From Shewanella litorisediminis (GTDB lineage Bacteria; Pseudomonadota; Gammaproteobacteria; Enterobacterales; Shewanellaceae): 64,000 nt of DNA. Below, one piece after another: positions 1 to 64,000 of this stretch. The translations under genes and the position numbers were made by a program. How positions within the stretch are numbered: the first letter of the stretch is position 1; each line of letters begins with the position of its first letter. Below the pieces are notes generated by a model, which saw only the letters and a list, made by a program, of their open reading frames with translations, made no database searches and was not told the DNA's origin. Where the stretch lies: contig NZ_CP069213.1 of the NCBI RefSeq assembly GCF_016834455.1, positions 2,604,501 to 2,668,500 on the forward strand, written 5' to 3'.

Positions 1-387
1 CCATTGGTGTTCAAACAATGGATCGCCACCGTTAATTTGCACTGTCAGCGTTGAGATGGCTTCACTTTTTCCATCACTGACTTTAAAACGTACAACTTCG
101 GTCCCTTCCATTACATCGGTCAGGTAACTGAAGCTACCTTTGCTGGCATCTTCAATCTTCAGGGTGCCCAGTTTGACCTCACTCGGGTCGACAAGAGAAA
201 AGCTGATTCCACCTTCAGCATCTTTGCCATCCAACATACCTTCCAGACGAATCGACTGACGAGCTTCATAGGTAACATCCTGGCTCACTGGCGCTGTGTT
301 AACAGGCTCTGGTTTTGCTTTGTTATCGCTACCGCAACCTGCCAATAAAACGGCAGCGACGCTCAGCGCAATTATCGACTTATGCAT
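1..387 (-). CDS. Lipoprotein with Ig/cadherin-like domain, C-terminus outside window
   Basis: Open reading frame of 129 codons running off the left edge, so only the N-terminal part is visible. It begins with a short signal peptide ending in the lipobox LLAGC (Cys18), so it should be exported and lipid-anchored. Residues of about 35-115 resemble a bacterial Ig/cadherin-like (Big_9/VCBS-type) domain, with the pattern of L-G-x-L, G-x-F-x-Y and F-x-V-x-DG. The last visible residues, DPLFEHQW, resemble the start of kexin/furin-like subtilisin (S8) catalytic domains, which often read DPLF..QWHL. A surface S8 protease is therefore plausible but unproven. A ribosome site AAGGA lies 8-12 bases before the ATG. 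Confidence 0.7.
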   Translation of the reverse strand, partial: MHKSIIALSVAAVLLAGCGSDNKAKPEPVNTAPVSQDVTYEARQSIRLEGMLDGKDAEGGISFSLVDPSEVKLGTLKIEDASKGSFSYLTDVMEGTEVVRFKVSDGKSEAISTLTVQINGGDPLFEHQW

Positions 388-845
388 ACTTCATTTCCTT
401 TTGATAATAAAACGCCATACTGCCAAAATTTAATTAACGGCAATGATACACCTATCGGTACGGCATATTATTTTATTGTTATAACCTTGAATTTATTCGA
501 GGCGAAACATATGTAACACATGCAACAATTGATACAAAAAGGAAATAGTAGAAATATTTTCAATTAAATTTTAACAGTATTTAATTCGATATAGGGCAAT
601 GAGAAAATAGCAAGAAAAATCAAACACAAAGCATTGATTTGAAACTAATAAACAAAAATAGAGCAATTAACAGCCTTAAGGGGATAGCATGCCATTTAAA
701 CAGTTGGTTACAAACTTGGTGTGTATAAAAAATAATTAAGTGTGGCTTTTAATAAATTTTGCAAAAATACAGGACAGCGTTTTATATTTTATAGCCGTAC
801 GAACGTACGGCTATAAGTATAGATTTGACTGCTATAAAAAGTCGC
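388..845. other. AT-rich intergenic region
   Basis: 458 bases without a convincing gene between the start of the lipoprotein gene and the end of maiA. The sequence is markedly AT-rich and presumably carries the lipoprotein promoter near 390-480, but I cannot fix a -10/-35 pair. Its only clear structure is the palindrome at 791-814. Confidence 0.6.
791..814. terminator. Perfect palindrome downstream of maiA
   Basis: ATAGCCGTACG and its exact reverse complement are separated by AA, giving an 11-bp stem. It lies about 30 bases past the maiA stop, where a terminator is expected. Neither side carries a long T run, so a protein-binding palindrome is the alternative. Confidence 0.4.
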
Positions 846-1487
846 TTATTGCGCGTCGGGTTGATTTTCCGGCAGTGCGTCTATAAACGCCTGAGTGGCA
901 TTACAGTGGGCCTCGATTCGAAGGATATTTGGATAATTATCCAGCGGTACATTAAACCGGCGGGCATTGTATACCTGAGGAATAAGACAGGCGTCGGCGA
1001 GCGTCGGGGTATCACCAAAGCAATACTCACCACTGTGGCGGGCAAGCAGCTTTTCAAATGCCGTAAAGCCTTCATGGATCCAATGGTGATACCAGGCGTT
1101 TTTCACCTCATCGCTGAGTCCCATATCACCACTGAGGTACTGCAGCACTCGAAGATTATTCAGCGGGTGGATTTCACAGGCAATCGCAAGACACATGGCT
1201 CTGACCGTCGCCCTGTCGGCGGCAGACGCAGGCAGCAGAGGCAGCCCCATGCCTGTATCTTCAAAGTACTCCATGATGGCCAGTGACTGGGTCAACACTG
1301 AGCCATCATCCAGCACCAATGATGGCACCAGATGTTGTGGGTTAAGCGCCACATAATCGTCGCAGTGTTGCTCGCCGCCATTTTTCACCAGATGCACCGA
1401 CAGTTGCTCCGCATCCAGTCCCTTCAGATTCAGTGCAATACGCACCCGATATGCAGCGCTTGAGCGCCAGTATCCATAAAGTTTCAT
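846..1487 (-). CDS. maiA: Maleylacetoacetate isomerase
   Basis: A 213-residue zeta-class GST-like protein that isomerises maleylacetoacetate to fumarylacetoacetate with glutathione in tyrosine/phenylalanine catabolism. The N-terminal thioredoxin-like half carries RSSAAYRVR, the active-site region of bacterial MaiA, followed by an all-helical GST C-terminal half. Start chosen at 1487 (MKLYGYWRSS) because AGGAG lies 7-11 bases upstream; the longer reading frame to 1595 runs through the preceding hairpin. It follows fahA, whose product uses its reaction product, with a hairpin between them. Confidence 0.93.
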   Translation of the reverse strand: MKLYGYWRSSAAYRVRIALNLKGLDAEQLSVHLVKNGGEQHCDDYVALNPQHLVPSLVLDDGSVLTQSLAIMEYFEDTGMGLPLLPASAADRATVRAMCLAIACEIHPLNNLRVLQYLSGDMGLSDEVKNAWYHHWIHEGFTAFEKLLARHSGEYCFGDTPTLADACLIPQVYNARRFNVPLDNYPNILRIEAHCNATQAFIDALPENQPDAQ

Positions 1488-1538
1488 GCTGTTCTCCTCT
1501 GCCTTGCCGGTAGCCGACATTCCGCAGGCCACAATACA

Positions 1539-1564
1539 CAAAACGGGGCCGAGGCCCCGTTTTT
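1539..1564 (-). terminator. Hairpin between fahA and maiA
   Basis: ACGGGGCC-GA-GGCCCCGT stem with A-rich and T-rich flanks, resembling a rho-independent terminator in either direction. As it lies between two co-directional genes of one pathway, it may cause partial termination and lower maiA expression relative to fahA. Confidence 0.6.
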
Positions 1565-1578
1565 CATCACTCAAGGCA

Positions 1579-2565
1579 TCACGCCTTGTATTCAACTACC
1601 TGCTGATCGATGGCACCGAAAATGCTGTTGCCGTCATCGTCGAGCATTTCGATGCGTACCCGATCGCCAAAGCGCAAAAAGGGGGTACTGGCTTTGCCAT
1701 CGGCAATCACTTCCAGCATACGCTTTTCAGCGAGACAGCTTGAGCCAGCGCTGCGATCGTAGTTGGAAATGGTACCAGAACCAATGATGGCACCGGCGCC
1801 CAGCGGACGGGTCTTGGTTACGTGGGCCACCAGCTGGCTGAAGTTGAAGGTCATGTCCACACCGGCATTGGGCTTGCCAAAGAGCTCACCGTTCAGATGA
1901 GTGATAAGTGGCAGATGTACCTTGGTGTCCTGCCACTTGTCACCCAGCTCATCCGGGGTCACGGCCACAGGCGAGAAGCTGCTTGAAGGCTTGGACTGGA
2001 AGAAACCAAAGCCCTTGGCCAGTTCAGCCGGGATCAGGTTACGCAGTGACACGTCGTTCACCAGCATCAGAAGCTTGATGTGTGAGGCAGCGTTTTCGGC
2101 AGAGATCCCCATGGGCACATCGTCGGTTACCACAGCAATTTCAGACTCGAAGTCGATACCCCAGTCTTCGCTGGCCATTTCAATGTTGCTGCGTGGTGGA
2201 ATAAAGCTGTCGGAGCCGCCCTGATAAAACAGCGGGTCGGTCCAGAAGGTTTCGGGCATTTCAGCGCCACGGGCCTTTCGCACCAGCTCAACGTGGTTTA
2301 CATAGGCGCTGCCATCTGCCCACTGGAAGGCGCGTGGAAACGGCGACAGACACTTGGTTTCGTCAAAATCGACGGTGTTTTCAAGCTGACCGGCGTTGAG
2401 CGCATCGTACAGCTCAGTAAGCTGAGGGCTGAGCAGTGCCCAGGCATCCAGCAGCTGCTGCATGGTGTGAGCAATGGCGGGTACGGCTACGGCCTTGGTC
2501 AGGTCACGGCTTACCAGCATCAGCTGACCATCGCGGCGACCATTGTTATATGTGGCTAATTTCAT
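1579..2565 (-). CDS. fahA: Fumarylacetoacetase
   Basis: A 328-residue protein of the fumarylacetoacetate hydrolase family, which cleaves fumarylacetoacetate to fumarate and acetoacetate, the last step of tyrosine breakdown. It has the short bacterial form, with the FAH-fold C-terminal region around GAGAIIGSGTISN and an acidic metal-site segment (DFESEIAVVTDD). Start chosen at 2565 (MKLATYNNGRRDG), with AGGAG 7-11 bases upstream, instead of the frame start at 2586. Downstream is maiA; upstream is a TyrR-box-like site, in keeping with control by the adjacent tyrR product. Homogentisate dioxygenase, needed earlier in the pathway, is not in this window. Confidence 0.93.
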   Translation of the reverse strand: MKLATYNNGRRDGQLMLVSRDLTKAVAVPAIAHTMQQLLDAWALLSPQLTELYDALNAGQLENTVDFDETKCLSPFPRAFQWADGSAYVNHVELVRKARGAEMPETFWTDPLFYQGGSDSFIPPRSNIEMASEDWGIDFESEIAVVTDDVPMGISAENAASHIKLLMLVNDVSLRNLIPAELAKGFGFFQSKPSSSFSPVAVTPDELGDKWQDTKVHLPLITHLNGELFGKPNAGVDMTFNFSQLVAHVTKTRPLGAGAIIGSGTISNYDRSAGSSCLAEKRMLEVIADGKASTPFLRFGDRVRIEMLDDDGNSIFGAIDQQVVEYKA

Positions 2566-2696
2566 TCTCTGCTCCTGTCCTCGCACCGCGCCAGTTCTGG
2601 CACGATACGGTTTTTAATGGCGTAACAAATACCCCAAGGCGCGAACCTTTGAAATAGCGTGACTCAAATCACAATTCGCGGGGGATTCATGTCTTT

Positions 2697-2714
2697 TGTA
2701 AACTTTTACATACA
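2697..2714. promoter_or_regulatory. TyrR-box-like site upstream of fahA
   Basis: TGTAAACTTTTACATACA keeps the TyrR layout TGT-N12-ACA with G and C 14 bases apart. The left half is a perfect TGTAAA; the right half CATACA matches TTTACA at four of six positions. It is 132 bases upstream of the fahA start, between fahA and tyrR. Confidence 0.5.
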
Positions 2715-2803
2715 GCGAGAGATGCCCCCTGATGGCATGCCCCTCGCCACTCGATACTGGTGATAAATTGCCCGACTGACTGGCAAATTCTTTTTACACG
2801 GTA

Positions 2804-4342
2804 TCAGCGCTTCTTACTTATCTTGTATTCCCGCAGCTTGTTGGCGATGGCCGTGTGGCTTACCCCCAACTTCTTTGCCAGCTGGCGGGTGCTGGGGTAC
2901 GCCGGGTAAAGGCGTCGCAGCAAGCTGGACTCAAACTGGCGCATGGCTTCGTCCAGGGTGCCTTCGAACTGATTATCAAAGTAGCCGAAGCCTTCGGCGT
3001 AAGAGGGTAATTTAAGCTGCTCCACCGTGAGCTCTGCCGAGCCATCCCACATGGACACGGCGCGGAACACCGCGTTTTTCAGCTGGCGCACATTGCCCGG
3101 CCAGGCGTAGGTGAGCAGGTGATCACGGCAATTGGGGGAAATCCGCCGCATGGGGCTTGAGAGTTGCTGGCTGTAATGCTCAAGGAACATTTCTGTCAGC
3201 GGAATAATGTCGACCTTACGCTCTCTGAGGGAAGGCATGTGGAAGGAAAGCACATGGATGCGATAGTAAAGGTCTTCGCGAAACTCCCCCATCTGACACA
3301 GTTCAGCAAGATTTTTCTGGCTGGAGCAGATGATGCGTACATCGGCCCTCACCTCTTCATCCCCGCCAATGCGTCTGAATGACCCTTCGGTCAGAAGCCT
3401 CAGCAGCTTTACCTGTGCTGCCTTGGACATTTCGGCAATTTCATCGAGGAATACGCTGCCGCCCTTGGCTTCTTCAAACAGGCCGCGCTTGACGATTTGA
3501 CCATCGCGCACAAAACCAAATAACTCTTCCTCTGCCGCGCTGTCGGGCAAGGCGGCACAGTTGATGGCAATAAAGGGCCTCTCGCGGCGCATGCTGGCGT
3601 CATGGCAGGCTCGGGCCATCAATTCTTTGCCGGTACCGGTTTCCCCTGTGATGAGTAAGGGCGCGTCCAGTTGTGCCATGCGTTTGGCCTGCTTGAGCAC
3701 TTCTTTCATCTTGTCGCTGACGGCCAGCACATTTTCAAAGCCTGTGGTCTGGTTTTGCAGGGCATTGAACTGCTTGCCAACCCGGGCTGGTGATTTGAGC
3801 GACACCACGGCGCCGGCGAGTATGCTCTTGTCATCTTCATCGGGCAGGTAAATGGGCAGCATCTCGGCCAGGTATTCGTTCTGGCCTATGTGGACACGGG
3901 TTGCCTGGGCAAGCACCTGGCTTTCACTGAGCCAGCGCCCAAAACTGAAGCCCTGCACCCAATGGTTCAACGATTCTTCCACCACCTCGTGCTCTTTCAT
4001 ACCGAGGGTCATCAAGGCCGATTCGTTAACAATACGCACCCTGCCCTTTACGTCGATGGAAAATACCGAGTCCGGCAGGGTTCTGAGCAGGGTTTTCAGT
4101 GCATAGTGCTCTTGCTCAGACGGCATAAAGGCCACGGTACGCACATCGTGCACGCTCTCGACCTTACGGATTTGCGGCATCAGGGCACTCAAGGTATCGA
4201 AGCTGACCTCGGCAAACTGGAAATACAGGAACCCCCGGTTACTGGCATCGATGGCAAGCAAATTGATACCGTACTTTTCCAGCACGATAAGAATATCCTT
4301 GGCAAGCCCAACCCTGTCCTGACAACTCACTTCCAAACGCAT
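2804..4342 (-). CDS. tyrR: Transcriptional regulator TyrR
   Basis: A 512-residue TyrR-type regulator of aromatic amino-acid genes. Order of domains: N-terminal ACT domain (about 1-70), PAS-like domain (about 78-180), AAA+ domain (about 205-430) with Walker A GETGTGKE (233-240) and Walker B VFLDEI (297-302), and a C-terminal Fis-type helix-turn-helix (about 470-512, STRQLAKKLGVSHTAIANKL). The GAFTGA loop used for sigma-54 contact is missing: the segment reads EELFGFVRDGQIV. This matches TyrR acting on sigma-70 promoters. It sits between the two catabolic gene pairs it probably controls. Confidence 0.93.
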   Translation of the reverse strand: MRLEVSCQDRVGLAKDILIVLEKYGINLLAIDASNRGFLYFQFAEVSFDTLSALMPQIRKVESVHDVRTVAFMPSEQEHYALKTLLRTLPDSVFSIDVKGRVRIVNESALMTLGMKEHEVVEESLNHWVQGFSFGRWLSESQVLAQATRVHIGQNEYLAEMLPIYLPDEDDKSILAGAVVSLKSPARVGKQFNALQNQTTGFENVLAVSDKMKEVLKQAKRMAQLDAPLLITGETGTGKELMARACHDASMRRERPFIAINCAALPDSAAEEELFGFVRDGQIVKRGLFEEAKGGSVFLDEIAEMSKAAQVKLLRLLTEGSFRRIGGDEEVRADVRIICSSQKNLAELCQMGEFREDLYYRIHVLSFHMPSLRERKVDIIPLTEMFLEHYSQQLSSPMRRISPNCRDHLLTYAWPGNVRQLKNAVFRAVSMWDGSAELTVEQLKLPSYAEGFGYFDNQFEGTLDEAMRQFESSLLRRLYPAYPSTRQLAKKLGVSHTAIANKLREYKISKKR

Positions 4343-4458
4343 ATGTGAATGTATCCCTTTTGTAATCTTGTTCTTGGGAGTGGGGACCTCGTGTCCGCGA
4401 TTGGCCGGGATCCCGCTGAGAGTACCTGGCGCTATACGGTAGAAGGTATTGAGAAAAG

Positions 4459-4476
4459 TGGCAAGTCTTGTTTACA
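4459..4476. promoter_or_regulatory. TyrR-box-like site upstream of tyrR
   Basis: On the minus strand TGTAAACAAGACTTGCCA matches TGTAAA-N6-TTTACA at ten of twelve positions, with the G-N14-C core kept. It lies 117 bases upstream of the tyrR start, so autoregulation is the simplest reading. Confidence 0.45.
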
Positions 4477-4493
4477 GAACTCAGCGTCAACCA

Positions 4494-4533
4494 TAAAAAA
4501 ATCAGCGCCAAACTTAAGGTAAGGCGCTGATTT
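4494..4533 (-). terminator. Rho-independent terminator of phhAB
   Basis: On the minus strand the stem AAATCAGCGCC pairs with GGCGCTGATTT and runs into a T7 tract, 15-50 bases after the phhB stop. Confidence 0.85.
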
Positions 4534-4547
4534 CATTTGAATCCAAA

Positions 4548-4886
4548 TCAGTCCAGCAACTGGTCTGTCTTGGCTGCCATGATGAAGTCGTTGCGGTGCA
4601 GCCCCTTGATGGAATGAGACCACCAGGTCACTGTGACCTTGCCCCATTCGGTGAGAATACCCGGGTGATGGAATTCTTCTTCTGCAAGATCTGCCAGCTT
4701 GTTGGAGAAGGCCATGGCCAGCTTAAAGTTTTTGAACTTGTACACTCGCTCCAACTGCATAATGCCGTCGCGCACTTGCACGCTCCAGTCGGGGATCATC
4801 CGGATAAGCTCAGCCAGCTCGGCGTCGGTGACCTTGGGGGCATCAGCCTGACAGGCTTCACACTTCATGGATGCTAATTCACTCAT
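4548..4886 (-). CDS. phhB: Pterin-4a-carbinolamine dehydratase
   Basis: A 112-residue PCD/DCoH family protein that dehydrates the 4a-hydroxy-tetrahydropterin made by PhhA, so the cofactor can be recycled. The family signature is visible as EEFHHPGI followed by VTVTWWSH and GLHRNDF. The start at 4886 has AGGAG 6-10 bases upstream. It lies 27 bases after phhA in a two-gene operon closed by the terminator at 4494-4533. Confidence 0.95.
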
Positions 4887-4913
4887 TACTGCTCCTTTAA
4901 TTCTTCTCGTTAT

Positions 4914-5705
4914 TTAAACGGCCTTGGCCTTGGGCTCAAACAAGGGGGCATGCAGCCCAAGTTGTCTGGCGCGGGTGACGGATTGCATGATGTCCATACG
5001 GGCAATCTCATCAAGGAAATCAATATGTTCAATTTCAAAATACACGGGCTGCATAATATCAATACGATAAGGTGTCCGCAGCACGTCCAGCAAATCAAAC
5101 GGTTTTCTTAACGGTTTATCACCCATGGCGTAGAGGGTTTCACCGGGTGAGCTCAGGATGCCGCCGCCGTAGATACGCAGCTCGCCATCCCGGGGCTTGA
5201 GCAAACCAAATTCCACGGTAAACCAATAGAGCCTGGCCAGATACACCCGCTCTTCTTTGGTGGCAGCGAGGCCAAGCTTGCCGTAGATGTGGGAGAAATT
5301 GGCGAAGGCCGGATTAGTCAGCAATGGGCAGTGACCGAAGATTTCATGAAAAATATCCGGCTCTTGCAGGTAATCAAATTCCTCGCGGCTGCGGATAAAG
5401 GTGGCCACCGGAAACTGGCGGCTGGCCAGCAACTCGAAAAAGCGCTCGAACGAAATCAGTGCCGGTACTGCCGCTGTTTTCCAGCCAGTGGTATCCAGCA
5501 GCACTTCATCAACTTCTGCCAGTTGTGGCACTCGGTCCTTGGGCAGTGCCAGGCGGTCCAGACCATCCAGATACTCCTGACAGGCGCGGCCCGGCAGATT
5601 CACTGCCTGACGTGCATAAAGCTCTGCCCAAATTTCGTTTTCCTGATCCGGATAGGCAATAACGCCGTGCGCATCAGGTTTGCGGGCAACATACTGTGTA
5701 CTCAT
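4914..5705 (-). CDS. phhA: Phenylalanine 4-monooxygenase
   Basis: A 263-residue pterin-dependent aromatic amino-acid hydroxylase converting phenylalanine to tyrosine. The non-haem iron ligands are visible as His120 and His125 in FHEIFGH and Glu165 in WFTVEFG. Length and motifs fit monomeric bacterial PhhA. Start is uncertain: ATG at 5705 (MSTQYVARKP) is preferred, but an in-frame GTG at 5717 adds four residues and neither has a strong ribosome site. It is followed by phhB, and a good TyrR-box-like sequence lies 106 bases upstream. Confidence 0.94.
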   Translation of the reverse strand: MSTQYVARKPDAHGVIAYPDQENEIWAELYARQAVNLPGRACQEYLDGLDRLALPKDRVPQLAEVDEVLLDTTGWKTAAVPALISFERFFELLASRQFPVATFIRSREEFDYLQEPDIFHEIFGHCPLLTNPAFANFSHIYGKLGLAATKEERVYLARLYWFTVEFGLLKPRDGELRIYGGGILSSPGETLYAMGDKPLRKPFDLLDVLRTPYRIDIMQPVYFEIEHIDFLDEIARMDIMQSVTRARQLGLHAPLFEPKAKAV

Positions 5706-5810
5706 CTCGGGTTTCACTTCAGGTTAACTTCAACCCCCCAATAGTGTTCCAAGGGCGGATTTTTGTTAACTGCCTCACGTTTTATTCCTGTGTCCTCTGC
5801 TAGCGAATTT

Positions 5811-5828
5811 CGTAAAGCTTTTATTACA
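5811..5828. promoter_or_regulatory. TyrR-box-like site upstream of phhA
   Basis: On the minus strand TGTAATAAAAGCTTTACG matches TGTAAA-N6-TTTACA at ten of twelve positions with the G-N14-C core, in the 360-base gap between phhA and galU. No other feature could be assigned in that gap. Confidence 0.55.
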
Positions 5829-6065
5829 ATCTCAATACAGCACAATAACCAAACTATGGCTCTGATGTGTTTTTTTGACAGGGTTACATCCGAATTGAAC
5901 AGGACTGATTCCCGTTTGCTCAAACAGGTGAAAAATTTACCGAATTGACCTTGTGGTCAATGGTTTTTCATCAAGGCTCCATTACAATAGGCACAGATAC
6001 AGGTGCCGTGAAAACGCGCGGCCAGAATCAACAAATCCCTTTTTGCACAGTTGCTAAGGAACACC

Positions 6066-6974
6066 ATGAGACAAACCAAAATCCGTAAGGCCGTGATCCC
6101 TGTTGCTGGTCTGGGTACCCGGATGCTCCCTGCCACCAAGGCCATCCCCAAAGAGATGTTACCCGTGGTGGATAAACCACTTATCCAGTATGTGGTCAGC
6201 GAAGCGGTGGCGGCCGGGATTAAGGAAATTGTCCTGGTGACCCACGCCAGTAAAAACTCCATCGAAAACCATTTCGATACCAGTTTTGAGCTCGAAGCCC
6301 AGCTGGAGCGCCGGGTAAAACGCCAACTGTTGGACGAAGTCCAGGCAATCTGCCCCAAAGATGTGACTGTGATCAGCGTGCGCCAGGCGCAGGCGAAAGG
6401 TCTTGGCCACGCCATCCTCTGTGCCCGCCCTGTGGTGGGTGATGAGCCCTTTGCCGTGCTCTTGCCCGACGTGATTATCGACGGCGCCAAGAGTGACCTG
6501 ACCAGTGAAAACCTCGCCGCCATGGTGAGACTGTTCGATGAAACCAGCACTGGCCAAATCATGGTGGAGGCGGTTCCCCATGAGATGGTGAATCAATATG
6601 GTATTGCCGACGTTAAAGGCCATCAGTTGGTTAACGGCGAATCCGTGCCTCTGGAAGCGCTGGTTGAAAAGCCTGCTGTCGACGAAGCCCCGTCCAACCT
6701 TGCTGTAGTGGGACGTTACGTACTGCCTGCTGAGATTTGGCCTTTGCTGGCACGCACTCCGGCCGGCGCCGGCGATGAAATTCAGCTGACCGATGCCATC
6801 GCCATGTTGATGGAATCCGTTCAGGTAAATGCCTACGGCATGGTGGGCAAGAGCCATGACTGTGGCAACAAACAGGGTTATATGCAGGCCAATGTTGAAT
6901 ACGCACTGCGCCACCCCGAGCTTGGTAAGGAATTCGCCAAGTATCTGAAGCAACTGGTTAAAGGACTCAACTAA
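6066..6974 (+). CDS. galU: UTP--glucose-1-phosphate uridylyltransferase (first copy)
   Basis: A 302-residue nucleotidyltransferase making UDP-glucose from UTP and glucose-1-phosphate. The N-terminal signature [18 protein letters not shown] and the internal VEKP motif are present. Start chosen at 6066 ([12 protein letters not shown]) with AAGGA 6-10 bases upstream; the frame begins at an upstream TTG at 6051. galE follows after two bases, so the pair would interconvert UDP-glucose and UDP-galactose. A second galU lies at 26061-26945 in the polysaccharide locus. Confidence 0.95.
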
Positions 6975-6976
6975 GG

Positions 6977-7987
6977 ATGACGATTTTGGTGACCGGCGGT
7001 GCCGGCTACATAGGTACCCACACAGTGGTGGCCCTGCAGCAGGCAGGTATGGAAGTGTTGGTTCTGGACAACCTCTCCAACGCCTGTGTCGAAGCCCTGA
7101 ACCGGGTCGAGCAGATCACAGGTCAGGCTGTGCCCTTCGTGCAGGGGGATATCCTCGATAAGCCCCTGCTGATGAAAATCTTTATGGATAACGACATTGA
7201 GGCGGTGATCCACTTCGCCGGCCTCAAGGCAGTAGGTGAATCTGTTACCCAGCCGCTGCGTTATTACGAAAACAATGTCACAGGCACTCTGGTACTTTGC
7301 CAGGTGATGGCCGAATTTAACGTGAAACAGCTGGTGTTTTCATCTTCGGCCACCGTGTATGGCGATCCGGCCAGCCTGCCCATCACAGAAGAGTTCCCCA
7401 CTGGCGCCACCAATCCCTACGGTCAGTCCAAGCTGATGGTGGAGCATATTCTGGCCGACCTGCACCATTCAGATCCCAGTTGGAATATCGCCCGCTTGCG
7501 CTATTTCAATCCGGTTGGCGCCCATGAAAGCGGGCTGATTGGCGAAGATCCCAACGATATCCCCAATAACCTGATGCCTTTTATCAGCCAGGTTGCCGTG
7601 GGCAAGCGGGAGAAGCTGTCGATTTTTGGCAATGACTACGCCACCCACGATGGCACAGGGGTTCGGGACTATATTCATGTGGTTGACCTTGCCGACGGTC
7701 ACCTCAAGGCCCTGGAGAAACTGAGAACCCAACCGGGACTGGTCACCTATAACCTGGGAACCGGTCAGGGCTACAGCGTACTGGACATGGTCAAGGCCTT
7801 TGAAAAAGCCTCGGGTAAAGCCGTACCCTATGAAATAGCGCCACGGCGCCCCGGCGATATCGCTGCCTGCTATGCTGACCCCGGCAAAGCCACTCTGGAA
7901 CTGGGCTGGAAAGCACAACGCTCAGTGGACGAGATGGCCGCCAGCAGCTGGCGTTGGCAGTCCGGCAATCCCAACGGTTATCGATAA
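6977..7987 (+). CDS. galE: UDP-glucose 4-epimerase
   Basis: A 336-residue extended SDR enzyme that interconverts UDP-glucose and UDP-galactose. It shows the NAD-binding motif TGGAGYIG near residue 7, the catalytic Ser in [10 protein letters not shown], and YGQSK (Tyr-x3-Lys). It starts two bases after the galU stop, indicating co-transcription. A short hairpin with a T run follows the stop. Confidence 0.95.
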
Positions 7988-7992
7988 GATTC

Positions 7993-8011
7993 AGGCCCTC
8001 CGGGGCCTTTT
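7993..8011 (+). terminator. Weak terminator-like hairpin after galE
   Basis: AGGCCC-TCCG-GGGCCT followed by four T residues, just after galE and just before the napF start. The stem is short and the T run limited, so partial read-through into napF is possible. Confidence 0.4.
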
Positions 8012-8015
8012 GCCT

Positions 8016-8519
8016 ATGAAAGAGAACATCAATTTAAGTCGTCGCCGACTCTTCAGCCGCCGCAAAGACAACGCCCTGAGGCCGCCCTTTGTTCGCGATG
8101 ACATAGAGTTTACCGATCTGTGCAGCCGCTGCGGCGATTGCATGACGGTGTGCGAGACGAAGATCATCGTCAAGGGTGAAGCCGGTTTCCCCGAGGTTCG
8201 CTTCGACAACGCCGAGTGCACCTTCTGCGGGGAATGCGCCAAGGTGTGCCCTGAGCCCATCTTTACCCTCGATAAGTCTCCGGCCTGGACACTGAAGGCC
8301 AGTATCAACGACACCTGCCTTGCCCACAGAGGGATTTGGTGCCAGAGCTGCAAAGATGCCTGTGATGCCAGCGCTATCCGCTTTACTCCAACGCTTGGCC
8401 ACGCGCCCACGCCGGAATTGCTGCTGGATGCCTGCACCGGCTGTGGCGCCTGTGTAGCACCCTGCCCGGTCGATGCCATTGTCATCATAAAACCCGAGAC
8501 AAGCCCGCAACAGGGCTAG
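8016..8519 (+). CDS. napF: Ferredoxin-type protein NapF
   Basis: A 167-residue cytoplasmic iron-sulfur protein of the NapF family, linked to maturation of the periplasmic nitrate reductase. After an Arg-rich N-terminus (SRRRLFSRRK) it has [4Fe-4S] motifs CSRCGDCMTVC, CTFCGECAKVC and CTGCGACVAPC, plus a further Cys group CQSCKDAC. Start chosen at 8016 (MKENINLSRRR); the upstream extension overlaps galE in another frame. No other nap genes are nearby, so it is separated from its usual operon. Confidence 0.9.
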   Translation: MKENINLSRRRLFSRRKDNALRPPFVRDDIEFTDLCSRCGDCMTVCETKIIVKGEAGFPEVRFDNAECTFCGECAKVCPEPIFTLDKSPAWTLKASINDTCLAHRGIWCQSCKDACDASAIRFTPTLGHAPTPELLLDACTGCGACVAPCPVDAIVIIKPETSPQQG

Positions 8520-8587
8520 CGCAACCCTGGCATTGCAGCAGTCAGTGAAGGTGGAATGAGGACCGGGGCGAGGATAGGCGTCGGTTC

Positions 8588-8650
8588 TTCCCCTGTTCCC
8601 TGTTCCCCTATTCCCCTGTTCCTCTATTCCCCAATCCACCTATTCCCCAG
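8588..8650. repeat. Degenerate TTCCCC tandem repeat, period 7-8
   Basis: Runs of TTCCC recur about every 7-8 bases over some 60 bases in the 337-base gap between napF and the bactofilin gene. The remaining gap is ordinary sequence with no gene seen. Confidence 0.7.
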
Positions 8651-8856
8651 CTTGTCACTTCCCCTCTCCTGCCACCGGCCTTGATGGGCGCATTGGCTCG
8701 CCATGCCCGCCTCTCCTCCACCGCAGCACCGCATCAAACTGGGAGCTGAGCCAAATTTCTGACATAAGCGCCAAATATTAGTGGTTTGCACTGACGCAAA
8801 TCGGGAGTAACATCCGTCAAACAAATTTCTCATACTTCGGAATTATCTCCAGAACT

Positions 8857-9267
8857 ATGTTTGGAAAAAATAACAAATCCGGCGCTGGCCTGACGTTCAT
8901 TTCTCCCGGCACTCGCCTCAGTGGCGAAACCCGTTTCGAGGGTGATGCCCTCATTGGTGGAGAACTCCTTGGCAACATCGAAGCCCTCAACAAAATAACC
9001 ATTGAAGCGGGCGGCGTGATTGATGGAGTACTCAAATGCACCGAGCTTAAAGTGTCCGGGCAATTCAAGGGCAAACTCTTTTGCGAAAAGCTCATCATTG
9101 CCGGCGGTGGCATGGTCGAAGGTGAGGTTAAATGTGACCGCATGGAAATCTTCGAAGGTGGTCAGTTCGTCGGGTTCAGAACCCGCGAGAGCCTGAGTGG
9201 CGAGTTGCTGGAAGCCAAGAACAGCCAAAAAGATCCTCAGGTGCTGCTGCGTCAGGAACCCGCTTGA
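8857..9267 (+). CDS. Bactofilin family protein
   Basis: A 136-residue protein with the bactofilin (DUF583) beta-helix pattern: successive short strands rich in G, V and I around GDALIGGELLGNIEA, GGVIDGVLKC, GQFKGKLFCE and GGMVEGEVKC. Bactofilins polymerise into cytoskeletal filaments that scaffold cell-wall or surface machinery. No membrane segment is seen. It stands alone and is followed by a terminator. No strong ribosome site was found before the ATG. Confidence 0.88.
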   Translation: MFGKNNKSGAGLTFISPGTRLSGETRFEGDALIGGELLGNIEALNKITIEAGGVIDGVLKCTELKVSGQFKGKLFCEKLIIAGGGMVEGEVKCDRMEIFEGGQFVGFRTRESLSGELLEAKNSQKDPQVLLRQEPA

Positions 9268-9330
9268 TGGGTGTTATGCCTGAGACTAAGCCAGCTTTCT
9301 GAAGGTCGCTTCATCACAGCAGCTTTCCCC

Positions 9331-9356
9331 AAAACGCTGCCACGGCCGCGTTTTTT
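9331..9356 (+). terminator. Terminator after bactofilin gene
   Basis: AACGC/GCGTT outer stem with an inner GCC/GGC stem (one mismatch), followed by six T residues, 64 bases after the stop. Confidence 0.75.
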
Positions 9357-9463
9357 GCTGCCCGCCCAAGGTTAATTGATTGTTAAAAACATGACATTTA
9401 TCAAAGCCACGTCCTACAGGCTTTGCTAGTGTTTTTCTATCAGCCACCATCCTTTTCCCCTCG

Positions 9464-10456
9464 ATGAATAAGCCTTTGGATAAACAACTGGCAGAGCTCG
9501 ATATTTTCTCATTGATGCTCTTTCGCGCCATCTTCGAGACCGGGCATGCCAACATCGCGGCCCGGCAATTGGATGTGTCAGCCCCAAAGGTCAGCCGGGC
9601 GCTCGCCAGTTTGCGGCTGATATTCGCCGATGAACTCTTTTATCGTCGTCAACAGGGCTTTAAACCCACGCCGCTGGCCGAGCAGCTCTATCCGGCCATT
9701 CGCGAGCTGACCGACGGTATTAACCTGCTTGGCATGCAGCTTAAAGACCATCAAGCGTTTCACAGGCAAGAGTGTCAGGTACTCGATTTGGCAGTGAGCT
9801 CCGGCATACTCACCACCCTGGCATTGGAGTTCAATCGCAGAGAGGGATTGTGCCCTTCTGTGGTGTTACACCATTGGCAGGAAAATACAGCCGACAGAAT
9901 ACATGCCGGTGAGCTGGATTTGGGCCTGGCGCTGGCGCCTGAGCCACACAGCGAGCTCAGTTATGAGCGCCTTTGCGACGCCCCCGGCCTTTGCCTGGTT
10001 GCCGCCGCCAATCACCCCATTTGGCAGCAATCCGAGATAAGTCTTGAACACATTTGCGAGTATCCATTTCTGTGCATGAATCACCCGGGGTTCAATGACA
10101 AAGTCGACCCGCTGGAGCTGTTTTGCCATAGGGAAGGCCTTGTCCCACCGACAGTGCTGCGTGTGTCAGACAAGGAAGAATGGTTTGGGCATCTTTTATG
10201 CCAGCAAAGCCTGGCTTTTGCATCTCCCCTGGAGTGGGGATTGCTTACAGCCTTGCCCGGGGTGGAAATCAAACACCTTTCAGCAAAAGAACTTGCCCGC
10301 CTCCATACCGGGATTGCGGTTCCCGGCCTCTATCTTATCGAAAAACCGGCTCATCACCGCCGCTACAGCCCCGACGACAGGAAAAAGCTGCTGCACATTA
10401 TTGCGCTTACACTGGGATTGGAAACCGAAGATCACTCAATCAATTTCAGCATCTAA
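9464..10456 (+). CDS. LysR family transcriptional regulator
   Basis: A 330-residue LysR-type regulator. The N-terminal winged helix-turn-helix occupies about residues 12-70 (GHANIAARQLDVSAPKVSRA, then LFYRRQQGFKPT), and the rest is the periplasmic-binding-protein-like effector domain. The effector is unknown. It lies 155 bases upstream of the decaheme cytochrome gene on the same strand, separated by a terminator-like hairpin, so control of that gene is possible but only positional inference. Confidence 0.85.
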   Translation: MNKPLDKQLAELDIFSLMLFRAIFETGHANIAARQLDVSAPKVSRALASLRLIFADELFYRRQQGFKPTPLAEQLYPAIRELTDGINLLGMQLKDHQAFHRQECQVLDLAVSSGILTTLALEFNRREGLCPSVVLHHWQENTADRIHAGELDLGLALAPEPHSELSYERLCDAPGLCLVAAANHPIWQQSEISLEHICEYPFLCMNHPGFNDKVDPLELFCHREGLVPPTVLRVSDKEEWFGHLLCQQSLAFASPLEWGLLTALPGVEIKHLSAKELARLHTGIAVPGLYLIEKPAHHRRYSPDDRKKLLHIIALTLGLETEDHSINFSI

Positions 10457-10495
10457 AATTACCAATTACCCAAATCGAAATTCACAAATAAGAGT

Positions 10496-10531
10496 TTAAA
10501 AGCCTGTTTCACACATTTGAAACAGACTTTT
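10496..10531 (+). terminator. Terminator-like hairpin after LysR gene
   Basis: AAAAG-C-CTGTTTCA pairs with TGAAACAG-A-CTTTT around a six-base loop. It separates the LysR gene from the cytochrome gene. Confidence 0.55.
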
Positions 10532-10611
10532 AACTACCACTTTATATATATACCCATCGTCCTATAGTGGAAATACTGCAATAGCAGTCTTAAAGGCTAT
10601 AAAGGGACGCG

Positions 10612-12936
10612 ATGATGAAAAACTACAATAGGTCACTGCTGACGATAGCACTCCTCAGTGCTCTGACCCTTACCGCATGCGGTGACGGTAAAGATGGTCA
10701 GGACGGCGCACCTGGTACTCCGGGCACTCCCGGCACGCCTGGCGAACCTGGTAAACCAGGTACCCCAGCCGGCGCTTTCGTTACCACTGCAGATAAAGCC
10801 GCTGATGTTACCTTCGACATACTCCCAGCCGATATCAATGTGGCGGGATCAGGTGAATTCGCAATTAAATTCAAAGCCATGGGCAAAAATGCTCAAGGCC
10901 GTTCAGTTCCATTCAGCGGACTGGATATGGTGTCACTGTATTCACTGACACTGGCAGCCAACAGCTCAGGCAGCGGCGCGCCACTGGAGTGGGTGAACAA
11001 TGCCATGGTGCAGGATCTGGGCTCTTCCATGTACTGTACCCTTACAGGCACCTACAGCTCCCGCGGTCAAACCGGTAATGCCTGTACACTGGTGGAAGAT
11101 GCCGACGAGCTTGGCACTTACACGGGCACCTGGACCCATGAGGGCGCAGCGCCCATCATGAACCCTAATGATGACCTCAATGCCACCCACCGCCTGATCA
11201 TGCGGGCCTACAATGTAAAAGACAGCGGCGGCACCACACTCTCTGACAAGGTGCTCTCTGACAGACTGGACTATGTGCCAGCTACAGGTGCGCTCGTTGA
11301 AGCCACCGGCAAAGACACAGTCACAGATGCAGCCTGTATGAACTGTCACGGCAATATAGATGGTCGTATTGCCAAAATTGAAGCGCACCACAACTATCAG
11401 AGTGTGGAAAACTGCGTGGCCTGCCACAATCCCGATAACCAGCCCGATGAAGATCAGCTTGCCGAAGGCTGGCTGTTCGATTTCGGCCCCATGATCCACC
11501 GTCTCCATGCCGGGCACCATATCAGTGACTTCCTCTCCGGCGAAGCCAAGGAGTACTTCGGCGAACTGGGTTTCCCCGGCGAACTGCGTGAATGTACCAG
11601 CTGCCACAACAACGGTCCTTCCTGGAGCAATAACCTGTATCGTCAGGCGTGCGTTGGCTGTCACATCAACGTGAACTTTGAAACCGGTGAAGGCCACTCG
11701 AACTTTGACCTGGCACAAGCCGACGACAGTCAGTGTAAATCCTGTCACGCCAGCGGCTCTTTAAGCCCTGCCATGGCCCACAAGGTTGGCAAACGCGCAG
11801 AATATGCTGAGCTGTTCAAGATTGAGCCCCAAACAGCCACTGTGTCAGACCCTGTTGCTGACGATGGCATGAAAACACTTGCCGTCAGCGTCAAGATCAC
11901 CATGAATGGTGCCCCTGTGGCCGATGGCACCGTGCTGACCGATTACATGACCAACACCGGCCGTCCGCTGCTGATTGGTAATGTGAATTCAGGTGGTTTC
12001 GTCAATGGCGATTTAAACCTCAGACTCACCGACAGCCCAGTGCTTTCCGGTGGCGTACTGACGGTGAGCAAAGCCTTCCCTGAAGCCTTGCTGACCGGCA
12101 CCATCTATGTGACTGCCGAAGTCCAGGTCTGCGCAGATAAAGGCATGGTTGTGAAGTGCCGTGATGGCGCAGGTGCTGCCGTTGAAGGTCTGGACTTTGG
12201 TGCTGACCATGGTTTGGCCAACGCAGCCCCACTGACCTACTTCAACCTGGATGACCCCGCTGGCGCAACCGTGACTGCCCGCATGGATACCCCTGCCCGC
12301 ATCACAGTGGAAGAAGCCAAGTGTAACAGCTGTCACCAAAATCTGACCCACGTGAAAGGCACCCACGGTGTAACCGAGTTTACCCAGTGTATGGCGTGTC
12401 ATAACACCCTGGCTGGCCGCTCTGGTCACCCGGTACAGTACGACACAGGCGAAGTAGATGCCGATGGTAACCGTATATTCGAAACCATCACCGACATCAC
12501 CTTCAGCAACCGTGATCTCATTACCGTTGCCCACCGTTTCCACAGTGGTAACTGGGATGCGCTGCGCGGTGTGCCAGCTATCTACCTTGACAAGAATATG
12601 GAGCTGCAAGGCTATCCCGGTGTTGCCACCGACTGCAGTGCCTGTCACAAAGACGGCGCCCAGTTCTTTGCCAACGACGGTGGCCTGACCTCAGGTAAAC
12701 GTGCCATCAAGGTCAGCTCCACAGCTGAAGAATACATTACCCCAGTGGCCGAAGCCTGCCGTACCTGCCACGCTCACTCCAATGGTGCCGCACTGGCCCA
12801 CTTCAAGAGCAATGGCGCCTACGTACAGGGTGAGCCTGCCACAACCAGCAATCTGCCGGTTGAAAGCTGCGCCACCTGTCACGCAGAAGGTAAAGCTTAC
12901 GGTATCGATAAGGTGCACGCAGAGGCCTCTCACTAA
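10612..12936 (+). CDS. OmcA/MtrC-family decaheme c-type cytochrome lipoprotein
   Basis: A 774-residue exported lipoprotein (lipobox LTAC, Cys23) with ten CxxCH haem motifs at about 242, 268, 328, 347, 375, 571, 593, 675, 716 and 753. Five haems lie on each side of a cysteine-poor beta domain (about 400-560), the layout of MtrC/OmcA outer-surface cytochromes that pass electrons to extracellular acceptors. Between lipobox and mature domain (about 25-53) is a collagen-like Gly-x-y stretch (GAPGTPGTPGTPGEPGKPG) that may act as a spacer. No mtrA/mtrB-type partners are adjacent. The start has AAGGGA just upstream; the second ATG at 10615 is an alternative. Confidence 0.95.
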   Translation: MMKNYNRSLLTIALLSALTLTACGDGKDGQDGAPGTPGTPGTPGEPGKPGTPAGAFVTTADKAADVTFDILPADINVAGSGEFAIKFKAMGKNAQGRSVPFSGLDMVSLYSLTLAANSSGSGAPLEWVNNAMVQDLGSSMYCTLTGTYSSRGQTGNACTLVEDADELGTYTGTWTHEGAAPIMNPNDDLNATHRLIMRAYNVKDSGGTTLSDKVLSDRLDYVPATGALVEATGKDTVTDAACMNCHGNIDGRIAKIEAHHNYQSVENCVACHNPDNQPDEDQLAEGWLFDFGPMIHRLHAGHHISDFLSGEAKEYFGELGFPGELRECTSCHNNGPSWSNNLYRQACVGCHINVNFETGEGHSNFDLAQADDSQCKSCHASGSLSPAMAHKVGKRAEYAELFKIEPQTATVSDPVADDGMKTLAVSVKITMNGAPVADGTVLTDYMTNTGRPLLIGNVNSGGFVNGDLNLRLTDSPVLSGGVLTVSKAFPEALLTGTIYVTAEVQVCADKGMVVKCRDGAGAAVEGLDFGADHGLANAAPLTYFNLDDPAGATVTARMDTPARITVEEAKCNSCHQNLTHVKGTHGVTEFTQCMACHNTLAGRSGHPVQYDTGEVDADGNRIFETITDITFSNRDLITVAHRFHSGNWDALRGVPAIYLDKNMELQGYPGVATDCSACHKDGAQFFANDGGLTSGKRAIKVSSTAEEYITPVAEACRTCHAHSNGAALAHFKSNGAYVQGEPATTSNLPVESCATCHAEGKAYGIDKVHAEASH

Positions 12937-12985
12937 GAGGGTACCTTTGGGCTCCCCTGCAAAGCCCAGTTCTCTGCAAACCCTT

Positions 12986-13009
12986 CGGGGGCCTTCGGGC
13001 CCCCGTTTT
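12986..13009 (+). terminator. Terminator after decaheme cytochrome gene
   Basis: Perfect CGGGGGCC/GGCCCCCG stem closed by a TTCG tetraloop and followed by TTTT, 50 bases after the cytochrome stop. It overlaps the end of the convergent gene. Confidence 0.9.
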
Positions 13010-13701
13010 CATTCTTGATTGCTATGGCTGAGTTGCTCTGCTTTAAATTCTCTGAGCCTTCTTGCTACCACCGCGGGCGAGTCATCCAGGGCATCGGCGG
13101 GGATATACAGATGATAGCCAAGCTGCTTGTCCAGCAGCAGGCAGCGGTGACCAAACATGGCCAACACCCCGCGATAACGTTCACCATGGGTAAGCAAGGG
13201 GGTAAATTCGGCGCTGAGCTGGGTTTCAAGGGACTCCAGCGCATCCCCCTGAGCGGCCGCCGTCATCAACAAGGGCCGCTGTTCAGACAAAAGCCCGGTG
13301 GCGAGTCTGGGGGAGATACTGTCCAGCACCGGGTTGATTTTTTTCACTTTAATGCCGATAAAGGACAAGTCCAGACTGTCCAATCCCTGGCTCACACGGG
13401 GAACATCGATGCGTTGAATGTTCTCCCACTCGAGCCGGTATTGACCACGGCGGTGATAAAACACCAGTCCATCGGCGTCGCCTTTGAGCGATTCCGGCGG
13501 TTGTGACACCTTGGCATAGCCCAGCACCAGGCCCACTGCCCCCAGGGTAAAGAGCACCAATCCCGGCCCAAACCAGTGTCTGGCGCCGATAAAAATCAGC
13601 AGCGAAATACACAACAGCAGTGCACTTATCAGGGTTAACGTAATGCCGTTTCGCTTGGTGGCTGCGACGATGGAAAAATGCCCGTTCTTTTTTTCTGTCA
13701 T
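13009..13701 (-). CDS. Membrane protein, DUF2982-like
   Basis: A 230-residue protein with two adjacent membrane segments near the N-terminus (about 20-38 and 44-62) and a soluble C-terminal part of about 160 residues. It resembles the DUF2982 family of uncharacterised Shewanella/Vibrio proteins; that assignment is from memory. The function is unknown. Its start overlaps the stop of the upstream ElyC-like gene by four bases (ATGA), so the two are probably translationally coupled. Confidence 0.65.
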   Translation of the reverse strand: MTEKKNGHFSIVAATKRNGITLTLISALLLCISLLIFIGARHWFGPGLVLFTLGAVGLVLGYAKVSQPPESLKGDADGLVFYHRRGQYRLEWENIQRIDVPRVSQGLDSLDLSFIGIKVKKINPVLDSISPRLATGLLSEQRPLLMTAAAQGDALESLETQLSAEFTPLLTHGERYRGVLAMFGHRCLLLDKQLGYHLYIPADALDDSPAVVARRLREFKAEQLSHSNQE

Positions 13702-14435
13702 GCCCCGTACCTCAACTCAAACCACAGAGTGCCAACATATTCGTGAATGGCCTTTTGCGAACTGGACAAAGTCTCGGCATTGAGTCGCCACCAGGTGGAC
13801 CGGCGCGCGGTAAAATCGGTTGGCGCCGCCTCAGCATTGAGCCCCTCATGGGCAAACATGGCCATGGCCCTTGGCATATGGGCCGCTGAGGTGACAAGTC
13901 TTATGGGCACGTCCAGCCCCAAGGCTTTAATCTGGCGCGCCTCTTCCAGTGTGTCCCTGGCAAGGGGCAAGGCGATTATCTGCGCCTCTGGCACCCCAAG
14001 CTCCATCGCCGCCTGCTTCATCACGTCAGCATGGGCGAAACGATTGTAGTCACTGCGATAGCCGCTCACTATCAAGGTGCAATCTTTCCCCAGTGACATT
14101 TGTTTGAGTCCTTCAGTCAGCCGGGCCAACGCCACCGGTGACAATTGCTGCACTGCGCTGCCATGGATAGCATCATCATGCTCAAAGCCCAGAACCGACA
14201 CCACACAGTCGCCCTCAATGGGCCTTGGGTTGGCACTGTAGCGCTGCTCGAGCGGGTTAATCAGCATATTGCTGCCGAAGGTGGAAGACAAAAACACCAG
14301 CGCGGCGACGGAAACCATCAGCAGAGACCGAGCAAGTGCGCGTCTTTGCCACAGAATAAGCACGAGCAGCAACCCCAACACCAACAGTGGAATGGGCATG
14401 ACCAGCAGGGATAGGATCTTTTTAAGTAAAAACAT
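13698..14435 (-). CDS. ElyC/SanA/YdcF family protein (DUF218)
   Basis: A 245-residue envelope protein with two N-terminal membrane segments (about 5-28 and 38-54) and a DUF218 domain (about 80-235), including VSVLGFEHDD, IVSGYRSDYNRFAHA and LVTSAAHMPRAM. E. coli ElyC and SanA of this family affect envelope integrity and peptidoglycan or lipid-carrier metabolism; the reaction is not established. The next gene overlaps its stop. Confidence 0.85.
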   Translation of the reverse strand: MFLLKKILSLLVMPIPLLVLGLLLVLILWQRRALARSLLMVSVAALVFLSSTFGSNMLINPLEQRYSANPRPIEGDCVVSVLGFEHDDAIHGSAVQQLSPVALARLTEGLKQMSLGKDCTLIVSGYRSDYNRFAHADVMKQAAMELGVPEAQIIALPLARDTLEEARQIKALGLDVPIRLVTSAAHMPRAMAMFAHEGLNAEAAPTDFTARRSTWWRLNAETLSSSQKAIHEYVGTLWFELRYGA

Positions 14436-14501
14436 GGGAAAATCTTGCCTTAACGCGGATGAGGCAAGAGCTTACCCAAGGAGAGAAGTTGTGGCTACCT
14501 G

Positions 14502-14540
14502 AAAAAACGCCTTGCCGGCATGAAAGCGGGCAAGGCGTTT
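14502..14540 (-). terminator. Terminator after mak
   Basis: AAACGCCTTGCC pairs with GGCAAGGCGTTT, with a T6 tract on the minus strand, about 35 bases past the mak stop. Confidence 0.85.
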
Positions 14541-14574
14541 CTATTGTAATAGACCAGCGCTGGCGAAAAGAAGG

Positions 14575-15474
14575 TCAGCGCTTTTCCCACAGCCAGGCGG
14601 CGCCGCGAACGCCCGAGGAGCAACCATAGAGGTTCTGCACCACAGGGGTACGGCACTCACGGCCCACCACATATTTGGGCAGTATTGCCGGCAATCGGGT
14701 ATAAATGGCCTGCACATTGGACATACCGCCGCCAAGCACAATGGCATCGGGGTCGAGCATGTTGATCACATGTGCAAGCGCTCGGGCCAACCGGTCCAGA
14801 TAGCGGTCAAACACCTGATTGGCGAGCGCGTCACCCGCCTCTACCAGGGCCATGATCTCGGCGCCATTTTGGGCTGTGCCACCACTGGCTCTGAAATCGC
14901 GCAAAAAGCCGGTTCCTGAGACAAAGGTTTCGATGCAGTCTTTATTGCCACAAAAGCACTCTGTGGTGTTGAACTCATCGGGGCGCATCCAGGGCAAGGG
15001 ATTATGGCCCCACTCACCGCCAATGCCGTTGCCGCCTTCATGCACCCGGCCATCGAAGGCGAGCCCGGCGCCGCATCCCGTGCCTAAAATGGCACCAAAT
15101 ACCACGCGTTTTCCGGCAGCCGCGCCATCTACGGCCTCAGAGACCGCAAAACAGTTGGCGTCGTTGGCTACCCGCACTTCCCGGTTGAGCAAAACGCCCA
15201 GGTCGCGGTCGAGGGGATGACCATTAATCCAGGTTGAGTTGGCGTTTTTCACCAGCCCTGTATAGGGGGAGATAACGCCGGGTATGCCTATTCCAAGACT
15301 ACCCTGGGTGCCCAGCGTGGCTTCGGCTTCGTTCACCAGGGTCACAACCGCATTCAGGGTACCCTGATATTCCTTCGGTGTTGCAATGCGCTTACGGAAA
15401 AGCTCACTGCCATCTTCCCCCAGTGCCACCAGCTCAATCTTGGTGCCACCGAGATCCACCCCCATTCGCATCAT
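14575..15474 (-). CDS. mak: ROK-family fructokinase
   Basis: A 299-residue ROK sugar kinase. Visible features are the phosphate-binding DLGGTKIE at the N-terminus, the ANDANCFAVSEA segment, GTGCGAG, the ROK zinc motif (His in GEWGHNP plus CFCGNKDCIE) and a C-terminal GCSSGVRGAAWLW. These closely match E. coli Mak (manno-fructokinase) as I recall it, favouring fructose over N-acetylglucosamine as substrate. GGAG lies about 10 bases before the first ATG; ATGs at 15471 and 15465 are alternatives. cysQ lies 27 bases upstream on the same strand. Confidence 0.85.
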   Translation of the reverse strand: MMRMGVDLGGTKIELVALGEDGSELFRKRIATPKEYQGTLNAVVTLVNEAEATLGTQGSLGIGIPGVISPYTGLVKNANSTWINGHPLDRDLGVLLNREVRVANDANCFAVSEAVDGAAAGKRVVFGAILGTGCGAGLAFDGRVHEGGNGIGGEWGHNPLPWMRPDEFNTTECFCGNKDCIETFVSGTGFLRDFRASGGTAQNGAEIMALVEAGDALANQVFDRYLDRLARALAHVINMLDPDAIVLGGGMSNVQAIYTRLPAILPKYVVGRECRTPVVQNLYGCSSGVRGAAWLWEKR

Positions 15475-15501
15475 CTGCTTTCTCCACTTCAGCCTGGGCT
15501 G

Positions 15502-16293
15502 TTAATGACCGTTCCACCCCGGCGCAGTTGCCATAAACCAGGGATTAAGAAGTTGTTCTTTATTGTTGTAAACCAGTGGGTTGGTTTCGCCATATACCAC
15601 CACCCTGCCGCCGGCACTTTCGAGCACCGCCTGGGCGGCGGCTGTGTCCCACTCACTGGTCGGCCCGAGTCTCGGGTACAGGTCGGCCCGTCCTTCGGCA
15701 AGCATACAAAACTTAAGCGAGCTGCCAACGCTGAGGAGTTCGTGGTCACCAAGGTTTGCCAGATACCCCGCCATCTCGGCAGACTGATGTGAGCGGCTGC
15801 CTACTACCACGGGAACTTCGCGCTTTTGCGCGCAGCCCGTCAAGGGATGGCACTCGCCCTGGCGCTCCAGCCAGGCACCCAGCCCCTCTGCACCGAGATA
15901 ACAGGTATCCAGCACAGGGGCAAACACCACGCCAGCCACCGCAACACCATCCCGCACCAGCGCAATATTTATCGTAAACTCGCCATTGCGCTTGATAAAT
16001 TCCTTGGTGCCATCGAGGGGATCAATCAGAAAATACTCCTGCCACTGGCGGCGGGTTTCCCAATGGATGACGTCTTCTTCTGACAGCACGGGTGTGTTCG
16101 GAAATGCCTCGGCGAGCTGCTCGATTATCACGGCGTGACTGGCCAGATCGGCTGCAGTAACCGGGCTGTCGTCGCTTTTTTGCGTCACCGACACATCGCC
16201 CTGCCCGTACACAGCCATAATGGCCGCACCGGCCCGACGGGCAATCTGCCCAAGCCTTTCCAGTGTCGATTTATCCAATGCCACCAATGTCAT
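15502..16293 (-). CDS. cysQ: 3'(2'),5'-bisphosphate nucleotidase CysQ
   Basis: A 263-residue Mg-dependent, lithium-sensitive phosphatase of the inositol-monophosphatase superfamily that removes the 3'-phosphate from PAP formed in sulfate assimilation. The metal motifs are visible: EED near residue 72, IDPLDGTKEF near 91-100 and SEWDTAAAQ near 213-221. CAGGAG precedes the ATG. It is followed by mak on the same strand, with no obvious functional link. Confidence 0.92.
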   Translation of the reverse strand: MTLVALDKSTLERLGQIARRAGAAIMAVYGQGDVSVTQKSDDSPVTAADLASHAVIIEQLAEAFPNTPVLSEEDVIHWETRRQWQEYFLIDPLDGTKEFIKRNGEFTINIALVRDGVAVAGVVFAPVLDTCYLGAEGLGAWLERQGECHPLTGCAQKREVPVVVGSRSHQSAEMAGYLANLGDHELLSVGSSLKFCMLAEGRADLYPRLGPTSEWDTAAAQAVLESAGGRVVVYGETNPLVYNNKEQLLNPWFMATAPGWNGH

Positions 16294-16490
16294 ACATACT
16301 CCTGCGCTTTACGGTCCATGATTTTCTGGCCAGGCAAAAACGCCATTATGCCATCGGCACCGGGCAGGAAATAATAACAAATTCGTTAAATTCAGTGCCA
16401 AAGATACTAAGGCAGGCGAGAGGCTGAGAAAAGAGCCGTTAACAAGGGTGCATTCGTATTCACAAGCCTGCCACGCGGCAGCTGCTGTGA

Positions 16491-16518
16491 TTGCCAACCC
16501 CTCAGCCCAGGGTACAAT
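16491..16518 (+). promoter_or_regulatory. Candidate sigma-70 promoter for wzi
   Basis: TTGCCA (16491-16496) and TACAAT (16513-16518) separated by 16 bases, about 38 bases before the wzi start in the gap divergent from cysQ. Confidence 0.5.
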
Positions 16519-16555
16519 ACAGGCCTTGTTAGCGTATTTATTGGCATTAAACACC

Positions 16556-18034
16556 ATGACTCACACTACGCACACCGTTCGCCTACTCGCTCTGCTTTCA
16601 TCAACGCTGCCATTTTTCGCCCAGGCTGACTGGTGGATTTCCCCGGATGATTTGGCCTTAAGGGCCGATATTCAGCGGCTGGCCGACACCGAGATTATCG
16701 GAGCGCCAGTGCTCACCTACCCTTTGATGTGGTCCGCTATCGAAAAGGACGTTCAGGCCGCCGATCCGGCCAGTCTTAGCCGCGCCACCCGTGACGCACT
16801 CTTTCGGGTTCAGGCTGCCCTTGCCAAGGCCAAGCCCAGTGTCATCACAGACGTGAAACTGGGGCTTGCCAACGATGAGCGGCGCTTTCGAGGCTTTGGT
16901 GACGCGCAGCACGATAAGATATCCACCACCGCGTCGCTGCAGGCACAAAACAACTGGGGCATAGTGCAGCTCAGTGGCAGCTGGTATGACAGCAACCTTG
17001 AAGGTAATCAGGCGCGGCTCGATAACAGCTTTGGCGCCCTGCGCCTTGGCAATTGGGTGCTGGCCGCGGGCAGCATTCCCAAATACTGGGGACCGGGTTG
17101 GGATACCGGCCTTATTCAAACCACCAATGCCCGGCCGATGCCCGGCATCAGTCTGACCCGGGACAATGCCGCTGCCTTTGACCTGCCAGTGCTCGAATGG
17201 CTTGGCCACTGGACCTTTACCACCGCATTCAGCCAAATGGAGAGCGAGCGCCATGTGCCCGATGCGCGCCATTGGGGAGCGCGAGGCAGTTTTAAGCCGC
17301 TGACCAATCTCGAAATCGGCGCCTCCTGGACCATGCAATGGGGCGGTAAAGGCTATGGCAACAGCCTGAAAGACTGGTGGGATGGCCTGTTCAATGGGGG
17401 CAAGAGCGAAAGCGAGGTGGAAAATGGCCAGGAAAACATGCTGGCCGGATACGACTTTCGCTATTCAACAAGCCTGTTTGGCGCGCCTGTTGCCTTGTAT
17501 TACGAGCGTATTCATGAAGATTTTCATCATGGAAAAAAGCGGCTCATCAACGCCTCAAACCTTGGTGGCGTTGACCTGTATCTGGATGGATTGAACACCC
17601 TGGTGTTTTTGGAATACTCAGATACCAAAGCAGCTTGCGGCGTCAGTTCAAACCATTATAACTGTTTGTATGAGCACGGTTTTTATCGCTCAGGCTACCG
17701 CTATTATGGCCGTAGCCTTGGCAGTACCTATGATAACGATACCGAAGCGCTGGTGTTGGGAGCCGTCACCCACTTAAGCGGTGGTGATAAATTTATCTCC
17801 AAGGCACGCTGGTTAAGGCTCAACGTAGACGGCAGTGACGCGCTCCCCCCCGGTGGCAACCCGCAGTCGCCGGGCCGTTACGAGCAGGTTTATCAGCTGG
17901 AAGCCCAGTATCGGATGCCATTTCAGGGGGGCGAACTGCTGTTGGAAGCGTCATTGGCCTACAGCGATTTCCGGTATGTGGGTGGTAATGACTGGAGTCC
18001 ATTCGCCACCATTCGTTATGAAAAGCGCTTTTAG
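16556..18034 (+). CDS. wzi: Capsule assembly Wzi family outer-membrane protein
   Basis: A 492-residue exported protein: signal peptide ending near FAQA, a helical N-terminal segment, then repeated amphipathic strands with a C-terminal aromatic residue (YEKRF), as in an outer-membrane barrel. It resembles the Wzi capsule-attachment family (Caps_assemb_Wzi), with GSIPKYWGPGWD and WRLN-type elements. Wzi anchors polysaccharide to the outer membrane. Start chosen at 16556 (MTHTTHTVRLL), since the signal peptide begins there; the open frame extends back to 16448. It is outside the main polysaccharide locus, about 2 kb away. Confidence 0.8.
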   Translation: MTHTTHTVRLLALLSSTLPFFAQADWWISPDDLALRADIQRLADTEIIGAPVLTYPLMWSAIEKDVQAADPASLSRATRDALFRVQAALAKAKPSVITDVKLGLANDERRFRGFGDAQHDKISTTASLQAQNNWGIVQLSGSWYDSNLEGNQARLDNSFGALRLGNWVLAAGSIPKYWGPGWDTGLIQTTNARPMPGISLTRDNAAAFDLPVLEWLGHWTFTTAFSQMESERHVPDARHWGARGSFKPLTNLEIGASWTMQWGGKGYGNSLKDWWDGLFNGGKSESEVENGQENMLAGYDFRYSTSLFGAPVALYYERIHEDFHHGKKRLINASNLGGVDLYLDGLNTLVFLEYSDTKAACGVSSNHYNCLYEHGFYRSGYRYYGRSLGSTYDNDTEALVLGAVTHLSGGDKFISKARWLRLNVDGSDALPPGGNPQSPGRYEQVYQLEAQYRMPFQGGELLLEASLAYSDFRYVGGNDWSPFATIRYEKRF

Positions 18035-18074
18035 TGCGGCGCCAGAGCTCTTGATAGCTGGCAAAGCCGGCCTC

Positions 18075-18827
18075 TCAGCATGCCTCGAAATGCTGGATAA
18101 GGACCTCTAGTGTGCTGTGGCCGCGCTGCTGCAAAAAATGCAGCAGCGCCATGGGGCTCTCATTGAGGAGGCGCTGCCGGGGATAATCTGCCGCATCCAC
18201 AATGGCAAGCGAGCGGTCAAATCCCCCCAAATCAAAGGCAACATGGGCATCTGAACCCATCACCAACTGGGCATCCAGTCTGGCTGCCATCCTGGCAATG
18301 GCAAGGCAGTTCTCTTCGCTGCCTTTACGTGATGCGGTAAAGGATGAGTTATTGATTTCAAGCGCCACATTGCACGCCTTGGCGGCGCCGACCACTGCTT
18401 CCACATCGATGGGATATGCCGGGTTCCCGGGATGGGTGATGATATCCACCAAGCCCGACTCCATGGTGGCTATCATAGCGCGGGTGTGGGTGAGTTTATC
18501 GATTGGCGCAAACACAGGTTCATGGAAGCCGGCCTGCACCAGATCCAGCTCAGAGAGATACTCGCCGAAATAATCGATTTCGCCTTTTTCATTCATGATA
18601 TTGGCTTCGATACCCCGCAGAATACCCACCCCATGCCATACCCGCGGCAGCACCCGTAGATTCACAAAATGCCAAAAATGCGGTGCATCTTTCATGGCGG
18701 GACCATGGTCCGTGGTGGCAAAGAGACGAATGCCTTTTTCTTTCGCCACCGCCAGATAATCATGGATGGTGCTGTAAGCGTGGGTGGATGCCACTGTGTG
18801 GCTGTGAGTATCGACCGGAAACTGCAT
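18075..18827 (-). CDS. PHP-domain phosphatase, YcdX-like
   Basis: A 250-residue PHP phosphoesterase. Metal-binding residues expected for the family are visible in [30 protein letters not shown] and MGSDAHVAF. It resembles E. coli YcdX, a trinuclear-zinc phosphatase whose physiological substrate is unsettled. AGGA lies 8-11 bases before the ATG. It converges with wzi and is not part of an evident operon. Confidence 0.88.
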
Positions 18828-19181
18828 GTGTTTATCCTCAGCGTCTTTAGGATCACTCTAGCAGTGTTACGCAGTGACTTTCGAGATGCCAATCTGTTTT
18901 TTACTGCGTGTCTTTTCTGTCAGTGACCAGCAAGACAACACCACGCTCTCTCAACAGGGCACACTTGCCCACAGCAGAGCAACCCTGCCCACAACAGAAC
19001 AAGCTAACGAACGAAGCGCACTATCTTACTGAACAGGCTCTCTAACAGAACAGACTCTCTAACAGAACACACTGCCAAAGCGCTAATCCATGGACTCATC
19101 CCCAGGCAGAAAAGGCGACTTCCCCCTGGGGTTTGGATCTTGTATGCTGGTTTTCACCGTACATTCACCCTGAATCCCGCC
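18828..19181. other. Intergenic region with short direct repeats
   Basis: About 350 bases with no convincing gene. The motif CTCTCTAACAGAACA occurs twice (about 19038-19071), and related ACAGAACA/ACAGAGCA words recur before it. No promoter was assigned with confidence. Confidence 0.5.
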
Positions 19182-19670
19182 ATGAAATTACCCCAACATC
19201 TGCTCGGCTTGTTACTGGCAATGCCCTTGTTTGCCTGTTCTCAGGCTCAGGTTCCTGAGGCACCAACCCCATCGCCAGAGAAAGTGACGGCCTACGCACC
19301 GTCGCAGGACGACGCCAGCAAAGCGCTGCCCATAGGCGACAGCAGCCGCACCTCACTGGATTGGCCCGGCAGCTACGAGGGGGTACTGCCCTGTGCCAGC
19401 TGCGAAGGCATTAAAACCCATCTGGAGTTGAACAACGACGGCACTTACCTGTTGCAAACCCATTTTCTTGGCCTGAAAGAAGGCGAAAAAGAGTCAGAGC
19501 GCTTTGAAGAGCGTGGCACGTTTATATGGAATGCCAGCGGCGGCGCCATCCAGCTTGAGAGCGGCGCCGGGTATCAGGTAGGTGAAAATCAGCTGTTTAT
19601 GTTGGACAGGGAAGGCAATCGCATCACAGGCACACTCAGCGAACACTACCGACTGAAGAAAACCGAATGA
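19182..19670 (+). CDS. NlpE-like copper resistance/surface-sensing lipoprotein
   Basis: A 162-residue lipoprotein with lipobox LFAC near residue 18. The mature part holds the NlpE N-terminal domain: YEGVLPCASCEGI with the CxxC pair, followed by TYLLQTHFLG and a C-terminal RITGTLSEHYRL. NlpE reports envelope stress to Cpx in E. coli; only the N-terminal-type domain is present here. Start chosen at 19182 because the signal peptide begins there; the frame extends to a TTG at 19140. It converges with rfbC. Confidence 0.82.
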   Translation: MKLPQHLLGLLLAMPLFACSQAQVPEAPTPSPEKVTAYAPSQDDASKALPIGDSSRTSLDWPGSYEGVLPCASCEGIKTHLELNNDGTYLLQTHFLGLKEGEKESERFEERGTFIWNASGGAIQLESGAGYQVGENQLFMLDREGNRITGTLSEHYRLKKTE

Positions 19671-19680
19671 CGCAGAGAAA

Positions 19681-19760
19681 AAGCAGAGCGGGCTAAAGCC
19701 CGTCCAGAAAAAGCAGAGCGCTTCGCTTCCAGATTCTAGAATCTAGAATCTAGAATCTAG
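19681..19760. repeat. Hairpin modules plus (AATCTAG)n heptamers
   Basis: A GCGGGCT/AGCCCGT hairpin, an AGCG-CTT-CGCT hairpin, then four heptamers (ATTCTAG and three AATCTAG, 19733-19760). It lies at the convergent junction of nlpE and rfbC and belongs to the same family as arrays near 21.4, 24.3, 46.7, 49.5 and 52.5 kb. Confidence 0.85.
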
Positions 19761-19826
19761 AAGCGATTTGCCGCAAGCAGATTAAACGCGGCATAAAGAT
19801 GTTCACCAAGGGTGGAGCGGAAAAAA

Positions 19827-20357
19827 CTAACGTACTTTAAAAGGCGCCGCCAACGCATCTTTGGCCGATAACAGTGGTGGTCCCTTGATAGGCCATTCAA
19901 TCGCAAGATTTGGATCATCCCATCGAATACTGCGCTCAGATTCGGGATGATAAAAGTCACTGCACTTGTAGCTGACGATAGCGGTTTCTGACAGCACGTA
20001 AAAGCCATGGGCAAAACCTTTGGGGATAAAGAGTTGCCTGTGGTTTTCTGCAGAGAGGGTTTCCCCCACCCATTTGCCATAGGTAGGTGACTCAGGGCGA
20101 ATATCCACTGCCACATCAAATATAGCGCCCGACAACACGGAAATAAGCTTGTCCTGGGGATGCTCTTCCTGCCAGTGAAGCCCCCTTAACGTCCCCTTTT
20201 TAGACAAAGACTGATTGTCCTGCACAAAGGTGACCGGCGCTATCATGTCGGCAAAGCGCTGCTGCTGCCAGCTTTCGAAAAAGTATCCCCGCTCATCCTC
20301 ATATACCCTGGGGATGATTAGCTTTACCTCATTAATGGCGGTGGTTAACACCTGCAT
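19827..20357 (-). CDS. rfbC: dTDP-4-dehydrorhamnose 3,5-epimerase
   Basis: A 176-residue cupin-fold epimerase in dTDP-L-rhamnose synthesis. Family motifs are FFESWQQQRF, FVQDNQS, LRGLHWQ (catalytic His region), FIPKGFAHGF and YKCSDFYHPE. It is the last gene of the rfbB-A-D-C group, 25 bases after rfbD. No terminator is seen before the repeat region that follows. Confidence 0.95.
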   Translation of the reverse strand: MQVLTTAINEVKLIIPRVYEDERGYFFESWQQQRFADMIAPVTFVQDNQSLSKKGTLRGLHWQEEHPQDKLISVLSGAIFDVAVDIRPESPTYGKWVGETLSAENHRQLFIPKGFAHGFYVLSETAIVSYKCSDFYHPESERSIRWDDPNLAIEWPIKGPPLLSAKDALAAPFKVR

Positions 20358-20382
20358 GAATTACTCCTGCGATGCAAAAAAA

Positions 20383-21288
20383 TTAACAATCAGAGTCTGT
20401 AGCTGAGTTCACGGCCCTGGCCTTGGATTCCAGGATTTTACCTAACTCACACTGCCAGTCTGCGGCAGCAACTCCATATAATGCTTGGATTTTACTGCCA
20501 TTTAGCCTCGAGTTGCTGGGCCTAAACGCAGGGGAGCCGAACTCAGTGGCGCTGATAGGTGTTATTGTTGGCACTCGGTGGATGACGCCGAGCCTGTATG
20601 CGTCAGTCAAAATGCTCGTGGCAAACTCGTACCAGCTGACAAAGGGCTGGCCGGAAAAGTGATAGACGCCCCAAGGGCCATTTCTCTCCACCGATTGCCG
20701 GGCAAGGTGCCAAATTACCCGGGCCAGAGAAGATGCGGGTGTCGGCCCCCCAACTTGATCCGCCACAACCCGAAGCTCTGACTTGGATGCGGCCAAACGC
20801 AGCATGGTATTGACGAAGTTGTTACTGTCTGCGTCAAAAATCCAGGATGTTCTGACAATAAGATGTTTGGCACAGTTGGCGGCTATGGATTGCTCCCCCA
20901 ACCACTTGGATTGCCCATATACAGACGTAGGCGCTGGCGAGTCCTCTTCGCGGTATGGACGGTCGAGGAGACCATCAAACACATAGTCGGTAGAAAGGTG
21001 TATCAGCACGGCATCAGCCGCGGTTGCAGCCTTGGCGAGTTGCTCGCAAGCGCCGCTATTTATGCGAACACACTGCTCGGTGTCTGTTTCAGCCTTATCT
21101 ACTGCCGTATAAGCGGCGCAGTTGATTACCAACTGAGGCGAGTACTGCAACAGATAGTCCGCTACCGACTGTGGTTGTAGAAAATCCACCTCAGTTTTAG
21201 CAGGGGCCAGTATTCGCCAACCCGGTGGCTTAGATGCCAGCAATGCGCGCCCTACCTGACCACTGGCTCCCAGCAGTAATACATTCAT
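20383..21288 (-). CDS. rfbD: dTDP-4-dehydrorhamnose reductase
   Basis: A 301-residue SDR enzyme performing the final reduction to dTDP-L-rhamnose. The NADPH motif GASGQVG (residues 7-13), the STDYVFDG segment and the catalytic YGQSK are present. It lies between rfbC and rfbA; a 180-base repeat-filled gap separates it from rfbA, where rfb genes are usually closely packed. Confidence 0.95.
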   Translation of the reverse strand: MNVLLLGASGQVGRALLASKPPGWRILAPAKTEVDFLQPQSVADYLLQYSPQLVINCAAYTAVDKAETDTEQCVRINSGACEQLAKAATAADAVLIHLSTDYVFDGLLDRPYREEDSPAPTSVYGQSKWLGEQSIAANCAKHLIVRTSWIFDADSNNFVNTMLRLAASKSELRVVADQVGGPTPASSLARVIWHLARQSVERNGPWGVYHFSGQPFVSWYEFATSILTDAYRLGVIHRVPTITPISATEFGSPAFRPSNSRLNGSKIQALYGVAAADWQCELGKILESKARAVNSATDSDC

Positions 21289-21310
21289 CGAAACATTACC
21301 TTGTGTGAAA

Positions 21311-21460
21311 ACAGAGCGCTTCGCTTCTAGAGCGTCGCTTTGCGACTTCTAGGTTCTAGGTTCTAGGTTCTAGGTTCTAGGTTCTAGGTTCTAGGTTCTA
21401 GGTTCTAGGTTCTAGGTTCTAGATTCTAGGGTCTAGCAGCCCGCTTTGTGGGCGCTCTGG
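21311..21460. repeat. (TTCTAGG)n heptamer array with hairpins, between rfbA and rfbD
   Basis: Two hairpins (AGCG-CTT-CGCT and GTCGC-TTT-GCGAC) run straight into ten perfect TTCTAGG units (21347-21416), then TTCTAGA, TTCTAGG and GTCTAGC, and a GCCCGC-TTT-GTGGGC hairpin ending next to rfbA. Because 7 is not a multiple of 3, and CTAG is its own complement, TAG occurs in all frames of both strands. Confidence 0.95.
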
Positions 21461-21471
21461 CGCGAAGCGCA

Positions 21472-22374
21472 CTAAAGCAAACCGCGTAAATAGTCTCCGT
21501 ATCCGCTCTGGCTAAGCGCCTTTGCGTGCTGCAACAAGGTCTCTGTCGATATCCAGCCCTGGCGATAGGCGATTTCTTCAAGACACGCAATCTTCAGACC
21601 TTGTCGCTTTTCAATGGTTTGCACAAAATGCCCGGCTTCCATCAGCGCATCGTGGGTACCTGTATCCAACCAGGCAAAGCCCCGCCCAAGCACACTCACC
21701 TGTAATTGGTTGGCTGCGAGATACGCATTATTGATGTCGGTAATTTCAAGCTCTCCGCGGGCCGAATGCGTAAGGCTTTTAGCAATCTCAATGACCTGAT
21801 TATCGTAAAAATACAAGCCGGTGACTGCGTAATGGGACTTGGGCTCGCGAGGCTTTTCTTCAATGCTGACAGCACGGCCTGTGTTATCAAACTCCACTAC
21901 CCCAAATCGCTCGGGGTTTGTCACATGGTAGGCAAACACCGTGGCGCCGTGAGAGCAATCCACGGCCTGCTGCAGCTGCCTGGAAAAGCTTTGGCCGTAG
22001 AAAATATTGTCACCCAGGATGAGGGCAACCTTGTCATTACCGATAAAGTCTTCACCGATTAAAAATGCCTGGGCTATCCCTTCGGGTTTGGATTGAACGG
22101 CATAACTGATGCGAATGCCAAGGCCACTGCCATCACCGAGCAAAGATTGGAAACCTGCAAGGTCACTTGCCGTGGATATCAGCAGGATGTCGCGAATGCC
22201 GGCAAGCATGAGCACCGACAGCGGATAGTACACCATGGGTTTGTCGTACACGGGCAACAACTGCTTGGATACGCCGCGGGTAATGGGATAAAGCCTGCTG
22301 CCGGTACCGCCCGCTAGGATAATGCCTTTGGTCGTTTGAGTGTTAAATGCTGAATGCTGAATGTTAAGTGACAT
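21472..22374 (-). CDS. rfbA: Glucose-1-phosphate thymidylyltransferase
   Basis: A 300-residue nucleotidyltransferase making dTDP-glucose. The catalytic signature [11 protein letters not shown] and [11 protein letters not shown] follow directly. RfbA normally begins at or just before KGIILAGG. Here no ATG exists at that place; translation must start at 22374, and residues 2-15 ([14 protein letters not shown]) are encoded by degenerate heptamers. No clear Shine-Dalgarno sequence precedes this ATG, which lies four bases after the stop of the four-helix-bundle gene, so translational coupling is likely. Confidence 0.92.
22335..22369. repeat. Five heptamers within the 5' end of rfbA
   Basis: On the + strand TTTGAGT, GTTAAAT, GCTGAAT, GCTGAAT, GTTAAGT follow each other in 7-base steps. 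They are in the opposite orientation to the (ATTCACC)n array on the other side of the four-helix-bundle gene. Confidence 0.8.
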
Positions 22375-22378
22375 GACT

Positions 22379-22744
22379 TTACTTAGTTTGATTCTGCTGA
22401 GCAGATTTTACGATAGCTACAATGAGTTTGATTAGCTCTTCACTTTGCTCCAACAGCGACACAACATGGGAATCTTTGCTATTCAGGTAGTCTGTTTCAC
22501 ACAAAAGCAATAGCCAATAGTGAGTCTCTCTGGCTTCCTTGCTCGCTATCGCCATTTTAGCAATAAAATCAGCATGGCTTTGTGCGGATTGAGCTTCATT
22601 CACATTGGCCCCAATCGAAGTACCCGATCTGAGTAACTGCTTAGAGAGCACGAATTCTTTTTGATTTTTCACTAAGTGCTGACTGAGCTTCACTATTCTG
22701 ACAGCAAATTGAAACGACTTATCAAGCACTGCATTACCAGTCAT
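22379..22744 (-). CDS. Four-helix-bundle protein (S23/IVS-like), first copy
   Basis: A 121-residue helical protein of the four-helix-bundle family (23S rRNA intervening-sequence protein, structurally related to the Avd protein of diversity-generating retroelements). Family features are [28 protein letters not shown] and [15 protein letters not shown]. The cellular role of stand-alone members is unknown. GGGAG lies about 8 bases before the ATG. It sits between rfbB and rfbA, unrelated to rhamnose synthesis, with heptamer arrays at both ends. Confidence 0.85.
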
Positions 22745-22760
22745 CAGCGTTACTCCCTAA

Positions 22761-22956
22761 GTTCACCACTCACGATTCACCATTCACCATTCACCATTCA
22801 CCATTCACCATTCACCATTCACCATTCACCATTCACCATTCACCATTCACCACTCACCATTCACCATTCACCATTCACCATTCACCATTCACCATTCACC
22901 ATTCACCACTCACCATTCACCATTCACCATTCACCATTCACCATTCACCATTCAAA
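22761..22956. repeat. (ATTCACC)n heptamer array
   Basis: 27 consecutive 7-base units from GTTCACC at 22761 to 22949, then ATTCAAA. Units 2, 14 and 22 read ACTCAC(G/C), the rest ATTCACC; the 8-unit spacing of the last two suggests internal duplication. The right end overlaps the last codons and the stop of rfbB. Confidence 0.97.
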
Positions 22957-24071
22957 ACATACCACTCTACCGTTTTACGCAGTCCCGATTCAAAGGTCTC
23001 CTGCGGTTTCCAGCCGAGCTCTTCGGTAATTTTGCTGGCATCAATGGCGTAGCGAACATCATGGCCGGGTCTGTCAGCCACGAAAGCGATAAGACTTTCG
23101 TAACGTTGAGAACTGGGGGATGAATGATGAGGATTGAGCTCCTGAGCGCGCTCATGCAGGGGCGCCAACTCGTCGAGGATCGCACAAATGCTTTTAACCA
23201 CCTCGAGATTTTGACGCTCGCAATTCCCGCCGATGTTATAAGTCTCGCCTACCCGCCCACGTGTTAATACGGCCAGCAGCGCCCTAGCGTGGTCTTCCAC
23301 ATAGAGCCAATCGCGGCTTTGGTTTCCTTGCCCATATACGGGTAACGCCTTACCCGCCAGCGCATTTTGAATAGTCAGCGGTATCAGTTTTTCCGGGTAT
23401 TGAAATGGCCCGTAGTTGTTGGAGCAGTTGCTGACAACTATCGGCAAACCATAGGTTCGGTGCCATGCTCTAACCAGATGATCGCTTGAGGCCTTGGAGG
23501 CGGAATAAGGCGATGACGGGGCATAAGCGCTGCTTTCGGTAAAAGGTGCTGCTGCTTTTAACGCTGAATCATGAATGTTCAATGGTGAATTTGCACCACG
23601 AGCGTTCAATTCAGCATTCACAACCAAACATTCGGCATGAACTTGGTCAGCAAGGTCGCCAAATACCTCGTCGGTCGAGACATGATGAAATCGAAATGCG
23701 TTTTTACGCATATCGTCGAGCTGCAGCCAGTATTCACGGGCAACTTCCAATAAGGTGTAAGTACCCACTATGTTGGTTTGGATAAAGGCATCCGCACCGG
23801 ATATAGAGCGGTCGACATGGGTTTCTGCAGCAAGGTGCATCACCACATCGGGCTGATGGCGAGCAAAAACCGCCCCAAGCGCCTGCCTGTCACAGATGTC
23901 CACACGCTCAAGCGCGTATCTGGCGCTTTCGGCCGCCTCAGTGACCGAATCCAGATTTGCCGCATAAGTCAGCTTGTCGACATTCACCACGCTGTGTTCA
24001 GTGTGACTGATTAAATGTCTGATTACCGCCGAACCGATAAAGCCGCAGCCACCTGTGATAAGAATCTTCAT
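22938..24071 (-). CDS. rfbB: dTDP-glucose 4,6-dehydratase with in-frame insert
   Basis: A 377-residue SDR enzyme converting dTDP-glucose to dTDP-4-keto-6-deoxyglucose. TGGCGFIG (6-13), the catalytic STDEVFGD (132-139) and YSASK (189-193) are intact. Between the last two motifs, where family members have a short linker, about 30 extra residues (roughly 145-174) are encoded by an inverted heptamer block. A smaller extra stretch lies near 309-321. The final residues LNGEW and the TGA stop come from the (GGTGAAT)n array. Start at 24071 (MKILITGG) has GAGG upstream; the frame extends four codons further. Confidence 0.92.
23563..23636. repeat. Inverted heptamer block inside rfbB
   Basis: On the + strand GCTGAAT, CATGAAT, GTTCAAT, GGTGAAT (23563-23590), an 18-base spacer, then ATTCAGC, ATTCACA, ACCAAAC, ATTCGGC (23609-23636). 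The two arms are in opposite orientation, the same layout as around the four-helix-bundle gene but with no gene between. Confidence 0.75.
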
Positions 24072-24089
24072 GGACAACCTCAATAAAGC

Positions 24090-24512
24090 AGAGCGGGCTT
24101 CGCCCTTCTAGAAAAACAGAGCGCTTCGCTTCCAGAGCGTCGCTGCGCGGCTGCTGGGTTCTAAGAAAACCGAACGTTCGCAAGCTTACTACCGAACGCT
24201 GCACTACGGCGAACGCTCGATAACAGCTCCTGCGTTATTCTACCTCCTGCGTCCATGCAGTCGTGCGCTACGGAAAAAGACGAGCGCTTCGCTGCTAGAA
24301 AAAACGGAACGCTTCGCTTACAGAAAACCGAACATTCGCAGACTCACTACCGAACGCTGCGCTACTAGAAAGCAGAAAAAACAGCGCTTCACTTCCAGCA
24401 TCTCGAAGCCCGCTCCGCGGGCGCTCTGTGGCTGCGCAGCAGCGTTCTGTAGCCGCTTGCGGCGTTCCGTAGGCCAAAGGCCGTTCTGTAAGCTCGCCTC
24501 GCGAGCGTTCCA
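24090..24512. repeat. Hairpin-linker array between glmM and rfbB
   Basis: Most of this 552-base gene-free gap is made of short repeats: several AGCG-CTT-CGCT and GAACGCT/AACGTTCGC-type modules, then a regular run of five hairpins at 24408-24506. Their stems differ (GCCCGC, GCTGC, GCCGC, GGCC, GCTCGC) but each pairs with itself, and they are joined by 8-9-base linkers of the form GTTCTGTA. I see no gene here; short open frames are by-products of the repeats. Confidence 0.85.
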
Positions 24513-24567
24513 GCAGAAGCGTTGACGCTGCGCCCTTAAGCCACACCAAGAACTTTGCCCAGAATAC

Positions 24568-24600
24568 AAAAAAGCCAGCAAGTTTACCTTGCTGGCTTTA
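24568..24600 (-). terminator. Strong terminator after glmM
   Basis: AAAGCCAGCAAG pairs with CTTGCTGGCTTT, followed on the minus strand by a T6 tract, 24 bases after the glmM stop. It would end the main polysaccharide transcript before rfbB unless RfaH-modified polymerase reads through. Confidence 0.9.
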
Positions 24601-24623
24601 AGTGTGGCAAATAAGTCTGAGGC

Positions 24624-25982
24624 TTAGGCTGGAAATACGGCCCTTACTGCACCCGCAATCAGTTCAGCATATTGATTGGCCTTCACAGCGTCTTTGGCTT
24701 CAACCATTACACGGATGAGGGGCTCGGTACCTGATTTACGAAGCAGTACGCGCCCATCTGTGCCAAGAGCCGTTTCGGCCGTTGCAACCGCATCGGATAC
24801 CGACGGATGCGACAAGGCAACGGCTGCATCGCCATTCAATCGCACATTGATAAGCACCTGGGGGAACATCACAAGTTCGGTAATAGCATCAACAAGGCCT
24901 GAACCAGATTCAAGCAACGCCCTCAGCACCTGCAGCGAAGCGACTATCGCATCCCCGGTTGTGGTGAAATCGAGCATCAGTAGATGGCCGGAGTTTTCAC
25001 CGCCCAAGCGCCATCCCGTTTCTTTAAGCAGCTCGACAACGTATCTATCACCCACTTTGGCGCGCTTGAAAGGGATACCAAGATTACCAAGAGCCTGTTC
25101 AAACCCAAGGTTTGACATCAGGGTGCCAATAACCCCGGACACCTTCTCACCTCTTTGCTGGGCGGATTTGGCCAGCAAATACAATAACGCATCGCCGTCA
25201 ACGACCTGACCTTTACTGTCTACCATCATCAAACGGTCTGCATCGCCATCCAGCGCAATCCCCAAATCCGCTTCGTGGATCATCACCGCGGTTTGCAGGC
25301 TATCCATGTGCGTGGCGCCGCAATGCTCGTTAATGTTAATACCATCGGGCTTATCATTAATACTGATGACCTCAGCACCAAGCTCACGATACACATTCTT
25401 GGCAATGTGGTAAGCCGCGCCATGGGCACTGTCTACCACAATTTTCAAACCGTTTAACGAGAGCGTGTTGGGAAAGGTGCCCTTACAAAATTCGATATAA
25501 CGGCCTGCTGCATCATTAATCCGGCGAACTTTGCCAAGCTTGTCAGACGCGACACAAGCCATTGCACCTTCTTCAATGGCTGAAACCAGCAGACGCTCGA
25601 TTTCGAGCTCTTGCTCATCGGTAAGCTTGGTACCAGTGTTTGAAAAAAACTTAATACCGTTATCGTAATAAGGGTTGTGTGAAGCGCTGATAACCACACC
25701 GGCATCGGCCCTGAAGGTGGACGTGAGATAGGCAATTGCAGGTGTTGGCAAAGGCCCGGTTAAGGCCACATTGACACCGGCCGCACAAAAGCCCGCTTCC
25801 ATCGCAGATTCAAGCATATAACCACTCAGGCGGGTATCCTTGCCAATTATCACCTCTTTGGTGCCGGAGGCCGCCATCACAGTACCCGCAGCCCACCCCA
25901 ATTTAAGCGTAAAATCAGGGGTTATCGGAAACTCGCCCACCTTTCCACGAACACCATCGGTACCAAAGTACTTCCGTGACAT
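24624..25982 (-). CDS. glmM: Phosphoglucosamine mutase-like protein
   Basis: A 452-residue alpha-D-phosphohexomutase. The GlmM signature is visible: [13 protein letters not shown] near the start, the phosphoserine loop [16 protein letters not shown] with the catalytic Ser near 100, the metal loop DGDADR, the sugar-binding GGENSGH and the phosphate-binding [11 protein letters not shown]. It makes glucosamine-1-phosphate, a precursor of UDP-GlcNAc. Whether this is the essential copy or a locus-specific paralogue cannot be told from the window. Start at 25982 has GGGAG upstream. Confidence 0.92.
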
Positions 25983-26003
25983 ATCCAACTCCCAGAAAGA
26001 TAA

Positions 26004-26023
26004 AGGCCGGGCTAGCCCGGCCT
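26004..26023. terminator. Perfect inverted repeat between galU2 and glmM
   Basis: AGGCCGGGC-TA-GCCCGGCCT, a perfect 9-bp stem with a two-base centre. Only three T residues follow on the minus strand, so it may be an attenuator or mRNA-stability element rather than a full terminator. Confidence 0.5.
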
Positions 26024-26060
26024 GAATTTAACGTTTAACACTTATTTTTGCGTAGCTAAA

Positions 26061-26945
26061 TCATACGGCTAGCAAACGCTTTATGCTGGCTTTAAATTCA
26101 TGCCCAAGATTAGCATCTCTTAAACCATACTCTACGAATGCGGTCATATAACCCAGTTTATCACCACAGTCATGCGAACTACCTGACATATGAAAGGCTT
26201 CAACAGCCTCGTTTGCAATCAGCATGTCAATTGCGTCTGTGAGCTGAATTTCGCCGCCTGCGCCAGATGGCGTTTTTGCAAGCAAGGGCCAGATATTGGC
26301 TGACAGCACATATCTGCCGACAACAGCAAGATTAGATGGCGCATCTTCAAGTGCGGGTTTTTCAACCATGCGGCTGATACGGGTTGACTCACCGGCGCAA
26401 AGCCCTATTCCATCACAGTCGGCTATGCCGTATTTATTCACTTCAACCTCAGGAACCGGCGTAACCATAATCTGGCTTACACCAGAAGCTTCAAAACGAG
26501 CACGCATCGCCGCTAGGTTATCTTGCGTTTGGTCAGCACTGTATTCATCTAAAATGACATCGGGTAAAACCACCGAGAATGGATTATCACCAACGATAGG
26601 TTTGGCGCACAATATTGCGTGTCCCAGGCCTTTAGCTTCACCTTGGCGAACATGCATGATGGTCATGCCCTTGGGGCATATACTCTTCACGACATCCAAC
26701 AGCTGACGCTTAACCCGTTTCTCGAGTTGCGCCTCGAGTTCATAAGAAGTATCAAAGTGGTTCTCGATTGAGTTTTTACTGGCATGAGTGACCAAAACCA
26801 CTTCCTTAAAACCCGCCTTGGCGCACTCGTTTACAATGTACTGAATAAGTGGCTTATCTACCAAAGGCAACATTTCTTTAGGGATAGCTTTTGTCGCTGG
26901 CAGCATACGAGTGCCAAGGCCTGCGACTGGAATGACCACCTTCAT
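26061..26945 (-). CDS. galU: UTP--glucose-1-phosphate uridylyltransferase (second copy)
   Basis: A 294-residue GalU paralogue with [18 protein letters not shown] at the N-terminus and MVEKP in the middle. It shares long identical stretches with the copy at 6066-6974 but differs clearly in the central and C-terminal parts. Its ATG directly abuts the ugd stop, so it supplies UDP-glucose to the adjacent dehydrogenase and is dedicated to this locus. Confidence 0.93.
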
Positions 26946-28115
26946 TTAATCACTTCCAAACAAATCACGGGTATAGACCTTGTCTGCGACATCTTGGATT
27001 TCATCTACCATTCTATTGGATACGATAACATCGCACGTATCTTTAAACTCTTGCAGATCACGAATTACCTGAGAATGGAAGAACTCGTTGTCCTTGAGTA
27101 CTGGTTCGTAAACTACGACTTCGACTCCTTTGGCCTTAATCCGCTTCATAACACCCTGAATACTGGACGCACGGAAGTTGTCAGAACCCGCTTTCATGAT
27201 CAGGCGGTAGATACCGACACGCTTAGGGTTGCGTTTCAAAATGGAGTCGGCAATAAAGTCTTTACGTGTTGTATTGGCGTCCACAATAGAGGCTATAATA
27301 TTGTTGGGCACATCAGCATAGTTTGCACGCAGCTGTTTGGTATCTTTCGGCAAGCAATAACCGCCATAGCCAAAAGATGGATTATTATAATGGTTACCAA
27401 TACGAGGATCCAAGCCGACGCCCTCAATAATCTGCCGCGCATCTAAACCGTGAGTTTCCGCATACGTATCCAGCTCATTGAAATAAGCTACCCGAAGCGC
27501 AAGATAGGTATTTGAAAACAATTTAACAGCTTCGGCCTCAGTGGAATCTGTAAAAAGAACCGGAATATCTTTCTTAACTGCACCTTGAATCAACAAACTT
27601 GCAAAATTTTTTGCTCGCTCACTACTCTCACCGACAATAATCCGTGATGGATGAAGATTATCATAGAGTGCCTTTCCCTCTCTCAAAAACTCTGGCGAAA
27701 ATACGATATTATCGGTACTGAATTGTTCCCTTACACGTTTGGTATACCCAACGGGAACTGTTGACTTTATTACCATCAGAGCATCTGGATTTAATTCAAC
27801 AACATCTTTAATAACTGCTTCTACCGATTTAGTATTGAAATAGTTAGTTTGAGGATCATAATCAGTTGGCGTGGCTATAATAACGAAATCGGCACCTTGA
27901 TAGGCGTCAAACTTATTCAATGTGGCACGAAAACTCAGGTTTCTATTCGCGAGAAAATCGGATATTTCATCATCGACTATCGGTGAAACACGTTTGTTAA
28001 GCATCTCAACTTTTTCTTCAACTATATCCAGAGCTACCACTGCATTATGTTGAGCGAGAAGCATAGAGTTAGACAGGCCTACATAACCTGTACCAGCAAC
28101 AGCAATTTTATACAC
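26946..28115 (-). CDS. ugd: UDP-glucose 6-dehydrogenase
   Basis: A 389-residue enzyme oxidising UDP-glucose to UDP-glucuronate with NAD. It has the N-terminal Rossmann motif GTGYVGLS, the STVPVGYT segment and the catalytic cysteine in [11 protein letters not shown]. The start codon is GTG at 28115, with AAGGGA upstream. It stands between wbpM and galU2 with almost no spacing, so it is part of the polysaccharide operon and indicates a uronic acid, or a derivative, in the repeat unit. Confidence 0.95.
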
Positions 28116-28124
28116 TGAAATCCC

Positions 28125-30068
28125 TTAACGACTTATGTTTACAATGTTACTAGCATCTTCAACTACAACTGAAGATTTTCTCCGATTCAACCAAACCAAG
28201 TCACAGATGCCATCAGTTGGGTTAAAACCTGTGGGAGCTTTGAGCAACAAGTCCCTGATTGTCTCGTGTTCAAACGCGTGACACGCCATATCGAGCTTAT
28301 CGAGCACTGGCTTGAGCTCTTCCCAAGTTAAGAACACCTCATGGGCTGTCATAATCCGTTCGTGGCCTGTGCCTTCAACGTTATCGCCAATCAGCAGTTC
28401 TTCATACAGCTTCTCCCCGGGGCGCAGACCACTGAATTGGATTTCAATGTCTCCATCAGGATTATGCTCGTCTTTGACCTCAAAGCCGGAAAGCCGAATC
28501 ATCTTACGGGCAAGGTCGACAATCTTCACAGACTGCCCCATATCAAGCACAAACACGTCTCCCCCTTTACCCATGGCCCCGGCCTGAATAACCAACTGTG
28601 ATGCTTCGGGAATAGTCATAAAGAAGCGGGTAATCTCAGGGTGGGTAACGGTAACTGGCCCCCCGTTGGCAATTTGCTTGCGAAACAAAGGCACAACAGA
28701 GCCACTGGAGCCCAGCACATTACCAAAGCGCACCATACAAAAACGGGTGCCGGAATTCAGTTTCGATAACGCCTGCAGCACCAACTCTGCCATCCGCTTG
28801 GTAGTCCCCATAACGTTGGTAGGGCGCACCGCTTTATCGGTTGAGATGAGCACAAAGGTTTCAACACCGGTCGCAATTGCCGCTTGAGCTGTATAAAGGG
28901 TTCCAAACACGTTATTGCGAACCCCTTCGACCACATTGTGCTCTACCAAGGGGACATGCTTATAGGCAGCAGCATGGTAAACCGTTTGTACTTTAAAGGC
29001 CTCCATCACCGCCTGAACACGGTTTTGTCGCTGTACCGACCCCATCATTGGATATATATCAACCGTAAGCCCAAGATCGGTTTTTATGGCCTGCAGTTCC
29101 CTTTCGATGGAGTAAAGACCAAACTCAGAGAGCTCAAACAACACCAATTTACTGGGAGCAAGGCGGATAATTTGTCGACAAAGTTCCGAGCCGATCGAGC
29201 CACCCGCACCTGTCACCATCACGGCTTTACCCGTGATGTTTGCTGCCATCAAATCGCCCCTTGGAGCTACAGCATCACGTCCAAGTAAATCTTCGATTTC
29301 GACCTCTTTAACATCGCTGAACAGCTTATTACCGCTGACCAAATCTGCCATCGCTGGCAGTGTCATGACCTTGACTGACAGGGGCTCGAGGGTTTGCAAA
29401 ATTTGCTGTCTGCGTGCCCGGCTTGCACTTGGCATAGCCAACAGTACTCTTGACGCCTTCTGCTGCTTAATCAACTTTTTAATGATTGAAGGAGAATGAA
29501 CATGTAAACCTTGGATCACAGTGCCATGCAAGGTGTCATCATCATCGACAAACGCAAAAGGGTGGTACTCATGGCTTTGGGCAAGCGCCAGCGCAGTTTG
29601 CCTGCCACTGACACCAGCACCATAAATGATGACAGGCTCGCCACGACGGTTAATGCCATTACCAACCATGGAACGCATCAACGCACGGGCTCCACCTACA
29701 AATACCAAGGCGAAAGCGGCATATATAAAGGGGACGGTACGAGGGAGATCAACTGACAGAAAATACGCAAAACTCACCATGGCTAGCGTGCTTGCTATCA
29801 CGCCAAGCACTATAGCCGTCATGGCCTGAGTACCGAGATACCTAAGCACAGCACGATACAGCCCCAGCTTAACAAACGCAGCAATACTTACCGGGCAAAC
29901 CAGTGCAATGAGTATCCAAAATCGACTGTTAAGCACCACCTCGACAGAATCCAGCCTTACGAACAACGCAAACCAGAACGACAAAACTAAAAAAACAGAG
30001 TCTACTGCCACACTGACTATGCGTTTATGCGGCCGTTTAAGCGAAAATAAAAACTGGAAAAAGTCCAT
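28125..30068 (-). CDS. wbpM: Membrane UDP-GlcNAc 4,6-dehydratase, WbpM/PglF-like
   Basis: A 647-residue membrane enzyme: four N-terminal transmembrane segments (about 15-125), a nucleotide-binding linker domain (IIYGAGVSGRQTA near 150), then a cytosolic SDR domain (about 290-570) with VTGAGGSIGSELC. The catalytic region reads STDKAVRPTNVMGTTKR, with Met in place of the usual SDR Tyr, as in WbpM. It yields UDP-4-keto-6-deoxy-GlcNAc, the precursor for QuiNAc- or bacillosamine-type sugars. AAGG precedes the ATG. Confidence 0.92.
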   Translation of the reverse strand: MDFFQFLFSLKRPHKRIVSVAVDSVFLVLSFWFALFVRLDSVEVVLNSRFWILIALVCPVSIAAFVKLGLYRAVLRYLGTQAMTAIVLGVIASTLAMVSFAYFLSVDLPRTVPFIYAAFALVFVGGARALMRSMVGNGINRRGEPVIIYGAGVSGRQTALALAQSHEYHPFAFVDDDDTLHGTVIQGLHVHSPSIIKKLIKQQKASRVLLAMPSASRARRQQILQTLEPLSVKVMTLPAMADLVSGNKLFSDVKEVEIEDLLGRDAVAPRGDLMAANITGKAVMVTGAGGSIGSELCRQIIRLAPSKLVLFELSEFGLYSIERELQAIKTDLGLTVDIYPMMGSVQRQNRVQAVMEAFKVQTVYHAAAYKHVPLVEHNVVEGVRNNVFGTLYTAQAAIATGVETFVLISTDKAVRPTNVMGTTKRMAELVLQALSKLNSGTRFCMVRFGNVLGSSGSVVPLFRKQIANGGPVTVTHPEITRFFMTIPEASQLVIQAGAMGKGGDVFVLDMGQSVKIVDLARKMIRLSGFEVKDEHNPDGDIEIQFSGLRPGEKLYEELLIGDNVEGTGHERIMTAHEVFLTWEELKPVLDKLDMACHAFEHETIRDLLLKAPTGFNPTDGICDLVWLNRRKSSVVVEDASNIVNISR

Positions 30069-30119
30069 TTTTCTACCTTCCTTTGAACAAAAAGAGCGAA
30101 TTAACCAAGCCCAGTGCCT

Positions 30120-30698
30120 TTACAGGGTTAAGCATGTCGATGGTGCAAGGGTGACCCAATCAGCGACTGATTCTCCGTAACTCAAGGCTGCTCCCGGGCG
30201 TAACCAAGCTCCGACCCCTAATAGGGATGTACCGGCCATTACTGCTCCTACGCCAAGATGGCTATAGTCACCCATTGCAGTATCATGGTCTGCCACAGCA
30301 TTAGGATTTAGTATGCACCCAATACCTATTGTTGCGAATGCACCTACAACTGCACCAGCCATTACCAATGCACCTCGGCCGACTTTCGCCAACGGACTAA
30401 CAAATGCTTTGGGGTGGAAAATGTTAACCAAGTTAACCCCGCTAGTTAGTAAGCTCTCAATTTTGTCTTTCCTGATACGATTATTACCGATAGCAACTAC
30501 AACGCCATCGTATTGCGAAGAGAAACTGGCAAAACTGTCTATTCTTCCGATCACTTTAAACTGAACAGGCCCCGTATGTGACGGGTAGCTATCGTCTAAA
30601 AAATCAATAACCTGCCAATCTCCAGACATCATTGCGGCCTCATAAACCGCTCTACCGAAACTACCAGCGCCAATAATAAGCAAAGATGAACCTGCCAC
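30120..30698 (-). CDS. NeuD/PglD-family sugar O/N-acetyltransferase
   Basis: A 192-residue protein with an N-terminal nucleotide-binding half (LLIIGAGSFGRAVYEAA) and a C-terminal left-handed beta-helix of hexapeptide repeats (about 100-180, including VGAFATIGIGCILNPNAVADHD). His in ADHD is the expected catalytic base of PglD-type acetyltransferases. It probably acetylates an amino- or hydroxy-sugar nucleotide. The start codon is GTG at 30698 with GAGG upstream. Confidence 0.8.
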   Translation of the reverse strand: MAGSSLLIIGAGSFGRAVYEAAMMSGDWQVIDFLDDSYPSHTGPVQFKVIGRIDSFASFSSQYDGVVVAIGNNRIRKDKIESLLTSGVNLVNIFHPKAFVSPLAKVGRGALVMAGAVVGAFATIGIGCILNPNAVADHDTAMGDYSHLGVGAVMAGTSLLGVGAWLRPGAALSYGESVADWVTLAPSTCLTL

Positions 30699-30707
30699 AA
30701 GACGACC

Positions 30708-31541
30708 TCAATTGACATTAATTAACTCATATTCCAAAATCTGTAATTGTCCATCATAGAAATCAATGGTTCTATCTGAAAGACGAGATTTAGATATAAC
30801 TGCCTTCCAAACGACCACTTTTATACCATCAACGAAATAGAATGCACCTGGATACGGCCGCGTGAGAGCTCTTACCATCCTTTCTGCGTCAAAAACTGAA
30901 CCTTTTAAATCAATTAAGCCATCTTCAGGCTTACGCCCTGGCCATTCAGTAGCTAACGACTCGTCTTGCTCTTTTAATACTAAATCGTCTGACATCAATG
31001 ATGGAATTACCTTCTTGATCAGACTAATATGAGCAGCATCAACTTTTTGATATAAAAAGTTAGCATCAACTTGATTGTCGAGTGCAATTTCAATTTGATC
31101 AACCACTGGACCGGTGTCTACTCCGGAATCCAATTTAAATAAGGTAACACCCGTCTTAGATAAACCTTTAAGAATGGCCCAAGGAATAGCAGCGCGGCCA
31201 CGGCCAGTGGGTAGTAGCGTTGGGTGCATGCCGAGAACGCCCCGCTTTGGCGCTTCTAGAAGTTCCTGCGAGGCAATTTGAGACCAGCCAATGATAAAAA
31301 GCCAGTCTAATTCGGCATCTTTGATTGCTTGAACCACTTCGGGATTATTTACATGGGATGCCTTTAGCAAAGGTATACCCTTTGAGTTACAGAAGGAGTC
31401 CAAATATATCCTACCAGACTTTGATTTAGCTTGATTATCTAACAACGATATAGCCAAATCCAATTTACCACCAACCTCATATATAGCCTTCATACAAGAG
31501 TAGCCGAGTTGTACACAAGTTACAAAACCAACTTTAATCAT
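30708..31541 (-). CDS. Sugar N-formyltransferase-like protein
   Basis: A 277-residue protein of the methionyl-tRNA/sugar formyltransferase family, which uses N10-formyl-tetrahydrofolate. The core reads LGMHPTLLPTGRGRAAIPWA with the conserved His, and DSGVDTGPV with the conserved Asp. The Asn normally two residues before the His is Gly here. Given the locus, a nucleotide-linked amino sugar is the likely substrate. AAGG lies before the ATG. Confidence 0.8.
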   Translation of the reverse strand: MIKVGFVTCVQLGYSCMKAIYEVGGKLDLAISLLDNQAKSKSGRIYLDSFCNSKGIPLLKASHVNNPEVVQAIKDAELDWLFIIGWSQIASQELLEAPKRGVLGMHPTLLPTGRGRAAIPWAILKGLSKTGVTLFKLDSGVDTGPVVDQIEIALDNQVDANFLYQKVDAAHISLIKKVIPSLMSDDLVLKEQDESLATEWPGRKPEDGLIDLKGSVFDAERMVRALTRPYPGAFYFVDGIKVVVWKAVISKSRLSDRTIDFYDGQLQILEYELINVN

Positions 31542-31554
31542 AAATAAACCTTAG

Positions 31555-32121
31555 TTAATAGACAGGCGGGGGCTTAAGCAAATAAGTAAATGTACGAAGG
31601 ATTATTTTAACATCAGTTAAAAACGAGACCTTTCTAGCATATTCAGCATCAAAAGAAGCTTTCTGCTCAACAGTCATACCGTCAAACGCGCTAACTTGAG
31701 CTAACCCTGTCAAACCTGGCCTACACACTATTGCGCCACTCTGCTTTCTAAGCTCTACCAATTGCCGCTGAGATACAATCGGTGGACGTGGACCAACAAT
31801 ACTCATATCACCTTTTAAAACATTAAATAACTGTGGCAATTCGTCTAGATTAGTCCGCCTAATAAGCCTGCCAACCCAAGTAATGTTTATTAAGCCCAAT
31901 TTATCAGAGGGAATATCACCCGTGTTAACCGGCATGCTTCTAAATTTATAAAAATCGAATTCTTTCGCATGCCGACCAATCCGCTTTTGTTTAAAAATAA
32001 CTGGACCCGGGTCAAAGAGCTTAATTAAAACGCCGACTGCAATCAGTAAAGGAAGCAAAATAACTGTTGCAAAAAAAACAATAAGCAAGTCAAAAAGGCG
32101 CTTAATTATCTTTGAGTACAT
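31555..32121 (-). CDS. PglC-type initiating phosphoglycosyl transferase
   Basis: A 188-residue monotopic phosphoglycosyl transferase with a reentrant hydrophobic helix at about 8-33. It shows FDPGPVIFKQKRIG, FYKFRSM, RRTNLDELPQL (catalytic Asp-Glu), SIVGPRP and GLTGLAQVS. It transfers a sugar-1-phosphate from UDP-sugar to undecaprenyl phosphate and starts the repeat unit. Given nearby wbpM and a WbpV-like epimerase, QuiNAc or a di-N-acetylated sugar is a plausible first sugar. Confidence 0.9.
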   Translation of the reverse strand: MYSKIIKRLFDLLIVFFATVILLPLLIAVGVLIKLFDPGPVIFKQKRIGRHAKEFDFYKFRSMPVNTGDIPSDKLGLINITWVGRLIRRTNLDELPQLFNVLKGDMSIVGPRPPIVSQRQLVELRKQSGAIVCRPGLTGLAQVSAFDGMTVEQKASFDAEYARKVSFLTDVKIILRTFTYLLKPPPVY

Positions 32122-32127
32122 TTTAAA

Positions 32128-32808
32128 TCAAACTCCTTGTTTAAATACAAGCTGAAAAGCCTCAGCATACTTAAGACCTGCCTGTCCTCCTCGATAAGCA
32201 GCCAAGCCTGTTACTACTTCATCACTACGTGGGTGTGGAAACGGACGCATTACATTTCTATAGTGATGCAAGGCTGCTAGCTTCTTATCCAGCTCAGAAG
32301 TAATCTCAACGAAAGTTGTAGGTTTAAATCCATCACCAACGGCGGGAAAAGCCCAATCAGTTGATGACAAAATCTCCATGAAATACAAGGCCTCAAGAGC
32401 TGGTAAGTCGTTTCTACGTTGAAACAACCTAGACGCGGCCAAACATGCATTAGACACTTGTGTATGGTCGTTATTTAAATCACTTGGATGATGAGTAAAA
32501 ATTCTGTTTGGCCGAAATTTCTTTATCTGCTCTTCAATAAACTGCACAAGTTCGACATGAGGCACAGTGTTCATGCTAATATTCGGGAAATCGCCTAAAA
32601 CAGGTTTAGAAAAACCAACCGAAGAATTAGCCTTTAGCATATCAGAATGAAGCTCTTCGTCGGTCGGTCGCAAAGTGCGTGCATCGACGCTGCCGCATAA
32701 AATAATAGGCTGGACAACTTCACCTTTGGCAGCCAACTTTGCACCTGTGGCACCAAATCCCAAAATTTCGTCATCCGGGTGAGCAACTACAATTAAATTA
32801 ACGAACAT
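32128..32808 (-). CDS. PIG-L family deacetylase
   Basis: A 226-residue LmbE/PIG-L zinc hydrolase with the motif VVAHPDDEILG at the N-terminus and a matching THHPSDLNNDHTQ metal-site segment. Members deacetylate N-acetylglucosamine-type substrates. With the neighbouring formyltransferase it could remove an acetyl group so that a formyl group can replace it; this is inference from context. Confidence 0.88.
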   Translation of the reverse strand: MFVNLIVVAHPDDEILGFGATGAKLAAKGEVVQPIILCGSVDARTLRPTDEELHSDMLKANSSVGFSKPVLGDFPNISMNTVPHVELVQFIEEQIKKFRPNRIFTHHPSDLNNDHTQVSNACLAASRLFQRRNDLPALEALYFMEILSSTDWAFPAVGDGFKPTTFVEITSELDKKLAALHHYRNVMRPFPHPRSDEVVTGLAAYRGGQAGLKYAEAFQLVFKQGV

Positions 32809-32814
32809 AATTAA

Positions 32815-33714
32815 TCACTTATTCTTTCTAATATGCAATCCAAAATGCTTTATAGCTTTTGAACCGTCAACTTGCAAATTACCATACAGTTTTTCTCTAA
32901 TGCTCTTAAAAAAAGGAAGTAAAAGAACAATATTCATTAGAGGGTTAAAAACATCAATAAGACAGCAATTACTTTCCACTTTAGATTTTATTAAATGGCA
33001 AAGATCTTTGGTGGAGTAAGGTTCACTATCTGCTATAAAATAAATGCCACTGGTATGGTGCGATTTTGAGTCAACGAGTTGAGTTATGACTTCAATCAAG
33101 TCGTTAACATTTGTTAAGCTTCTTTTATTCCGAGAAGAAAAAGTGGGGAATATTGGGAGTTTTTCAATAGCATTTGTTAACGATTGAATATTTGCCTTTG
33201 CGCCATCCCCATAAATCAGACAGGGCCTTAGAATAAAATATTTAATCCCAGATTCCACACACATGGATTCGACTATTTTTTCCGCAGACAATTTTGAATG
33301 TCCATAATAATCTTGAGGATTAGGATTTGACTCTTCAGTAAAGACATCTCCTACCGCGCTTTGGTTCCCCATCACTTTAACACTACTAATATAGATAAAT
33401 TTCTGAATTTTACTCTGTATGGCGGCCTCAAGTAATCGCTTTGTTCCATGGAAGTTCGTCACTAAGAAATCTTGTTTCGCCTCAAAACTATCGTTATCTA
33501 CTTTGTGAGCTCGCGCAGCGCAATGAATAATACAATCAACGCCATCCAAAGCATGAAACCAATCAGTTTGGCCATCTATATTGCCGACTGAAACACAATT
33601 TTTTAAGTGAGTATTGTCATTTCTTACTGCTGCTATGTACTTAATTCCTTTTTTATTAAAATGATAAAGCAATCTGCTACCCAAAAAACCGTTTGCTCCA
33701 GTAACTAAATTCAT
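32815..33714 (-). CDS. NAD-dependent epimerase/reductase, WbpV-like
   Basis: A 299-residue extended SDR protein with TGANGFLG (residues 5-12), IYISSVKVMG with the catalytic Ser, and YYGHSK with Tyr-x3-Lys. It resembles WbpV-type enzymes that reduce the 4-keto sugar from WbpM to UDP-QuiNAc; the exact stereochemistry cannot be told. AAGG precedes the ATG. It begins the sugar-modifying part of the operon after a 191-base AT-rich gap in which I see no gene. Confidence 0.8.
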   Translation of the reverse strand: MNLVTGANGFLGSRLLYHFNKKGIKYIAAVRNDNTHLKNCVSVGNIDGQTDWFHALDGVDCIIHCAARAHKVDNDSFEAKQDFLVTNFHGTKRLLEAAIQSKIQKFIYISSVKVMGNQSAVGDVFTEESNPNPQDYYGHSKLSAEKIVESMCVESGIKYFILRPCLIYGDGAKANIQSLTNAIEKLPIFPTFSSRNKRSLTNVNDLIEVITQLVDSKSHHTSGIYFIADSEPYSTKDLCHLIKSKVESNCCLIDVFNPLMNIVLLLPFFKSIREKLYGNLQVDGSKAIKHFGLHIRKNK

Positions 33715-33905
33715 AATTAACCTTGAGATATTCCGTTAACCTTACGTAACCTTAACCTATAACAATCCTAACGACTAAATAATTAAACAAAGGAATATTA
33801 TCAATTTAATTATTCATCTTATTTGCTCAATGCCTGCATTGGTTAGAATTTATGCTAAATTGTAAAATGACATTAGAACAGTTAACCTGATGCTGTTTTA
33901 AAAAG

Positions 33906-34358
33906 CTAATCTAACATTTTATACAATCCATCAGCAAAAAAAAAGTCTACTTTAGAGTATGGGTTAAAGTCGCTAACTAACACCCTGTCTATAAGATTTT
34001 CAAAATTAGAGCTATAAGCACACCCAACTAAACCAAAATTGTTTTTATCAATATAATTAGCCAATTCTTTTTGATGTTTATCATACCTTTCCAGATTAGG
34101 GACGACAATAATTCGCTTCTTCTTTTCTAAAAAATCATAAACACTACCTGCACCGGCATGAGTGACTATGACATCTGCTTTATTTACATAATCTTCGAAG
34201 CAATCTAAATAGGGAAATATATTACTTTCCTTGCCAATATATTTTGATTGATGTGAAACTTGGTAAATTACATCAGTATATTTCCCTATAGATGATTCTA
34301 CCTGCTCAACAAGTAGGTCAAAGCTTGTTGTACCAACCGTGATTAAAATTTGAGTCAT
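33906..34358 (-). CDS. Alg13/PssE-like glycosyltransferase subunit
   Basis: A 150-residue protein matching the C-terminal half of a GT-B glycosyltransferase: ILITVGTTSFDLL at the N-terminus and VIVTHAGAGSVYDFLE, the GT28-like donor-binding motif. In bacterial capsules such proteins (PssE, Cps14G) work with a membrane-associated Alg14-like partner. That partner is encoded directly upstream, with one gene starting where the other stops, so together they form one glycosyltransferase. Confidence 0.88.
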   Translation of the reverse strand: MTQILITVGTTSFDLLVEQVESSIGKYTDVIYQVSHQSKYIGKESNIFPYLDCFEDYVNKADVIVTHAGAGSVYDFLEKKKRIIVVPNLERYDKHQKELANYIDKNNFGLVGCAYSSNFENLIDRVLVSDFNPYSKVDFFFADGLYKMLD

Positions 34359-34829
34359 CTATAACCTACCTACAAAAATACCATTTGGCAAAAACATCCT
34401 AAGCTCTTCGTTTTGATACAAAATAGTACAACCAAATAACTTTAGAATTCTCGTTGTAATAGTTATATTCTCAAACTTAGACCAAGTTTCTAAATGAATA
34501 AATTTTTTAACACTAAAAATGGATGCTAGATAAACTAACAACGAAACACCTGGCCCTGTAGATATTATATAATTAACATTATATTTCTTGACAAATCTTC
34601 TAATTATAAAAATATTTTTAATTATTTGCGGTAAGGTTTGTATTTTCCCATTAGCTTTATCTCTAGACTCACCCACTTCCAAATGTGCAAGAGAAAATTC
34701 TGGATGGGATCCAACATCTGTTACAGTATAGAATCTGAGGTCAGAATACCTAGGGCACAAAATATTATAAAGCCTAAAGGCCTGCGCTCTATGCCCTCCA
34801 TTACCGTAGCAGAGTAGAATATTTTTCAT
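34359..34829 (-). CDS. Alg14/PssD-like glycosyltransferase subunit
   Basis: A 156-residue protein matching the N-terminal half of a split GT-B glycosyltransferase, with the acceptor-side motif CYGNGGHRAQ and a membrane-associating stretch at about 100-125. It recruits the Alg13-like subunit encoded next to it. Start chosen at ATG 34829 (MKNILLCYGNGG), with AAGG 8 bases upstream; the frame begins at a GTG three codons earlier. It overlaps the end of the upstream polymerase gene by 29 bases. Confidence 0.87.
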   Translation of the reverse strand: MKNILLCYGNGGHRAQAFRLYNILCPRYSDLRFYTVTDVGSHPEFSLAHLEVGESRDKANGKIQTLPQIIKNIFIIRRFVKKYNVNYIISTGPGVSLLVYLASIFSVKKFIHLETWSKFENITITTRILKLFGCTILYQNEELRMFLPNGIFVGRL

Positions 34830-35952
34830 GTTTAGCACCTTGAATTGGCAAGATAGAATAAACTAGTACAAGTGTCATAATGGGATTGCTTAAGTAAAAT
34901 ACATTTGAATTTGATACTGAAGCTGCAAGGAGCGATATTAAAATAACAAACTGAAAGTTTGATATCTTTTCCACAACGATTAGTGAGTACGCAAAGAAAC
35001 CAAATGTAACAACAAAACCCAACCTTATTAGCATAAAGAGATAACCATTATGGGGATTATTAGTATCTTCACTAGACCAATGTATTGGAACATAAGCGTT
35101 AGAGAAATTTCCGAAAAACAAATCCTGTATACTAAAATTTGAAAATACATTAAAAATTTGTTCGTTCCAAATGTAATTTCTTCCGTTAGTTGCTAATAAT
35201 AAAAACTGGTAAATAATTTCGCTGTGTATCGAAAAATAAAACATTGCTAACATTACAGCATAAATTCCTAGAACAGTAGTTCTTCGAGCATGCAATTTAA
35301 TGAAGTACTTTATTAGCAAGTAACCAATAACAGTTAGCAAAATCAAAAAAGGGGTTGTTGTACCACAAAAGTAAACAACCAAGAAAAAAACTATAAAATG
35401 AAATATTTTTTGCTGCAGCGAATATGTATCACTCATAAGAGCCGCCAAAAAAAACACCGTACAAAAAGTATCTATATTTGCAGGGCTACCTTCTACTCCA
35501 TGAAAAGCTCTATCCAAGAAAAAGCCATCGAATGAAAAAGCTCTGTAATGAGACTTAAATAGAATAAAAGAAACTATAGAAACTAAGAGGTAAAAATAAA
35601 AAGCATTTTTTAGCAGGTCAATTATATCTTGTTTTTCTGGCTTAATCTTTCTTATGAACGAAAACATAACAGCCCAAAGCAATAAATAAAAAAATGGAAA
35701 TAGAGCACCTACCGATATAGTCGCTGAAAAATACCCCCCTATTCCTAAAGAAAGTGCAAAAATTGAAAATATTATATCTTTAACGTTCACAGTATTAAAT
35801 ATAACTATTCCACTTAGAGAAATGAAAAATAATAAACTAACAACTATATAGTTAAAGCCAGGCACATTCAGAGGTACATCTAGAAATGCTAGAAAAACAT
35901 ATATAAAAAAAGAAACATATATGCCAGATTTAATATAAGCACTAGGAGACAT
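34801..35952 (-). CDS. wzy: O-antigen/polysaccharide polymerase
   Basis: A 383-residue integral membrane protein with about ten hydrophobic segments and one long periplasmic loop. The loop contains TNGRNYIWNEQ and NPHNGYLFMLIRLG, typical of O-antigen polymerase/ligase family proteins. As the only protein of this kind in the locus it is the best Wzy candidate. Its ATG overlaps the stop of the upstream gene (TAATG) at 35952, indicating coupling. Confidence 0.82.
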   Translation of the reverse strand: MSPSAYIKSGIYVSFFIYVFLAFLDVPLNVPGFNYIVVSLLFFISLSGIVIFNTVNVKDIIFSIFALSLGIGGYFSATISVGALFPFFYLLLWAVMFSFIRKIKPEKQDIIDLLKNAFYFYLLVSIVSFILFKSHYRAFSFDGFFLDRAFHGVEGSPANIDTFCTVFFLAALMSDTYSLQQKIFHFIVFFLVVYFCGTTTPFLILLTVIGYLLIKYFIKLHARRTTVLGIYAVMLAMFYFSIHSEIIYQFLLLATNGRNYIWNEQIFNVFSNFSIQDLFFGNFSNAYVPIHWSSEDTNNPHNGYLFMLIRLGFVVTFGFFAYSLIVVEKISNFQFVILISLLAASVSNSNVFYLSNPIMTLVLVYSILPIQGAKHEKYSTLLR

Positions 35953-37196
35953 TATATACAACCATCAGCTCTCAATATTTTCTTTATACTATTAGATGGT
36001 GAAATAACATTACCATCGTCTATTTGGTAACAATTATACAAATAACTAGCCTCTTGAACAGATTCTTTTAAAGAAGCAAAGTCTAAATCGTCCCATGATT
36101 GAAATACTCTAATAATTTTATCGCGCTGAAAACCATAATAATCATAATATTCAGATGATATTGTAAAGCATTTCATTCCGGAAAGAGAGGCCTCTAAAAA
36201 TATAGATGACATTCCTGCATAGCAATAAGCATACTTTCCCAAAACGTGCCCCAAGTCTGAATGAGTTTCATTTGTTATATTCGATTGAGCCATTAGAACG
36301 CTATAGTTTGATGAACGGCTGTCAGAAGGATGAAATCTAATACCGATTTCACCTTTAAACTTATTAATACACTCATTCACTACTCTAAATATCTCTTCCT
36401 CGGTGTCGGTTTTATTGAAACAAATTAACAGACCAGTCCTTTTCGTAATATTCACATTTTCATTATGAAAATAAAAATCCTCAAATCGTAAGCAACCTAC
36501 TTTATAAACCTTACATTTGGGTGAAACCTTATAAACAGATTCAGCATACTTGCCATCCAAAAAAGCGTAGTCAAAATTAAGAGAAGGAAAATACTCAGAC
36601 ACATTTGCGTGTTGTACATAAGCTACTTTTATTTTTTTAGATTGAGCTACAAGTAAAGCACAACGTTGCCAGACAGAGTGATCGTTAGCTAAGATGATTA
36701 GATTTGTATTCCGACTGTTCATTACGTAACTATAAAATGTATACAAACCGTAACTGAAGATATATCTATCTGCTCGACAAATTAACATCTTTCTTTTGAA
36801 GGCATTTCTTTCAGTGACCAACTTAAAAAAATATACAGGTACAAATATTAGTGATACCAGATACGGATAAGCTTCGAAAGAGTTATTTCTGAGTGAGTTT
36901 GAATAAGTTCCAAACTCAACCAATTCTCCTATATTTTTAAGCTTACTCAAAGCCCTCAGCTGATTCTTAGTACCACTAAGAATTATAACCTTTTCTTTAA
37001 AGGTGCTGATTGAAAACTTTAGATATAGCACAGAGGTAATTATGTGATAGAAATATCTAGCGACGCCCTCAAAAAATCCATATTTGCCAGATTTAGTTAA
37101 CCTAACTTGATTGATATCCTCAGAAGATATGTCCCAGTTTAAATCAAATATATCTATAAAACAGGCATCTCTAAGCACTTTAAATATTGATAACAT
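35952..37196 (-). CDS. Unrecognised glycosyltransferase-like protein
   Basis: A 414-residue soluble or peripheral protein that I cannot place in a named family. Its C-terminal half has features of GT-B-fold glycosyl- or glycerophosphotransferases: KVAYVQHANVSEYFP, GIRFHPSDSRSS and YAGMSSIFLEASLSG followed by FTISSEYYDYYG. A hydrophobic stretch lies near 110-128. It overlaps the pyruvyltransferase-like gene by 17 bases and the polymerase gene by one, so it belongs to the assembly operon; a role as a transferase is inferred. Confidence 0.6.
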   Translation of the reverse strand: MLSIFKVLRDACFIDIFDLNWDISSEDINQVRLTKSGKYGFFEGVARYFYHIITSVLYLKFSISTFKEKVIILSGTKNQLRALSKLKNIGELVEFGTYSNSLRNNSFEAYPYLVSLIFVPVYFFKLVTERNAFKRKMLICRADRYIFSYGLYTFYSYVMNSRNTNLIILANDHSVWQRCALLVAQSKKIKVAYVQHANVSEYFPSLNFDYAFLDGKYAESVYKVSPKCKVYKVGCLRFEDFYFHNENVNITKRTGLLICFNKTDTEEEIFRVVNECINKFKGEIGIRFHPSDSRSSNYSVLMAQSNITNETHSDLGHVLGKYAYCYAGMSSIFLEASLSGMKCFTISSEYYDYYGFQRDKIIRVFQSWDDLDFASLKESVQEASYLYNCYQIDDGNVISPSNSIKKILRADGCI

Positions 37197-38280
37197 TTTT
37201 TAGCTGTTCCGCTATCTTATCGCAAAATCCGTCAATATCTACATGTAAAGACTTGAATCTTCCAAATGAACTCTCTAAATCGGCAAGCACTAACGATATC
37301 AAAATTTTTGCATCTGATATTGGAGCCTGCTTAAAGTTGTGTTTACTCCTGTAACAAAGTAGGTCGCTAATAAAATCATGATGCAGGTTACTTAAAAGCC
37401 TTTGATAATTAGGTACAGATATTTTGATGGGTATAGTTAGACCATAATCACAGCCGCGACCGTCTTGCTCGAGTAAATAAGAGATTTTCCTTCGCTTCAG
37501 CATAGAAACATGTGCGTGGACTCGGAATCCAATGTGCATATCAGCGTTATCGTAAATCTCTAATCCAAACTCTTTATTTTTATAAATTGACTCACACTTT
37601 AGTCCGAAATTAGTGCAAAGTTTAGATATTAAGGGATTTTTCCCATGAAGAGCCACTGTTAGGTTTGCATCCGGAAAGTTCGACTTCAATTGAGATACTA
37701 ACTCAATAAATGAGTTTTTATATGCAACTGCACGGTGAGGATCTGAAATTACAATTTCCTTAATTGAGCCTGGCTGTTCAAACGGTTTATTTCGGTGAGG
37801 TTTTGAATAGAATGCTACATCGCCGGTGTGCACTATATTATTAAGCCCAAGGTCTTTTAAAAACTTATAACTTAGTGCGCCTCTAACACCGAAAGCTTTG
37901 ACCTTATTGTCTAGCTTCTTTAATACTTCGATTGAATTTTTTGAAAGATATCCGTCTAAATCACTGGTTCCAGAAACATCGAGCGATGTACCTGCGGAAA
38001 TAATTGACATTGGGATATCCATATCTATCAACCTCTGGATATAAGGATATTCTTTAGTTGCAAAATCTGGTCTGATTGCTAAGCACGCAAAAATTATATG
38101 ATCGGAATGCTTCAGCTCTGATGAAACTTCCTCAAATTTGTCCTCTCTCCAAAATGTCACTATTTCTGCGAGTGGATAAATCTCCTTTATCATCGCAATG
38201 AGTGAGTCAGTAATTAACTGATCACCAATATTTTGAGAACCGAAGTGGGGATACGTAGTTATTACAGCGATTTTTTTCAA
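37180..38280 (-). CDS. Polysaccharide pyruvyl transferase family protein
   Basis: A 366-residue protein of the polysaccharide pyruvyl transferase family. Visible motifs are GSQNIGDQLITDS at the N-terminus, AFGVRGALSYKFLKDLG, and the C-terminal IGFRVHAHVSMLKRR with LLEQDGRG. Members add pyruvate ketals to sugars, or in related groups act as transferases on other groups. The start codon appears to be TTG at 38280, with AAGGTG seven bases upstream. Confidence 0.82.
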   Translation of the reverse strand: MKKIAVITTYPHFGSQNIGDQLITDSLIAMIKEIYPLAEIVTFWREDKFEEVSSELKHSDHIIFACLAIRPDFATKEYPYIQRLIDMDIPMSIISAGTSLDVSGTSDLDGYLSKNSIEVLKKLDNKVKAFGVRGALSYKFLKDLGLNNIVHTGDVAFYSKPHRNKPFEQPGSIKEIVISDPHRAVAYKNSFIELVSQLKSNFPDANLTVALHGKNPLISKLCTNFGLKCESIYKNKEFGLEIYDNADMHIGFRVHAHVSMLKRRKISYLLEQDGRGCDYGLTIPIKISVPNYQRLLSNLHHDFISDLLCYRSKHNFKQAPISDAKILISLVLADLESSFGRFKSLHVDIDGFCDKIAEQLKNVINI

Positions 38281-38284
38281 AATA

Positions 38285-39544
38285 TTACACCTTAAAAACC
38301 ATATTCCATGGCATCTTTACTAATTTAGTAGATATAACAACGGCTGAAATAGTTCGTATGATGGCAGCCAACATGGATGAGTACACTATCGCAACTAATC
38401 CATACTGCTCAACATAAATGACACTTAAAACAGCCGCTCCGACTCCTGTAATTATTGACACTACAGATAATAACCAAAGCTTCTTTGAATACACAATATA
38501 ATTAACAAAGGCCAAATAAATCCCATTAATCAATTGTGTTACTATTGAGTATTTAACAATCTCAGCAGCGTAGTGATAGCTGCTATCTGTGAATAACAAT
38601 ATCAATTTAGAAGAAATATAAGAGAATGGTACACTACAAAGTATCAACAATATAACAAGTACTAAAGTCCCTCTCGCAAAAAGTAATTTTTCCGTATAAT
38701 CATCATCTCTCAGTGCACGAAATAGCCTTGGGTTTAATGCTTTGTTTATTCCATCAAAAATAATGTTTAGCACTAATGATATTTGAATTGATAACATCAA
38801 AATACCAACAGCCTCTGTCCCAAGATATTTGTTTGCAATAAACCTATCTACAAATGAAATTATGTAGACCCCGAGTAAATGAGGTAAAATACCAACCGAT
38901 TGCAATAGTATGTCTTTAACGGTTGAAAACGAATACTTGCCTAAATTCAAGCAATTATATCTTCGTAAAAGAAAAATTGAAAAAATACAGACAGGAACAA
39001 TTGTAAATATATAAGAGTAAATTCTTGAACGAAGATCCTGATATAAAAGGTAATAGAAAGCGAAAAATGTCAATATAAACATAAATGATAATATAAGTTG
39101 TATCGACACATATTTTTTTGCCTCTTCTTTAACCTGCAGCTGCCCCAATAATATTTTAATTGGATAATATAAAGTGGCAGCAATAAGTGACAACCATATC
39201 AAGCGTTCTTGAATTTCAATGAAATTTGCAATCCTTGCACCATATAGATATATCATGAACAACACTAATAAAACACTGACTATATAAATCAACCATGAAT
39301 TATAGAAGTAATTTACAATTCCTTTCTCGGTTAAATTCTTGTTGTAATTAAACCTCAATAAAGGTCCGTTCATGGAAAGGCCGACAACAATACTTAACAG
39401 GCCCACTATAACTTGAAACATTGTTATCAATCCGTATGTTTCAGGATCGAAAACATTCGTCATAAATGGTATTAATATAAACGGAACTAAGGCTACTACT
39501 AAGTTTCCTACGGAATAAAGAGCAACATTAGTTCTTAGCCCCAT
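38285..39544 (-). CDS. wzx: Repeat-unit flippase
   Basis: A 419-residue polytopic membrane protein with about twelve to fourteen segments, resembling the polysaccharide biosynthesis branch of the MATE/MVF flippase superfamily (N-terminal GNLVVALVPFILIPFMTN). It would move the lipid-linked repeat unit across the inner membrane for polymerisation by Wzy. It is AT-rich like its neighbours and lies downstream of the pse genes. Confidence 0.9.
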   Translation of the reverse strand: MGLRTNVALYSVGNLVVALVPFILIPFMTNVFDPETYGLITMFQVIVGLLSIVVGLSMNGPLLRFNYNKNLTEKGIVNYFYNSWLIYIVSVLLVLFMIYLYGARIANFIEIQERLIWLSLIAATLYYPIKILLGQLQVKEEAKKYVSIQLILSFMFILTFFAFYYLLYQDLRSRIYSYIFTIVPVCIFSIFLLRRYNCLNLGKYSFSTVKDILLQSVGILPHLLGVYIISFVDRFIANKYLGTEAVGILMLSIQISLVLNIIFDGINKALNPRLFRALRDDDYTEKLLFARGTLVLVILLILCSVPFSYISSKLILLFTDSSYHYAAEIVKYSIVTQLINGIYLAFVNYIVYSKKLWLLSVVSIITGVGAAVLSVIYVEQYGLVAIVYSSMLAAIIRTISAVVISTKLVKMPWNMVFKV

Positions 39545-39642
39545 TTATTTGCCAGCCTTATAATTTATTTAAAAATATTTATAATATATAATAGAAATTA
39601 AACCAAAAATTTTAATATTACTTATTTTAAAACTTCTAGCAC

Positions 39643-40692
39643 TCAAATAAAATGTTTTTGATGTAGGGGCGTTCCAGCAGTGAGATCTTGAGTCGATTTA
39701 GTCCCTAACACTTTATAATAATACTTAGGATTTATCCCAAATCCTGGTCGAATACTGCGAATATTCTCTGGAGTAAATTCTTCACCTTTAGCTATATCTT
39801 TTACAACGTAAAGCGAACGACGAAACTTAACATTACCTTTTTCAGCTTCGGTTCGTTCGTAATTGACTTTGCCTAACGCTGACCATGCGATTTTTGTATC
39901 TTTACATAAAGCGCAAAGCTCTTGAGGTTCTAATGAGAAGCTATCATCAACACCTCCACCATTACGATCCATAGTTACATGCTTTTCGATCAGACAAGCC
40001 CCCAACGCCACTGATGTTATCGCCGTCGCGTTGTCTATTGTGTGATCCGAAAGCCCTGCAAGAACATTAAAACGCTCAGCAATATCTGCAATTGTTCTGA
40101 GATTATATTGTTCGGCAGGCGCTGGGTAACCACTCACACAGTGAAGTACCACGAGTTCCTGACAACCATTCTCTTTCGCTGTCTTGATAGCCTCTGCAAT
40201 CTCCACTTCGTTTGCCATGCCTGTTGACATAATCATTGGCTTGCCCGTCTGTGCTACTCGCTTAATCAAGGGCAAGTCTATCAACTCGAAAGAAGCGATT
40301 TTATACGCTGGCGCATCCAGTTCTTCTAAAAGGTCAACCGCTGTGAAATCAAACGGAGAGCTAAATATGGTTATGCCTAGCTGTTTGGCTTTCTCAAAGA
40401 GCGGCTTATGCCACTCCCAAGGCATATGCGCTCCCTTATAAAGTTCGTACAGGGTCTGACCATCCCATAAGCCTCCATGAATTTGGAAGTCCTCAGAGTC
40501 ACAATCCATAGTGATTGTTTCGTGGGTATAAGTTTGTAATTTGATCGCATCAGCCCCCGCCTTTTTTGCTTCTTCCATAATTTGGAAAGCACGGTTGATA
40601 TCACCATTATGATTAGCGGAAAGTTCTGCAATAATATAGGGAGGATAATCCGGACCGATTTTGCGGCCGTCAATGGTTATAAATGGCGTCAT
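39643..40692 (-). CDS. pseI: Pseudaminic acid synthase
   Basis: A 349-residue NeuB-family enzyme condensing the 6-deoxy-AltdiNAc sugar with phosphoenolpyruvate. The TIM-barrel part contains IIAELSANHNGD, KLQTYTHETITM and SSPFDFTAV; the C-terminal SAF/antifreeze-like domain contains RRSLYVVKDIAKGE and RPGFGI. YTHETITMD is typical of PseI rather than sialic acid synthases. Start chosen at 40692 (MTPFITIDGRKIG) with GAGG nine bases upstream; the frame runs 29 codons further into the preceding gene. Confidence 0.93.
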   Translation of the reverse strand: MTPFITIDGRKIGPDYPPYIIAELSANHNGDINRAFQIMEEAKKAGADAIKLQTYTHETITMDCDSEDFQIHGGLWDGQTLYELYKGAHMPWEWHKPLFEKAKQLGITIFSSPFDFTAVDLLEELDAPAYKIASFELIDLPLIKRVAQTGKPMIMSTGMANEVEIAEAIKTAKENGCQELVVLHCVSGYPAPAEQYNLRTIADIAERFNVLAGLSDHTIDNATAITSVALGACLIEKHVTMDRNGGGVDDSFSLEPQELCALCKDTKIAWSALGKVNYERTEAEKGNVKFRRSLYVVKDIAKGEEFTPENIRSIRPGFGINPKYYYKVLGTKSTQDLTAGTPLHQKHFI

Positions 40693-40699
40693 TTTTGCC

Positions 40700-42208
40700 T
40701 CAATCAATGGGTTGACGGATATAAGTTTCTTCATCGACTTGTTGGTAGTCGGCTTTTTGGAACAGTCGTTGTGATGCAATGTTGGCTTTCAAAACAGTGG
40801 CATGAAGTGTCACATCGGGATGGATTGCATCAATTGCTCGTAGCACTTTGTACGCTATTCCTTTCCCATAATTCTGCGGATCAACAAAAATGGAGACAAG
40901 ATAGTGTCCTGGGCGCATTCTATCTAAACGAACGGCACCCACTTTTTGGCCTTCATTAGCTCGCTCGACAACCATATAGTAGTAGTCTGTAACTGAGCGT
41001 AATTTTCTCGACATCCAGGCATGATGTTCATCCCACGTTGGTATATTTGGCGTTAATGCATGTTTTCTGGTTTCTGGATGGCACTGCCATTCATAAATCA
41101 ATGCAACATCTTCTGGTAACGCCCGCACCAAACTTATCCCTTCTTTCTCTTCTCCTAATAACTGTTCGATTTCAAACACGACTCGACGAGCACCCCGTCC
41201 ATCACAAAGCACCAAATTGGTGTCTTTGATCTGTGACCATTGCTTTAGCAGCTTCTGGTACTCATCGACTAAACGCTTAGGGATAACATCGATATCGACT
41301 TGCAAGGCCGCATGGCGCTTGACGAGCTGCTGGCAGATTAGCTGTTGATTTTCAGCTAAGGGAACAACAATGCTGGGTAAGCCAAGACAAGCACGCTCCC
41401 AACTGGTGGTGCCTGGCGCACCAATCGCCACATCATGAGCCAACATTAAGCTGGCCATATCTTCGACAAATTCTTGATGCGTGACCTGCGAGTGCAAAGC
41501 ACACCACGCTTTCACTTTATGAAAGTGAGGTGCTCGCGGGGATAAGAGCACAGTAATTTCAGCGTCTATTTGTGGATGACACAATGACTCAAGCACTTTT
41601 AAGGTGGCATTGGGGGCGTCAATTCCGCCCATCGAAACCAGTACTTTAGGACGGCCTTCTGACAACGCTCGGCCGAGTGCGGCCTCACGCTGACACGAGA
41701 AACCTCGCTGCAACAAGGCATACTCACTACCAACCAGCACGCGTGTTTTTGACTCGGCATAAGCGGCTTGCTCACGTCCCAGCGTTTGATCCAATATCAG
41801 ATCCGCTCGATGGTGCCTTGCTAAATCGTCAATGGCAAGCAAGCGACAACCGAGCGATGCTTTGACCCGTTTCTGCCAAGGTTCTCCAATCGCATAGTGA
41901 TCGGTAATGACCAGATCTGCCGCGGACACGGCCCTTAAGAAATCATTGGCATCGTCATCCACGCTCTTTTGCAGCCACGCCTCATAGTCGGCATCATGCG
42001 CAGGCTTCATCACTTCTCGAGGCTCGGGAAGAGCCAAAACGTCAAATCCTCGCTCCAGGATAAACGAACGCATATCTCCGGTGAGTGGCGTGCAAGCGAA
42101 CAGGATTTCATGCCCTTTGCGGCGTAACTCATTAGCAAGTACCAGACAACGCATCACATGCCCACTGCCGATCAATAAAGACGCATCGACTCGGAAAACA
42201 ACCTTCAT
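40700..42208 (-). CDS. pseG: Fused UDP-sugar hydrolase and N-acetyltransferase (PseG-PseH)
   Basis: A 502-residue two-domain protein. Residues 1 to about 345 match PseG, the UDP-2,4-diacetamido-trideoxy-altropyranose hydrolase, with the catalytic His17 in GSGHVMR and MGGIDAPNATLK. Residues of about 355-502 match a GNAT acetyltransferase of the PseH type (VGAVRLDRM, VDPQNYGKGIAYKVL). In Campylobacter and Helicobacter the two activities are on separate proteins. As no other pseH is present, the fusion accounts for the full pathway. GGG precedes the ATG. Confidence 0.92.
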   Translation of the reverse strand: MKVVFRVDASLLIGSGHVMRCLVLANELRRKGHEILFACTPLTGDMRSFILERGFDVLALPEPREVMKPAHDADYEAWLQKSVDDDANDFLRAVSAADLVITDHYAIGEPWQKRVKASLGCRLLAIDDLARHHRADLILDQTLGREQAAYAESKTRVLVGSEYALLQRGFSCQREAALGRALSEGRPKVLVSMGGIDAPNATLKVLESLCHPQIDAEITVLLSPRAPHFHKVKAWCALHSQVTHQEFVEDMASLMLAHDVAIGAPGTTSWERACLGLPSIVVPLAENQQLICQQLVKRHAALQVDIDVIPKRLVDEYQKLLKQWSQIKDTNLVLCDGRGARRVVFEIEQLLGEEKEGISLVRALPEDVALIYEWQCHPETRKHALTPNIPTWDEHHAWMSRKLRSVTDYYYMVVERANEGQKVGAVRLDRMRPGHYLVSIFVDPQNYGKGIAYKVLRAIDAIHPDVTLHATVLKANIASQRLFQKADYQQVDEETYIRQPID

Positions 42209-42216
42209 GACTTACC

Positions 42217-42918
42217 CTAACTTTTTGATTTAGCGAGTTTAAAGGCAGTAAATAAGGATTCGGCGACCTCCCAGTCCTCAAGCGTATCGATGTCTTGAAC
42301 ACGCTTTCTAGGAAGAAGCACGATTCGAGAGTGAGGTGAAAAAACAGAACGTTTTTTCACAAAGGCATCGGTCTGTCCCCAATAAAACTGCCCTGCATCA
42401 TGATAGGCTTCCTCAAGATCTTGTGATCTTACTTGCTCATTTTCTGGTGCAAACATCGAAACGCCACCGTCTTGACCCAGTTTGATTGCGCGCTGAATGG
42501 GGAATGGGAACGATGTTGCACTAAAGACAAATTGCACTCCTGTCTCTTGCAATAGAGCATAGCCTTGCTGCAAATCTTCAGGTCGCACGAACGGCGCCGT
42601 TGCGTATAAACAACAGACCGCTTCAATATCCCAACCTTCATTCTGACACCAATGAATCGCATGAGCCATAACGTCCATCGTCGTCGCATAGTCGTCAGAA
42701 ATGTCTGTCGGCCGTAAAAAAGGCACCTCAGCCCCATGGGCCTGAGCGACCTGGGCAATTTCAGCGGCATCGGTTGAAACGATCACTTTATCAAAACAGC
42801 CAGAGGCCAAGGCGGCTTCAATGGAATAAGCGATCATCGGCTTACCATGAAACGCCTTGATATTTTTCCTTGGTATGCGTTTGCTACCACCTCGTGCTGG
42901 AATAATCGCGATTTTCAT
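42217..42918 (-). CDS. pseF: Pseudaminic acid cytidylyltransferase
   Basis: A 233-residue CMP-sugar synthetase activating pseudaminic acid with CTP. The nucleotide-binding signature IIPARGGSKRIPRKNI is at the N-terminus. Its ATG overlaps the pseC stop by one base. The order pseB-C-F-GH-I and the presence of pseC identify it as PseF rather than NeuA. Confidence 0.93.
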   Translation of the reverse strand: MKIAIIPARGGSKRIPRKNIKAFHGKPMIAYSIEAALASGCFDKVIVSTDAAEIAQVAQAHGAEVPFLRPTDISDDYATTMDVMAHAIHWCQNEGWDIEAVCCLYATAPFVRPEDLQQGYALLQETGVQFVFSATSFPFPIQRAIKLGQDGGVSMFAPENEQVRSQDLEEAYHDAGQFYWGQTDAFVKKRSVFSPHSRIVLLPRKRVQDIDTLEDWEVAESLFTAFKLAKSKS

Positions 42919-44093
42919 TAGCGTCTCTGTAATACGTCGGTGAGAATTTGAACCACGGTATTTTGTTGCTCAAGTGTCATACCATGAAACATGGGAAGTG
43001 ACATCGCTTCTTGATAGTAGCGTTCAGATTCCGGGAAATCTCCTACACTAAAGCCCATCTTGACGTAATAGGGCTGCGTATGAACCGGAATATAGTGCAG
43101 GTTCACACCGATCCCTCGCTCACGCAGCGCATCAAATACCTGCTTGTGACTTAATCCGATCTCCTCTAAGCACAAACGAATCACATAGAGATGTAAGCCA
43201 GAATACGTTTCCGGTAGTTGGTACGGTAGCACAATAGGCAAATCAGCCAATAGTTCATTGTAACGTTGTGCAATCTGATGTCGGGCAGTGACAAAATCTT
43301 CCAACCTCCGCATTTGACTCACGCCCAACGCGGCTTGAAGCTCTGTCATTCGGTAGTTGTAACCCAAAGCGATCTGCTGATAATACCAACCACCATGGCT
43401 TTCACCTTCCATCTGCATTGGATCGCGGGTAATGCCATGACTGCGCAGTAGCGCCAACTTGTCTGCAAGGTCTGGGTGATTAGTCAAAGCAGCCCCACCC
43501 TCGGCAGTCGTGACTATTTTCACCGGGTGGAAACTGAATACGGTAATGTCTGAATAGCCACAATTGCCAATCGGCTGACCACGATACTTGCCTCCAATGG
43601 CATGCGAGGCATCTTCAACCACGTGAAATCCGTACTCCTTCGCCAACTTACCAATGGCTTGCATGTCGCAGGGCTGACCACACAGATGAACGGGCACCAC
43701 GATTTTCGGCAGCATGCCCTTCGCTTTGGCCTTGATGAGTTTTTCTTCGAGCTTGCGGGGACATAGGTTATACGTTGTGGGGTCGATATCGACAAAGTCC
43801 ACCTTTGCGCCACAATACAAGGCACAATTTGCCGACGCTACGAACGTAATGGGTGACGTCCACAACCAATCCCCTTCACCCAGTCCCAGTGCTAAACAGG
43901 CCATGTGCAGCGCCGAGGTCGCACTATTGACGGCAAAGGCGAACTTCGCTCCAGTATGCTCAGTTAATGTTTTTTCAAACGCAGGAACTTGAGGTCCTTG
44001 GGTGAGGAAATCAGATTTCAATACCTCAACGACACTATCAATATCTTGCTGACTGATGTCTTGCTTTCCGTAAGGGATCACTGCGTATCTCAC
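42918..44093 (-). CDS. pseC: UDP-4-amino-4,6-dideoxy-beta-L-AltNAc transaminase
   Basis: A 391-residue PLP-dependent DegT/DnrJ/EryC1-family aminotransferase. VVEDASHAIGG and SFHPVKIVTTAEGG (the Lys binding PLP) are visible. It aminates the 4-keto product of PseB. Its start overlaps the end of pseB by four bases. Confidence 0.94.
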   Translation of the reverse strand: MRYAVIPYGKQDISQQDIDSVVEVLKSDFLTQGPQVPAFEKTLTEHTGAKFAFAVNSATSALHMACLALGLGEGDWLWTSPITFVASANCALYCGAKVDFVDIDPTTYNLCPRKLEEKLIKAKAKGMLPKIVVPVHLCGQPCDMQAIGKLAKEYGFHVVEDASHAIGGKYRGQPIGNCGYSDITVFSFHPVKIVTTAEGGAALTNHPDLADKLALLRSHGITRDPMQMEGESHGGWYYQQIALGYNYRMTELQAALGVSQMRRLEDFVTARHQIAQRYNELLADLPIVLPYQLPETYSGLHLYVIRLCLEEIGLSHKQVFDALRERGIGVNLHYIPVHTQPYYVKMGFSVGDFPESERYYQEAMSLPMFHGMTLEQQNTVVQILTDVLQRR

Positions 44094-45103
44094 ACTGCAA
44101 AGTTTGGATCAACGTGCTCTTTGATGAGCTCGCGTAAACTTTCAATACTTTCCCATTCAGAATTGGTACCCGAGTTGTATTTAAATCCAAACGGTACTTT
44201 TTCAGCTTTATGGTGTTTTAGATATTCTGCTTCGGTATAAGTAAAAGAGACAGAAGGCAGAATTGCGTAATACTTACCGAGGTCGATAGTATTAAGAGAG
44301 TCTGTGTCGGTGATCATCTCTTCGTGCAGTTTTTCACCAGGGCGGATTCCTACAATCTCAGTTTTGCACTCAGGTGCAATGGCTTTTGCGATATCTAAGA
44401 TTTTGTACGAAGGGATTTTCGGTACAAAAATTTCACCTCCAAGATGGTGCTCAAGCGCATACATTACCATGTTTACGCCATCCTGTAATGAAATATTAAA
44501 ACGCGTCATATCTTCGTGAGTTATCGGTAACACGCCTTCTATGCGTTTTTTCAAAAAGAAAGGAATAACTGAACCACGTGACCCCATTACGTTGCCGTAG
44601 CGTACAACACTGAATCGGATGTCTTTTGAACCCTTAATATTATTTGCAGCTGTAAACAGCTTATCAGACGCGAGCTTCGTCGCTCCATATAGATTAATGG
44701 GAGCGCATGCTTTATCAGTAGATAATGCTACTACATTTTTTACCCCGCACTGAAGTGCAGCATGAATCACATTTTCGGCCCCATCAATATTTGTACGAAT
44801 ACACTCGGTCGGATTGTATTCTGCAGTATCCACTTGTTTGATAGCAGCTGCGTGAATAATTACATCAACACCTTCGCAAGCTTGAATCATTCGCCCTTTG
44901 TCTCTAACATCTCCGATGAAGAATCTAAGCTGAGGAAATTCATTAGCTGGATACTTCTGCCTAAGCTCAAACTGCTTGAGCTCATCACGAGAAAAAATTA
45001 TTATTTTTTTTACTTTTGGGAAACGTTCTAGAATTGTTTTAATAAATTGTTTACCAAAAGAACCCGTTCCACCTGTGATCAATACTGATTTATAATTAAG
45101 CAT
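44090..45103 (-). CDS. pseB: UDP-GlcNAc 4,6-dehydratase (inverting)
   Basis: A 337-residue soluble SDR enzyme that dehydrates and C5-inverts UDP-GlcNAc, the first step to pseudaminic acid. TGGTGSFG (residues 11-18), ALSTDKACAPINLYGATK with Tyr-x3-Lys, and the C-terminal IRPGEKLHEE are visible. Unlike the membrane WbpM-like protein it has no transmembrane part and keeps the catalytic Tyr. GAGG precedes the ATG; it heads the pse group. Confidence 0.95.
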   Translation of the reverse strand: MLNYKSVLITGGTGSFGKQFIKTILERFPKVKKIIIFSRDELKQFELRQKYPANEFPQLRFFIGDVRDKGRMIQACEGVDVIIHAAAIKQVDTAEYNPTECIRTNIDGAENVIHAALQCGVKNVVALSTDKACAPINLYGATKLASDKLFTAANNIKGSKDIRFSVVRYGNVMGSRGSVIPFFLKKRIEGVLPITHEDMTRFNISLQDGVNMVMYALEHHLGGEIFVPKIPSYKILDIAKAIAPECKTEIVGIRPGEKLHEEMITDTDSLNTIDLGKYYAILPSVSFTYTEAEYLKHHKAEKVPFGFKYNSGTNSEWESIESLRELIKEHVDPNFAV

Positions 45104-45220
45104 TTTTTCCTCAATTTTAAACGTAACATTTCAGACAACACTTTATACGATTTAATATATAAATTTACGGCTTGAAAAATTATTTTCAGTTTTTTAACAC
45201 TTACGTATTACCGCCTCTTT

Positions 45221-46204
45221 TCAATATATTTTCCTGTTTCCCAATGCAACGCGCGTAAAGACTATTGCCATCGACAACATGAACCCAAGAAACGTTCCCA
45301 AAATACATATCAAAGCTCGCCTAGGTTTAAACTTATCCTCAGGAACTACAGCAGGATCTATTGTTTTAAACACATATTCATCACGAACTTCAGCAAACAT
45401 TGTAGTTTTTGCTTGCTCTTCAATCAATTTATACAAAATCACACGAATATCTGAAACATTTGTAAGTTCAATCTGCTTGTTCAAAAATTCTGTACTCCGC
45501 ATTGCTTCGGCAACATCACGTTCTTTCATTACCCGATTAATATCAAGTATCAACCAATCTACCCACTGCTTTGCAATAAATGGCGATTGATGCTCTACCT
45601 CTATAGTGACCATACCGCTTTCTTTGTCCGCGCTCACTGAGAATATTTTCATAAACTCTTTATGCGCTTCTTGCACTGACGGTTCTGGCTTTAATGGAGC
45701 CTTAACCTCACGAACCCAGCTTTTGGTTTCTGTATCAAAAAGCTCGGGTTCAAAACTTAAGCGGTTGTCAGAAATGTACCATTTATCCACGGCCATGAGT
45801 TCCGGCATTATTTGGTGTTTTTCAATAAACTCACCGACAAATTGACGTGATTTAAGGACCTCTATGGCCAACTGGGTTTTATCAATTCCACCCTTCCCCC
45901 CCAAATTGATCCCCGCCATGCTCGCTAGCCCACCAAACTGGGATGCCAGTGCAGCGAGGCCGCCGCTGCTAGCCTCGCTGCTCGCCGGCGCCAGCAAGGC
46001 TTCTGCCTTGTAAATATTGGGTTGATTAATGGCAAAAATCACCGAGCCAATGGCAAATAGGGCGGTAATAGCGATGATGAGCCATTTACCTTGCCAGATA
46101 ACAGAGAAGAGCTCGCGCAAATCGATTTCGTCTTCCCGCGTAGTTTGCGGGAATTGTGCATCGACTTGCAGATCTTTTGTATTTTGAGTTATTTGAGTAT
46201 TCAT
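45221..46204 (-). CDS. wzz: Chain-length determinant Wzz
   Basis: A 327-residue inner-membrane polysaccharide co-polymerase with membrane segments near 37-57 and 298-318 flanking a large periplasmic domain. The N-terminal EIDLRELFSVIWQGKW and the Pro/Gly-rich second segment are typical. There is no cytoplasmic kinase domain, so it is a Wzz rather than a Wzc. The ribosome-binding region is poor: heptamers TAGGTTT/TAGGTAC begin six bases before the ATG. Confidence 0.92.
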   Translation of the reverse strand: MNTQITQNTKDLQVDAQFPQTTREDEIDLRELFSVIWQGKWLIIAITALFAIGSVIFAINQPNIYKAEALLAPASSEASSGGLAALASQFGGLASMAGINLGGKGGIDKTQLAIEVLKSRQFVGEFIEKHQIMPELMAVDKWYISDNRLSFEPELFDTETKSWVREVKAPLKPEPSVQEAHKEFMKIFSVSADKESGMVTIEVEHQSPFIAKQWVDWLILDINRVMKERDVAEAMRSTEFLNKQIELTNVSDIRVILYKLIEEQAKTTMFAEVRDEYVFKTIDPAVVPEDKFKPRRALICILGTFLGFMLSMAIVFTRVALGNRKIY

Positions 46205-46209
46205 ATTAT

Positions 46210-46276
46210 TAGGTTTTAGGTACTAGGTACTAGGCCCTAGGAAAGCTTAAAGATTTCTAAAGAAGGTTCTAGGTTA
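46210..46276. repeat. TAGGNNN heptamers between wzz and four-helix-bundle gene
   Basis: Five successive 7-base units TAGGTTT, TAGGTAC, TAGGTAC, TAGGCCC, TAGGAAA (46210-46244), and a further GGTTCTAGGTTAG that overlaps the stop codon of the four-helix-bundle gene. Confidence 0.85.
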
Positions 46277-46648
46277 GATGTTGTAATCAACAGAACCTTC
46301 TCTAACACTGCCTTTGCGTATTTTAATAAGAGCCGCGATCATTGCTGAGATTTCTTTTGCCTCTCTAATTAGCAAGCCTCCTTGCTGTTTTTCGATTAGT
46401 CCAATCTCAACTGCAATATAGATCTGTGTAACGAGCTCACCAGCAGATCCCTTTGCAAAGTACAGAAACCTTGCTGACTCAGCTTGAGATTCTCTCTCTT
46501 CACCTTCTGCTATATTAGACGGTATCGAGACAGCGGCTCGAGTCATTTGATCCTTTAGCCCATAATCTCGACTGTCTTTTAATGCTTTATAAACATCACA
46601 AGCAAGTCGGGAAGCGCGTTTCCAAACATCCAATTGTTCAAAGCGCAT
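46274..46648 (-). CDS. Four-helix-bundle protein (S23/IVS-like), second copy
   Basis: A 124-residue helical protein of the same broad family as the one at 22379-22744 but of another subfamily. Typical features are FEQLDVWKRASRLACDVY, RAAVSIPSNIAEGEE and RFLYFAKGSAGELVTQI. AAGGAG lies seven bases before the ATG, and repeat sequence begins directly upstream of that and directly after the stop. It has no known role in polysaccharide export although it sits between the Wza-like gene and wzz. Confidence 0.88.
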   Translation of the reverse strand: MRFEQLDVWKRASRLACDVYKALKDSRDYGLKDQMTRAAVSIPSNIAEGEERESQAESARFLYFAKGSAGELVTQIYIAVEIGLIEKQQGGLLIREAKEISAMIAALIKIRKGSVREGSVDYNI

Positions 46649-46662
46649 CTGCGGACTCCTTA

Positions 46663-46848
46663 AGTTCCAAGTTCTAGGTTCCGGAAACCCGCTTTGCGGG
46701 TGTCCAAGCAGTTGCGAAGCAACGTCCTAGATCCTAGGGCCTAGCATCCCGCTAGAGCGGGCGTCCAAGAAGCAGCGGCTTTCGCTGCGTCCTGGCAGTT
46801 GCGAAGCAACGTTCTAGATTCCTGGGCCTGCCAACTCGAGAAGCGAGT
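46663..46848. repeat. Heptamer and hairpin array after the Wza-like gene
   Basis: Three heptamers, then hairpins ACCCGC-TTT-GCGGGT, GTTGC-GAA-GCAAC (twice, 46711 and 46798), a CCCGCT/AGCGGG stem, GCAGCG/CGCTGC and ACTCG/CGAGT. They are joined by CTAG heptamers such as GTCCTAG-ATCCTAG-GGCCTAG. The module hairpin-plus-three-heptamers occurs twice with an 87-base period. The array starts at the stop codon of the export gene. Confidence 0.9.
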
Positions 46849-49328
46849 TACAGCCCGCTGATTGTTGCCACTGCTACGGCGGTGTTGTAGATGATCTGTG
46901 TTACCTGGCTCCACAATGTCAGGTTGTCTTTGTACTCGGTATCCAGCGGCACAACGATGGTGTCGCCGGGCTGCATCTCTTCGTCACTGCTGAACCAATA
47001 AGAGCTGCCGGGCATGGCGACTGAGCCATCGGCGCGCAGAATGTAAGCGCGGTCGTCATCTGCGCGTTTCCGCGGGCCACCGGCAAGCTCCAAATACTGG
47101 TCGAAGGTAAAGCCCCTTTTGTATCTGTGGGTGCTGGGGTGTTGTACCTGCCCCATTACGGATACGGTTTGGTTCTGCGCAGGGATGTACAGGGCATCGC
47201 CGTCTTCAAGCTTGAGGTCGGCTTCTTCTATGCCAAGCTGAATGGCATTGATGTCCACCACCAAACGGCCCAGCACCTGCACATTTTCAAGCTCTTTAAG
47301 CATGTTTTGGGCATCGGCATAGCCTACCGTGGGGGTATCCTTGGTGAGCGCCTTGGCTGCGATTTCACGGCGCAGTTCGTCGGATAACTTTAACAACTCG
47401 GTTTTTTCTTTAAGCTTTACCGATTCGCGCAAGAACACAGCGCTGCGGGGTGCGGCATCTTTGCTGAGCCCACCTGCACGGCTAAGCACGTGCTTAAGGG
47501 TTTCACCACGTTGAATACTATAGGTACCCGGGAAGCGTACTTCACCTTTGATGGTTACCCAACGGGTGTCTTGCCAGTCGGGCAAGTCCCGCACGGTCAA
47601 CACATCACGGCTTTGCAGGGCGATATTAGCGGAAGGTATGTCTTGTAATACGTCCTGCAAACTCAGCTGTTGATGGCTTACGGTTACGCCATTTTGCTCG
47701 GAAATATTCTGGCGGGTGAGTTCAGCCGAAAGCGTATAAGCGCCTTCCTTCAAGCCACCAGCGGCCACAAGCAAATCTTTAATGGTGGCGCCTTCCGTAA
47801 TCGGGTACTTACCGGGGAAACGCACACTGCCGTTAATATCGGCCAGTTTTATCGCATCACCAAAACGGCTTTGCTGACGCAGTTGGGTAATAACAGGCTC
47901 GAGTAGTGTGGCTCTGTCGGCATAATCAAATACCATCAGGGTGTCGCGAGGCTGCAGGGCAATGTTGGCGCGGTCATCACCGCTGATGGCTTTGCCCACA
48001 GAAACCTGAATCACCTTTACATCACCGCGCTGGTTAATCTCACGTACCAGCAGGCCGTAATCCAGATCCGCATTCAGGGTCAGATCCCCCCAGATTGACG
48101 GCAACATATCGCGAATTCGCATGCCATTGCGATACTGGTATTTACCCGGGCGAACGACCGCCCCCACCAGGGTTACCGCATTATCGATACGGGTAGAGGT
48201 TGATTTTACTCTAACCAGATCTCCTGCTTTGGCCTTAACACTGAGGCCAGATGCCTGAGTTAAATCCACATTAATAACGGTTTTTACATCTTTGCTGAAA
48301 CGTTCAATGGTACTGGCTTCAGGATAGGCGCCCGGTTTGGCACCGCTTGCCATCTTAAGCACATCCGCCATGGTGTCATCAGCTTTGATCTCATATATAG
48401 CTGGGCGGCGAACTTCACCCGTTACACTCACCAGCCCACCAACAGACGGAATAAACACCACGTCGCCGGATTGCAGGCGCAAATCTTTTGAGGCGTCACC
48501 TGCCAGCAGCAAGTCGTATAAATCGAAGGTGCCTACGGTACGGCCAGCACGCTTGAGCTGAATATTACGCAGTGAGCCAATCTCGTTGATGCCGCCGGAA
48601 ACAAACAGTGCCTGCGTGATGGTAGACAGACTGGATACGGTATATGAGCCTGGGCGATAGGCATCACCCGCCACAAAAATACGAATGGAACGCAGCTCTC
48701 CCATGGTGATGTTGGCCTGAATGCCAATCATGGATTGTGCGATTTTGTCTGTGAGGAAGCTTTTGGCTTCAGAGAAGCTCATCCCCACCAAGGAGATAGG
48801 GCCAAGACCCGGGAACTGCACTCCACCATCACGGCCAACCGTGAGGCTGAAGTTTTTGTTTTCTTTACCGTATAACTGCACGTTAAGTACATCGCCCGGC
48901 CCCATCATGTACTCGGCGGGTACGGGTACGTCCGACACAGGGGCAAAAGTTGATGGCTCACCTGCGAACATGTCGTAACCAAAGCGCTTGAGCTGCTTTT
49001 CAAGGTCTTCCTCACGGGCAACGACTTCAGACTCGGTTTTAGTCGCCTGATTGATAGCGTCTGACTCACTTTGGTCAACTACTACGTTTTCTTTGGTTTC
49101 GCGAGGCGCAACAACCTCTGGGTTGGTTACCGAGGCCTGAGTCGGCGTTGTACCCAGTAAACTCGGGTCGATACCATACTGACGGGCAATGCGTTCCTGC
49201 TCTGCTTTTGGCAGATTCTTGAACTGTTCAATCATTTGCGGCGACGGCGTAATAGCTGCAACAGGGCCCCCAACCAAAACCAGTGCTCCCACACCGGCAA
49301 TCAAAAATCGTTTTAGTTGTTGTAACAC
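46848..49328 (-). CDS. Polysaccharide export protein with multiple SLBB domains (Wza-like)
   Basis: An 826-residue exported protein, more than twice the length of E. coli Wza. After a signal peptide (about 1-26, ending GGPVAA) come a coiled/variable region and a polysaccharide-export domain starting at YMMGPGDVLNVQLYG. About six SLBB-like repeats follow (each with G.V..PG.Y and a downstream GG), then a C-terminal hydrophobic helix. No lipobox Cys is present. Start chosen as GTG at 49328, with GGAG upstream and the signal peptide directly after; the frame back to 49424 is repeat-derived. It is the first gene after the ops site. Confidence 0.85.
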   Translation of the reverse strand: MLQQLKRFLIAGVGALVLVGGPVAAITPSPQMIEQFKNLPKAEQERIARQYGIDPSLLGTTPTQASVTNPEVVAPRETKENVVVDQSESDAINQATKTESEVVAREEDLEKQLKRFGYDMFAGEPSTFAPVSDVPVPAEYMMGPGDVLNVQLYGKENKNFSLTVGRDGGVQFPGLGPISLVGMSFSEAKSFLTDKIAQSMIGIQANITMGELRSIRIFVAGDAYRPGSYTVSSLSTITQALFVSGGINEIGSLRNIQLKRAGRTVGTFDLYDLLLAGDASKDLRLQSGDVVFIPSVGGLVSVTGEVRRPAIYEIKADDTMADVLKMASGAKPGAYPEASTIERFSKDVKTVINVDLTQASGLSVKAKAGDLVRVKSTSTRIDNAVTLVGAVVRPGKYQYRNGMRIRDMLPSIWGDLTLNADLDYGLLVREINQRGDVKVIQVSVGKAISGDDRANIALQPRDTLMVFDYADRATLLEPVITQLRQQSRFGDAIKLADINGSVRFPGKYPITEGATIKDLLVAAGGLKEGAYTLSAELTRQNISEQNGVTVSHQQLSLQDVLQDIPSANIALQSRDVLTVRDLPDWQDTRWVTIKGEVRFPGTYSIQRGETLKHVLSRAGGLSKDAAPRSAVFLRESVKLKEKTELLKLSDELRREIAAKALTKDTPTVGYADAQNMLKELENVQVLGRLVVDINAIQLGIEEADLKLEDGDALYIPAQNQTVSVMGQVQHPSTHRYKRGFTFDQYLELAGGPRKRADDDRAYILRADGSVAMPGSSYWFSSDEEMQPGDTIVVPLDTEYKDNLTLWSQVTQIIYNTAVAVATISGL

Positions 49329-49373
49329 CAGATGTCTCCGTGAAAGGTGATTGAATGTAAAACAAAGCTGATC

Positions 49374-49616
49374 GTCGCTGCGCGACTGCAAGTGACCAGA
49401 AGAGCCGAACGTTCGCAAGCTCACTTACAGAACGCTGCGCTTACAGAAAACAGAGAGGGCTTAAAAGCAGAGCGCTTCGCTTCTAGGGTCTAGGGTCTAG
49501 AAGCAGCGTGTCCGCTGCGCTCTAGAGACACGAAGTGTCGTTCCAGAAGCCCGCTTTGCGGGCGCCCTAACAGCAGCGCTTATTGCTGCGCTCTTCGCCA
49601 CTAAGTGGCGCTCAGG
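49374..49616. repeat. Hairpin-linker array in the leader, ending at ops
   Basis: Hairpins GTCGC/GCGAC, AGCG-CTT-CGCT, three heptamers TTCTAGG-GTCTAGG-GTCTAGA, then GCAGCG/CGCTGC, GACAC-GAA-GTGTC, GCCCGC-TTT-GCGGGC, GCAGC/GCTGC and GCCAC-TAA-GTGGC (49503-49609). Linkers of 7-9 bases (GCTCTAGA, GTTCCAGAA, GCCCTAACA, GCTCTTC, GCTCAGG) join them, and the last ends exactly where ops begins. Confidence 0.9.
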
Positions 49617-49628
49617 CACGCTACCGCC
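49617..49628 (-). promoter_or_regulatory. ops element for RfaH recruitment
   Basis: The minus strand reads GGCGGTAGCGTG, identical to the E. coli ops core that pauses RNA polymerase and loads RfaH. The preceding CCATG and AAGCCA resemble the JUMPstart context. It lies 362 bases after rfaH and 289 bases before the Wza-like gene, i.e. in the leader of the polysaccharide operon. Confidence 0.93.
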
Positions 49629-49989
49629 CATGGATTTTGGCTTCCAACGTGCCCCTCGATTAACGAGATCCATATTTTTCAGTAAGTTACTTAAAACGCT
49701 GCCTCTGTTCGTTGGTAAATTGAACATTCAAATTCCAACGCTAACTGGCTGGCTAAAAGCAACAGTGTCGGGAGTTTACCCGAAGTCGCTGCCCAGCCCA
49801 GCCCAAAAATGCAGCAAACTCTCTTAAATTCAATGGTTTTGCTTATTCTTGAACAGTCAACAAACTGCCGACTTACACTGTATTCAAGTAAACAACTGCT
49901 TTAAAACATATTTATCAGTCAACAAAATGACGTCACCACAGAGTGTAACAGTCACTCTATGGCAAAAATCTTACAACCTTTGAGGGGGA
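49629..49989. other. Promoter/leader region of the polysaccharide operon
   Basis: 361 bases between rfaH and ops without a gene. It should hold the operon promoter on the minus strand; TTGACT occurs twice (near 49850 and 49915) but no clear -10 partner could be assigned. AGAGTG/CACTCT (49940-49958) forms a small hairpin after rfaH, without a T run. Confidence 0.5.
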
Positions 49990-50493
49990 TTACGCACATA
50001 TACGAACGATACTTGAAGGTTCAACGTCCAGCTGCTTTTGCTGCCCCATAAACTCAAAGAGGACCTGGCAGCGCTTGTTACCATCTGATTCGAGGAAAAT
50101 GGCTTCGAGGTCGGAAAAAGGGCCAGAGCAAAACTTAACTCGCTCGCCCGCTATCAAAGGCTTTTCGCTGGTAAGCTTTTCAACTTGCAATTCTTTACGC
50201 TTAAGGGCTCGGATTAACGCGTCATCGATGGGAGTCATGTGCTCGCTGCATCCGACGATGCGAGAAACGCCACGTGTAGCGTGAATACTTCTCACGCTGG
50301 TGACTTCGGGGTCAAAAAGCACAAACAAATAATTGGGAAACAGCACGGATTCAGAGACAGATACAGCTCCTCCAACCGCTTTTACCTGCTTGCGATACTT
50401 TGGCAGGTAAGTTTCGAGGTTCTGCATGGTGAGATTCAGTTGTGCCCGCATTTCGTTGCGGGGCTTACAGTAAATGAGATACCAAGCCTTCAT
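49990..50493 (-). CDS. rfaH: Transcription antiterminator RfaH
   Basis: A 167-residue NusG-family specialised elongation factor. The NGN domain (about 1-100) starts MKAWYLIYCKPRNEMRAQ and includes LFPNYLFVLF and RGVSRIVG; a KOW-type C-terminal region follows (about 110-165, IAGERVKFCSGPFSDLEAIF). RfaH loads at ops and carries RNA polymerase through long polysaccharide operons. It is encoded directly upstream of its probable target, unlike the unlinked E. coli gene, suggesting a locus-dedicated copy. Confidence 0.93.
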   Translation of the reverse strand: MKAWYLIYCKPRNEMRAQLNLTMQNLETYLPKYRKQVKAVGGAVSVSESVLFPNYLFVLFDPEVTSVRSIHATRGVSRIVGCSEHMTPIDDALIRALKRKELQVEKLTSEKPLIAGERVKFCSGPFSDLEAIFLESDGNKRCQVLFEFMGQQKQLDVEPSSIVRICA

Positions 50494-50690
50494 CTAATGT
50501 CTCTATTACGGTTGGGTGACGTCCTATTCACGGCCAAAAAGCTTACCCTAATCGCGCCCCGATTTGAACGATTATTTGTAGCATCGATTGTTACATCGAG
50601 TAACAGCTCTAGATCAACCAAATTACACAGGATTAGGAACGCCAGCGCCCTTTAGCTGTGGGAATCTCAACAGCTCGAACCACCTCAAAA

Positions 50691-50720
50691 TTGACTTTGC
50701 AGTCGGCTAAAGGGTATATA
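50691..50720 (+). promoter_or_regulatory. Candidate promoter upstream of the peptide transporter gene
   Basis: TTGACT (50691-50696) and TATATA (50715-50720) with an 18-base spacer, about 200 bases before the transporter start in a 425-base divergent gap. Nothing else could be assigned in the gap with confidence. Confidence 0.35.
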
Positions 50721-50918
50721 AAGAAGGCCTTTTTAGGGCATAACCCTGTTACATTAGGGGTTTATTATAAAAACGACGTATAGACGCTCCTGCAACAAGT
50801 TGTAAAAAACATTTACTAACAGATATTTACTGTTAATGATGCCATCAGGAATGTCACATTTTCTGTTTCGTAGAGCCACTGCTTTACGTGCAATCACAAG
50901 CTTAAGGTGGAAGACTTA

Positions 50919-52391
50919 ATGAGCGAAAATTCCCAGGGTACGATGCTAGGGCATCCAAAGGGGCTGTTTCTGCTGTTCACAACGGAACTGTGGGAACGAT
51001 TCAGTTACTATGCCATGCGCGCCATATTGGTGCTGTATCTGGTTGACCGAGTCCAAAGCGAGGGAGGGCACGGTTTAGGTTGGAGCCAGGCCGATGCGAT
51101 TTCTCTTTACGGTACTTTTACCGGCTTGGTCTACCTCACACCGCTTATCGGTGGCTGGTTAGCTGATAATTTCCTTGGTCAACGTAAAGCCATTATGATT
51201 GGCGGCACCCTGATGGCTGCCGGCCAGTTTATTCTGGGTACCCCCCATGCGTGGGTGCAGGGCATGGAAACCGAAGTTTTCTACCTGGGTCTGGGTGTAC
51301 TTATCCTCGGTAACGGTCTGTTTAAGCCCAACATTTCTACCATGGTTGGTGACCTGTATGCCGAAGGTGATCATCGTCGTGACGGCGCTTTCACCATCTT
51401 CTACATGGGTATCAACGTAGGTGCCTTCCTGTCAGGTATCGTGGTTGGTTCGGTTGTCAGCGCGTACGATGGCAACTTCCAGGCTGGTTTTATCTGTGCC
51501 GGTATCGGTATGGTGCTGTCGCTCATCATTCAATTCGTATTTGCGCAAAAGCTGCTGGGCAATATCGGTACTGTGCCTGCTGCCAAGCTTGAGAAGCAAA
51601 AAGACGAGGCCCGTGGCCAAGTTCGTAAAGAACCGCTGACCAAAGTCGAGCGTGATCGTATCAAAGTGATCATGGTGATGGGTCTGTTCACCATCGTTTT
51701 CTGGGCAGGCTTTGAACAGGCCGGTGGTCTGATGAACCTGTTCACCAACGATTTTACCGACCGTATGATTGGCAGCTGGGAAGTACCTACTACCTGGTTC
51801 CAGTCACTTAACGCCATGTTTATCGTAATTTTTGCCCCTGTGGTTGCCTCTATTTGGGTGCGCCTCGGCGACCGTGAGCCAAACTCACCTGTTAAATTCG
51901 CACTCGGCCTGGTTCTGCTGGCCATCGGCTTCCTGTTTATGATTGGTGCCGTGGTTGAGATGGGTGGTGACCCAACTGCCAAGTCCAGCATGTGGTGGCT
52001 GGTTGGTGCCTACTTCTTCCACACCATGGGTGAACTGTGCCTGTCTCCAATCGGTCTGTCGATGGTGACCAAGCTTGCTCCCCTGCGTATCGTATCTCTG
52101 ATGATGGGTGCATGGTTCCTGTTTATCGCCGCTGCCAACAAGATTGGTGGTGTTGTGGGTTCCTTTATCGGTCATGGTGGTGAGAAAGAAGAGCAGCTGG
52201 CCAATGCCATGTCTATCTTCGCCGGTATTGCCATCACCGCCGCCATTTCAGGCGTGATCCTGTACTTTATGGCTGACAAACTGGTTGATTGGATGCACGG
52301 CGCCGAAAGCAAAGTGCACCACACCGAAGAAGAAGCCCTGGAAGAAGAAATCGCCGTTACCGGCGAGCATGAAGCGATTAAGCGCAGCTGA
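50919..52391 (+). CDS. POT-family proton-dependent peptide transporter
   Basis: A 490-residue inner-membrane transporter with about fourteen hydrophobic segments. The POT signature ELWERFSYYAMRA near residue 25 gives the proton/substrate-coupling ExxERFxYY motif, and FYMGINVGAFLS matches the second family motif. It imports di- and tripeptides with protons. Start chosen at 50919 (MSENSQGTML) with AAGGTGG upstream; the frame begins four codons earlier. The C-terminus is acidic. Confidence 0.93.
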   Translation: MSENSQGTMLGHPKGLFLLFTTELWERFSYYAMRAILVLYLVDRVQSEGGHGLGWSQADAISLYGTFTGLVYLTPLIGGWLADNFLGQRKAIMIGGTLMAAGQFILGTPHAWVQGMETEVFYLGLGVLILGNGLFKPNISTMVGDLYAEGDHRRDGAFTIFYMGINVGAFLSGIVVGSVVSAYDGNFQAGFICAGIGMVLSLIIQFVFAQKLLGNIGTVPAAKLEKQKDEARGQVRKEPLTKVERDRIKVIMVMGLFTIVFWAGFEQAGGLMNLFTNDFTDRMIGSWEVPTTWFQSLNAMFIVIFAPVVASIWVRLGDREPNSPVKFALGLVLLAIGFLFMIGAVVEMGGDPTAKSSMWWLVGAYFFHTMGELCLSPIGLSMVTKLAPLRIVSLMMGAWFLFIAAANKIGGVVGSFIGHGGEKEEQLANAMSIFAGIAITAAISGVILYFMADKLVDWMHGAESKVHHTEEEALEEEIAVTGEHEAIKRS

Positions 52392-52396
52392 TAACA

Positions 52397-52615
52397 GCAC
52401 AGCGCTTCGCTTCCAGAGCGTCGCTAAAGGACTACTAGGTTCTAGAAACAATAAAGCCCGCATTGCGGGCTTTATTGTTTTCTGGAAAACCGAACGATTC
52501 TAGAACCCCGCTTTGCGGGCGCCCTAGCCGCAGCGATTTTTGCTGCGTCCTAGAGACACGTAGTGTCGTCCTAGAAGCTCGCTTTGCGAGCGTTCTATAG
52601 CCATGAAGTGGCGTT
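52397..52615. repeat. Hairpin-linker array at a convergent junction
   Basis: Modules CCCGC-TTT-GCGGG, GCAGC/GCTGC, GACAC-GTA-GTGTC, GCTCGC-TTT-GCGAGC and GCCA(T/C)-GAA-(G)TGGC lie at 52507-52612, joined by GTCCTAGA, GTCCTAGAA and GTTCTATA. The last linker supplies the TAG stop of the response-regulator gene. A related AGCG-CTT-CGCT module lies at the left end. This array is outside the polysaccharide operon. Confidence 0.88.
52447..52479. terminator. Bidirectional terminator
   Basis: AACAATAAAGCCCGC pairs fully with GCGGGCTTTATTGTT around a three-base loop, flanked by T residues. It lies between the convergent transporter and response-regulator genes and could stop both. Confidence 0.85.
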
Positions 52616-53719
52616 CTAAAAACTCGCCTGAACATAGCCTCCGGCAAGCACGCCATCACTGCAGACAAGGCCATCAAACCTGTCATCCAGCAACATTTGC
52701 TTATGGGAGGGGTCCGAGGTGGCGATACAGAGTTTTTCCCCCGGCAATAACGAGCGGAACTGGCTGCTGGGCTTGCCCCAATCAAGCAAACCAAGCTGGA
52801 GCGCATCGGGTAATGCCAGCGGTGTCAGGCCTTTATCGTTTCGAAGATAACAGCGAAGCCCATGCCCCGCCTGGGACACAGAAGCGCGGTAATGTTTAAG
52901 CTCAACACTCAGGTAAACAATGTCCACGGTGATCTCAAGCCCTGACTTTACAATGCGCTCATTCAAATAACTGAGCATATTAAAGGGCTCAATCACAGTG
53001 GTGCTCACGCCATTGCGATAGGCTTTGAGTTTATGGTTAACGAAACTTCTCAGCAGGACACTGGCGAAGGCTGCGCGATTGTCCTCTGGATGGAAGTGCG
53101 CCATGTAAAGGATAAGGTGTTCACTGTCAGCCATGGTGGAATCGATAAAAAACGCGCTGATCCCATCATTTTTATACAGACTGTAATCGATTCTGACCTT
53201 GGGATAGAGCACCTGAGAAGCAGGGAAAAGCTCTTTTTGGATGTGTTTGGCGGCCTCGGTATTTTGCTCAAGCAGCCGCAGGTTTTCTTCCAGCTCAACC
53301 CGGGAGAGTTCATCCATGTCCTGTAATTCGTTGGCCTGCGCGCCTATGCTGCCAAGACTTTGGCGAATGGACTGCTCGATAATGTATAAGTCTGCAACTG
53401 GCTTAACCAGGTAGTCAGAGGCACCAATTCTGAGCGCCTCGACCACATCGGCCATCACATTATTTCCTGATATCACAATGGAAGGCATGGCGGGGTCAAG
53501 GCGATACATTTCCCGCAGCATGTCGAGCCCGCCCAGATTGGGCATACTCAGGTCGGCCAGCACCACATCAAAGTTTTGCCGTTTAAAGCAATCCAGGCCC
53601 TGAATTCCGTCGTCGGCTTCGGTGACCAAAGCGCCACGGCTGTCCAAAAATGACGCGACGACCCTGCGAAACACAGGATCGTCTTCTACCAACAACACAG
53701 ATACATCTTTTAGCGCCAT
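52616..53719 (-). CDS. Response regulator with PP2C-like output domain (RssB-like)
   Basis: A 367-residue cytoplasmic protein: receiver domain (about 5-120) with VEDD, the phospho-acceptor Asp56 in LADLSMPN and Lys106 in DYLVKPV, a helical linker (about 125-170), and a C-terminal half resembling a PP2C/SpoIIE phosphatase fold (AHFHPEDNRAAFASVLL, SQAGHGLRCYL). The metal-binding Asp pattern is incomplete, as in RssB, the adaptor that feeds RpoS to ClpXP. A role in stress sigma control is a family-level inference. GAGGG precedes the ATG. Confidence 0.8.
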   Translation of the reverse strand: MALKDVSVLLVEDDPVFRRVVASFLDSRGALVTEADDGIQGLDCFKRQNFDVVLADLSMPNLGGLDMLREMYRLDPAMPSIVISGNNVMADVVEALRIGASDYLVKPVADLYIIEQSIRQSLGSIGAQANELQDMDELSRVELEENLRLLEQNTEAAKHIQKELFPASQVLYPKVRIDYSLYKNDGISAFFIDSTMADSEHLILYMAHFHPEDNRAAFASVLLRSFVNHKLKAYRNGVSTTVIEPFNMLSYLNERIVKSGLEITVDIVYLSVELKHYRASVSQAGHGLRCYLRNDKGLTPLALPDALQLGLLDWGKPSSQFRSLLPGEKLCIATSDPSHKQMLLDDRFDGLVCSDGVLAGGYVQASF

Positions 53720-53788
53720 ATACTTCCCTCAGGGAGCTGATAGCGCAGAGGAGGGGGATTCTCCGCCGGAGTTATCCCTTGAGGACGG

Positions 53789-54553
53789 CTATTCTAGCTC
53801 CTGCATATATTCATCAAGCAGCTCATCATCTTCTTGATTTGATGGTACATTGCCATCATACACCTTGTAGTCCATGTGCTGTAAATATGCATCTTTTACA
53901 AAGGTGTAGGGATCCAGAGCATTGTCGAGCAAACGTTCCTGATCGATGGCTTCTGTCCGTACATGCAGGCTTTTGATGCCCCATTTGACCACAGACTGCC
54001 ACATTGTCAGCTCTGACAATGGAAAGTATAGTCCATCGACCCAATCACTCGCGAGTTCACGGGTAACATAGGGGCCAAAAAATGGTGCCATAAAGTAAGG
54101 ACCATTAGGCACACCGTAGTAACCCAAAACTTCGTTAAAATCATCCTGTTTGCGTCGCATGCCCATCATGTCGGCCACATCAACAACACCCAGCAAACCT
54201 ATGGTGGAATTCACCACAAAACGTCCACCGGCGTTGGCTGCCCAACCAAATTTTCCCTGCAGTGTGTTATTCACCAGGGCATTGGGCTCTTCAAGATTTC
54301 GGACAAAATTATGCAGCCCCGACTTTACCGGACTGGGCACATAATCTTTATAGGTGTGGGCGACGGGACGATAGATATAGCGGTCAAGCACATTGTAGTT
54401 AAGATCCCACATGGCACGGTTAAACCCTTCGAAGGGGTCGCGGGGATCGTTATAAACCACTTCAACCTGCTTTTCTGAGACCGAATTGTCCTGCTCTGCC
54501 TGAGCCAAGCCTGCCAACAACATGAATGGCAAGGCAATCCATTTCAACTTCAT
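53789..54553 (-). CDS. mlaA: MlaA/VacJ family phospholipid-trafficking protein without lipobox
   Basis: A 254-residue exported protein of the MlaA family, which removes mislocalised phospholipids from the outer leaflet of the outer membrane. Family motifs are DPFEGFNRAMWDLN, VARFV-type VNSTIGLLGVVDVAD, and YGVPNGPYFMAPFFGP. The signal peptide ends MLLAGLAQA-EQ and has no cysteine, so it lacks the lipobox of E. coli MlaA. The C-terminus is strongly acidic (EDDELLDEYMQELE). Start at 54553 (MKLKWIALP) is the signal-peptide start; the frame extends further. Confidence 0.88.
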   Translation of the reverse strand: MKLKWIALPFMLLAGLAQAEQDNSVSEKQVEVVYNDPRDPFEGFNRAMWDLNYNVLDRYIYRPVAHTYKDYVPSPVKSGLHNFVRNLEEPNALVNNTLQGKFGWAANAGGRFVVNSTIGLLGVVDVADMMGMRRKQDDFNEVLGYYGVPNGPYFMAPFFGPYVTRELASDWVDGLYFPLSELTMWQSVVKWGIKSLHVRTEAIDQERLLDNALDPYTFVKDAYLQHMDYKVYDGNVPSNQEDDELLDEYMQELE

Positions 54554-54844
54554 AACTCTCTCTATACAAAAGGCCGCAATTGGCTTTAGAAAGCGCCGTG
54601 GCTGACGATAATAAAGCATAACACTCTGAACCACGTCTGCTACTTTGACGGCTAAGCATACTTTTCCTCACAATAAGATCAATCGATAAATTGTGTAAGT
54701 TGGTGTATGCAGGCAACTTATAGTTTCTGCCAGGGCCAGCGATGAAGTCGTTGTGAAGTGATGTATTCAGTGTCACGGCCCGTAGCAAACCAACGCAAAG
54801 CTAATTCATAACCGCGACGGACTCAATGTCGCCCGAGCTGCAAC

Positions 54845-56698
54845 ATGACCCAAATCAGTGCACTGACGTCAATACTTACCAACAATTCCAGCGCAAACGC
54901 TGAAACCACTTTGCTGCCGGTAAAACTGAGCCAGGCACAGGGCGCAGCCCTACTGACTTTGGCAAATACCAGCTATCTCATCAAACCGCCAGCCGACTTG
55001 TCCAGGTTCCTGGGACAAACACTGATGCTCAGGGTTCCACTGCAAGGTGCTGCGCCATCTCTTACCGTCGCGACACTTGTCGCACTCGCGCCCAGCATAC
55101 TGCTCCCCTTCCCTGGCGCTTTGGCCGAACAGATCCGTCGCCTGGGCATAGATACAGAGAAGCTACTGTCGCTGACCAGGGCCCCCGGTGGCTACCTGTT
55201 GGGCGACGCCAGGTATACCAGTGGACAACTGAGCTTTAAAGGCGGGTATCAACTGCCCTTACCCGCGCTGCAACAGCAACAACCTGAGCAGATGAGAGCC
55301 AGAATCATCGCTCAGGGTAGCGAGCTTAAACTCATGCTCGACCCTATTAAGGCAGAAATGAAAGTCAGCCTCGATGCCATCAGTGGCAACACAGCTCCTG
55401 TCACGAAGAACCTCGTAACAGCCCCAATCACCCCAGAAGCGATTTTGAGTACGTTACAAAAGAAGCTCACGGGGCAAGCTGTCAGCCAAATAGTCACTGC
55501 CAACAGCACGGATAACACGACCAAACCCACTATGTCCGCAACAAGCCCACGGGAGCCGGTTGCCCCAAACGATATTAAAGCCGCAACAAACCCGATATCA
55601 GAAAGCAAACCCACCTCACCTAATGCCCTTTCCGACCCCGGCATAGCCGGAAAGGTGACAGCCGGAACTCTTGCTGAGCCCAAAAATCAGCAGACCGATT
55701 TGTTCGGCCGCAAAACGGCAGAGGTCACGGACAAAGTGCCGGGAGATAAGCATTTACAGATCAAAGCGCCTAACGACCAGCAGACCGACAGCAAGGATGC
55801 GAACCTCAAAAAGATCAATGCCGGGCCTAACGTCGACCCACAGTTCAAAGCGCAAGTAGGCACTCACCTCGCTGCCGGGAAAAGGCTGTTAATGAATCTC
55901 GATAAAACGGGTGCACTTCCTGAAGTCAAATTGGCAGACACCGAACAAGCGCCCCCGGCTACAACGCCAGAGGCGGCCCGTCGTTTACTCGCCCTGTTAA
56001 GACCGCTGCCGGTGACCATGTTCATGGGCAGTATGGCCATACAAGAGGCCATCGCCGCAGCAAATGGGAACCAGCTTTTGGCCCGTCAGGGAGCAGTCGC
56101 CGATGCCGTGCTTCACCAACCCCTGGCGATGGTGTTTCAATTGCTGCTTGGGGGCGCTGCCCTTAAACGCGAGCACTCACTTACCCCACTGATGAATCAG
56201 TGGCTGAATATTGCGGCTAAGGCGACAGGGATCAACTTACAAGACGCCATTGCACTCGCCGATGACGATACCCTGGACTCTCTGATGCAACTTGCGCAGG
56301 TAAGGCGCGAATATGCAGAGGCCAGCAATCCAAGGGACGGCTGGTTCTTCTGCCTGCCCTACCTTTTGGGTGAAAAGCAGCGCCAATTGGAGGGCCATTG
56401 GCAAAGACAAGCAGGCCGGGAGCAGGAAGACAACGCAGAAAGCTGGCGTCTCAAGCTTAAGTTTTCATTGAGTGATGCCGACTTGCTGGTCGACGCCAAA
56501 CGCACTCCCAGTGCGCTGGATGTACAGCTTGTCTGCAGTCAGGAGAAACTTAATAGCCGTGTAGGAAATTATCTCCCGGTGCTGCAGACGCATCTGCAAT
56601 CATTGGGCTTTGGCACCACAATACTTTCCTGTCGCCACGATACTGTGCCCGGCAGTTTGCTGCCCGGCAAAGCCTTTGCCGTGGATTTAAGGGCCTAA
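54845..56698 (+). CDS. FliK-like flagellar hook-length control protein
   Basis: A 617-residue protein. The central part (about 200-370) is rich in T, P, K and Q and probably disordered. The C-terminal part (about 500-610) resembles the FliK C-terminal domain, with WRLKLKFSLSDADLLVDAK and LPVLQTHLQSLGF. FliK measures hook length and switches flagellar export specificity. It is next to a FlhB-C-like gene and the chemotaxis cluster but outside a full flagellar operon, so it may be an accessory homologue. Confidence 0.7.
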   Translation: MTQISALTSILTNNSSANAETTLLPVKLSQAQGAALLTLANTSYLIKPPADLSRFLGQTLMLRVPLQGAAPSLTVATLVALAPSILLPFPGALAEQIRRLGIDTEKLLSLTRAPGGYLLGDARYTSGQLSFKGGYQLPLPALQQQQPEQMRARIIAQGSELKLMLDPIKAEMKVSLDAISGNTAPVTKNLVTAPITPEAILSTLQKKLTGQAVSQIVTANSTDNTTKPTMSATSPREPVAPNDIKAATNPISESKPTSPNALSDPGIAGKVTAGTLAEPKNQQTDLFGRKTAEVTDKVPGDKHLQIKAPNDQQTDSKDANLKKINAGPNVDPQFKAQVGTHLAAGKRLLMNLDKTGALPEVKLADTEQAPPATTPEAARRLLALLRPLPVTMFMGSMAIQEAIAAANGNQLLARQGAVADAVLHQPLAMVFQLLLGGAALKREHSLTPLMNQWLNIAAKATGINLQDAIALADDDTLDSLMQLAQVRREYAEASNPRDGWFFCLPYLLGEKQRQLEGHWQRQAGREQEDNAESWRLKLKFSLSDADLLVDAKRTPSALDVQLVCSQEKLNSRVGNYLPVLQTHLQSLGFGTTILSCRHDTVPGSLLPGKAFAVDLRA

Positions 56699-57003
56699 TG
56701 ATGAATAAACAAGACAAGATAGCGGTAGCCTTAAGTTACGACGGTAATGGCGCCCCCAGGGTAACCGCCAAAGGCGAAGCTCTGCTGGCAGAAGAAATTA
56801 TTGCCCTCGCCCGGCAGAGTGGTATTCACATTCACGAAGACCCTGCATTGGCGAATTTTCTCACCCTGATGGAGCTTAACGAAAGCATCCCCAAGGAGCT
56901 TTATGTCCTCATCGCTGAACTACTATCGTTTGTGTATATGTTGGATGGACGTTACCCGGAAGAATGGGCAAGAATGCATAACAAGATAAAGACGTCCGTA
57001 TAA
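56698..57003 (+). CDS. FlhB C-terminal domain-like protein
   Basis: A 101-residue soluble protein resembling the cytoplasmic C-terminal domain of FlhB/EscU export-switch proteins: KIAVALSYDGNGAPRVTAKG followed by ARQSGIHIHEDPALANFL and ELYVLIAELLSFVY. The membrane domain and the self-cleaving NPTH motif of full FlhB are missing. Its ATG overlaps the stop of the FliK-like gene (TAATG); in full-length systems FliK acts on this domain of FlhB, so the pair makes functional sense. Confidence 0.85.
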   Translation: MMNKQDKIAVALSYDGNGAPRVTAKGEALLAEEIIALARQSGIHIHEDPALANFLTLMELNESIPKELYVLIAELLSFVYMLDGRYPEEWARMHNKIKTSV

Positions 57004-57007
57004 GAGT

Positions 57008-57034
57008 AAAAAAGCTGCCAGTGGCAGCTTTTTA
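57008..57034 (+). terminator. Terminator after FlhB-C-like gene
   Basis: AAAAGCTGCC-AGT-GGCAGCTTTTT, an exact stem with a T tail just after the stop codon. Confidence 0.9.
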
Positions 57035-57127
57035 TATCTTATATATCAAAGGGTAAAAGATAGTTGCTGTTGTCCTGATTAACGAACCATAACCCATCTC
57101 TCACTGCGATAATCCGCAACCGGTTAA

Positions 57128-57532
57128 CTAGCCTTTGCCGTGAAGTCGCAGCAGCAGCTCTGCCTCGGCCCGTGGCAGCTCACATTCGTGCATCAGCTCT
57201 TCGATACCGGCACCAAGGGAGACCATTTTCATCGCTCTGGTATAAAGTCTCGCCTGAGGATCCTGCTCGCGGGTTTCATCAATTCTGGCGTCCTGCGCCA
57301 CCAGGCGCTTTTCCAATTCCAATACCCGCTTACCCACGCCTATGGTGCCACTTCTGAGCTCATGCAATTCTCGCTTGAATCCTTCCCGCTGCTTATCGGC
57401 TTCTTTAAGAAGCAGCGCCAGCGCATCCACCTTGGTACGAAGCTTCCCCAGCTGCTTTTGCAGATACAGCACCAGAGCCAAACAGGCGACGACATACACC
57501 AAGGCCGCTATCAGAAACCCATTTTCAATCAT
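57128..57532 (-). CDS. DUF2802-like membrane protein
   Basis: A 134-residue protein with one N-terminal membrane helix (about 5-25), a long coiled-coil (about 27-85) and a small C-terminal helical domain (SLGAGIEELMHECELPRAEAELLLRL) that looks like a helix-turn-helix-type fold. It resembles the DUF2802 family found at the end of polar chemotaxis clusters; the function is unknown. It follows cheW on the same strand, with a strong hairpin between. Confidence 0.7.
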   Translation of the reverse strand: MIENGFLIAALVYVVACLALVLYLQKQLGKLRTKVDALALLLKEADKQREGFKRELHELRSGTIGVGKRVLELEKRLVAQDARIDETREQDPQARLYTRAMKMVSLGAGIEELMHECELPRAEAELLLRLHGKG

Positions 57533-57561
57533 GCAGCAACAAAACTCCCTGAGTCAGATAC

Positions 57562-57590
57562 GCCACAGGCCGCCAATGGCGGCCTGTGGC
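57562..57590 (-). terminator. Strong hairpin after cheW
   Basis: GCCACAGGCCGCC-AAT-GGCGGCCTGTGGC, a 13-bp perfect stem. There is no T run, so it may stabilise upstream mRNA or give partial termination before the DUF2802-like gene. Confidence 0.5.
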
Positions 57591-57601
57591 TTGGTACTTC
57601 G

Positions 57602-58096
57602 TTAAATCTGAGCAAGCTCTGCCCATTCTTCATCAGACAGCAGTTTGTCCAAATCAACCAGAATAAGCAGTTCGTTATCCCTGTTGCTGACGCCCTGAAT
57701 AAACTTGGCGCTCTCTTCGGTGCCGACGTTTGGCGCATTGTCGATTTCAGAGCGGCGCAGATACACCACTTCGGCCACACTGTCGACCAAAATTCCGATG
57801 ACCTGCTTTTCAGCTTCGATGATCACAATCCGGGTAGAATCGTCTACTTCAGCAGGCTGCAGCCCAAAACGTGAACGGGTGTCGATAACCGTAACCACAT
57901 TGCCACGCAGGTTGATAATGCCCAAAACGTAGTGGGGGGCACCCGGTACAGGGGCAATCTCGGTATAACGCAGCACCTCCTGAACCTGCATCACATTGAT
58001 GCCATAGGTTTCGTTATCCAGTCTGAAGGTCACCCACTGTAATACCGCATCATCCTTTCCGGCAGCCACTGCCGCTACATTTCTCGAGTCTGTCAT
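57602..58096 (-). CDS. cheW: Chemotaxis coupling protein CheW
   Basis: A 164-residue CheW-domain protein linking CheA to receptors. Typical elements are VTFRLDNETYGINVMQVQE, PGAPHYVLGIINLRGNVVT with the IDxR-type IDTRSRFGL, and VAEVVYL. It lies eight bases after parP and ends the cheZ-A-B-parC-parP-cheW group. Confidence 0.95.
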   Translation of the reverse strand: MTDSRNVAAVAAGKDDAVLQWVTFRLDNETYGINVMQVQEVLRYTEIAPVPGAPHYVLGIINLRGNVVTVIDTRSRFGLQPAEVDDSTRIVIIEAEKQVIGILVDSVAEVVYLRRSEIDNAPNVGTEESAKFIQGVSNRDNELLILVDLDKLLSDEEWAELAQI

Positions 58097-58103
58097 ACGT
58101 ACC

Positions 58104-59201
58104 TCAGCTAATAGGATCCTGACAACCTAAACCTGCATTGAGCATTTGGATCAATGCCCTGACATTCAAGATGCCACACATTTGTTCTTTCACTACACCG
58201 GCCAACCAAGGGCGTTTGCCCGCCGTGGTGCGCCAATTGACTTGGGACTGCTTAATCCGTACCGAGTTGACCAAAGATTCACAGGCCAAGCCCCAGTTAC
58301 TGTCTTCCAATAATACAAGATATTGATAATTTACGTTTTGCGCCAGTTCTTCATTGTATTTTTCCGGCATCACCCAGGCGCAGGTGTCCACCAGATTCAG
58401 TTGGGACTCTCTGTGGGTCTGTACCCCTAAAAACCAATCCGGGCGTCCAAAAATGTGGTTGATGCGTTCAACCTTCACTATTCCGCCCAAACTGACCAAG
58501 GGCACAGCCAGGGTCAAACCGGCTACTTTAAAGAATAGTACCTGGAATTCGTCATCCAGCTCTTCACGCAGGTCTTTTGTAATACTGGGCGGCGTGGCGC
58601 CGGTTTGTGTTTGTGGCGCCGATTGTACAGGCGTAACCTGGGCGACTTGCTGTGCTGCCTCGGGGGCTGCCTTGGCCTGTATTTTTTCCTGAACCTGCGG
58701 TCTTACCTCAATCTTTGCCTTGAAGGCAGCTTCTGCAACCACGGGTTTTGAATCAGCTGAGGCGGTTTTTTTCTCAATTGCTGGCTGCTCAATTGCTGGC
58801 TGCTCAACCGGTTTTACAACGTCAAATACCGGTGCCAGCAGTTTTTCCAACGAGGCCTTATCCAGCGGGTCCAAGCCGGGAGCGACTCTTTGAGATTGCT
58901 GCGCTGACTCGGGTTTGACTGTCACAGACTCATGTTTTGCCGAAGCTGGCATCGACTGTTCTGATGCCGGCATGTTGCGCGCCGACGTGGTATCACCGGT
59001 GGGTAAAGTCTTTTTGTCAGAGACAATCGAATCGGCGGGACGCGCATCAGCAATGGTATTTGATACAAAGACTTCTCGCGGTAGAACCGGGGAGTCTTGG
59101 GTGGATACGTCTGTCAGCACGGTCTGCGCCGATGCCTGAGCATCTTCACTCAGCAGCAAGCGGAAGAAATCAACGACGGTTTCGTCAACTGACTTTGACA
59201 T
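58104..59201 (-). CDS. parP: ParP-like CheW-domain polar chemotaxis protein
   Basis: A 365-residue protein with a long Pro/Ala/Gln/Lys-rich low-complexity N-terminal part (about 1-215, including a repeated short stretch around EQPAIEQPAIEKK) and a CheW-like C-terminal domain (about 230-350, FFKVAGLTLAVPLVSLGGI). This is the architecture of Vibrio ParP, whose C-terminal AIF domain binds ParC and CheA to hold arrays at the pole. Start at ATG 59201 has GGAG upstream and overlaps the end of parC by 17 bases. Confidence 0.88.
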   Translation of the reverse strand: MSKSVDETVVDFFRLLLSEDAQASAQTVLTDVSTQDSPVLPREVFVSNTIADARPADSIVSDKKTLPTGDTTSARNMPASEQSMPASAKHESVTVKPESAQQSQRVAPGLDPLDKASLEKLLAPVFDVVKPVEQPAIEQPAIEKKTASADSKPVVAEAAFKAKIEVRPQVQEKIQAKAAPEAAQQVAQVTPVQSAPQTQTGATPPSITKDLREELDDEFQVLFFKVAGLTLAVPLVSLGGIVKVERINHIFGRPDWFLGVQTHRESQLNLVDTCAWVMPEKYNEELAQNVNYQYLVLLEDSNWGLACESLVNSVRIKQSQVNWRTTAGKRPWLAGVVKEQMCGILNVRALIQMLNAGLGCQDPIS

Positions 59202-59976
59202 GGTCAAATTCTCCGGCCATCAAAAAAGTCAGTAAACGTTCATAAGCTTTAATACCACGGCTACCCGATGCGTAATGCGACGCAGGCAGATGCGCCAAAC
59301 TGGCATCGCGGAACTTGGTATCGACCGGAATAACATCAGGCCAGAGCGTATCACCATATTGCTGAGCCAGCGCCTCCAGCGCCGCCGGAGAGGCCTTGGT
59401 GCGTCTGTCGTACATAGTCGGCACAACGGTATAGCTGTAACGGGTATTTTTGGAGCGGCCCATTAACTCCATGGTCTTAATCATACGGTCAAGGCCCTTA
59501 ATGGCCAGAAACTCAGTTTGTACCGGTATAACGATATGCTGACTTGCAGCGAGCGCATTGACCATGAGAACACCGAGTACCGGCGGGCAGTCAATTAATG
59601 CCACATCGTAGTCATCTTCCATCAGCTTGAGCAGGTTTCGCAGCACCAGTCCCATGCCTTCCTGATGACCCAGCGCACGGTCGAGGGTCGCCAACGCCAT
59701 AGTTGCCGGAATTAAATCCAGATTTTCCACCAAGGTTGGTACTGTGTGCTGCCTGATAAGATCTTTGGTCAGGGACTTATGGGCGACAAACACATCATAC
59801 AGGGAGCCAGGCACTTCTTCAGAATCAATACCGAGGTAATATCCCAATGATGCGTGGGGATCGGTGTCAACCATCAGCACGCGCTTGCCCTGCTTGGCCA
59901 GCAGGCCTGCCAAACTTGCTACGGTTGTGGTTTTACCCACACCACCTTTTTGGTTTGCAATGGTCCAGACGTTCAC
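59185..59976 (-). CDS. parC: ParC, ParA-like polar-localisation ATPase
   Basis: A 263-residue ParA/MinD-family ATPase with the deviant Walker A KGGVGKTT (residues 10-17), DTDPHASLGYYLG and the Walker B-like VALIDCPPVLG. In vibrios the ParC ATPase of this cluster marks the cell pole and recruits chemotaxis arrays through ParP. It is not the topoisomerase subunit of the same name. The start codon is GTG at 59976. Position between cheB and parP supports this role over plasmid or chromosome partition. Confidence 0.9.
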   Translation of the reverse strand: MNVWTIANQKGGVGKTTTVASLAGLLAKQGKRVLMVDTDPHASLGYYLGIDSEEVPGSLYDVFVAHKSLTKDLIRQHTVPTLVENLDLIPATMALATLDRALGHQEGMGLVLRNLLKLMEDDYDVALIDCPPVLGVLMVNALAASQHIVIPVQTEFLAIKGLDRMIKTMELMGRSKNTRYSYTVVPTMYDRRTKASPAALEALAQQYGDTLWPDVIPVDTKFRDASLAHLPASHYASGSRGIKAYERLLTFLMAGEFDHVKVS

Positions 59977-59998
59977 GTCTCAGGCCCTCAATACGCGA

Positions 59999-60430
59999 TT
60001 ATTGTTTTTTTTCAATTTTTTCGTCACGGGTTGTCACCCTGATGCCGCCATTGGGGAGTGCTATGACTTTCACTCCATCGCTATTTTCCGAAATAACTTC
60101 AGGCACCAGTGCCTTGGGGATGCTTTCAGTCTCCTTAACGGAGTCGTCGGTGGCGACGCCATCCCCCTCGTTTGCCTTGGTTTCTACCTGCTTGAGCAAA
60201 CGCTCTGTCTCACGGGGATGAGTCTCCAACCATTGGGCCAGCGCTTCTGCCTGGCTGTCTGGCACCATCAGCAGCACCTGGCTTGCGGCCAACTCTGCAT
60301 TTCGGTCTTTCAGCTGGGCGTATTTTACCCGTAAATCGAAATAAAGCACTGTGATCACCACACTGAAAAGCCCCAGCAAAAAGATGACCAATGTCATCCC
60401 GCCAGCGGCATCACGGCGCTTATCAGCCAC
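59999..60430 (-). CDS. Small single-pass membrane protein of the chemotaxis cluster
   Basis: A 143-residue protein with one membrane helix (about 12-33) and a hydrophilic, acidic C-terminal part. I do not recognise the family. The start codon is GTG at 60430, overlapping the cheB stop by eight bases, and parC follows 22 bases later, so it is co-expressed with them. A role in array anchoring or localisation would be guesswork. Confidence 0.75.
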
Positions 60431-61532
60431 GGCCAGACTCTTTTAAAATGGCTTCGGCCATGTTTTCAAGCCCAATGGACTGAGTGGATATCCCGGCGGC
60501 AGTGACAGCCTGAGGCATACCGTAGACCACACAACTCGCTTCATCCTGTGCCCAGACAGTAGCGCCCAAATTTTTAAGCATGCGCGCGCCTTCCCGGCCA
60601 TCGGCACCCATACCGGTAAGCACCACGGCCAACACATCACCGCCATAAGCTTTTGAGGCTGAGGCAAAGGTAATGTCGACACAAGGCTTGTAGTTCATAT
60701 CTGCGTTGCCGGCGACTATTTTAATACGCCCGCTGGCACCGGCCTTTTCTATCATCATTTGCATGCCGCCGGGTGCCAGATAGGCACAGCCCGGTTGCAG
60801 CAAGTCGCCACTGGCGGCTTCTTTGACCGAAATACGGCAAAGACCATTGAGCCGCTGAGCAAACGCCGGGGTAAAAGCCGCAGGCATATGCTGAATAAGC
60901 ACAATAGGCAGCGGATAATTGGCGGGGAACTGGGTAAGGATTTTCTGCAGTGCGACAGGACCACCGGTAGAGGTGCCTATCGCCAGTAATTTGTATTGCT
61001 TGCCACTGGCACGCAAACTCACAGGCGCAGCCACAGGCGTCTGAGGCCGCTGCAATTGCACCTGAGGCCTTGAACCTATGGCGGGCCGCGTTGGTTCAGG
61101 GGCAGGGGCTCTGGAGGTGATTGGTCTGAACAGCCTTCGTCTGCCAAGGGCTTTGACCCTCTGCTGTAAAAGCTTGATGGCTTCGTCTTTATTGGTGGCA
61201 ATGTCTTCAAACCGCTTGGGTAAGAAGTCCAATGCCCCGGCATCAAGCGCATCAAGAGTCGCCTTGGCACCATCGTGAGTCAAAGAGGAGAACATCAAAA
61301 TGGGGGTCGGTACCTTGGCCATAATTTCGCGCACAGCCGTAATACCGTCCATCACCGGCATTTCAATATCCATGGTGATGACCTGAGGCTTGTGCTCCAT
61401 GGCCATCTGAATGGCTTCCATACCGTTGGATGCCGTTGCAACTACCTCCAACTCCGGGTCCTGAGTAACAATCTCACTGACCCTTCGTCGGAAAAAGCTT
61501 GAGTCATCAACGACCAATACTTTTATTGTCAT
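60423..61532 (-). CDS. cheB: Protein-glutamate methylesterase CheB
   Basis: A 369-residue two-domain protein that demethylates and deamidates chemoreceptors. The receiver domain (about 1-120) carries Asp55 in ITMDIEMP; a Pro/Arg-rich linker (about 140-170) precedes the methylesterase domain with the triad Ser188 in GTSTGGP, His215 in IQHMPAAF and Asp311 in [13 protein letters not shown] precedes the ATG; cheA lies 30 bases upstream. Confidence 0.96.
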
Positions 61533-61562
61533 TTATATTCCTGCCAACAGCACGCGCTGGAG

Positions 61563-63830
61563 CTACTTCCGCTTGGCATAATGTTTCAATAATCCGGGAA
61601 CATCCAAAATCAGCGCTATTCCACCGTCTGACGTAATGGTGGCACCGGCCATACCCGGGGTGCCATGGAGCAAAGCGCCCAGCGGCTTAATCACGACTTC
61701 TTCCTGACCAATTAAGGCATCGACCACAAAACCGATTTGCAGCGTACCCAATTGCACTATCACCACATGGCCATGCTTTTTGTCGCCATGCTTGAACTTG
61801 GTTTTGCTGCGGCTCAGCCACTGTTCAAGGTAAAAGAGTGGAACGGCCTTGTCTCTGAAAATGACCGTCAACTGACCGTCAACTATGTTGGTCTTGGTCA
61901 AATCCAGGTGGAAAATTTCATTCACGCTCGACAGTGGTAAAGCGAATACCTGCTTGGCCACTTCCACCATCAGGGTCGGCATAATCGCCAGCGTCAAAGG
62001 TACCTTAATCTCGAGGATAGTCCCCTTGCCCTTAATCGAATCGATATGCACGGTACCGTTGAGCTGAGTGATACGGGTTTTCACCACGTCCATGCCCACA
62101 CCGCGACCGGAAATATCGGAAATTTCGGTTTTGGTTGAGAAACCTGGCGCAAAAATCAGGTTGTAGGCCTCATGGTCTGACATTCTTGCCGCGGCATCTT
62201 CATCAAGTACACCGCGTTTAACCGCGATGGCCTTGAGTTTCTCAGGATCCATCCCCGCGCCGTCATCTTCAATTTTCAGGAGAATATGATCCCCTTCCTG
62301 GCTGGCCGACAGCGTAATGGTACCTGTCTTGGGTTTACCGCTCGCCACACGATCGGCGGGCATTTCAATCCCGTGGTCTACGGAGTTGCGCACCAGGTGC
62401 ACCAGCGGGTCTGCGAGGGCTTCCACCAGGTTCTTATCGAGGTCAGTTTCCTCGCCAACCAGCACCAAATCGATTTCTTTATTGAGGCTGCGTGCCAGGT
62501 CACGTACCACGCGGGGGAAGCGGCCAAATACCTTCTTGATGGGCTGCATCCGTGTTTTCATCACGGCGCCCTGCAAATCGGCAGTCACCAAATCGAGGTT
62601 GGCCAGCGCCTTGGACATTTCCTCATCTTCACGGGTCACACCCAGGCTGACCAGGCGATTACGCACCAGCACCAGCTCACCAACCATGTTCATGATCTGA
62701 TCCAGTCTGGCCGTATCGACCCGCACAGTGGTTTCGCCCTGCGGCACGGAGGAGCCACCCGCAGGCGCGGCTTTGGCAACAGGTGCAGGACTTTTTTCAA
62801 CCGCAGCAACGGGTTTTGGCGCTTCTGGAGTTGGCGATGGTTTTGCGATGGGTTTTGGTGGCTCAGCCGCTTTGGGCTGACCCGCAGCGGGCGAAGCGGG
62901 TTTCGCAGCAGTTGCGATGCCGGGCCCCGTGCCTTTACCGTGAAGTTCATCCAACAACTTTTCAAATTCGTCATCGGTGATTTCATCGGTATCTACATGG
63001 TCGGCTGGGCTGTCTTCCACTTTGGCAACCACTTTATCGGTGGTGGCTTTGAACTTGCCCGAACCATGGAGTTCATCGAGTAAGGCTTCAAACTCATCAT
63101 CGGTGATTTCATCACCGGCAGGTACTGCTTTGGCGCCACCTTTGTCGGTACTTGGTGCAGCGCTTGGTGCCCCACTGACACCAGGCCCTTTACCGCTTCC
63201 GTGCAGCGCATCCAGAAGCGCTTCAAATTCGGCTTCGTTAATTTCGTCGATGCTGGAATCGCTGGCGGGTGAGTCAAACAGAAAGTCATCAGCCATGGCA
63301 GGCGCCTGGGTAGCGGGCTCGGCCGCCTCGGGCTCCTCAAGGTCACCAAAGAGTTCAACACCGGGAATGTCATCGGCGACGCTTATCGTTGGCTCAGATG
63401 AAGCGGGCGAAGAGGCTGCCCCCCCCTCTGATGGCAAGGGTGCACCTGAAGACAGAAGCTTGAGCTTATCCAGCAACTCCGCGGAGGCGGGCTCCTGCTC
63501 TTGTCCTGCCTGGGTTTGAGCGAACATGGTATTAATGGCGTCCACCGCCTGCAGAATGATATCCATCAATTCGGCGGTAACGTGACGTTTACCTGTTCTG
63601 AGCAAATCAAAGGTATTTTCGGATTCGTGACAGACATCCACCATGGGCGCAAGCCCGAGGAAACCTGCCCCCCCTTTTACCGTGTGGAACCCCCGGAAAA
63701 TGGCGTTGAGCAAATCCGTGTCTTCCGGATTATTCTCAAGAGCAACCAATTGTTCCTGCAGAAGCTCGAGGATTTCGCCGGCTTCTATCAAAAAGTCCTG
63801 CAGAATCTCTTCATCAACATCAAATGACAT
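61563..63830 (-). CDS. cheA: Chemotaxis histidine kinase CheA
   Basis: A 755-residue CheA: HPt domain with the phospho-accepting His49 in GFHTVKGGAG, then a long acidic Ala/Pro-rich region (about 125-365), dimerisation, ATPase (with NSVDHGIE, DDGAGMD and GRGVGMDVVK) and a CheW-like regulatory domain at the C-terminus. The linker holds three copies of a motif of the form EI..(D/E)EFE.LLD.LHG at about 196, 241 and 283. In vibrios this linker region (LID) binds ParP; here parP is in the same cluster. AAGGAG precedes the ATG. Confidence 0.96.
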   Translation of the reverse strand: MSFDVDEEILQDFLIEAGEILELLQEQLVALENNPEDTDLLNAIFRGFHTVKGGAGFLGLAPMVDVCHESENTFDLLRTGKRHVTAELMDIILQAVDAINTMFAQTQAGQEQEPASAELLDKLKLLSSGAPLPSEGGAASSPASSEPTISVADDIPGVELFGDLEEPEAAEPATQAPAMADDFLFDSPASDSSIDEINEAEFEALLDALHGSGKGPGVSGAPSAAPSTDKGGAKAVPAGDEITDDEFEALLDELHGSGKFKATTDKVVAKVEDSPADHVDTDEITDDEFEKLLDELHGKGTGPGIATAAKPASPAAGQPKAAEPPKPIAKPSPTPEAPKPVAAVEKSPAPVAKAAPAGGSSVPQGETTVRVDTARLDQIMNMVGELVLVRNRLVSLGVTREDEEMSKALANLDLVTADLQGAVMKTRMQPIKKVFGRFPRVVRDLARSLNKEIDLVLVGEETDLDKNLVEALADPLVHLVRNSVDHGIEMPADRVASGKPKTGTITLSASQEGDHILLKIEDDGAGMDPEKLKAIAVKRGVLDEDAAARMSDHEAYNLIFAPGFSTKTEISDISGRGVGMDVVKTRITQLNGTVHIDSIKGKGTILEIKVPLTLAIMPTLMVEVAKQVFALPLSSVNEIFHLDLTKTNIVDGQLTVIFRDKAVPLFYLEQWLSRSKTKFKHGDKKHGHVVIVQLGTLQIGFVVDALIGQEEVVIKPLGALLHGTPGMAGATITSDGGIALILDVPGLLKHYAKRK

Positions 63831-63845
63831 TAAATTGACTCCTTA

Positions 63846-64000
63846 TCAGAAACCCAGACTGGACAACAGGTCATCGACTTCATCCTGACCAGTCACCACA
63901 TCCTGACGAAGCTCGGCATTCATGATAGGGCCTTCCGCTTCTATGCTACTGGTACTCTTCTGGGTAACTTCTGTGGCTGGCTGCTCGCCAAAGACGGTCA
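63846..64000 (-). CDS. cheZ: Protein phosphatase CheZ, C-terminal end
   Basis: Only the last 51 codons are inside the window. The C-terminal QDEVDDLLSSLGF matches the CheY-binding peptide found at the end of CheZ proteins. It sits 15 bases upstream of cheA, in the usual cheY-cheZ-cheA order, and would dephosphorylate CheY-P. Confidence 0.9.
   Translation of the reverse strand, partial: TVFGEQPATEVTQKSTSSIEAEGPIMNAELRQDVVTGQDEVDDLLSSLGF

Follow-up and report, generated by a model that had tools for sequence, protein, structure and literature searches.

A four-helix-bundle gene framed by inverted heptamer arrays: a candidate free-standing relative of the 23S rRNA intervening sequences

A gene for a four-helix-bundle protein of family PF05635 lies between rfbB and rfbA in the 64-kb window (the whole stretch of DNA analysed), framed by two tandem arrays of 7-bp units that are inverted relative to each other. 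We lean slightly towards the view that this cassette is a free-standing relative of the intervening sequence (IVS) of 23S rRNA, one that does without a transposase and whose protein probably reads its own heptamers. To our knowledge, PF05635 proteins are widespread, and we know of no function for them; nor do we know of an explanation so far for bacterial heptamer arrays. The cassette ties the family and the arrays together through a repeat word that is specific to the gene and can be tested. If the proposed relationship is true, the 23S rRNA IVS would take its place in a wider class, and the cassettes would provide a comparative system for the joint change of repeat word and protein. The family also becomes a concrete candidate for the repeat-binding protein that MacGregor speculated might itself be the mobile element (PMC4679880).

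The cassette between rfbB and rfbA

Both flanking arrays agree with the sequences listed in a preliminary description of this DNA, which counted 27 units on the right. The left array reads TTTGAGT GTTAAAT GCTGAAT GCTGAAT GTTAAGT on the plus strand, and Tandem Repeats Finder reports the right array as 27.6 copies of TTCACCA (95% matches, score 358). In the sense of the gene, the order is therefore (GAATGGT)n, the gene and ATTCAGC-type units, and the arms are indeed inverted as described, with an inverted similarity of 0.84 vs a direct similarity of 0.41. Under one scoring scheme the window contains seven period-7 segments vs none or one for each of periods 4-6 and 8-13, an array signal above chance; period 14, a multiple of 7, gives three. 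Table 1 lists these features together with the other heptamer features of the window.

Table 1 Cassette, host genes and other heptamer features of the window.
Feature	Position	Strand	Basis or remark
Four-helix-bundle gene (PF05635 / TIGR02436), 121 aa	22379..22744	-	Profile matches and AlphaFold2 model
Upstream arm (gene sense), ~27 GAATGGT units, ATTCACC on plus strand	about 22762-22954		Tandem Repeats Finder; extends into rfbB frame
Downstream arm, five inverted heptamers	22335..22369		Also codes first residues of rfbA ORF
rfbB ORF (host gene)	22938..24083	-	TIGR01181; 3' end array-encoded
rfbA ORF (host gene)	21472..22374	-	TIGR01207; array-encoded N-terminal extension
Gene-less inverted heptamer insert inside rfbB ORF	about 23563..23636		Hairpin z -2.86 for 23560-23640
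Second PF05635 gene, between wza-like and wzz-like genes	46274..46648	-	
Array downstream of second gene, TAGGTAC type	46209..46241		Tandem Repeats Finder
Upstream side of second gene, degenerate TTCTAGG-type heptamers and interleaved small hairpins	46660..46745		By eye
Gene-less TTCTAGG array, 12.9 units, word type of second gene	21347..21436		Tandem Repeats Finder
Gene-less AGAATCT array	19727..19762		Tandem Repeats Finder

The protein exceeds the curated cut-offs of both PF05635 (93.2 bits vs 33.8) and TIGR02436 (104.8 bits vs 24) and is a member of the four-helix-bundle family to which it had been assigned; it has no Pfam match besides PF05635. An AlphaFold2 model predicts four helices with a mean pLDDT of 95.9, and the nearest solved structures are 2rld (BT_0352) and 2gsc (Xcc0516). 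Six residues (Q36, R39, S43, N47, E50 and E73) are conserved at 96-100% across 205 aligned proteins. The flanking ORFs match RfbA and dTDP-glucose 4,6-dehydratase by their TIGRFAM profiles, in agreement with the claim that the cassette separates rfbB and rfbA. The arrays reach into both host genes: the rfbB stop codon lies inside the right array, the start of the listed rfbA ORF lies inside the left array, and the native rfbB end is longer in relatives that lack the four-helix gene.

The gene-less insert within rfbB is present in the genome of the window and in relatives G128 and G008 and absent in G090, G073 and G034; G049 carries another, shorter sequence at the site. The two PF05635 genes of the window adjoin heptamers of different words. 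The G008 copy of the second gene has long CCTAGAA arrays on both sides, and its arms are direct.

Heptamers beside homologous genes

The combination of gene and heptamers is real and general. A protein-only similarity search of genome contigs gave 406 loci, of which the best 80 were taken. Under a strict threshold, period-7 segments occur within 300 bp of the gene at 49 of these best 80 of 406, and the 300-bp zones together hold 85 of them vs 0-2 segments for each of periods 5, 6 and 8-12. Under a milder score, with three of the 80 dropped that had less than 100 bp of flank on one side, an array is present at 62 of 77 loci (47 upstream, 50 downstream, 35 on both sides), while no control period (4-6, 8-13) exceeds 3 at the same 77 loci; 15 of these cross-phylum homologues have no array at this threshold. 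Within 150 bp, arrays adjoin 61 of 76 four-helix genes (from the best 80 of 406) vs 45 of 288 control genes, which belong to the same loci and are situated at least 600 bp away (p 3e-26), a roughly fivefold enrichment; period 8 occurs beside 5 of the 288 control genes. The 63 array-bearing loci represent 12 named phyla, and plasmid copies add Cyanobacteriota, Bacillota and Spirochaetota. Plasmid heptamers were scored by eye in 10 of 25 records, all 5 matches of a DNA search and five chosen from the protein list. Two copies on phage contigs showed no arms by eye.

In a set of 47 multi-copy genes from seven genomes out of 23, 27 pass the array threshold and 20 have no array that reaches it. Period 8 passes in four of the 47, and 8-bp units were rejected. 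In the genus of the window, 68 of 129 genomes have the gene. The array count there covers 91 of 105 matches, the rest being weak, fragmentary or not retrieved, and 8 of the 91 ORFs as called are shorter than 300 bp; an array was scored at 38 copies and none at threshold at 53, with control periods other than 14 reaching at most 1. The preliminary description had made its element idea depend on most homologues having heptamers nearby. Across phyla the majority of the best 80 of 406 do, by the 150-bp comparison above, but within the genus only a minority of copies do.

When arrays occur on both sides they are inverted in 42 of 46 cases and direct in four. Direct arms include the G008 copy noted above and, by eye, a Treponema plasmid copy. 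The arms of a gene pair better with each other (median -25.8 kcal/mol) than with arms of other loci (-15.0 kcal/mol, n=124). Measured against the arms of all loci, only 56 of 124 own downstream arms rank within the best 5%, because many loci share AATT-rich words. A within-genome control, covering 41 of the 47 multi-copy genes in five genomes with 6-11 usable copies, yields 30 genes out of 41 that pair best with their own downstream arm, where 5.0 would be expected (p 4e-8); by eye, most multi-copy genes of these five genomes carry different words. Between phyla, heptamer similarity correlates with protein similarity once G+C difference is removed (partial r 0.69, p<=0.0005; 63 loci, 1456 pairs); for distant protein pairs below 0.6 it does so more weakly (r 0.18, p 0.008). 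A word that follows the protein clade would be explained by co-evolution or by joint transfer of gene and arms. Either way gene and arms form a unit, a conclusion that we regard as close to certain.

Several stricter descriptions of the arms were tried and rejected. The order of units is not mirrored between arms as in a strict long hairpin (17 loci above, 15 below and 2 level with the permuted mean among 34, p 0.17), and in two comparisons with shuffled sequence, RNA folding of the whole element showed no excess stability (z -0.58 and -1.55). Contiguity of the positions that vary within a unit is only weak (0.87 vs 0.81). Nor does the word keep one polarity with respect to the gene in all elements, as Nostoc plasmid elements are reversed. 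In the Nostocales plasmid copies (L204, L205 and L340-L342), the arms are short, inverted and near-perfect, and the word polarity is opposite to that of Bacteroidota copies.

The gene lies in the sense of its surroundings. Where the neighbours are co-oriented, the four-helix gene shares their direction in 49 of 50 cases in the global set (best 80 of 406), in 23 of 25 in the multi-copy set and in 57 of 57 in the genus, where copies are not independent. By a second gene caller the ratio was 52:1, compared with 166:31 among other genes (p 0.005); 75 of 78 four-helix genes follow an upstream neighbour of the same direction, as do 220 of 299 other genes, both among the best 80 of 406. This bias is consistent with use or tolerance of the host transcript by the element. 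Among the exceptions is a copy on an Anabaena cylindrica plasmid (L350, 589-936), which lies between cas2 and cas1, antisense to both, in line with the 18 four-helix genes of this kind reported from cas loci in the available part of PMC3936711. On a Monoglobus pectinilyticus plasmid (L351, 601-945) an unlisted four-helix ORF with heptamer arms separates two genes of a type I restriction system, hsdS and hsdR.

Filled, empty and gene-less sites

In an unpolarised comparison, the left flanks of three Tenacibaculum copies were used to find the corresponding site in a close relative. In the closest pair (L322 and L348, searched flank 99% identical), the stop-to-start spacer is 431 bp vs 6 bp. By eye no target-site duplication was recognised in this pair, and the filled allele does not preserve ATATTA, the 6-bp spacer of the empty one. 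In the other two pairs (L320/L344, flank 96%; L321/L346, 89%) the relative lacks the gene and has another short sequence instead. At the gene-less site L344 (G136:C1), this short sequence contains a TGTCATTCTGAACTTG.. inverted motif and may be another kind of dispersed repeat.

The rfbB-rfbA junction also varies between relatives. The window gene occupies it in its own genome (about 27 upstream units), in G128 (about 3) and in G008 (6-7). G049 has no four-helix gene there, and its RfbA is 84% identical. G001 carries another family member, whose matched part is 41% identical to the second window protein and which is flanked by GAAGGGT and TTACTGC arrays, and G122 has a bare array of six CTAGAAC units. 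In G064 and G021, interrupted gene copies stand beside degenerate GAATGGT-like units. Of 30 RfbA loci, 27 have no match to either four-helix protein of the window in the stretch examined. The wza-wzz junction, by comparison, holds 51 of the 91 genus copies, from 51 genomes and all in the same sense, and is therefore either a hotspot or a site where copies have long been retained. The G128 gene there is 43% identical to that of the window genome and G008, and the wza side is 93% identical.

Empty sites thus exist, as the element idea of the preliminary description required, both among the RfbA loci and in the relatives of all three Tenacibaculum copies. Filled and empty sites, together with the shared word, support the mobile part of its proposal that gene and heptamers form a mobile or self-amplifying unit. 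That the cassette moves is well supported by these sequence comparisons. No transposase and no target duplication were recognised for it.

Arrays also occur apart from the gene. Among the 68 genomes of the genus with the gene, 59 contain TTCTAGG arrays, compared with 20 of the 61 in which the search found no gene (odds ratio 13, p 2e-10, kinship uncorrected and gene-adjoining arrays counted). Three genomes that are gene-negative by search (G029, G006 and G066) have many arrays, so that arrays persist without a detectable gene. Co-occurrence of two further cognate words within the genus gave no clear support. AGCTCGA arrays are found in 16 of 129 genomes, including all four with an AGCTCGA-flanked gene, and in G028 only at the gene itself; since AGCTCGA read backwards is the same word, the backward control is uninformative. 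ACTTGTC, with 3 mismatches allowed, matches in 45 of 129 genomes, most highly in G066, where no gene was found, followed by G059 and G079, which have the gene. The backward control also matched in some genomes, and the result is mixed.

Two repeats of the genome of the window lie away from both of its PF05635 genes: an ATTCCCC/ATTCACC array (L033, G000:C1:3362913-3362982) and, within the window at 8588-8648, a TTCCCCTA/TTCCCCTG repeat of mixed period 7/8/16.

Relation to known elements and alternative readings

The cassette resembles the 23S rRNA IVS in protein family, similar size, terminal inverted repeats and heptamers beside the start codon. In the available part of one account, the S23p ORF in the 428-nt IVS of Coxiella burnetii is immediately preceded by tandem GACAGAT heptamers, fewer of them in some strains; this IVS has a 28-bp terminal stem and is cut out by RNase III (PMC4990558). 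The heptamers may make up this stem. The authors considered that Coxiella S23p is probably not expressed and that the RNA is more important (PMC4990558). The cassette has the S23p-family ORF and the terminal inverted repeats of the IVS class, but unlike an IVS it lies between two protein genes instead of inside 23S rRNA; both its arms are heptamer arrays, and the word differs between genes. A general link between the PF05635 family and heptamers was not found among the matches listed in the literature searched, which held few subscription papers and no bioRxiv preprints, the Coxiella heptamers (PMC4990558) apart. As far as that literature goes, the cassette class looks undescribed.

The nearest family with a known role is Avd; the kinship named in the preliminary description rests on a comparison of folds and on the homology to PF05635 that was suggested in the available part of PMC10053308. 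The model of the window protein has a fold similar to Avd (VIA Z 13.6, rmsd 2.1, 109 residues aligned to 4dwl), but unrelated bundles reach 12-13, so fold likeness alone does not separate Avd from other bundles. The PHROG Avd profile matches only the second window gene, and weakly (E 0.0017). Avd in diversity-generating retroelements is linked to a reverse transcriptase, whereas the single PF00078 match of the genome (G000:C1:3456570) is about 0.8 Mb from the window. A resident reverse transcriptase was rejected as a general engine, PF00078 being present in 5 of 13 genomes; it was not found in five genomes with 6-9 four-helix copies. The insert in rfbB is also reminiscent of a MITE, a short inverted-repeat insert in coding DNA, although no parent transposase is seen for the cassette and its ends are heptamer arrays.

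In the favoured reading, the unit comprises roughly 0.4-0.6 kb: a heptamer arm, a basic S23p-like four-helix gene and an inverted arm of the same word. Lying in sense at transcribed junctions, the cassette would ride the host operon transcript, in which the paired arms would frame it as a stem. The protein would most likely recognise the heptamer word of its own cassette, in an RNA stem or in cruciform DNA, and promote copying of the cassette or of its arms. Arrays and inverted pairs that lack a gene would then be side products of the same activity, mobilised in trans. A bolder and distinctly more doubtful proposal extends this to the chemistry of insertion. Here an Avd/S23p-superfamily protein would specify, copy and insert the heptamer-ended cassette by way of the host transcript; such cassettes would form a transposase-less mobile class, the 23S rRNA IVS would be a special case that landed in rRNA, and many known heptamer arrays would be footprints.

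Much of the evidence could also be read as autoregulation. The protein might bind the arms of its own mRNA and thereby control its own gene and perhaps the operon neighbours (surface polysaccharide), while the module spreads by ordinary transfer and recombination. The sense bias of 49:1, the gene-specific word with matched arms and the upstream array that at one site numbers ~27, 6-7 or 3 units depending on the close relative would all suit such a module. The 51 of 91 genus copies at wza-wzz, from 51 genomes, count in its favour as well and, together with the 20 of 47 multi-copy genes below threshold, slightly weaken the mobile reading and raise the regulatory one. However, filled vs empty sites in close relatives, the antisense cas2-cas1 copy and the hsdS-hsdR copy, and the gene-less arrays and gene-less hairpin elsewhere all call for some way of moving, and we consider a purely regulatory module possible but unlikely. 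Movement could instead occur at the level of DNA, with host or resident enzymes cutting arm cruciforms or single-stranded hairpins and the four-helix protein serving as a DNA-binding helper. In RAYT-REPIN systems, a gene is flanked by inverted cognate repeats and gene-less copies occur elsewhere, a pattern shared by the cassette with its dispersed gene-less arrays; the excess of TTCTAGG arrays in gene-positive genomes (59 of 68 vs 20 of 61, kinship uncorrected and gene-adjoining arrays counted) counts in favour of this mode as well. Those systems, however, have a Y1 (HUH) transposase and palindromes, whereas the cassette has tandem 7-mers and a protein that matches PF05635 only, with a four-helix fold and not that of a transposase. 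The sense bias of 49:1 is also unexpected for DNA hairpins, although selection against antisense copies could produce it. We judge this mode of mobilisation improbable.

The two remaining explanations carry little weight relative to a mobile cassette. Polymerase slippage might make 7-bp arrays widely, with the gene merely adjoining them. Long arrays do change length, and rfbB natively contains GAGTGGT beside its array, so that local seeding of that array is possible; heptamers are moreover over-represented among bacterial simple repeats, according to the available parts of PMC4679880 and PMC4692102. This reading is largely contradicted by arrays being about five times as frequent here as beside control genes in these loci (best 80 of 406), by the same word in inverted form on both sides and by arms matched per gene within one genome, and passive microsatellites are very improbable. 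The presence of tandem repeats directly upstream of a small gene recalls type III toxin-antitoxin loci, in which case the upstream repeat RNA would neutralise the protein. Against this, the cassette has 7-nt units and an inverted second arm downstream, and the window protein is predicted to adopt a four-helix fold. The ToxN fold is unlike a four-helix bundle, and no ToxN-type match to the window protein appears among the structure matches listed. As far as the available part of the source reports, Coxiella S23p did not slow the growth of E. coli (PMC4990558). A toxin-antitoxin analogue is more improbable still.

Heptamer arrays described previously share some of these features. The TAACTGA repeats of Beggiatoaceae and the GGGNATC repeats of Xanthomonas and Nostoc are likewise 7-nt tandem units and mostly intergenic, and inverted pairs were noted in Xanthomonas (PMC4679880, PMC4692102, available parts). 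The available parts of these accounts name no associated protein family, whereas the cassette ties a family to the repeats, and Rehm et al. saw no general association of their heptamer arrays with insertion sequences or transposable elements (PMC4692102, available part). Within the window, small GC-rich REP-like hairpins (such as CCCGC..GCGGG and GTTGC..GCAAC) were seen by eye among the CTAG-type heptamers at 24080-24550, 21300-21480 and 46690-46840.

Follow-up and report, generated by a model that had tools for sequence, protein, structure and literature searches.

In Shewanella litorisediminis a gene for a small four-helix-bundle protein, located between wza and wzz, is bounded on both sides by heptamer repeats that are inverted with respect to each other. 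We consider it probable that gene and repeats together are an insertion cassette of the S23/IVP type, one member of a family spread throughout the bacteria, with a stem that lets the host excise it. Such a cassette would measure ca. 420–650 bp, carry a single gene for an Avd-like four-helix protein and end in inverted, lineage-specific heptamer arrays. It would enter junctions between genes, often within operons and mostly oriented with transcription. At the RNA level the arrays would base-pair as a stem closing a loop that contains the gene, and the host would cut the cassette from the transcript, as RNase III does for the intervening sequences (IVS) of 23S rRNA, so that the neighboring genes stay functional. 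The ring-forming protein would bind its own heptamer and act in the upkeep or spread of the cassette and its arrays.

Structures of S23/IVP proteins have been available since 2006, and we know of no function for the family. Heptamer-ended IVP cassettes give a first handle on the abundance of 7-base tandem repeats between bacterial genes, and the link makes both sides testable, i.e., the protein gains candidate ligands and the repeats gain a candidate partner. The protein family, the IVS and the heptamers are each known; what appears to be new is the S23 intervening element between genes with a clade-specific heptamer code.

The cassette between wza and wzz

The window, i.e., the whole stretch of 64,000 nucleotides that was analyzed, contains the target gene at 46274–46648 on the minus strand (124 aa). 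Its product matches the PF05635 profile with E=5e-34, over the curated cut-off and as the sole Pfam domain above cut-off, and also NF008912/TIGR02436 “four helix bundle protein.” The AlphaFold model (mean pLDDT 94) has four helices, and its best PDB matches are 2GSC and 2RLD, both of the S23 family, followed more remotely by Avd (4DWL) from the Bordetella phage retroelement. The four-helix-bundle gene of the initial annotation is thus, by profile match and by fold, a member of the S23/23S_rRNA_IVP family (PF05635, TIGR02436). The Pfam and TIGRFAM/NCBI profile matches were of the S23 family only, with no known recombinase among them. Downstream lies a wzz-like chain-length gene (45221–46204, minus strand) and upstream a Wza/SLBB-type export gene (46848–49424, minus strand), both in conserved synteny.

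The downstream (3′) array at 46204–46245 on the minus strand, TATTATTAGGTTTTAGGTACTAGGTACTAGGCCCTAGGAAAG, reads CCTAGGG CCTAGTA CCTAGTA CCTAAAA CCTAATA in sense, matches itself at 18 of 21 positions in the lag-7 score and stops just ahead of the wzz start codon. A lone unit, CCTAGAACC (46265–46273, minus strand), directly follows the stop codon of the target gene. The upstream (5′) heptamers of this minus-strand feature (46724–46744) are GTCCTAG ATCCTAG GGCCTAG on the plus strand, or CTAGGCC CTAGGAT CTAGGAC in sense, spaced by exactly 7 bp and inverted with respect to the downstream array. The arms 46230–46242 and 46732–46744 are complementary at 13 of 13 positions. The 268 bp of flank hold 10 CTAG where the rate of the window predicts 0.34 (Poisson p=5e-12), a density ca. 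30 times that of the window, across which CCTAG is scarce (40 found, 81 expected). The CTAG-type heptamers described at the outset as flanking the gene in inverted orientation are therefore real. In the right flank CTAG units are interspersed with short hairpins up to 46847, in place of a pure heptamer array, so the feature reaches past 46744. This mosaic fills the minus-strand stretch from the wza stop to the IVP gene (46674–46847), includes the short hairpins GTTGCTTCGCAAC, CCCGCAAAGCGGG and others, and its arrangement recurs in other Shewanella. The hairpins at 46680–46847, 49480–49610 and 52410–52620 have a stem of ca. 5 bp, a loop of 3 nt, differing arms and CTAG spacers; a sister clade has a like hairpin design with ACGGA/TCCGT spacers instead of CTAG.

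Among short periods only 7 and its multiple 14 are common in the window, period 7 giving 271 subwindows with at least 21 of 28 matches vs. 0–9 at the other lags up to 15 (14 excepted). A second PF05635 gene, an open frame with start not fixed, lies at 22379–22756 (minus strand) and is the only other one in the 4.24-Mb genome. It is followed by TTCAGCA TTCAGCA in sense (22334–22375, minus strand) and preceded by an inverted array of ca. 27 units (22760–22962, minus strand) that reads TTCACCA on the plus strand and TGGTGAA in sense. The two proteins are 21% identical, and one goes with CTAG-type and the other with TTCACCA/TTCAGCA units, which bears out the earlier suggestion of different subfamilies, each with its own heptamer. 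The two nearest relatives have a far shorter TTCACCA run (ca. 3–7 units), which suggests that the length of this array changes rapidly. Two arrays of the window stand alone, ca. 13 units of TTCTAGG at 21339–21440, intergenic and without a PF05635 gene, and TTCTAGAATCTAGAATCTAG at 19722–19772. Others are CTAG heptamers with hairpins at 49472–49610, upstream of wza, and a gene-less CTAG/hairpin array at 52392–52615, between a transporter gene (50874–52391) and the gene at 52616–53728. The last is the gene-less version of a site filled by a second IVP cassette in other Shewanella species. Solo arrays probably represent the remains of cassettes whose gene was lost, or the outcome of spread in trans.

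Heptamer-ended loci across bacteria

For a set of 200 distinct PF05635 loci, drawn from Shewanella, from a sample of its class and from named genomes of ca. 19 phyla, we scored the flanks within 400 bp of the gene for period-7 arrays; plasmid records, mostly cyanobacterial, were used in addition. These were present in 198 of 392 flanks vs. 0–3 in dinucleotide-shuffled flanks. In the named-genome set 51/80 upstream and 50/78 downstream flanks were positive, vs. 0–8 positives for other periods (except 14) and 2–3 for flanks taken 1.5 kb away. Heptamer arrays accompany PF05635 genes in at least 16 phyla and in 10 of the 12 additional plasmid loci, 11 of these 12 being cyanobacterial; 70 of the 200 genes had no array at the threshold applied. 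Phage-borne cassettes were looked for with the target protein in 50,697 phage records, and none matched.

The anatomy of the target is also that of the family. Comparison of upstream with downstream arrays in 74 loci showed inversion in 65 (p=1e-11), the remaining nine scoring as direct, partly from arrays present in both orientations. The upstream and downstream heptamers of a locus match each other (0.646 vs. 0.447 with loci shuffled; maximum of 500 shuffles 0.472). They have a common core that, on the sense strand upstream, consists of A/G and then G at two fixed positions, usually with T/G next, so that the upstream form can be written AG(T/G)NNNN and the downstream form is its complement; the information content of the core is 2.77 bits vs. 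at most 2.44 with columns permuted, and the other four positions vary. Around one IVP clade (L049, L052, L063 near 4223, and L067) the 15-bp tandem repeat GCTGAGACGGTACAA and its relatives replace plain heptamers.

Insertion and movement

The clearest view of the cassette as inserted DNA comes from two plasmids of Nostoc sp. ATCC 53789, pNsp_a and pNsp_c, that have the genes A-B-C in common (91–99.5% identical DNA). In pNsp_a a cassette separates A from B, and in pNsp_c another, unlike it, separates B from C; as different junctions are occupied, each plasmid provides the empty site of the other. The empty A|B site is GGTTCTAGGTTATG and the filled one GGTTCTA-AATCAGGAGTCAG...CTGACTTCTGGATTCTA-GTTATG. 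Filled and empty versions of five cyanobacterial plasmid sites place heptamer arrays at the ends of the inserted DNA or a few bases from them, BC excepted. The junctions vary: AB is a clean insertion, at the sites T, N and S ca. 7–42 target bases were replaced, and BC has ca. 45 extra bases past the right array. No constant target-site duplication was found across the five. One element occurs at two sites: L287 and L289 lie at unrelated locations, and over exactly 418 bp their cassettes have 81% identity.

Such cases are few. Among ca. 150 locus pairs with at least 80% identical DNA only L003/L007 (80%) lay in different surroundings; very similar cassettes almost always keep their context, so movement is rare. 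We therefore rejected recent transposition within Shewanella, where pairs at or above 80% identity keep their context except L003/L007. A classical insertion sequence would be expected to have near-identical copies at several sites; the cases observed are L003/L007 at 80% and L287/L289 at 81% identity.

The cassettes may possibly be minimal mobile elements found throughout bacteria that use no known recombinase, with an Avd-like pentamer-type protein and a heptamer code as ends, inserting into transcribed junctions by an RNA- or repeat-templated route, leaving transcripts by stem excision and seeding many intergenic heptamer arrays, with the rRNA IVS as one branch. As Avd is the partner of a reverse transcriptase and S23 resembles Avd, an RNA-borne route is thinkable; no reverse transcriptase is located nearby.

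The rarity of movement brings in the most serious rival, to which we give a little less than even weight: a stationary, vertically inherited helper, like the RAYT of REP sequences, that maintains or spreads cognate arrays in trans while the cassette itself hardly moves. A RAYT likewise is a single-copy gene that has its own repeats on either side and corresponds to one class of repeat (PMC3116915). The cassettes stay at one site, solo arrays fill gaps between genes and the matching arrays are dispersed through the genome. Thus, CTAGAAC arrays occur in 57/68 Shewanella genomes with a PF05635 gene vs. 17/61 without (p=1e-10, on raw counts that ignore kinship). CTCGAAG arrays, whose backward pattern is a rotation of the heptamer and provides no control, are found in 4/4 genomes of the cognate clade vs. 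8/125 others; CTTGYMR arrays in 3/3 vs. 12/126; and TTCAVCA arrays in 4/4 vs. 8/125, kinship being ignored in all three. There are exceptions, as some genomes with a heptamer family lack the gene that matches it; one that was counted as gene-less (G006) has kept its array beside an internally deleted gene. Against a purely stationary helper, the protein has no transposase domain, and the filled/empty pairs together with the same element at two sites show that the cassette too can move.

Neighboring genes

Cassettes occupy junctions between genes of dissimilar operons. These include cysD-cysN, hemD-hemE, tssK-tssL, wza-wzb, rfbB-rfbA, cas6-cas4 and, in antisense, nrdB-nrdA. In the type I-D CRISPR operon of a Pseudanabaena galeata plasmid a cassette with long arrays (L286) separates cas6 from cas4. 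Where both neighbors are codirectional the IVP gene has the same direction in 38 of 45 cases (38:7), no stronger than for ordinary genes (60:14; not significant). The initial claim that the cassette splits functionally linked genes stands in general, as seen at cysD-cysN, hemD-hemE, tssK-tssL, nrdA-nrdB and cas6-cas4, but not for wza-wzz in Shewanella, where the order wza-IVP-wzz is syntenic in 50 loci and is an old resident arrangement with no recent split. The target cassette could be a domesticated operon member. In three of the wza-wzz loci (L209, L219 and L226, of the Shewanella genomes G070, G103 and G113) an insert of ca. 85–100 bp breaks the IVP gene at the same point and looks like a small non-coding repeat element.

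At cysD-cysN part of the downstream array persists in some gene-less species. The order cysD-IVP-cysN is found in Shewanella (L029, L031, L036, L004, L005 and L016) and in a verrucomicrobial locus (L161), and the heptamers of the two differ, which indicates that this junction has probably been used more than once.

A protein that binds the heptamers in DNA or mRNA and so tunes the expression of polysaccharide or other host operons is an unlikely alternative that nonetheless fits part of these data. The Shewanella IVP genes lie within surface-polysaccharide loci, the downstream array borders on the region where the following gene starts (wzz, cysN), and a translational role has been proposed for TAACTGA heptamers (PMC4679880). 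However, the neighbors outside Shewanella are diverse (haem, menaquinone, sulfate, T6SS, nrd and cas genes) and have no common theme, the sites of a single-stranded RNA binder should be direct and are here inverted, and IVP-free relatives retain the operon.

Heptamers and protein clades

The initial annotation had expected protein subfamily and heptamer to go together, and they do. In Shewanella the Mantel correlation of heptamer similarity with protein distance was rho -0.61, with 0/500 permutations as extreme, in a within-genus test that is not independent of host phylogeny. Outside the genus the signal was weak (rho -0.095, again 0/500), probably owing to a turnover of heptamers that outpaces what a comparison of distant proteins can follow. 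Pairs from different genera at 0.5–1 substitutions per site share the heptamer in 23% of cases vs. ca. 0.2% beyond, many of the sharing pairs involving one Pseudoalteromonas locus (L121) and so not being independent.

The best-controlled comparison is the contrast within a single site. Among the 50 wza-wzz loci, one clade of 15 has a median of one CTAG and four ACGGA/TCCGT, vs. nine and zero in the other 35 (p=1e-7 for CTAG, 4e-8 for ACGGA/TCCGT); the node of the 15 has a support of 67 and the wider clade of 99. In one genome (G128) the site holds a different IVP clade with a different repeat family next to a Wza 94% identical to that of the window. A second Shewanella site shows the same swap of clade and repeat.

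Most likely the S23/IVP protein would bind its own heptamer as a ring-shaped oligomer. Co-inheritance of linked flanks would yield part of the clade signal, and the match of clade and heptamer therefore does not in itself establish recognition. Taken to its end, this argument makes the heptamers slippage-grown microsatellites linked to the gene, with a clade correlation due to co-inheritance and no recognition, an explanation that we regard as improbable. It would account for the physical linkage of arrays and genes and for the variable copy number, and it gains from the dependence of the within-genus tests on host phylogeny, but a strict period of 7, a fixed inversion, a common AG core, flanks that match each other and the occurrence of cognate arrays at other places in the genome speak against it.

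Comparison with known systems

The element that the cassette most resembles is the rRNA IVS. In Coxiella the 23S rRNA IVS is 428 nt long and is excised by RNase III; it carries an S23-type ORF in sense orientation, with tandem GACAGAT heptamers ahead of the ATG, and terminal inverted repeats that form a 28-bp stem (PMC4990558). The IVS (Coxiella; Leptospira) and the cassette are alike in their size of ca. 430 nt, their single sense S23-family ORF and their stem-forming inverted termini, and in Coxiella as in the target the heptamers adjoin the ORF. The target has an S23-type ORF with inverted complementary termini and heptamers beside it, and predicted RNA folding pairs both arms around the gene (z -4.8 for the target, -3.1 for L289). 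From these IVS-like parts and the predicted pairing we propose that the arrays are the element ends and may form an excision stem. Unlike rRNA IVS, cassettes lie between protein genes, have heptamer arrays at both ends and have solo arrays elsewhere in the genome. The target sits between wza and wzz and not in an rRNA gene helix, and an Rfam search of the gene-poor loci L125, L127, L140, L155, L169, L170 and L181 for cassettes in rRNA genes gave one tRNA only.

With RAYT/REP (REPIN) systems the cassette has in common a single-copy gene, flanking inverted repeats paired with the clade, and repeats dispersed between genes; at the target the repeats are inverted, clade-paired and genome-dispersed. 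It differs in having no Y1 HUH transposase and in its tandem heptamers, with hairpin mosaics in Shewanella, vs. the 20–40 nt palindromes of REP.

That the protein is the accessory (Avd) part of a diversity-generating retroelement (DGR) is very improbable, and we rejected it: the fold is the same as that of Avd (4DWL, TM 0.72–0.84; DGR particle 8UBE/8UB7) and PF05635 is common in DGR neighborhoods (PMC10053308), but the only reverse transcriptase of the genome is 0.8 Mb away and there is no template/variable repeat pair among the repeats of 46000–47000.

The heptamers too have known counterparts, since intergenic tandem heptamers are common to S23/IVP loci and to the heptanucleotide repeats of bacteria, i.e., the cyanobacterial STRR, TAACTGA of Beggiatoaceae and GGGAATC of Xanthomonas. 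For one Beggiatoaceae genome 169 sets of the TAACTGA heptamer were reported (PMC4679880), and a survey of 7006 prokaryotic genomes reported heptamers as the most abundant intergenic tandem repeats, their periodicity being described as widespread and unexplained and their function as having “no clear clue” (PMC6344855). The papers covered on STRR, TAACTGA and GGGAATC draw no tie to S23/IVP genes, and in the part of the literature covered we found no paper linking non-rRNA S23/IVP genes to flanking heptamers. In Vibrio salinus an IVP gene (L164, 4001 region) has the upstream array AGTTATC, which after rotation equals TAACTGA as read from the opposite strand. By analogy with Coxiella, the rRNA intervening sequences would be the known branch of the heptamer-ended S23/IVP cassettes, and so one branch of a much larger family of elements.
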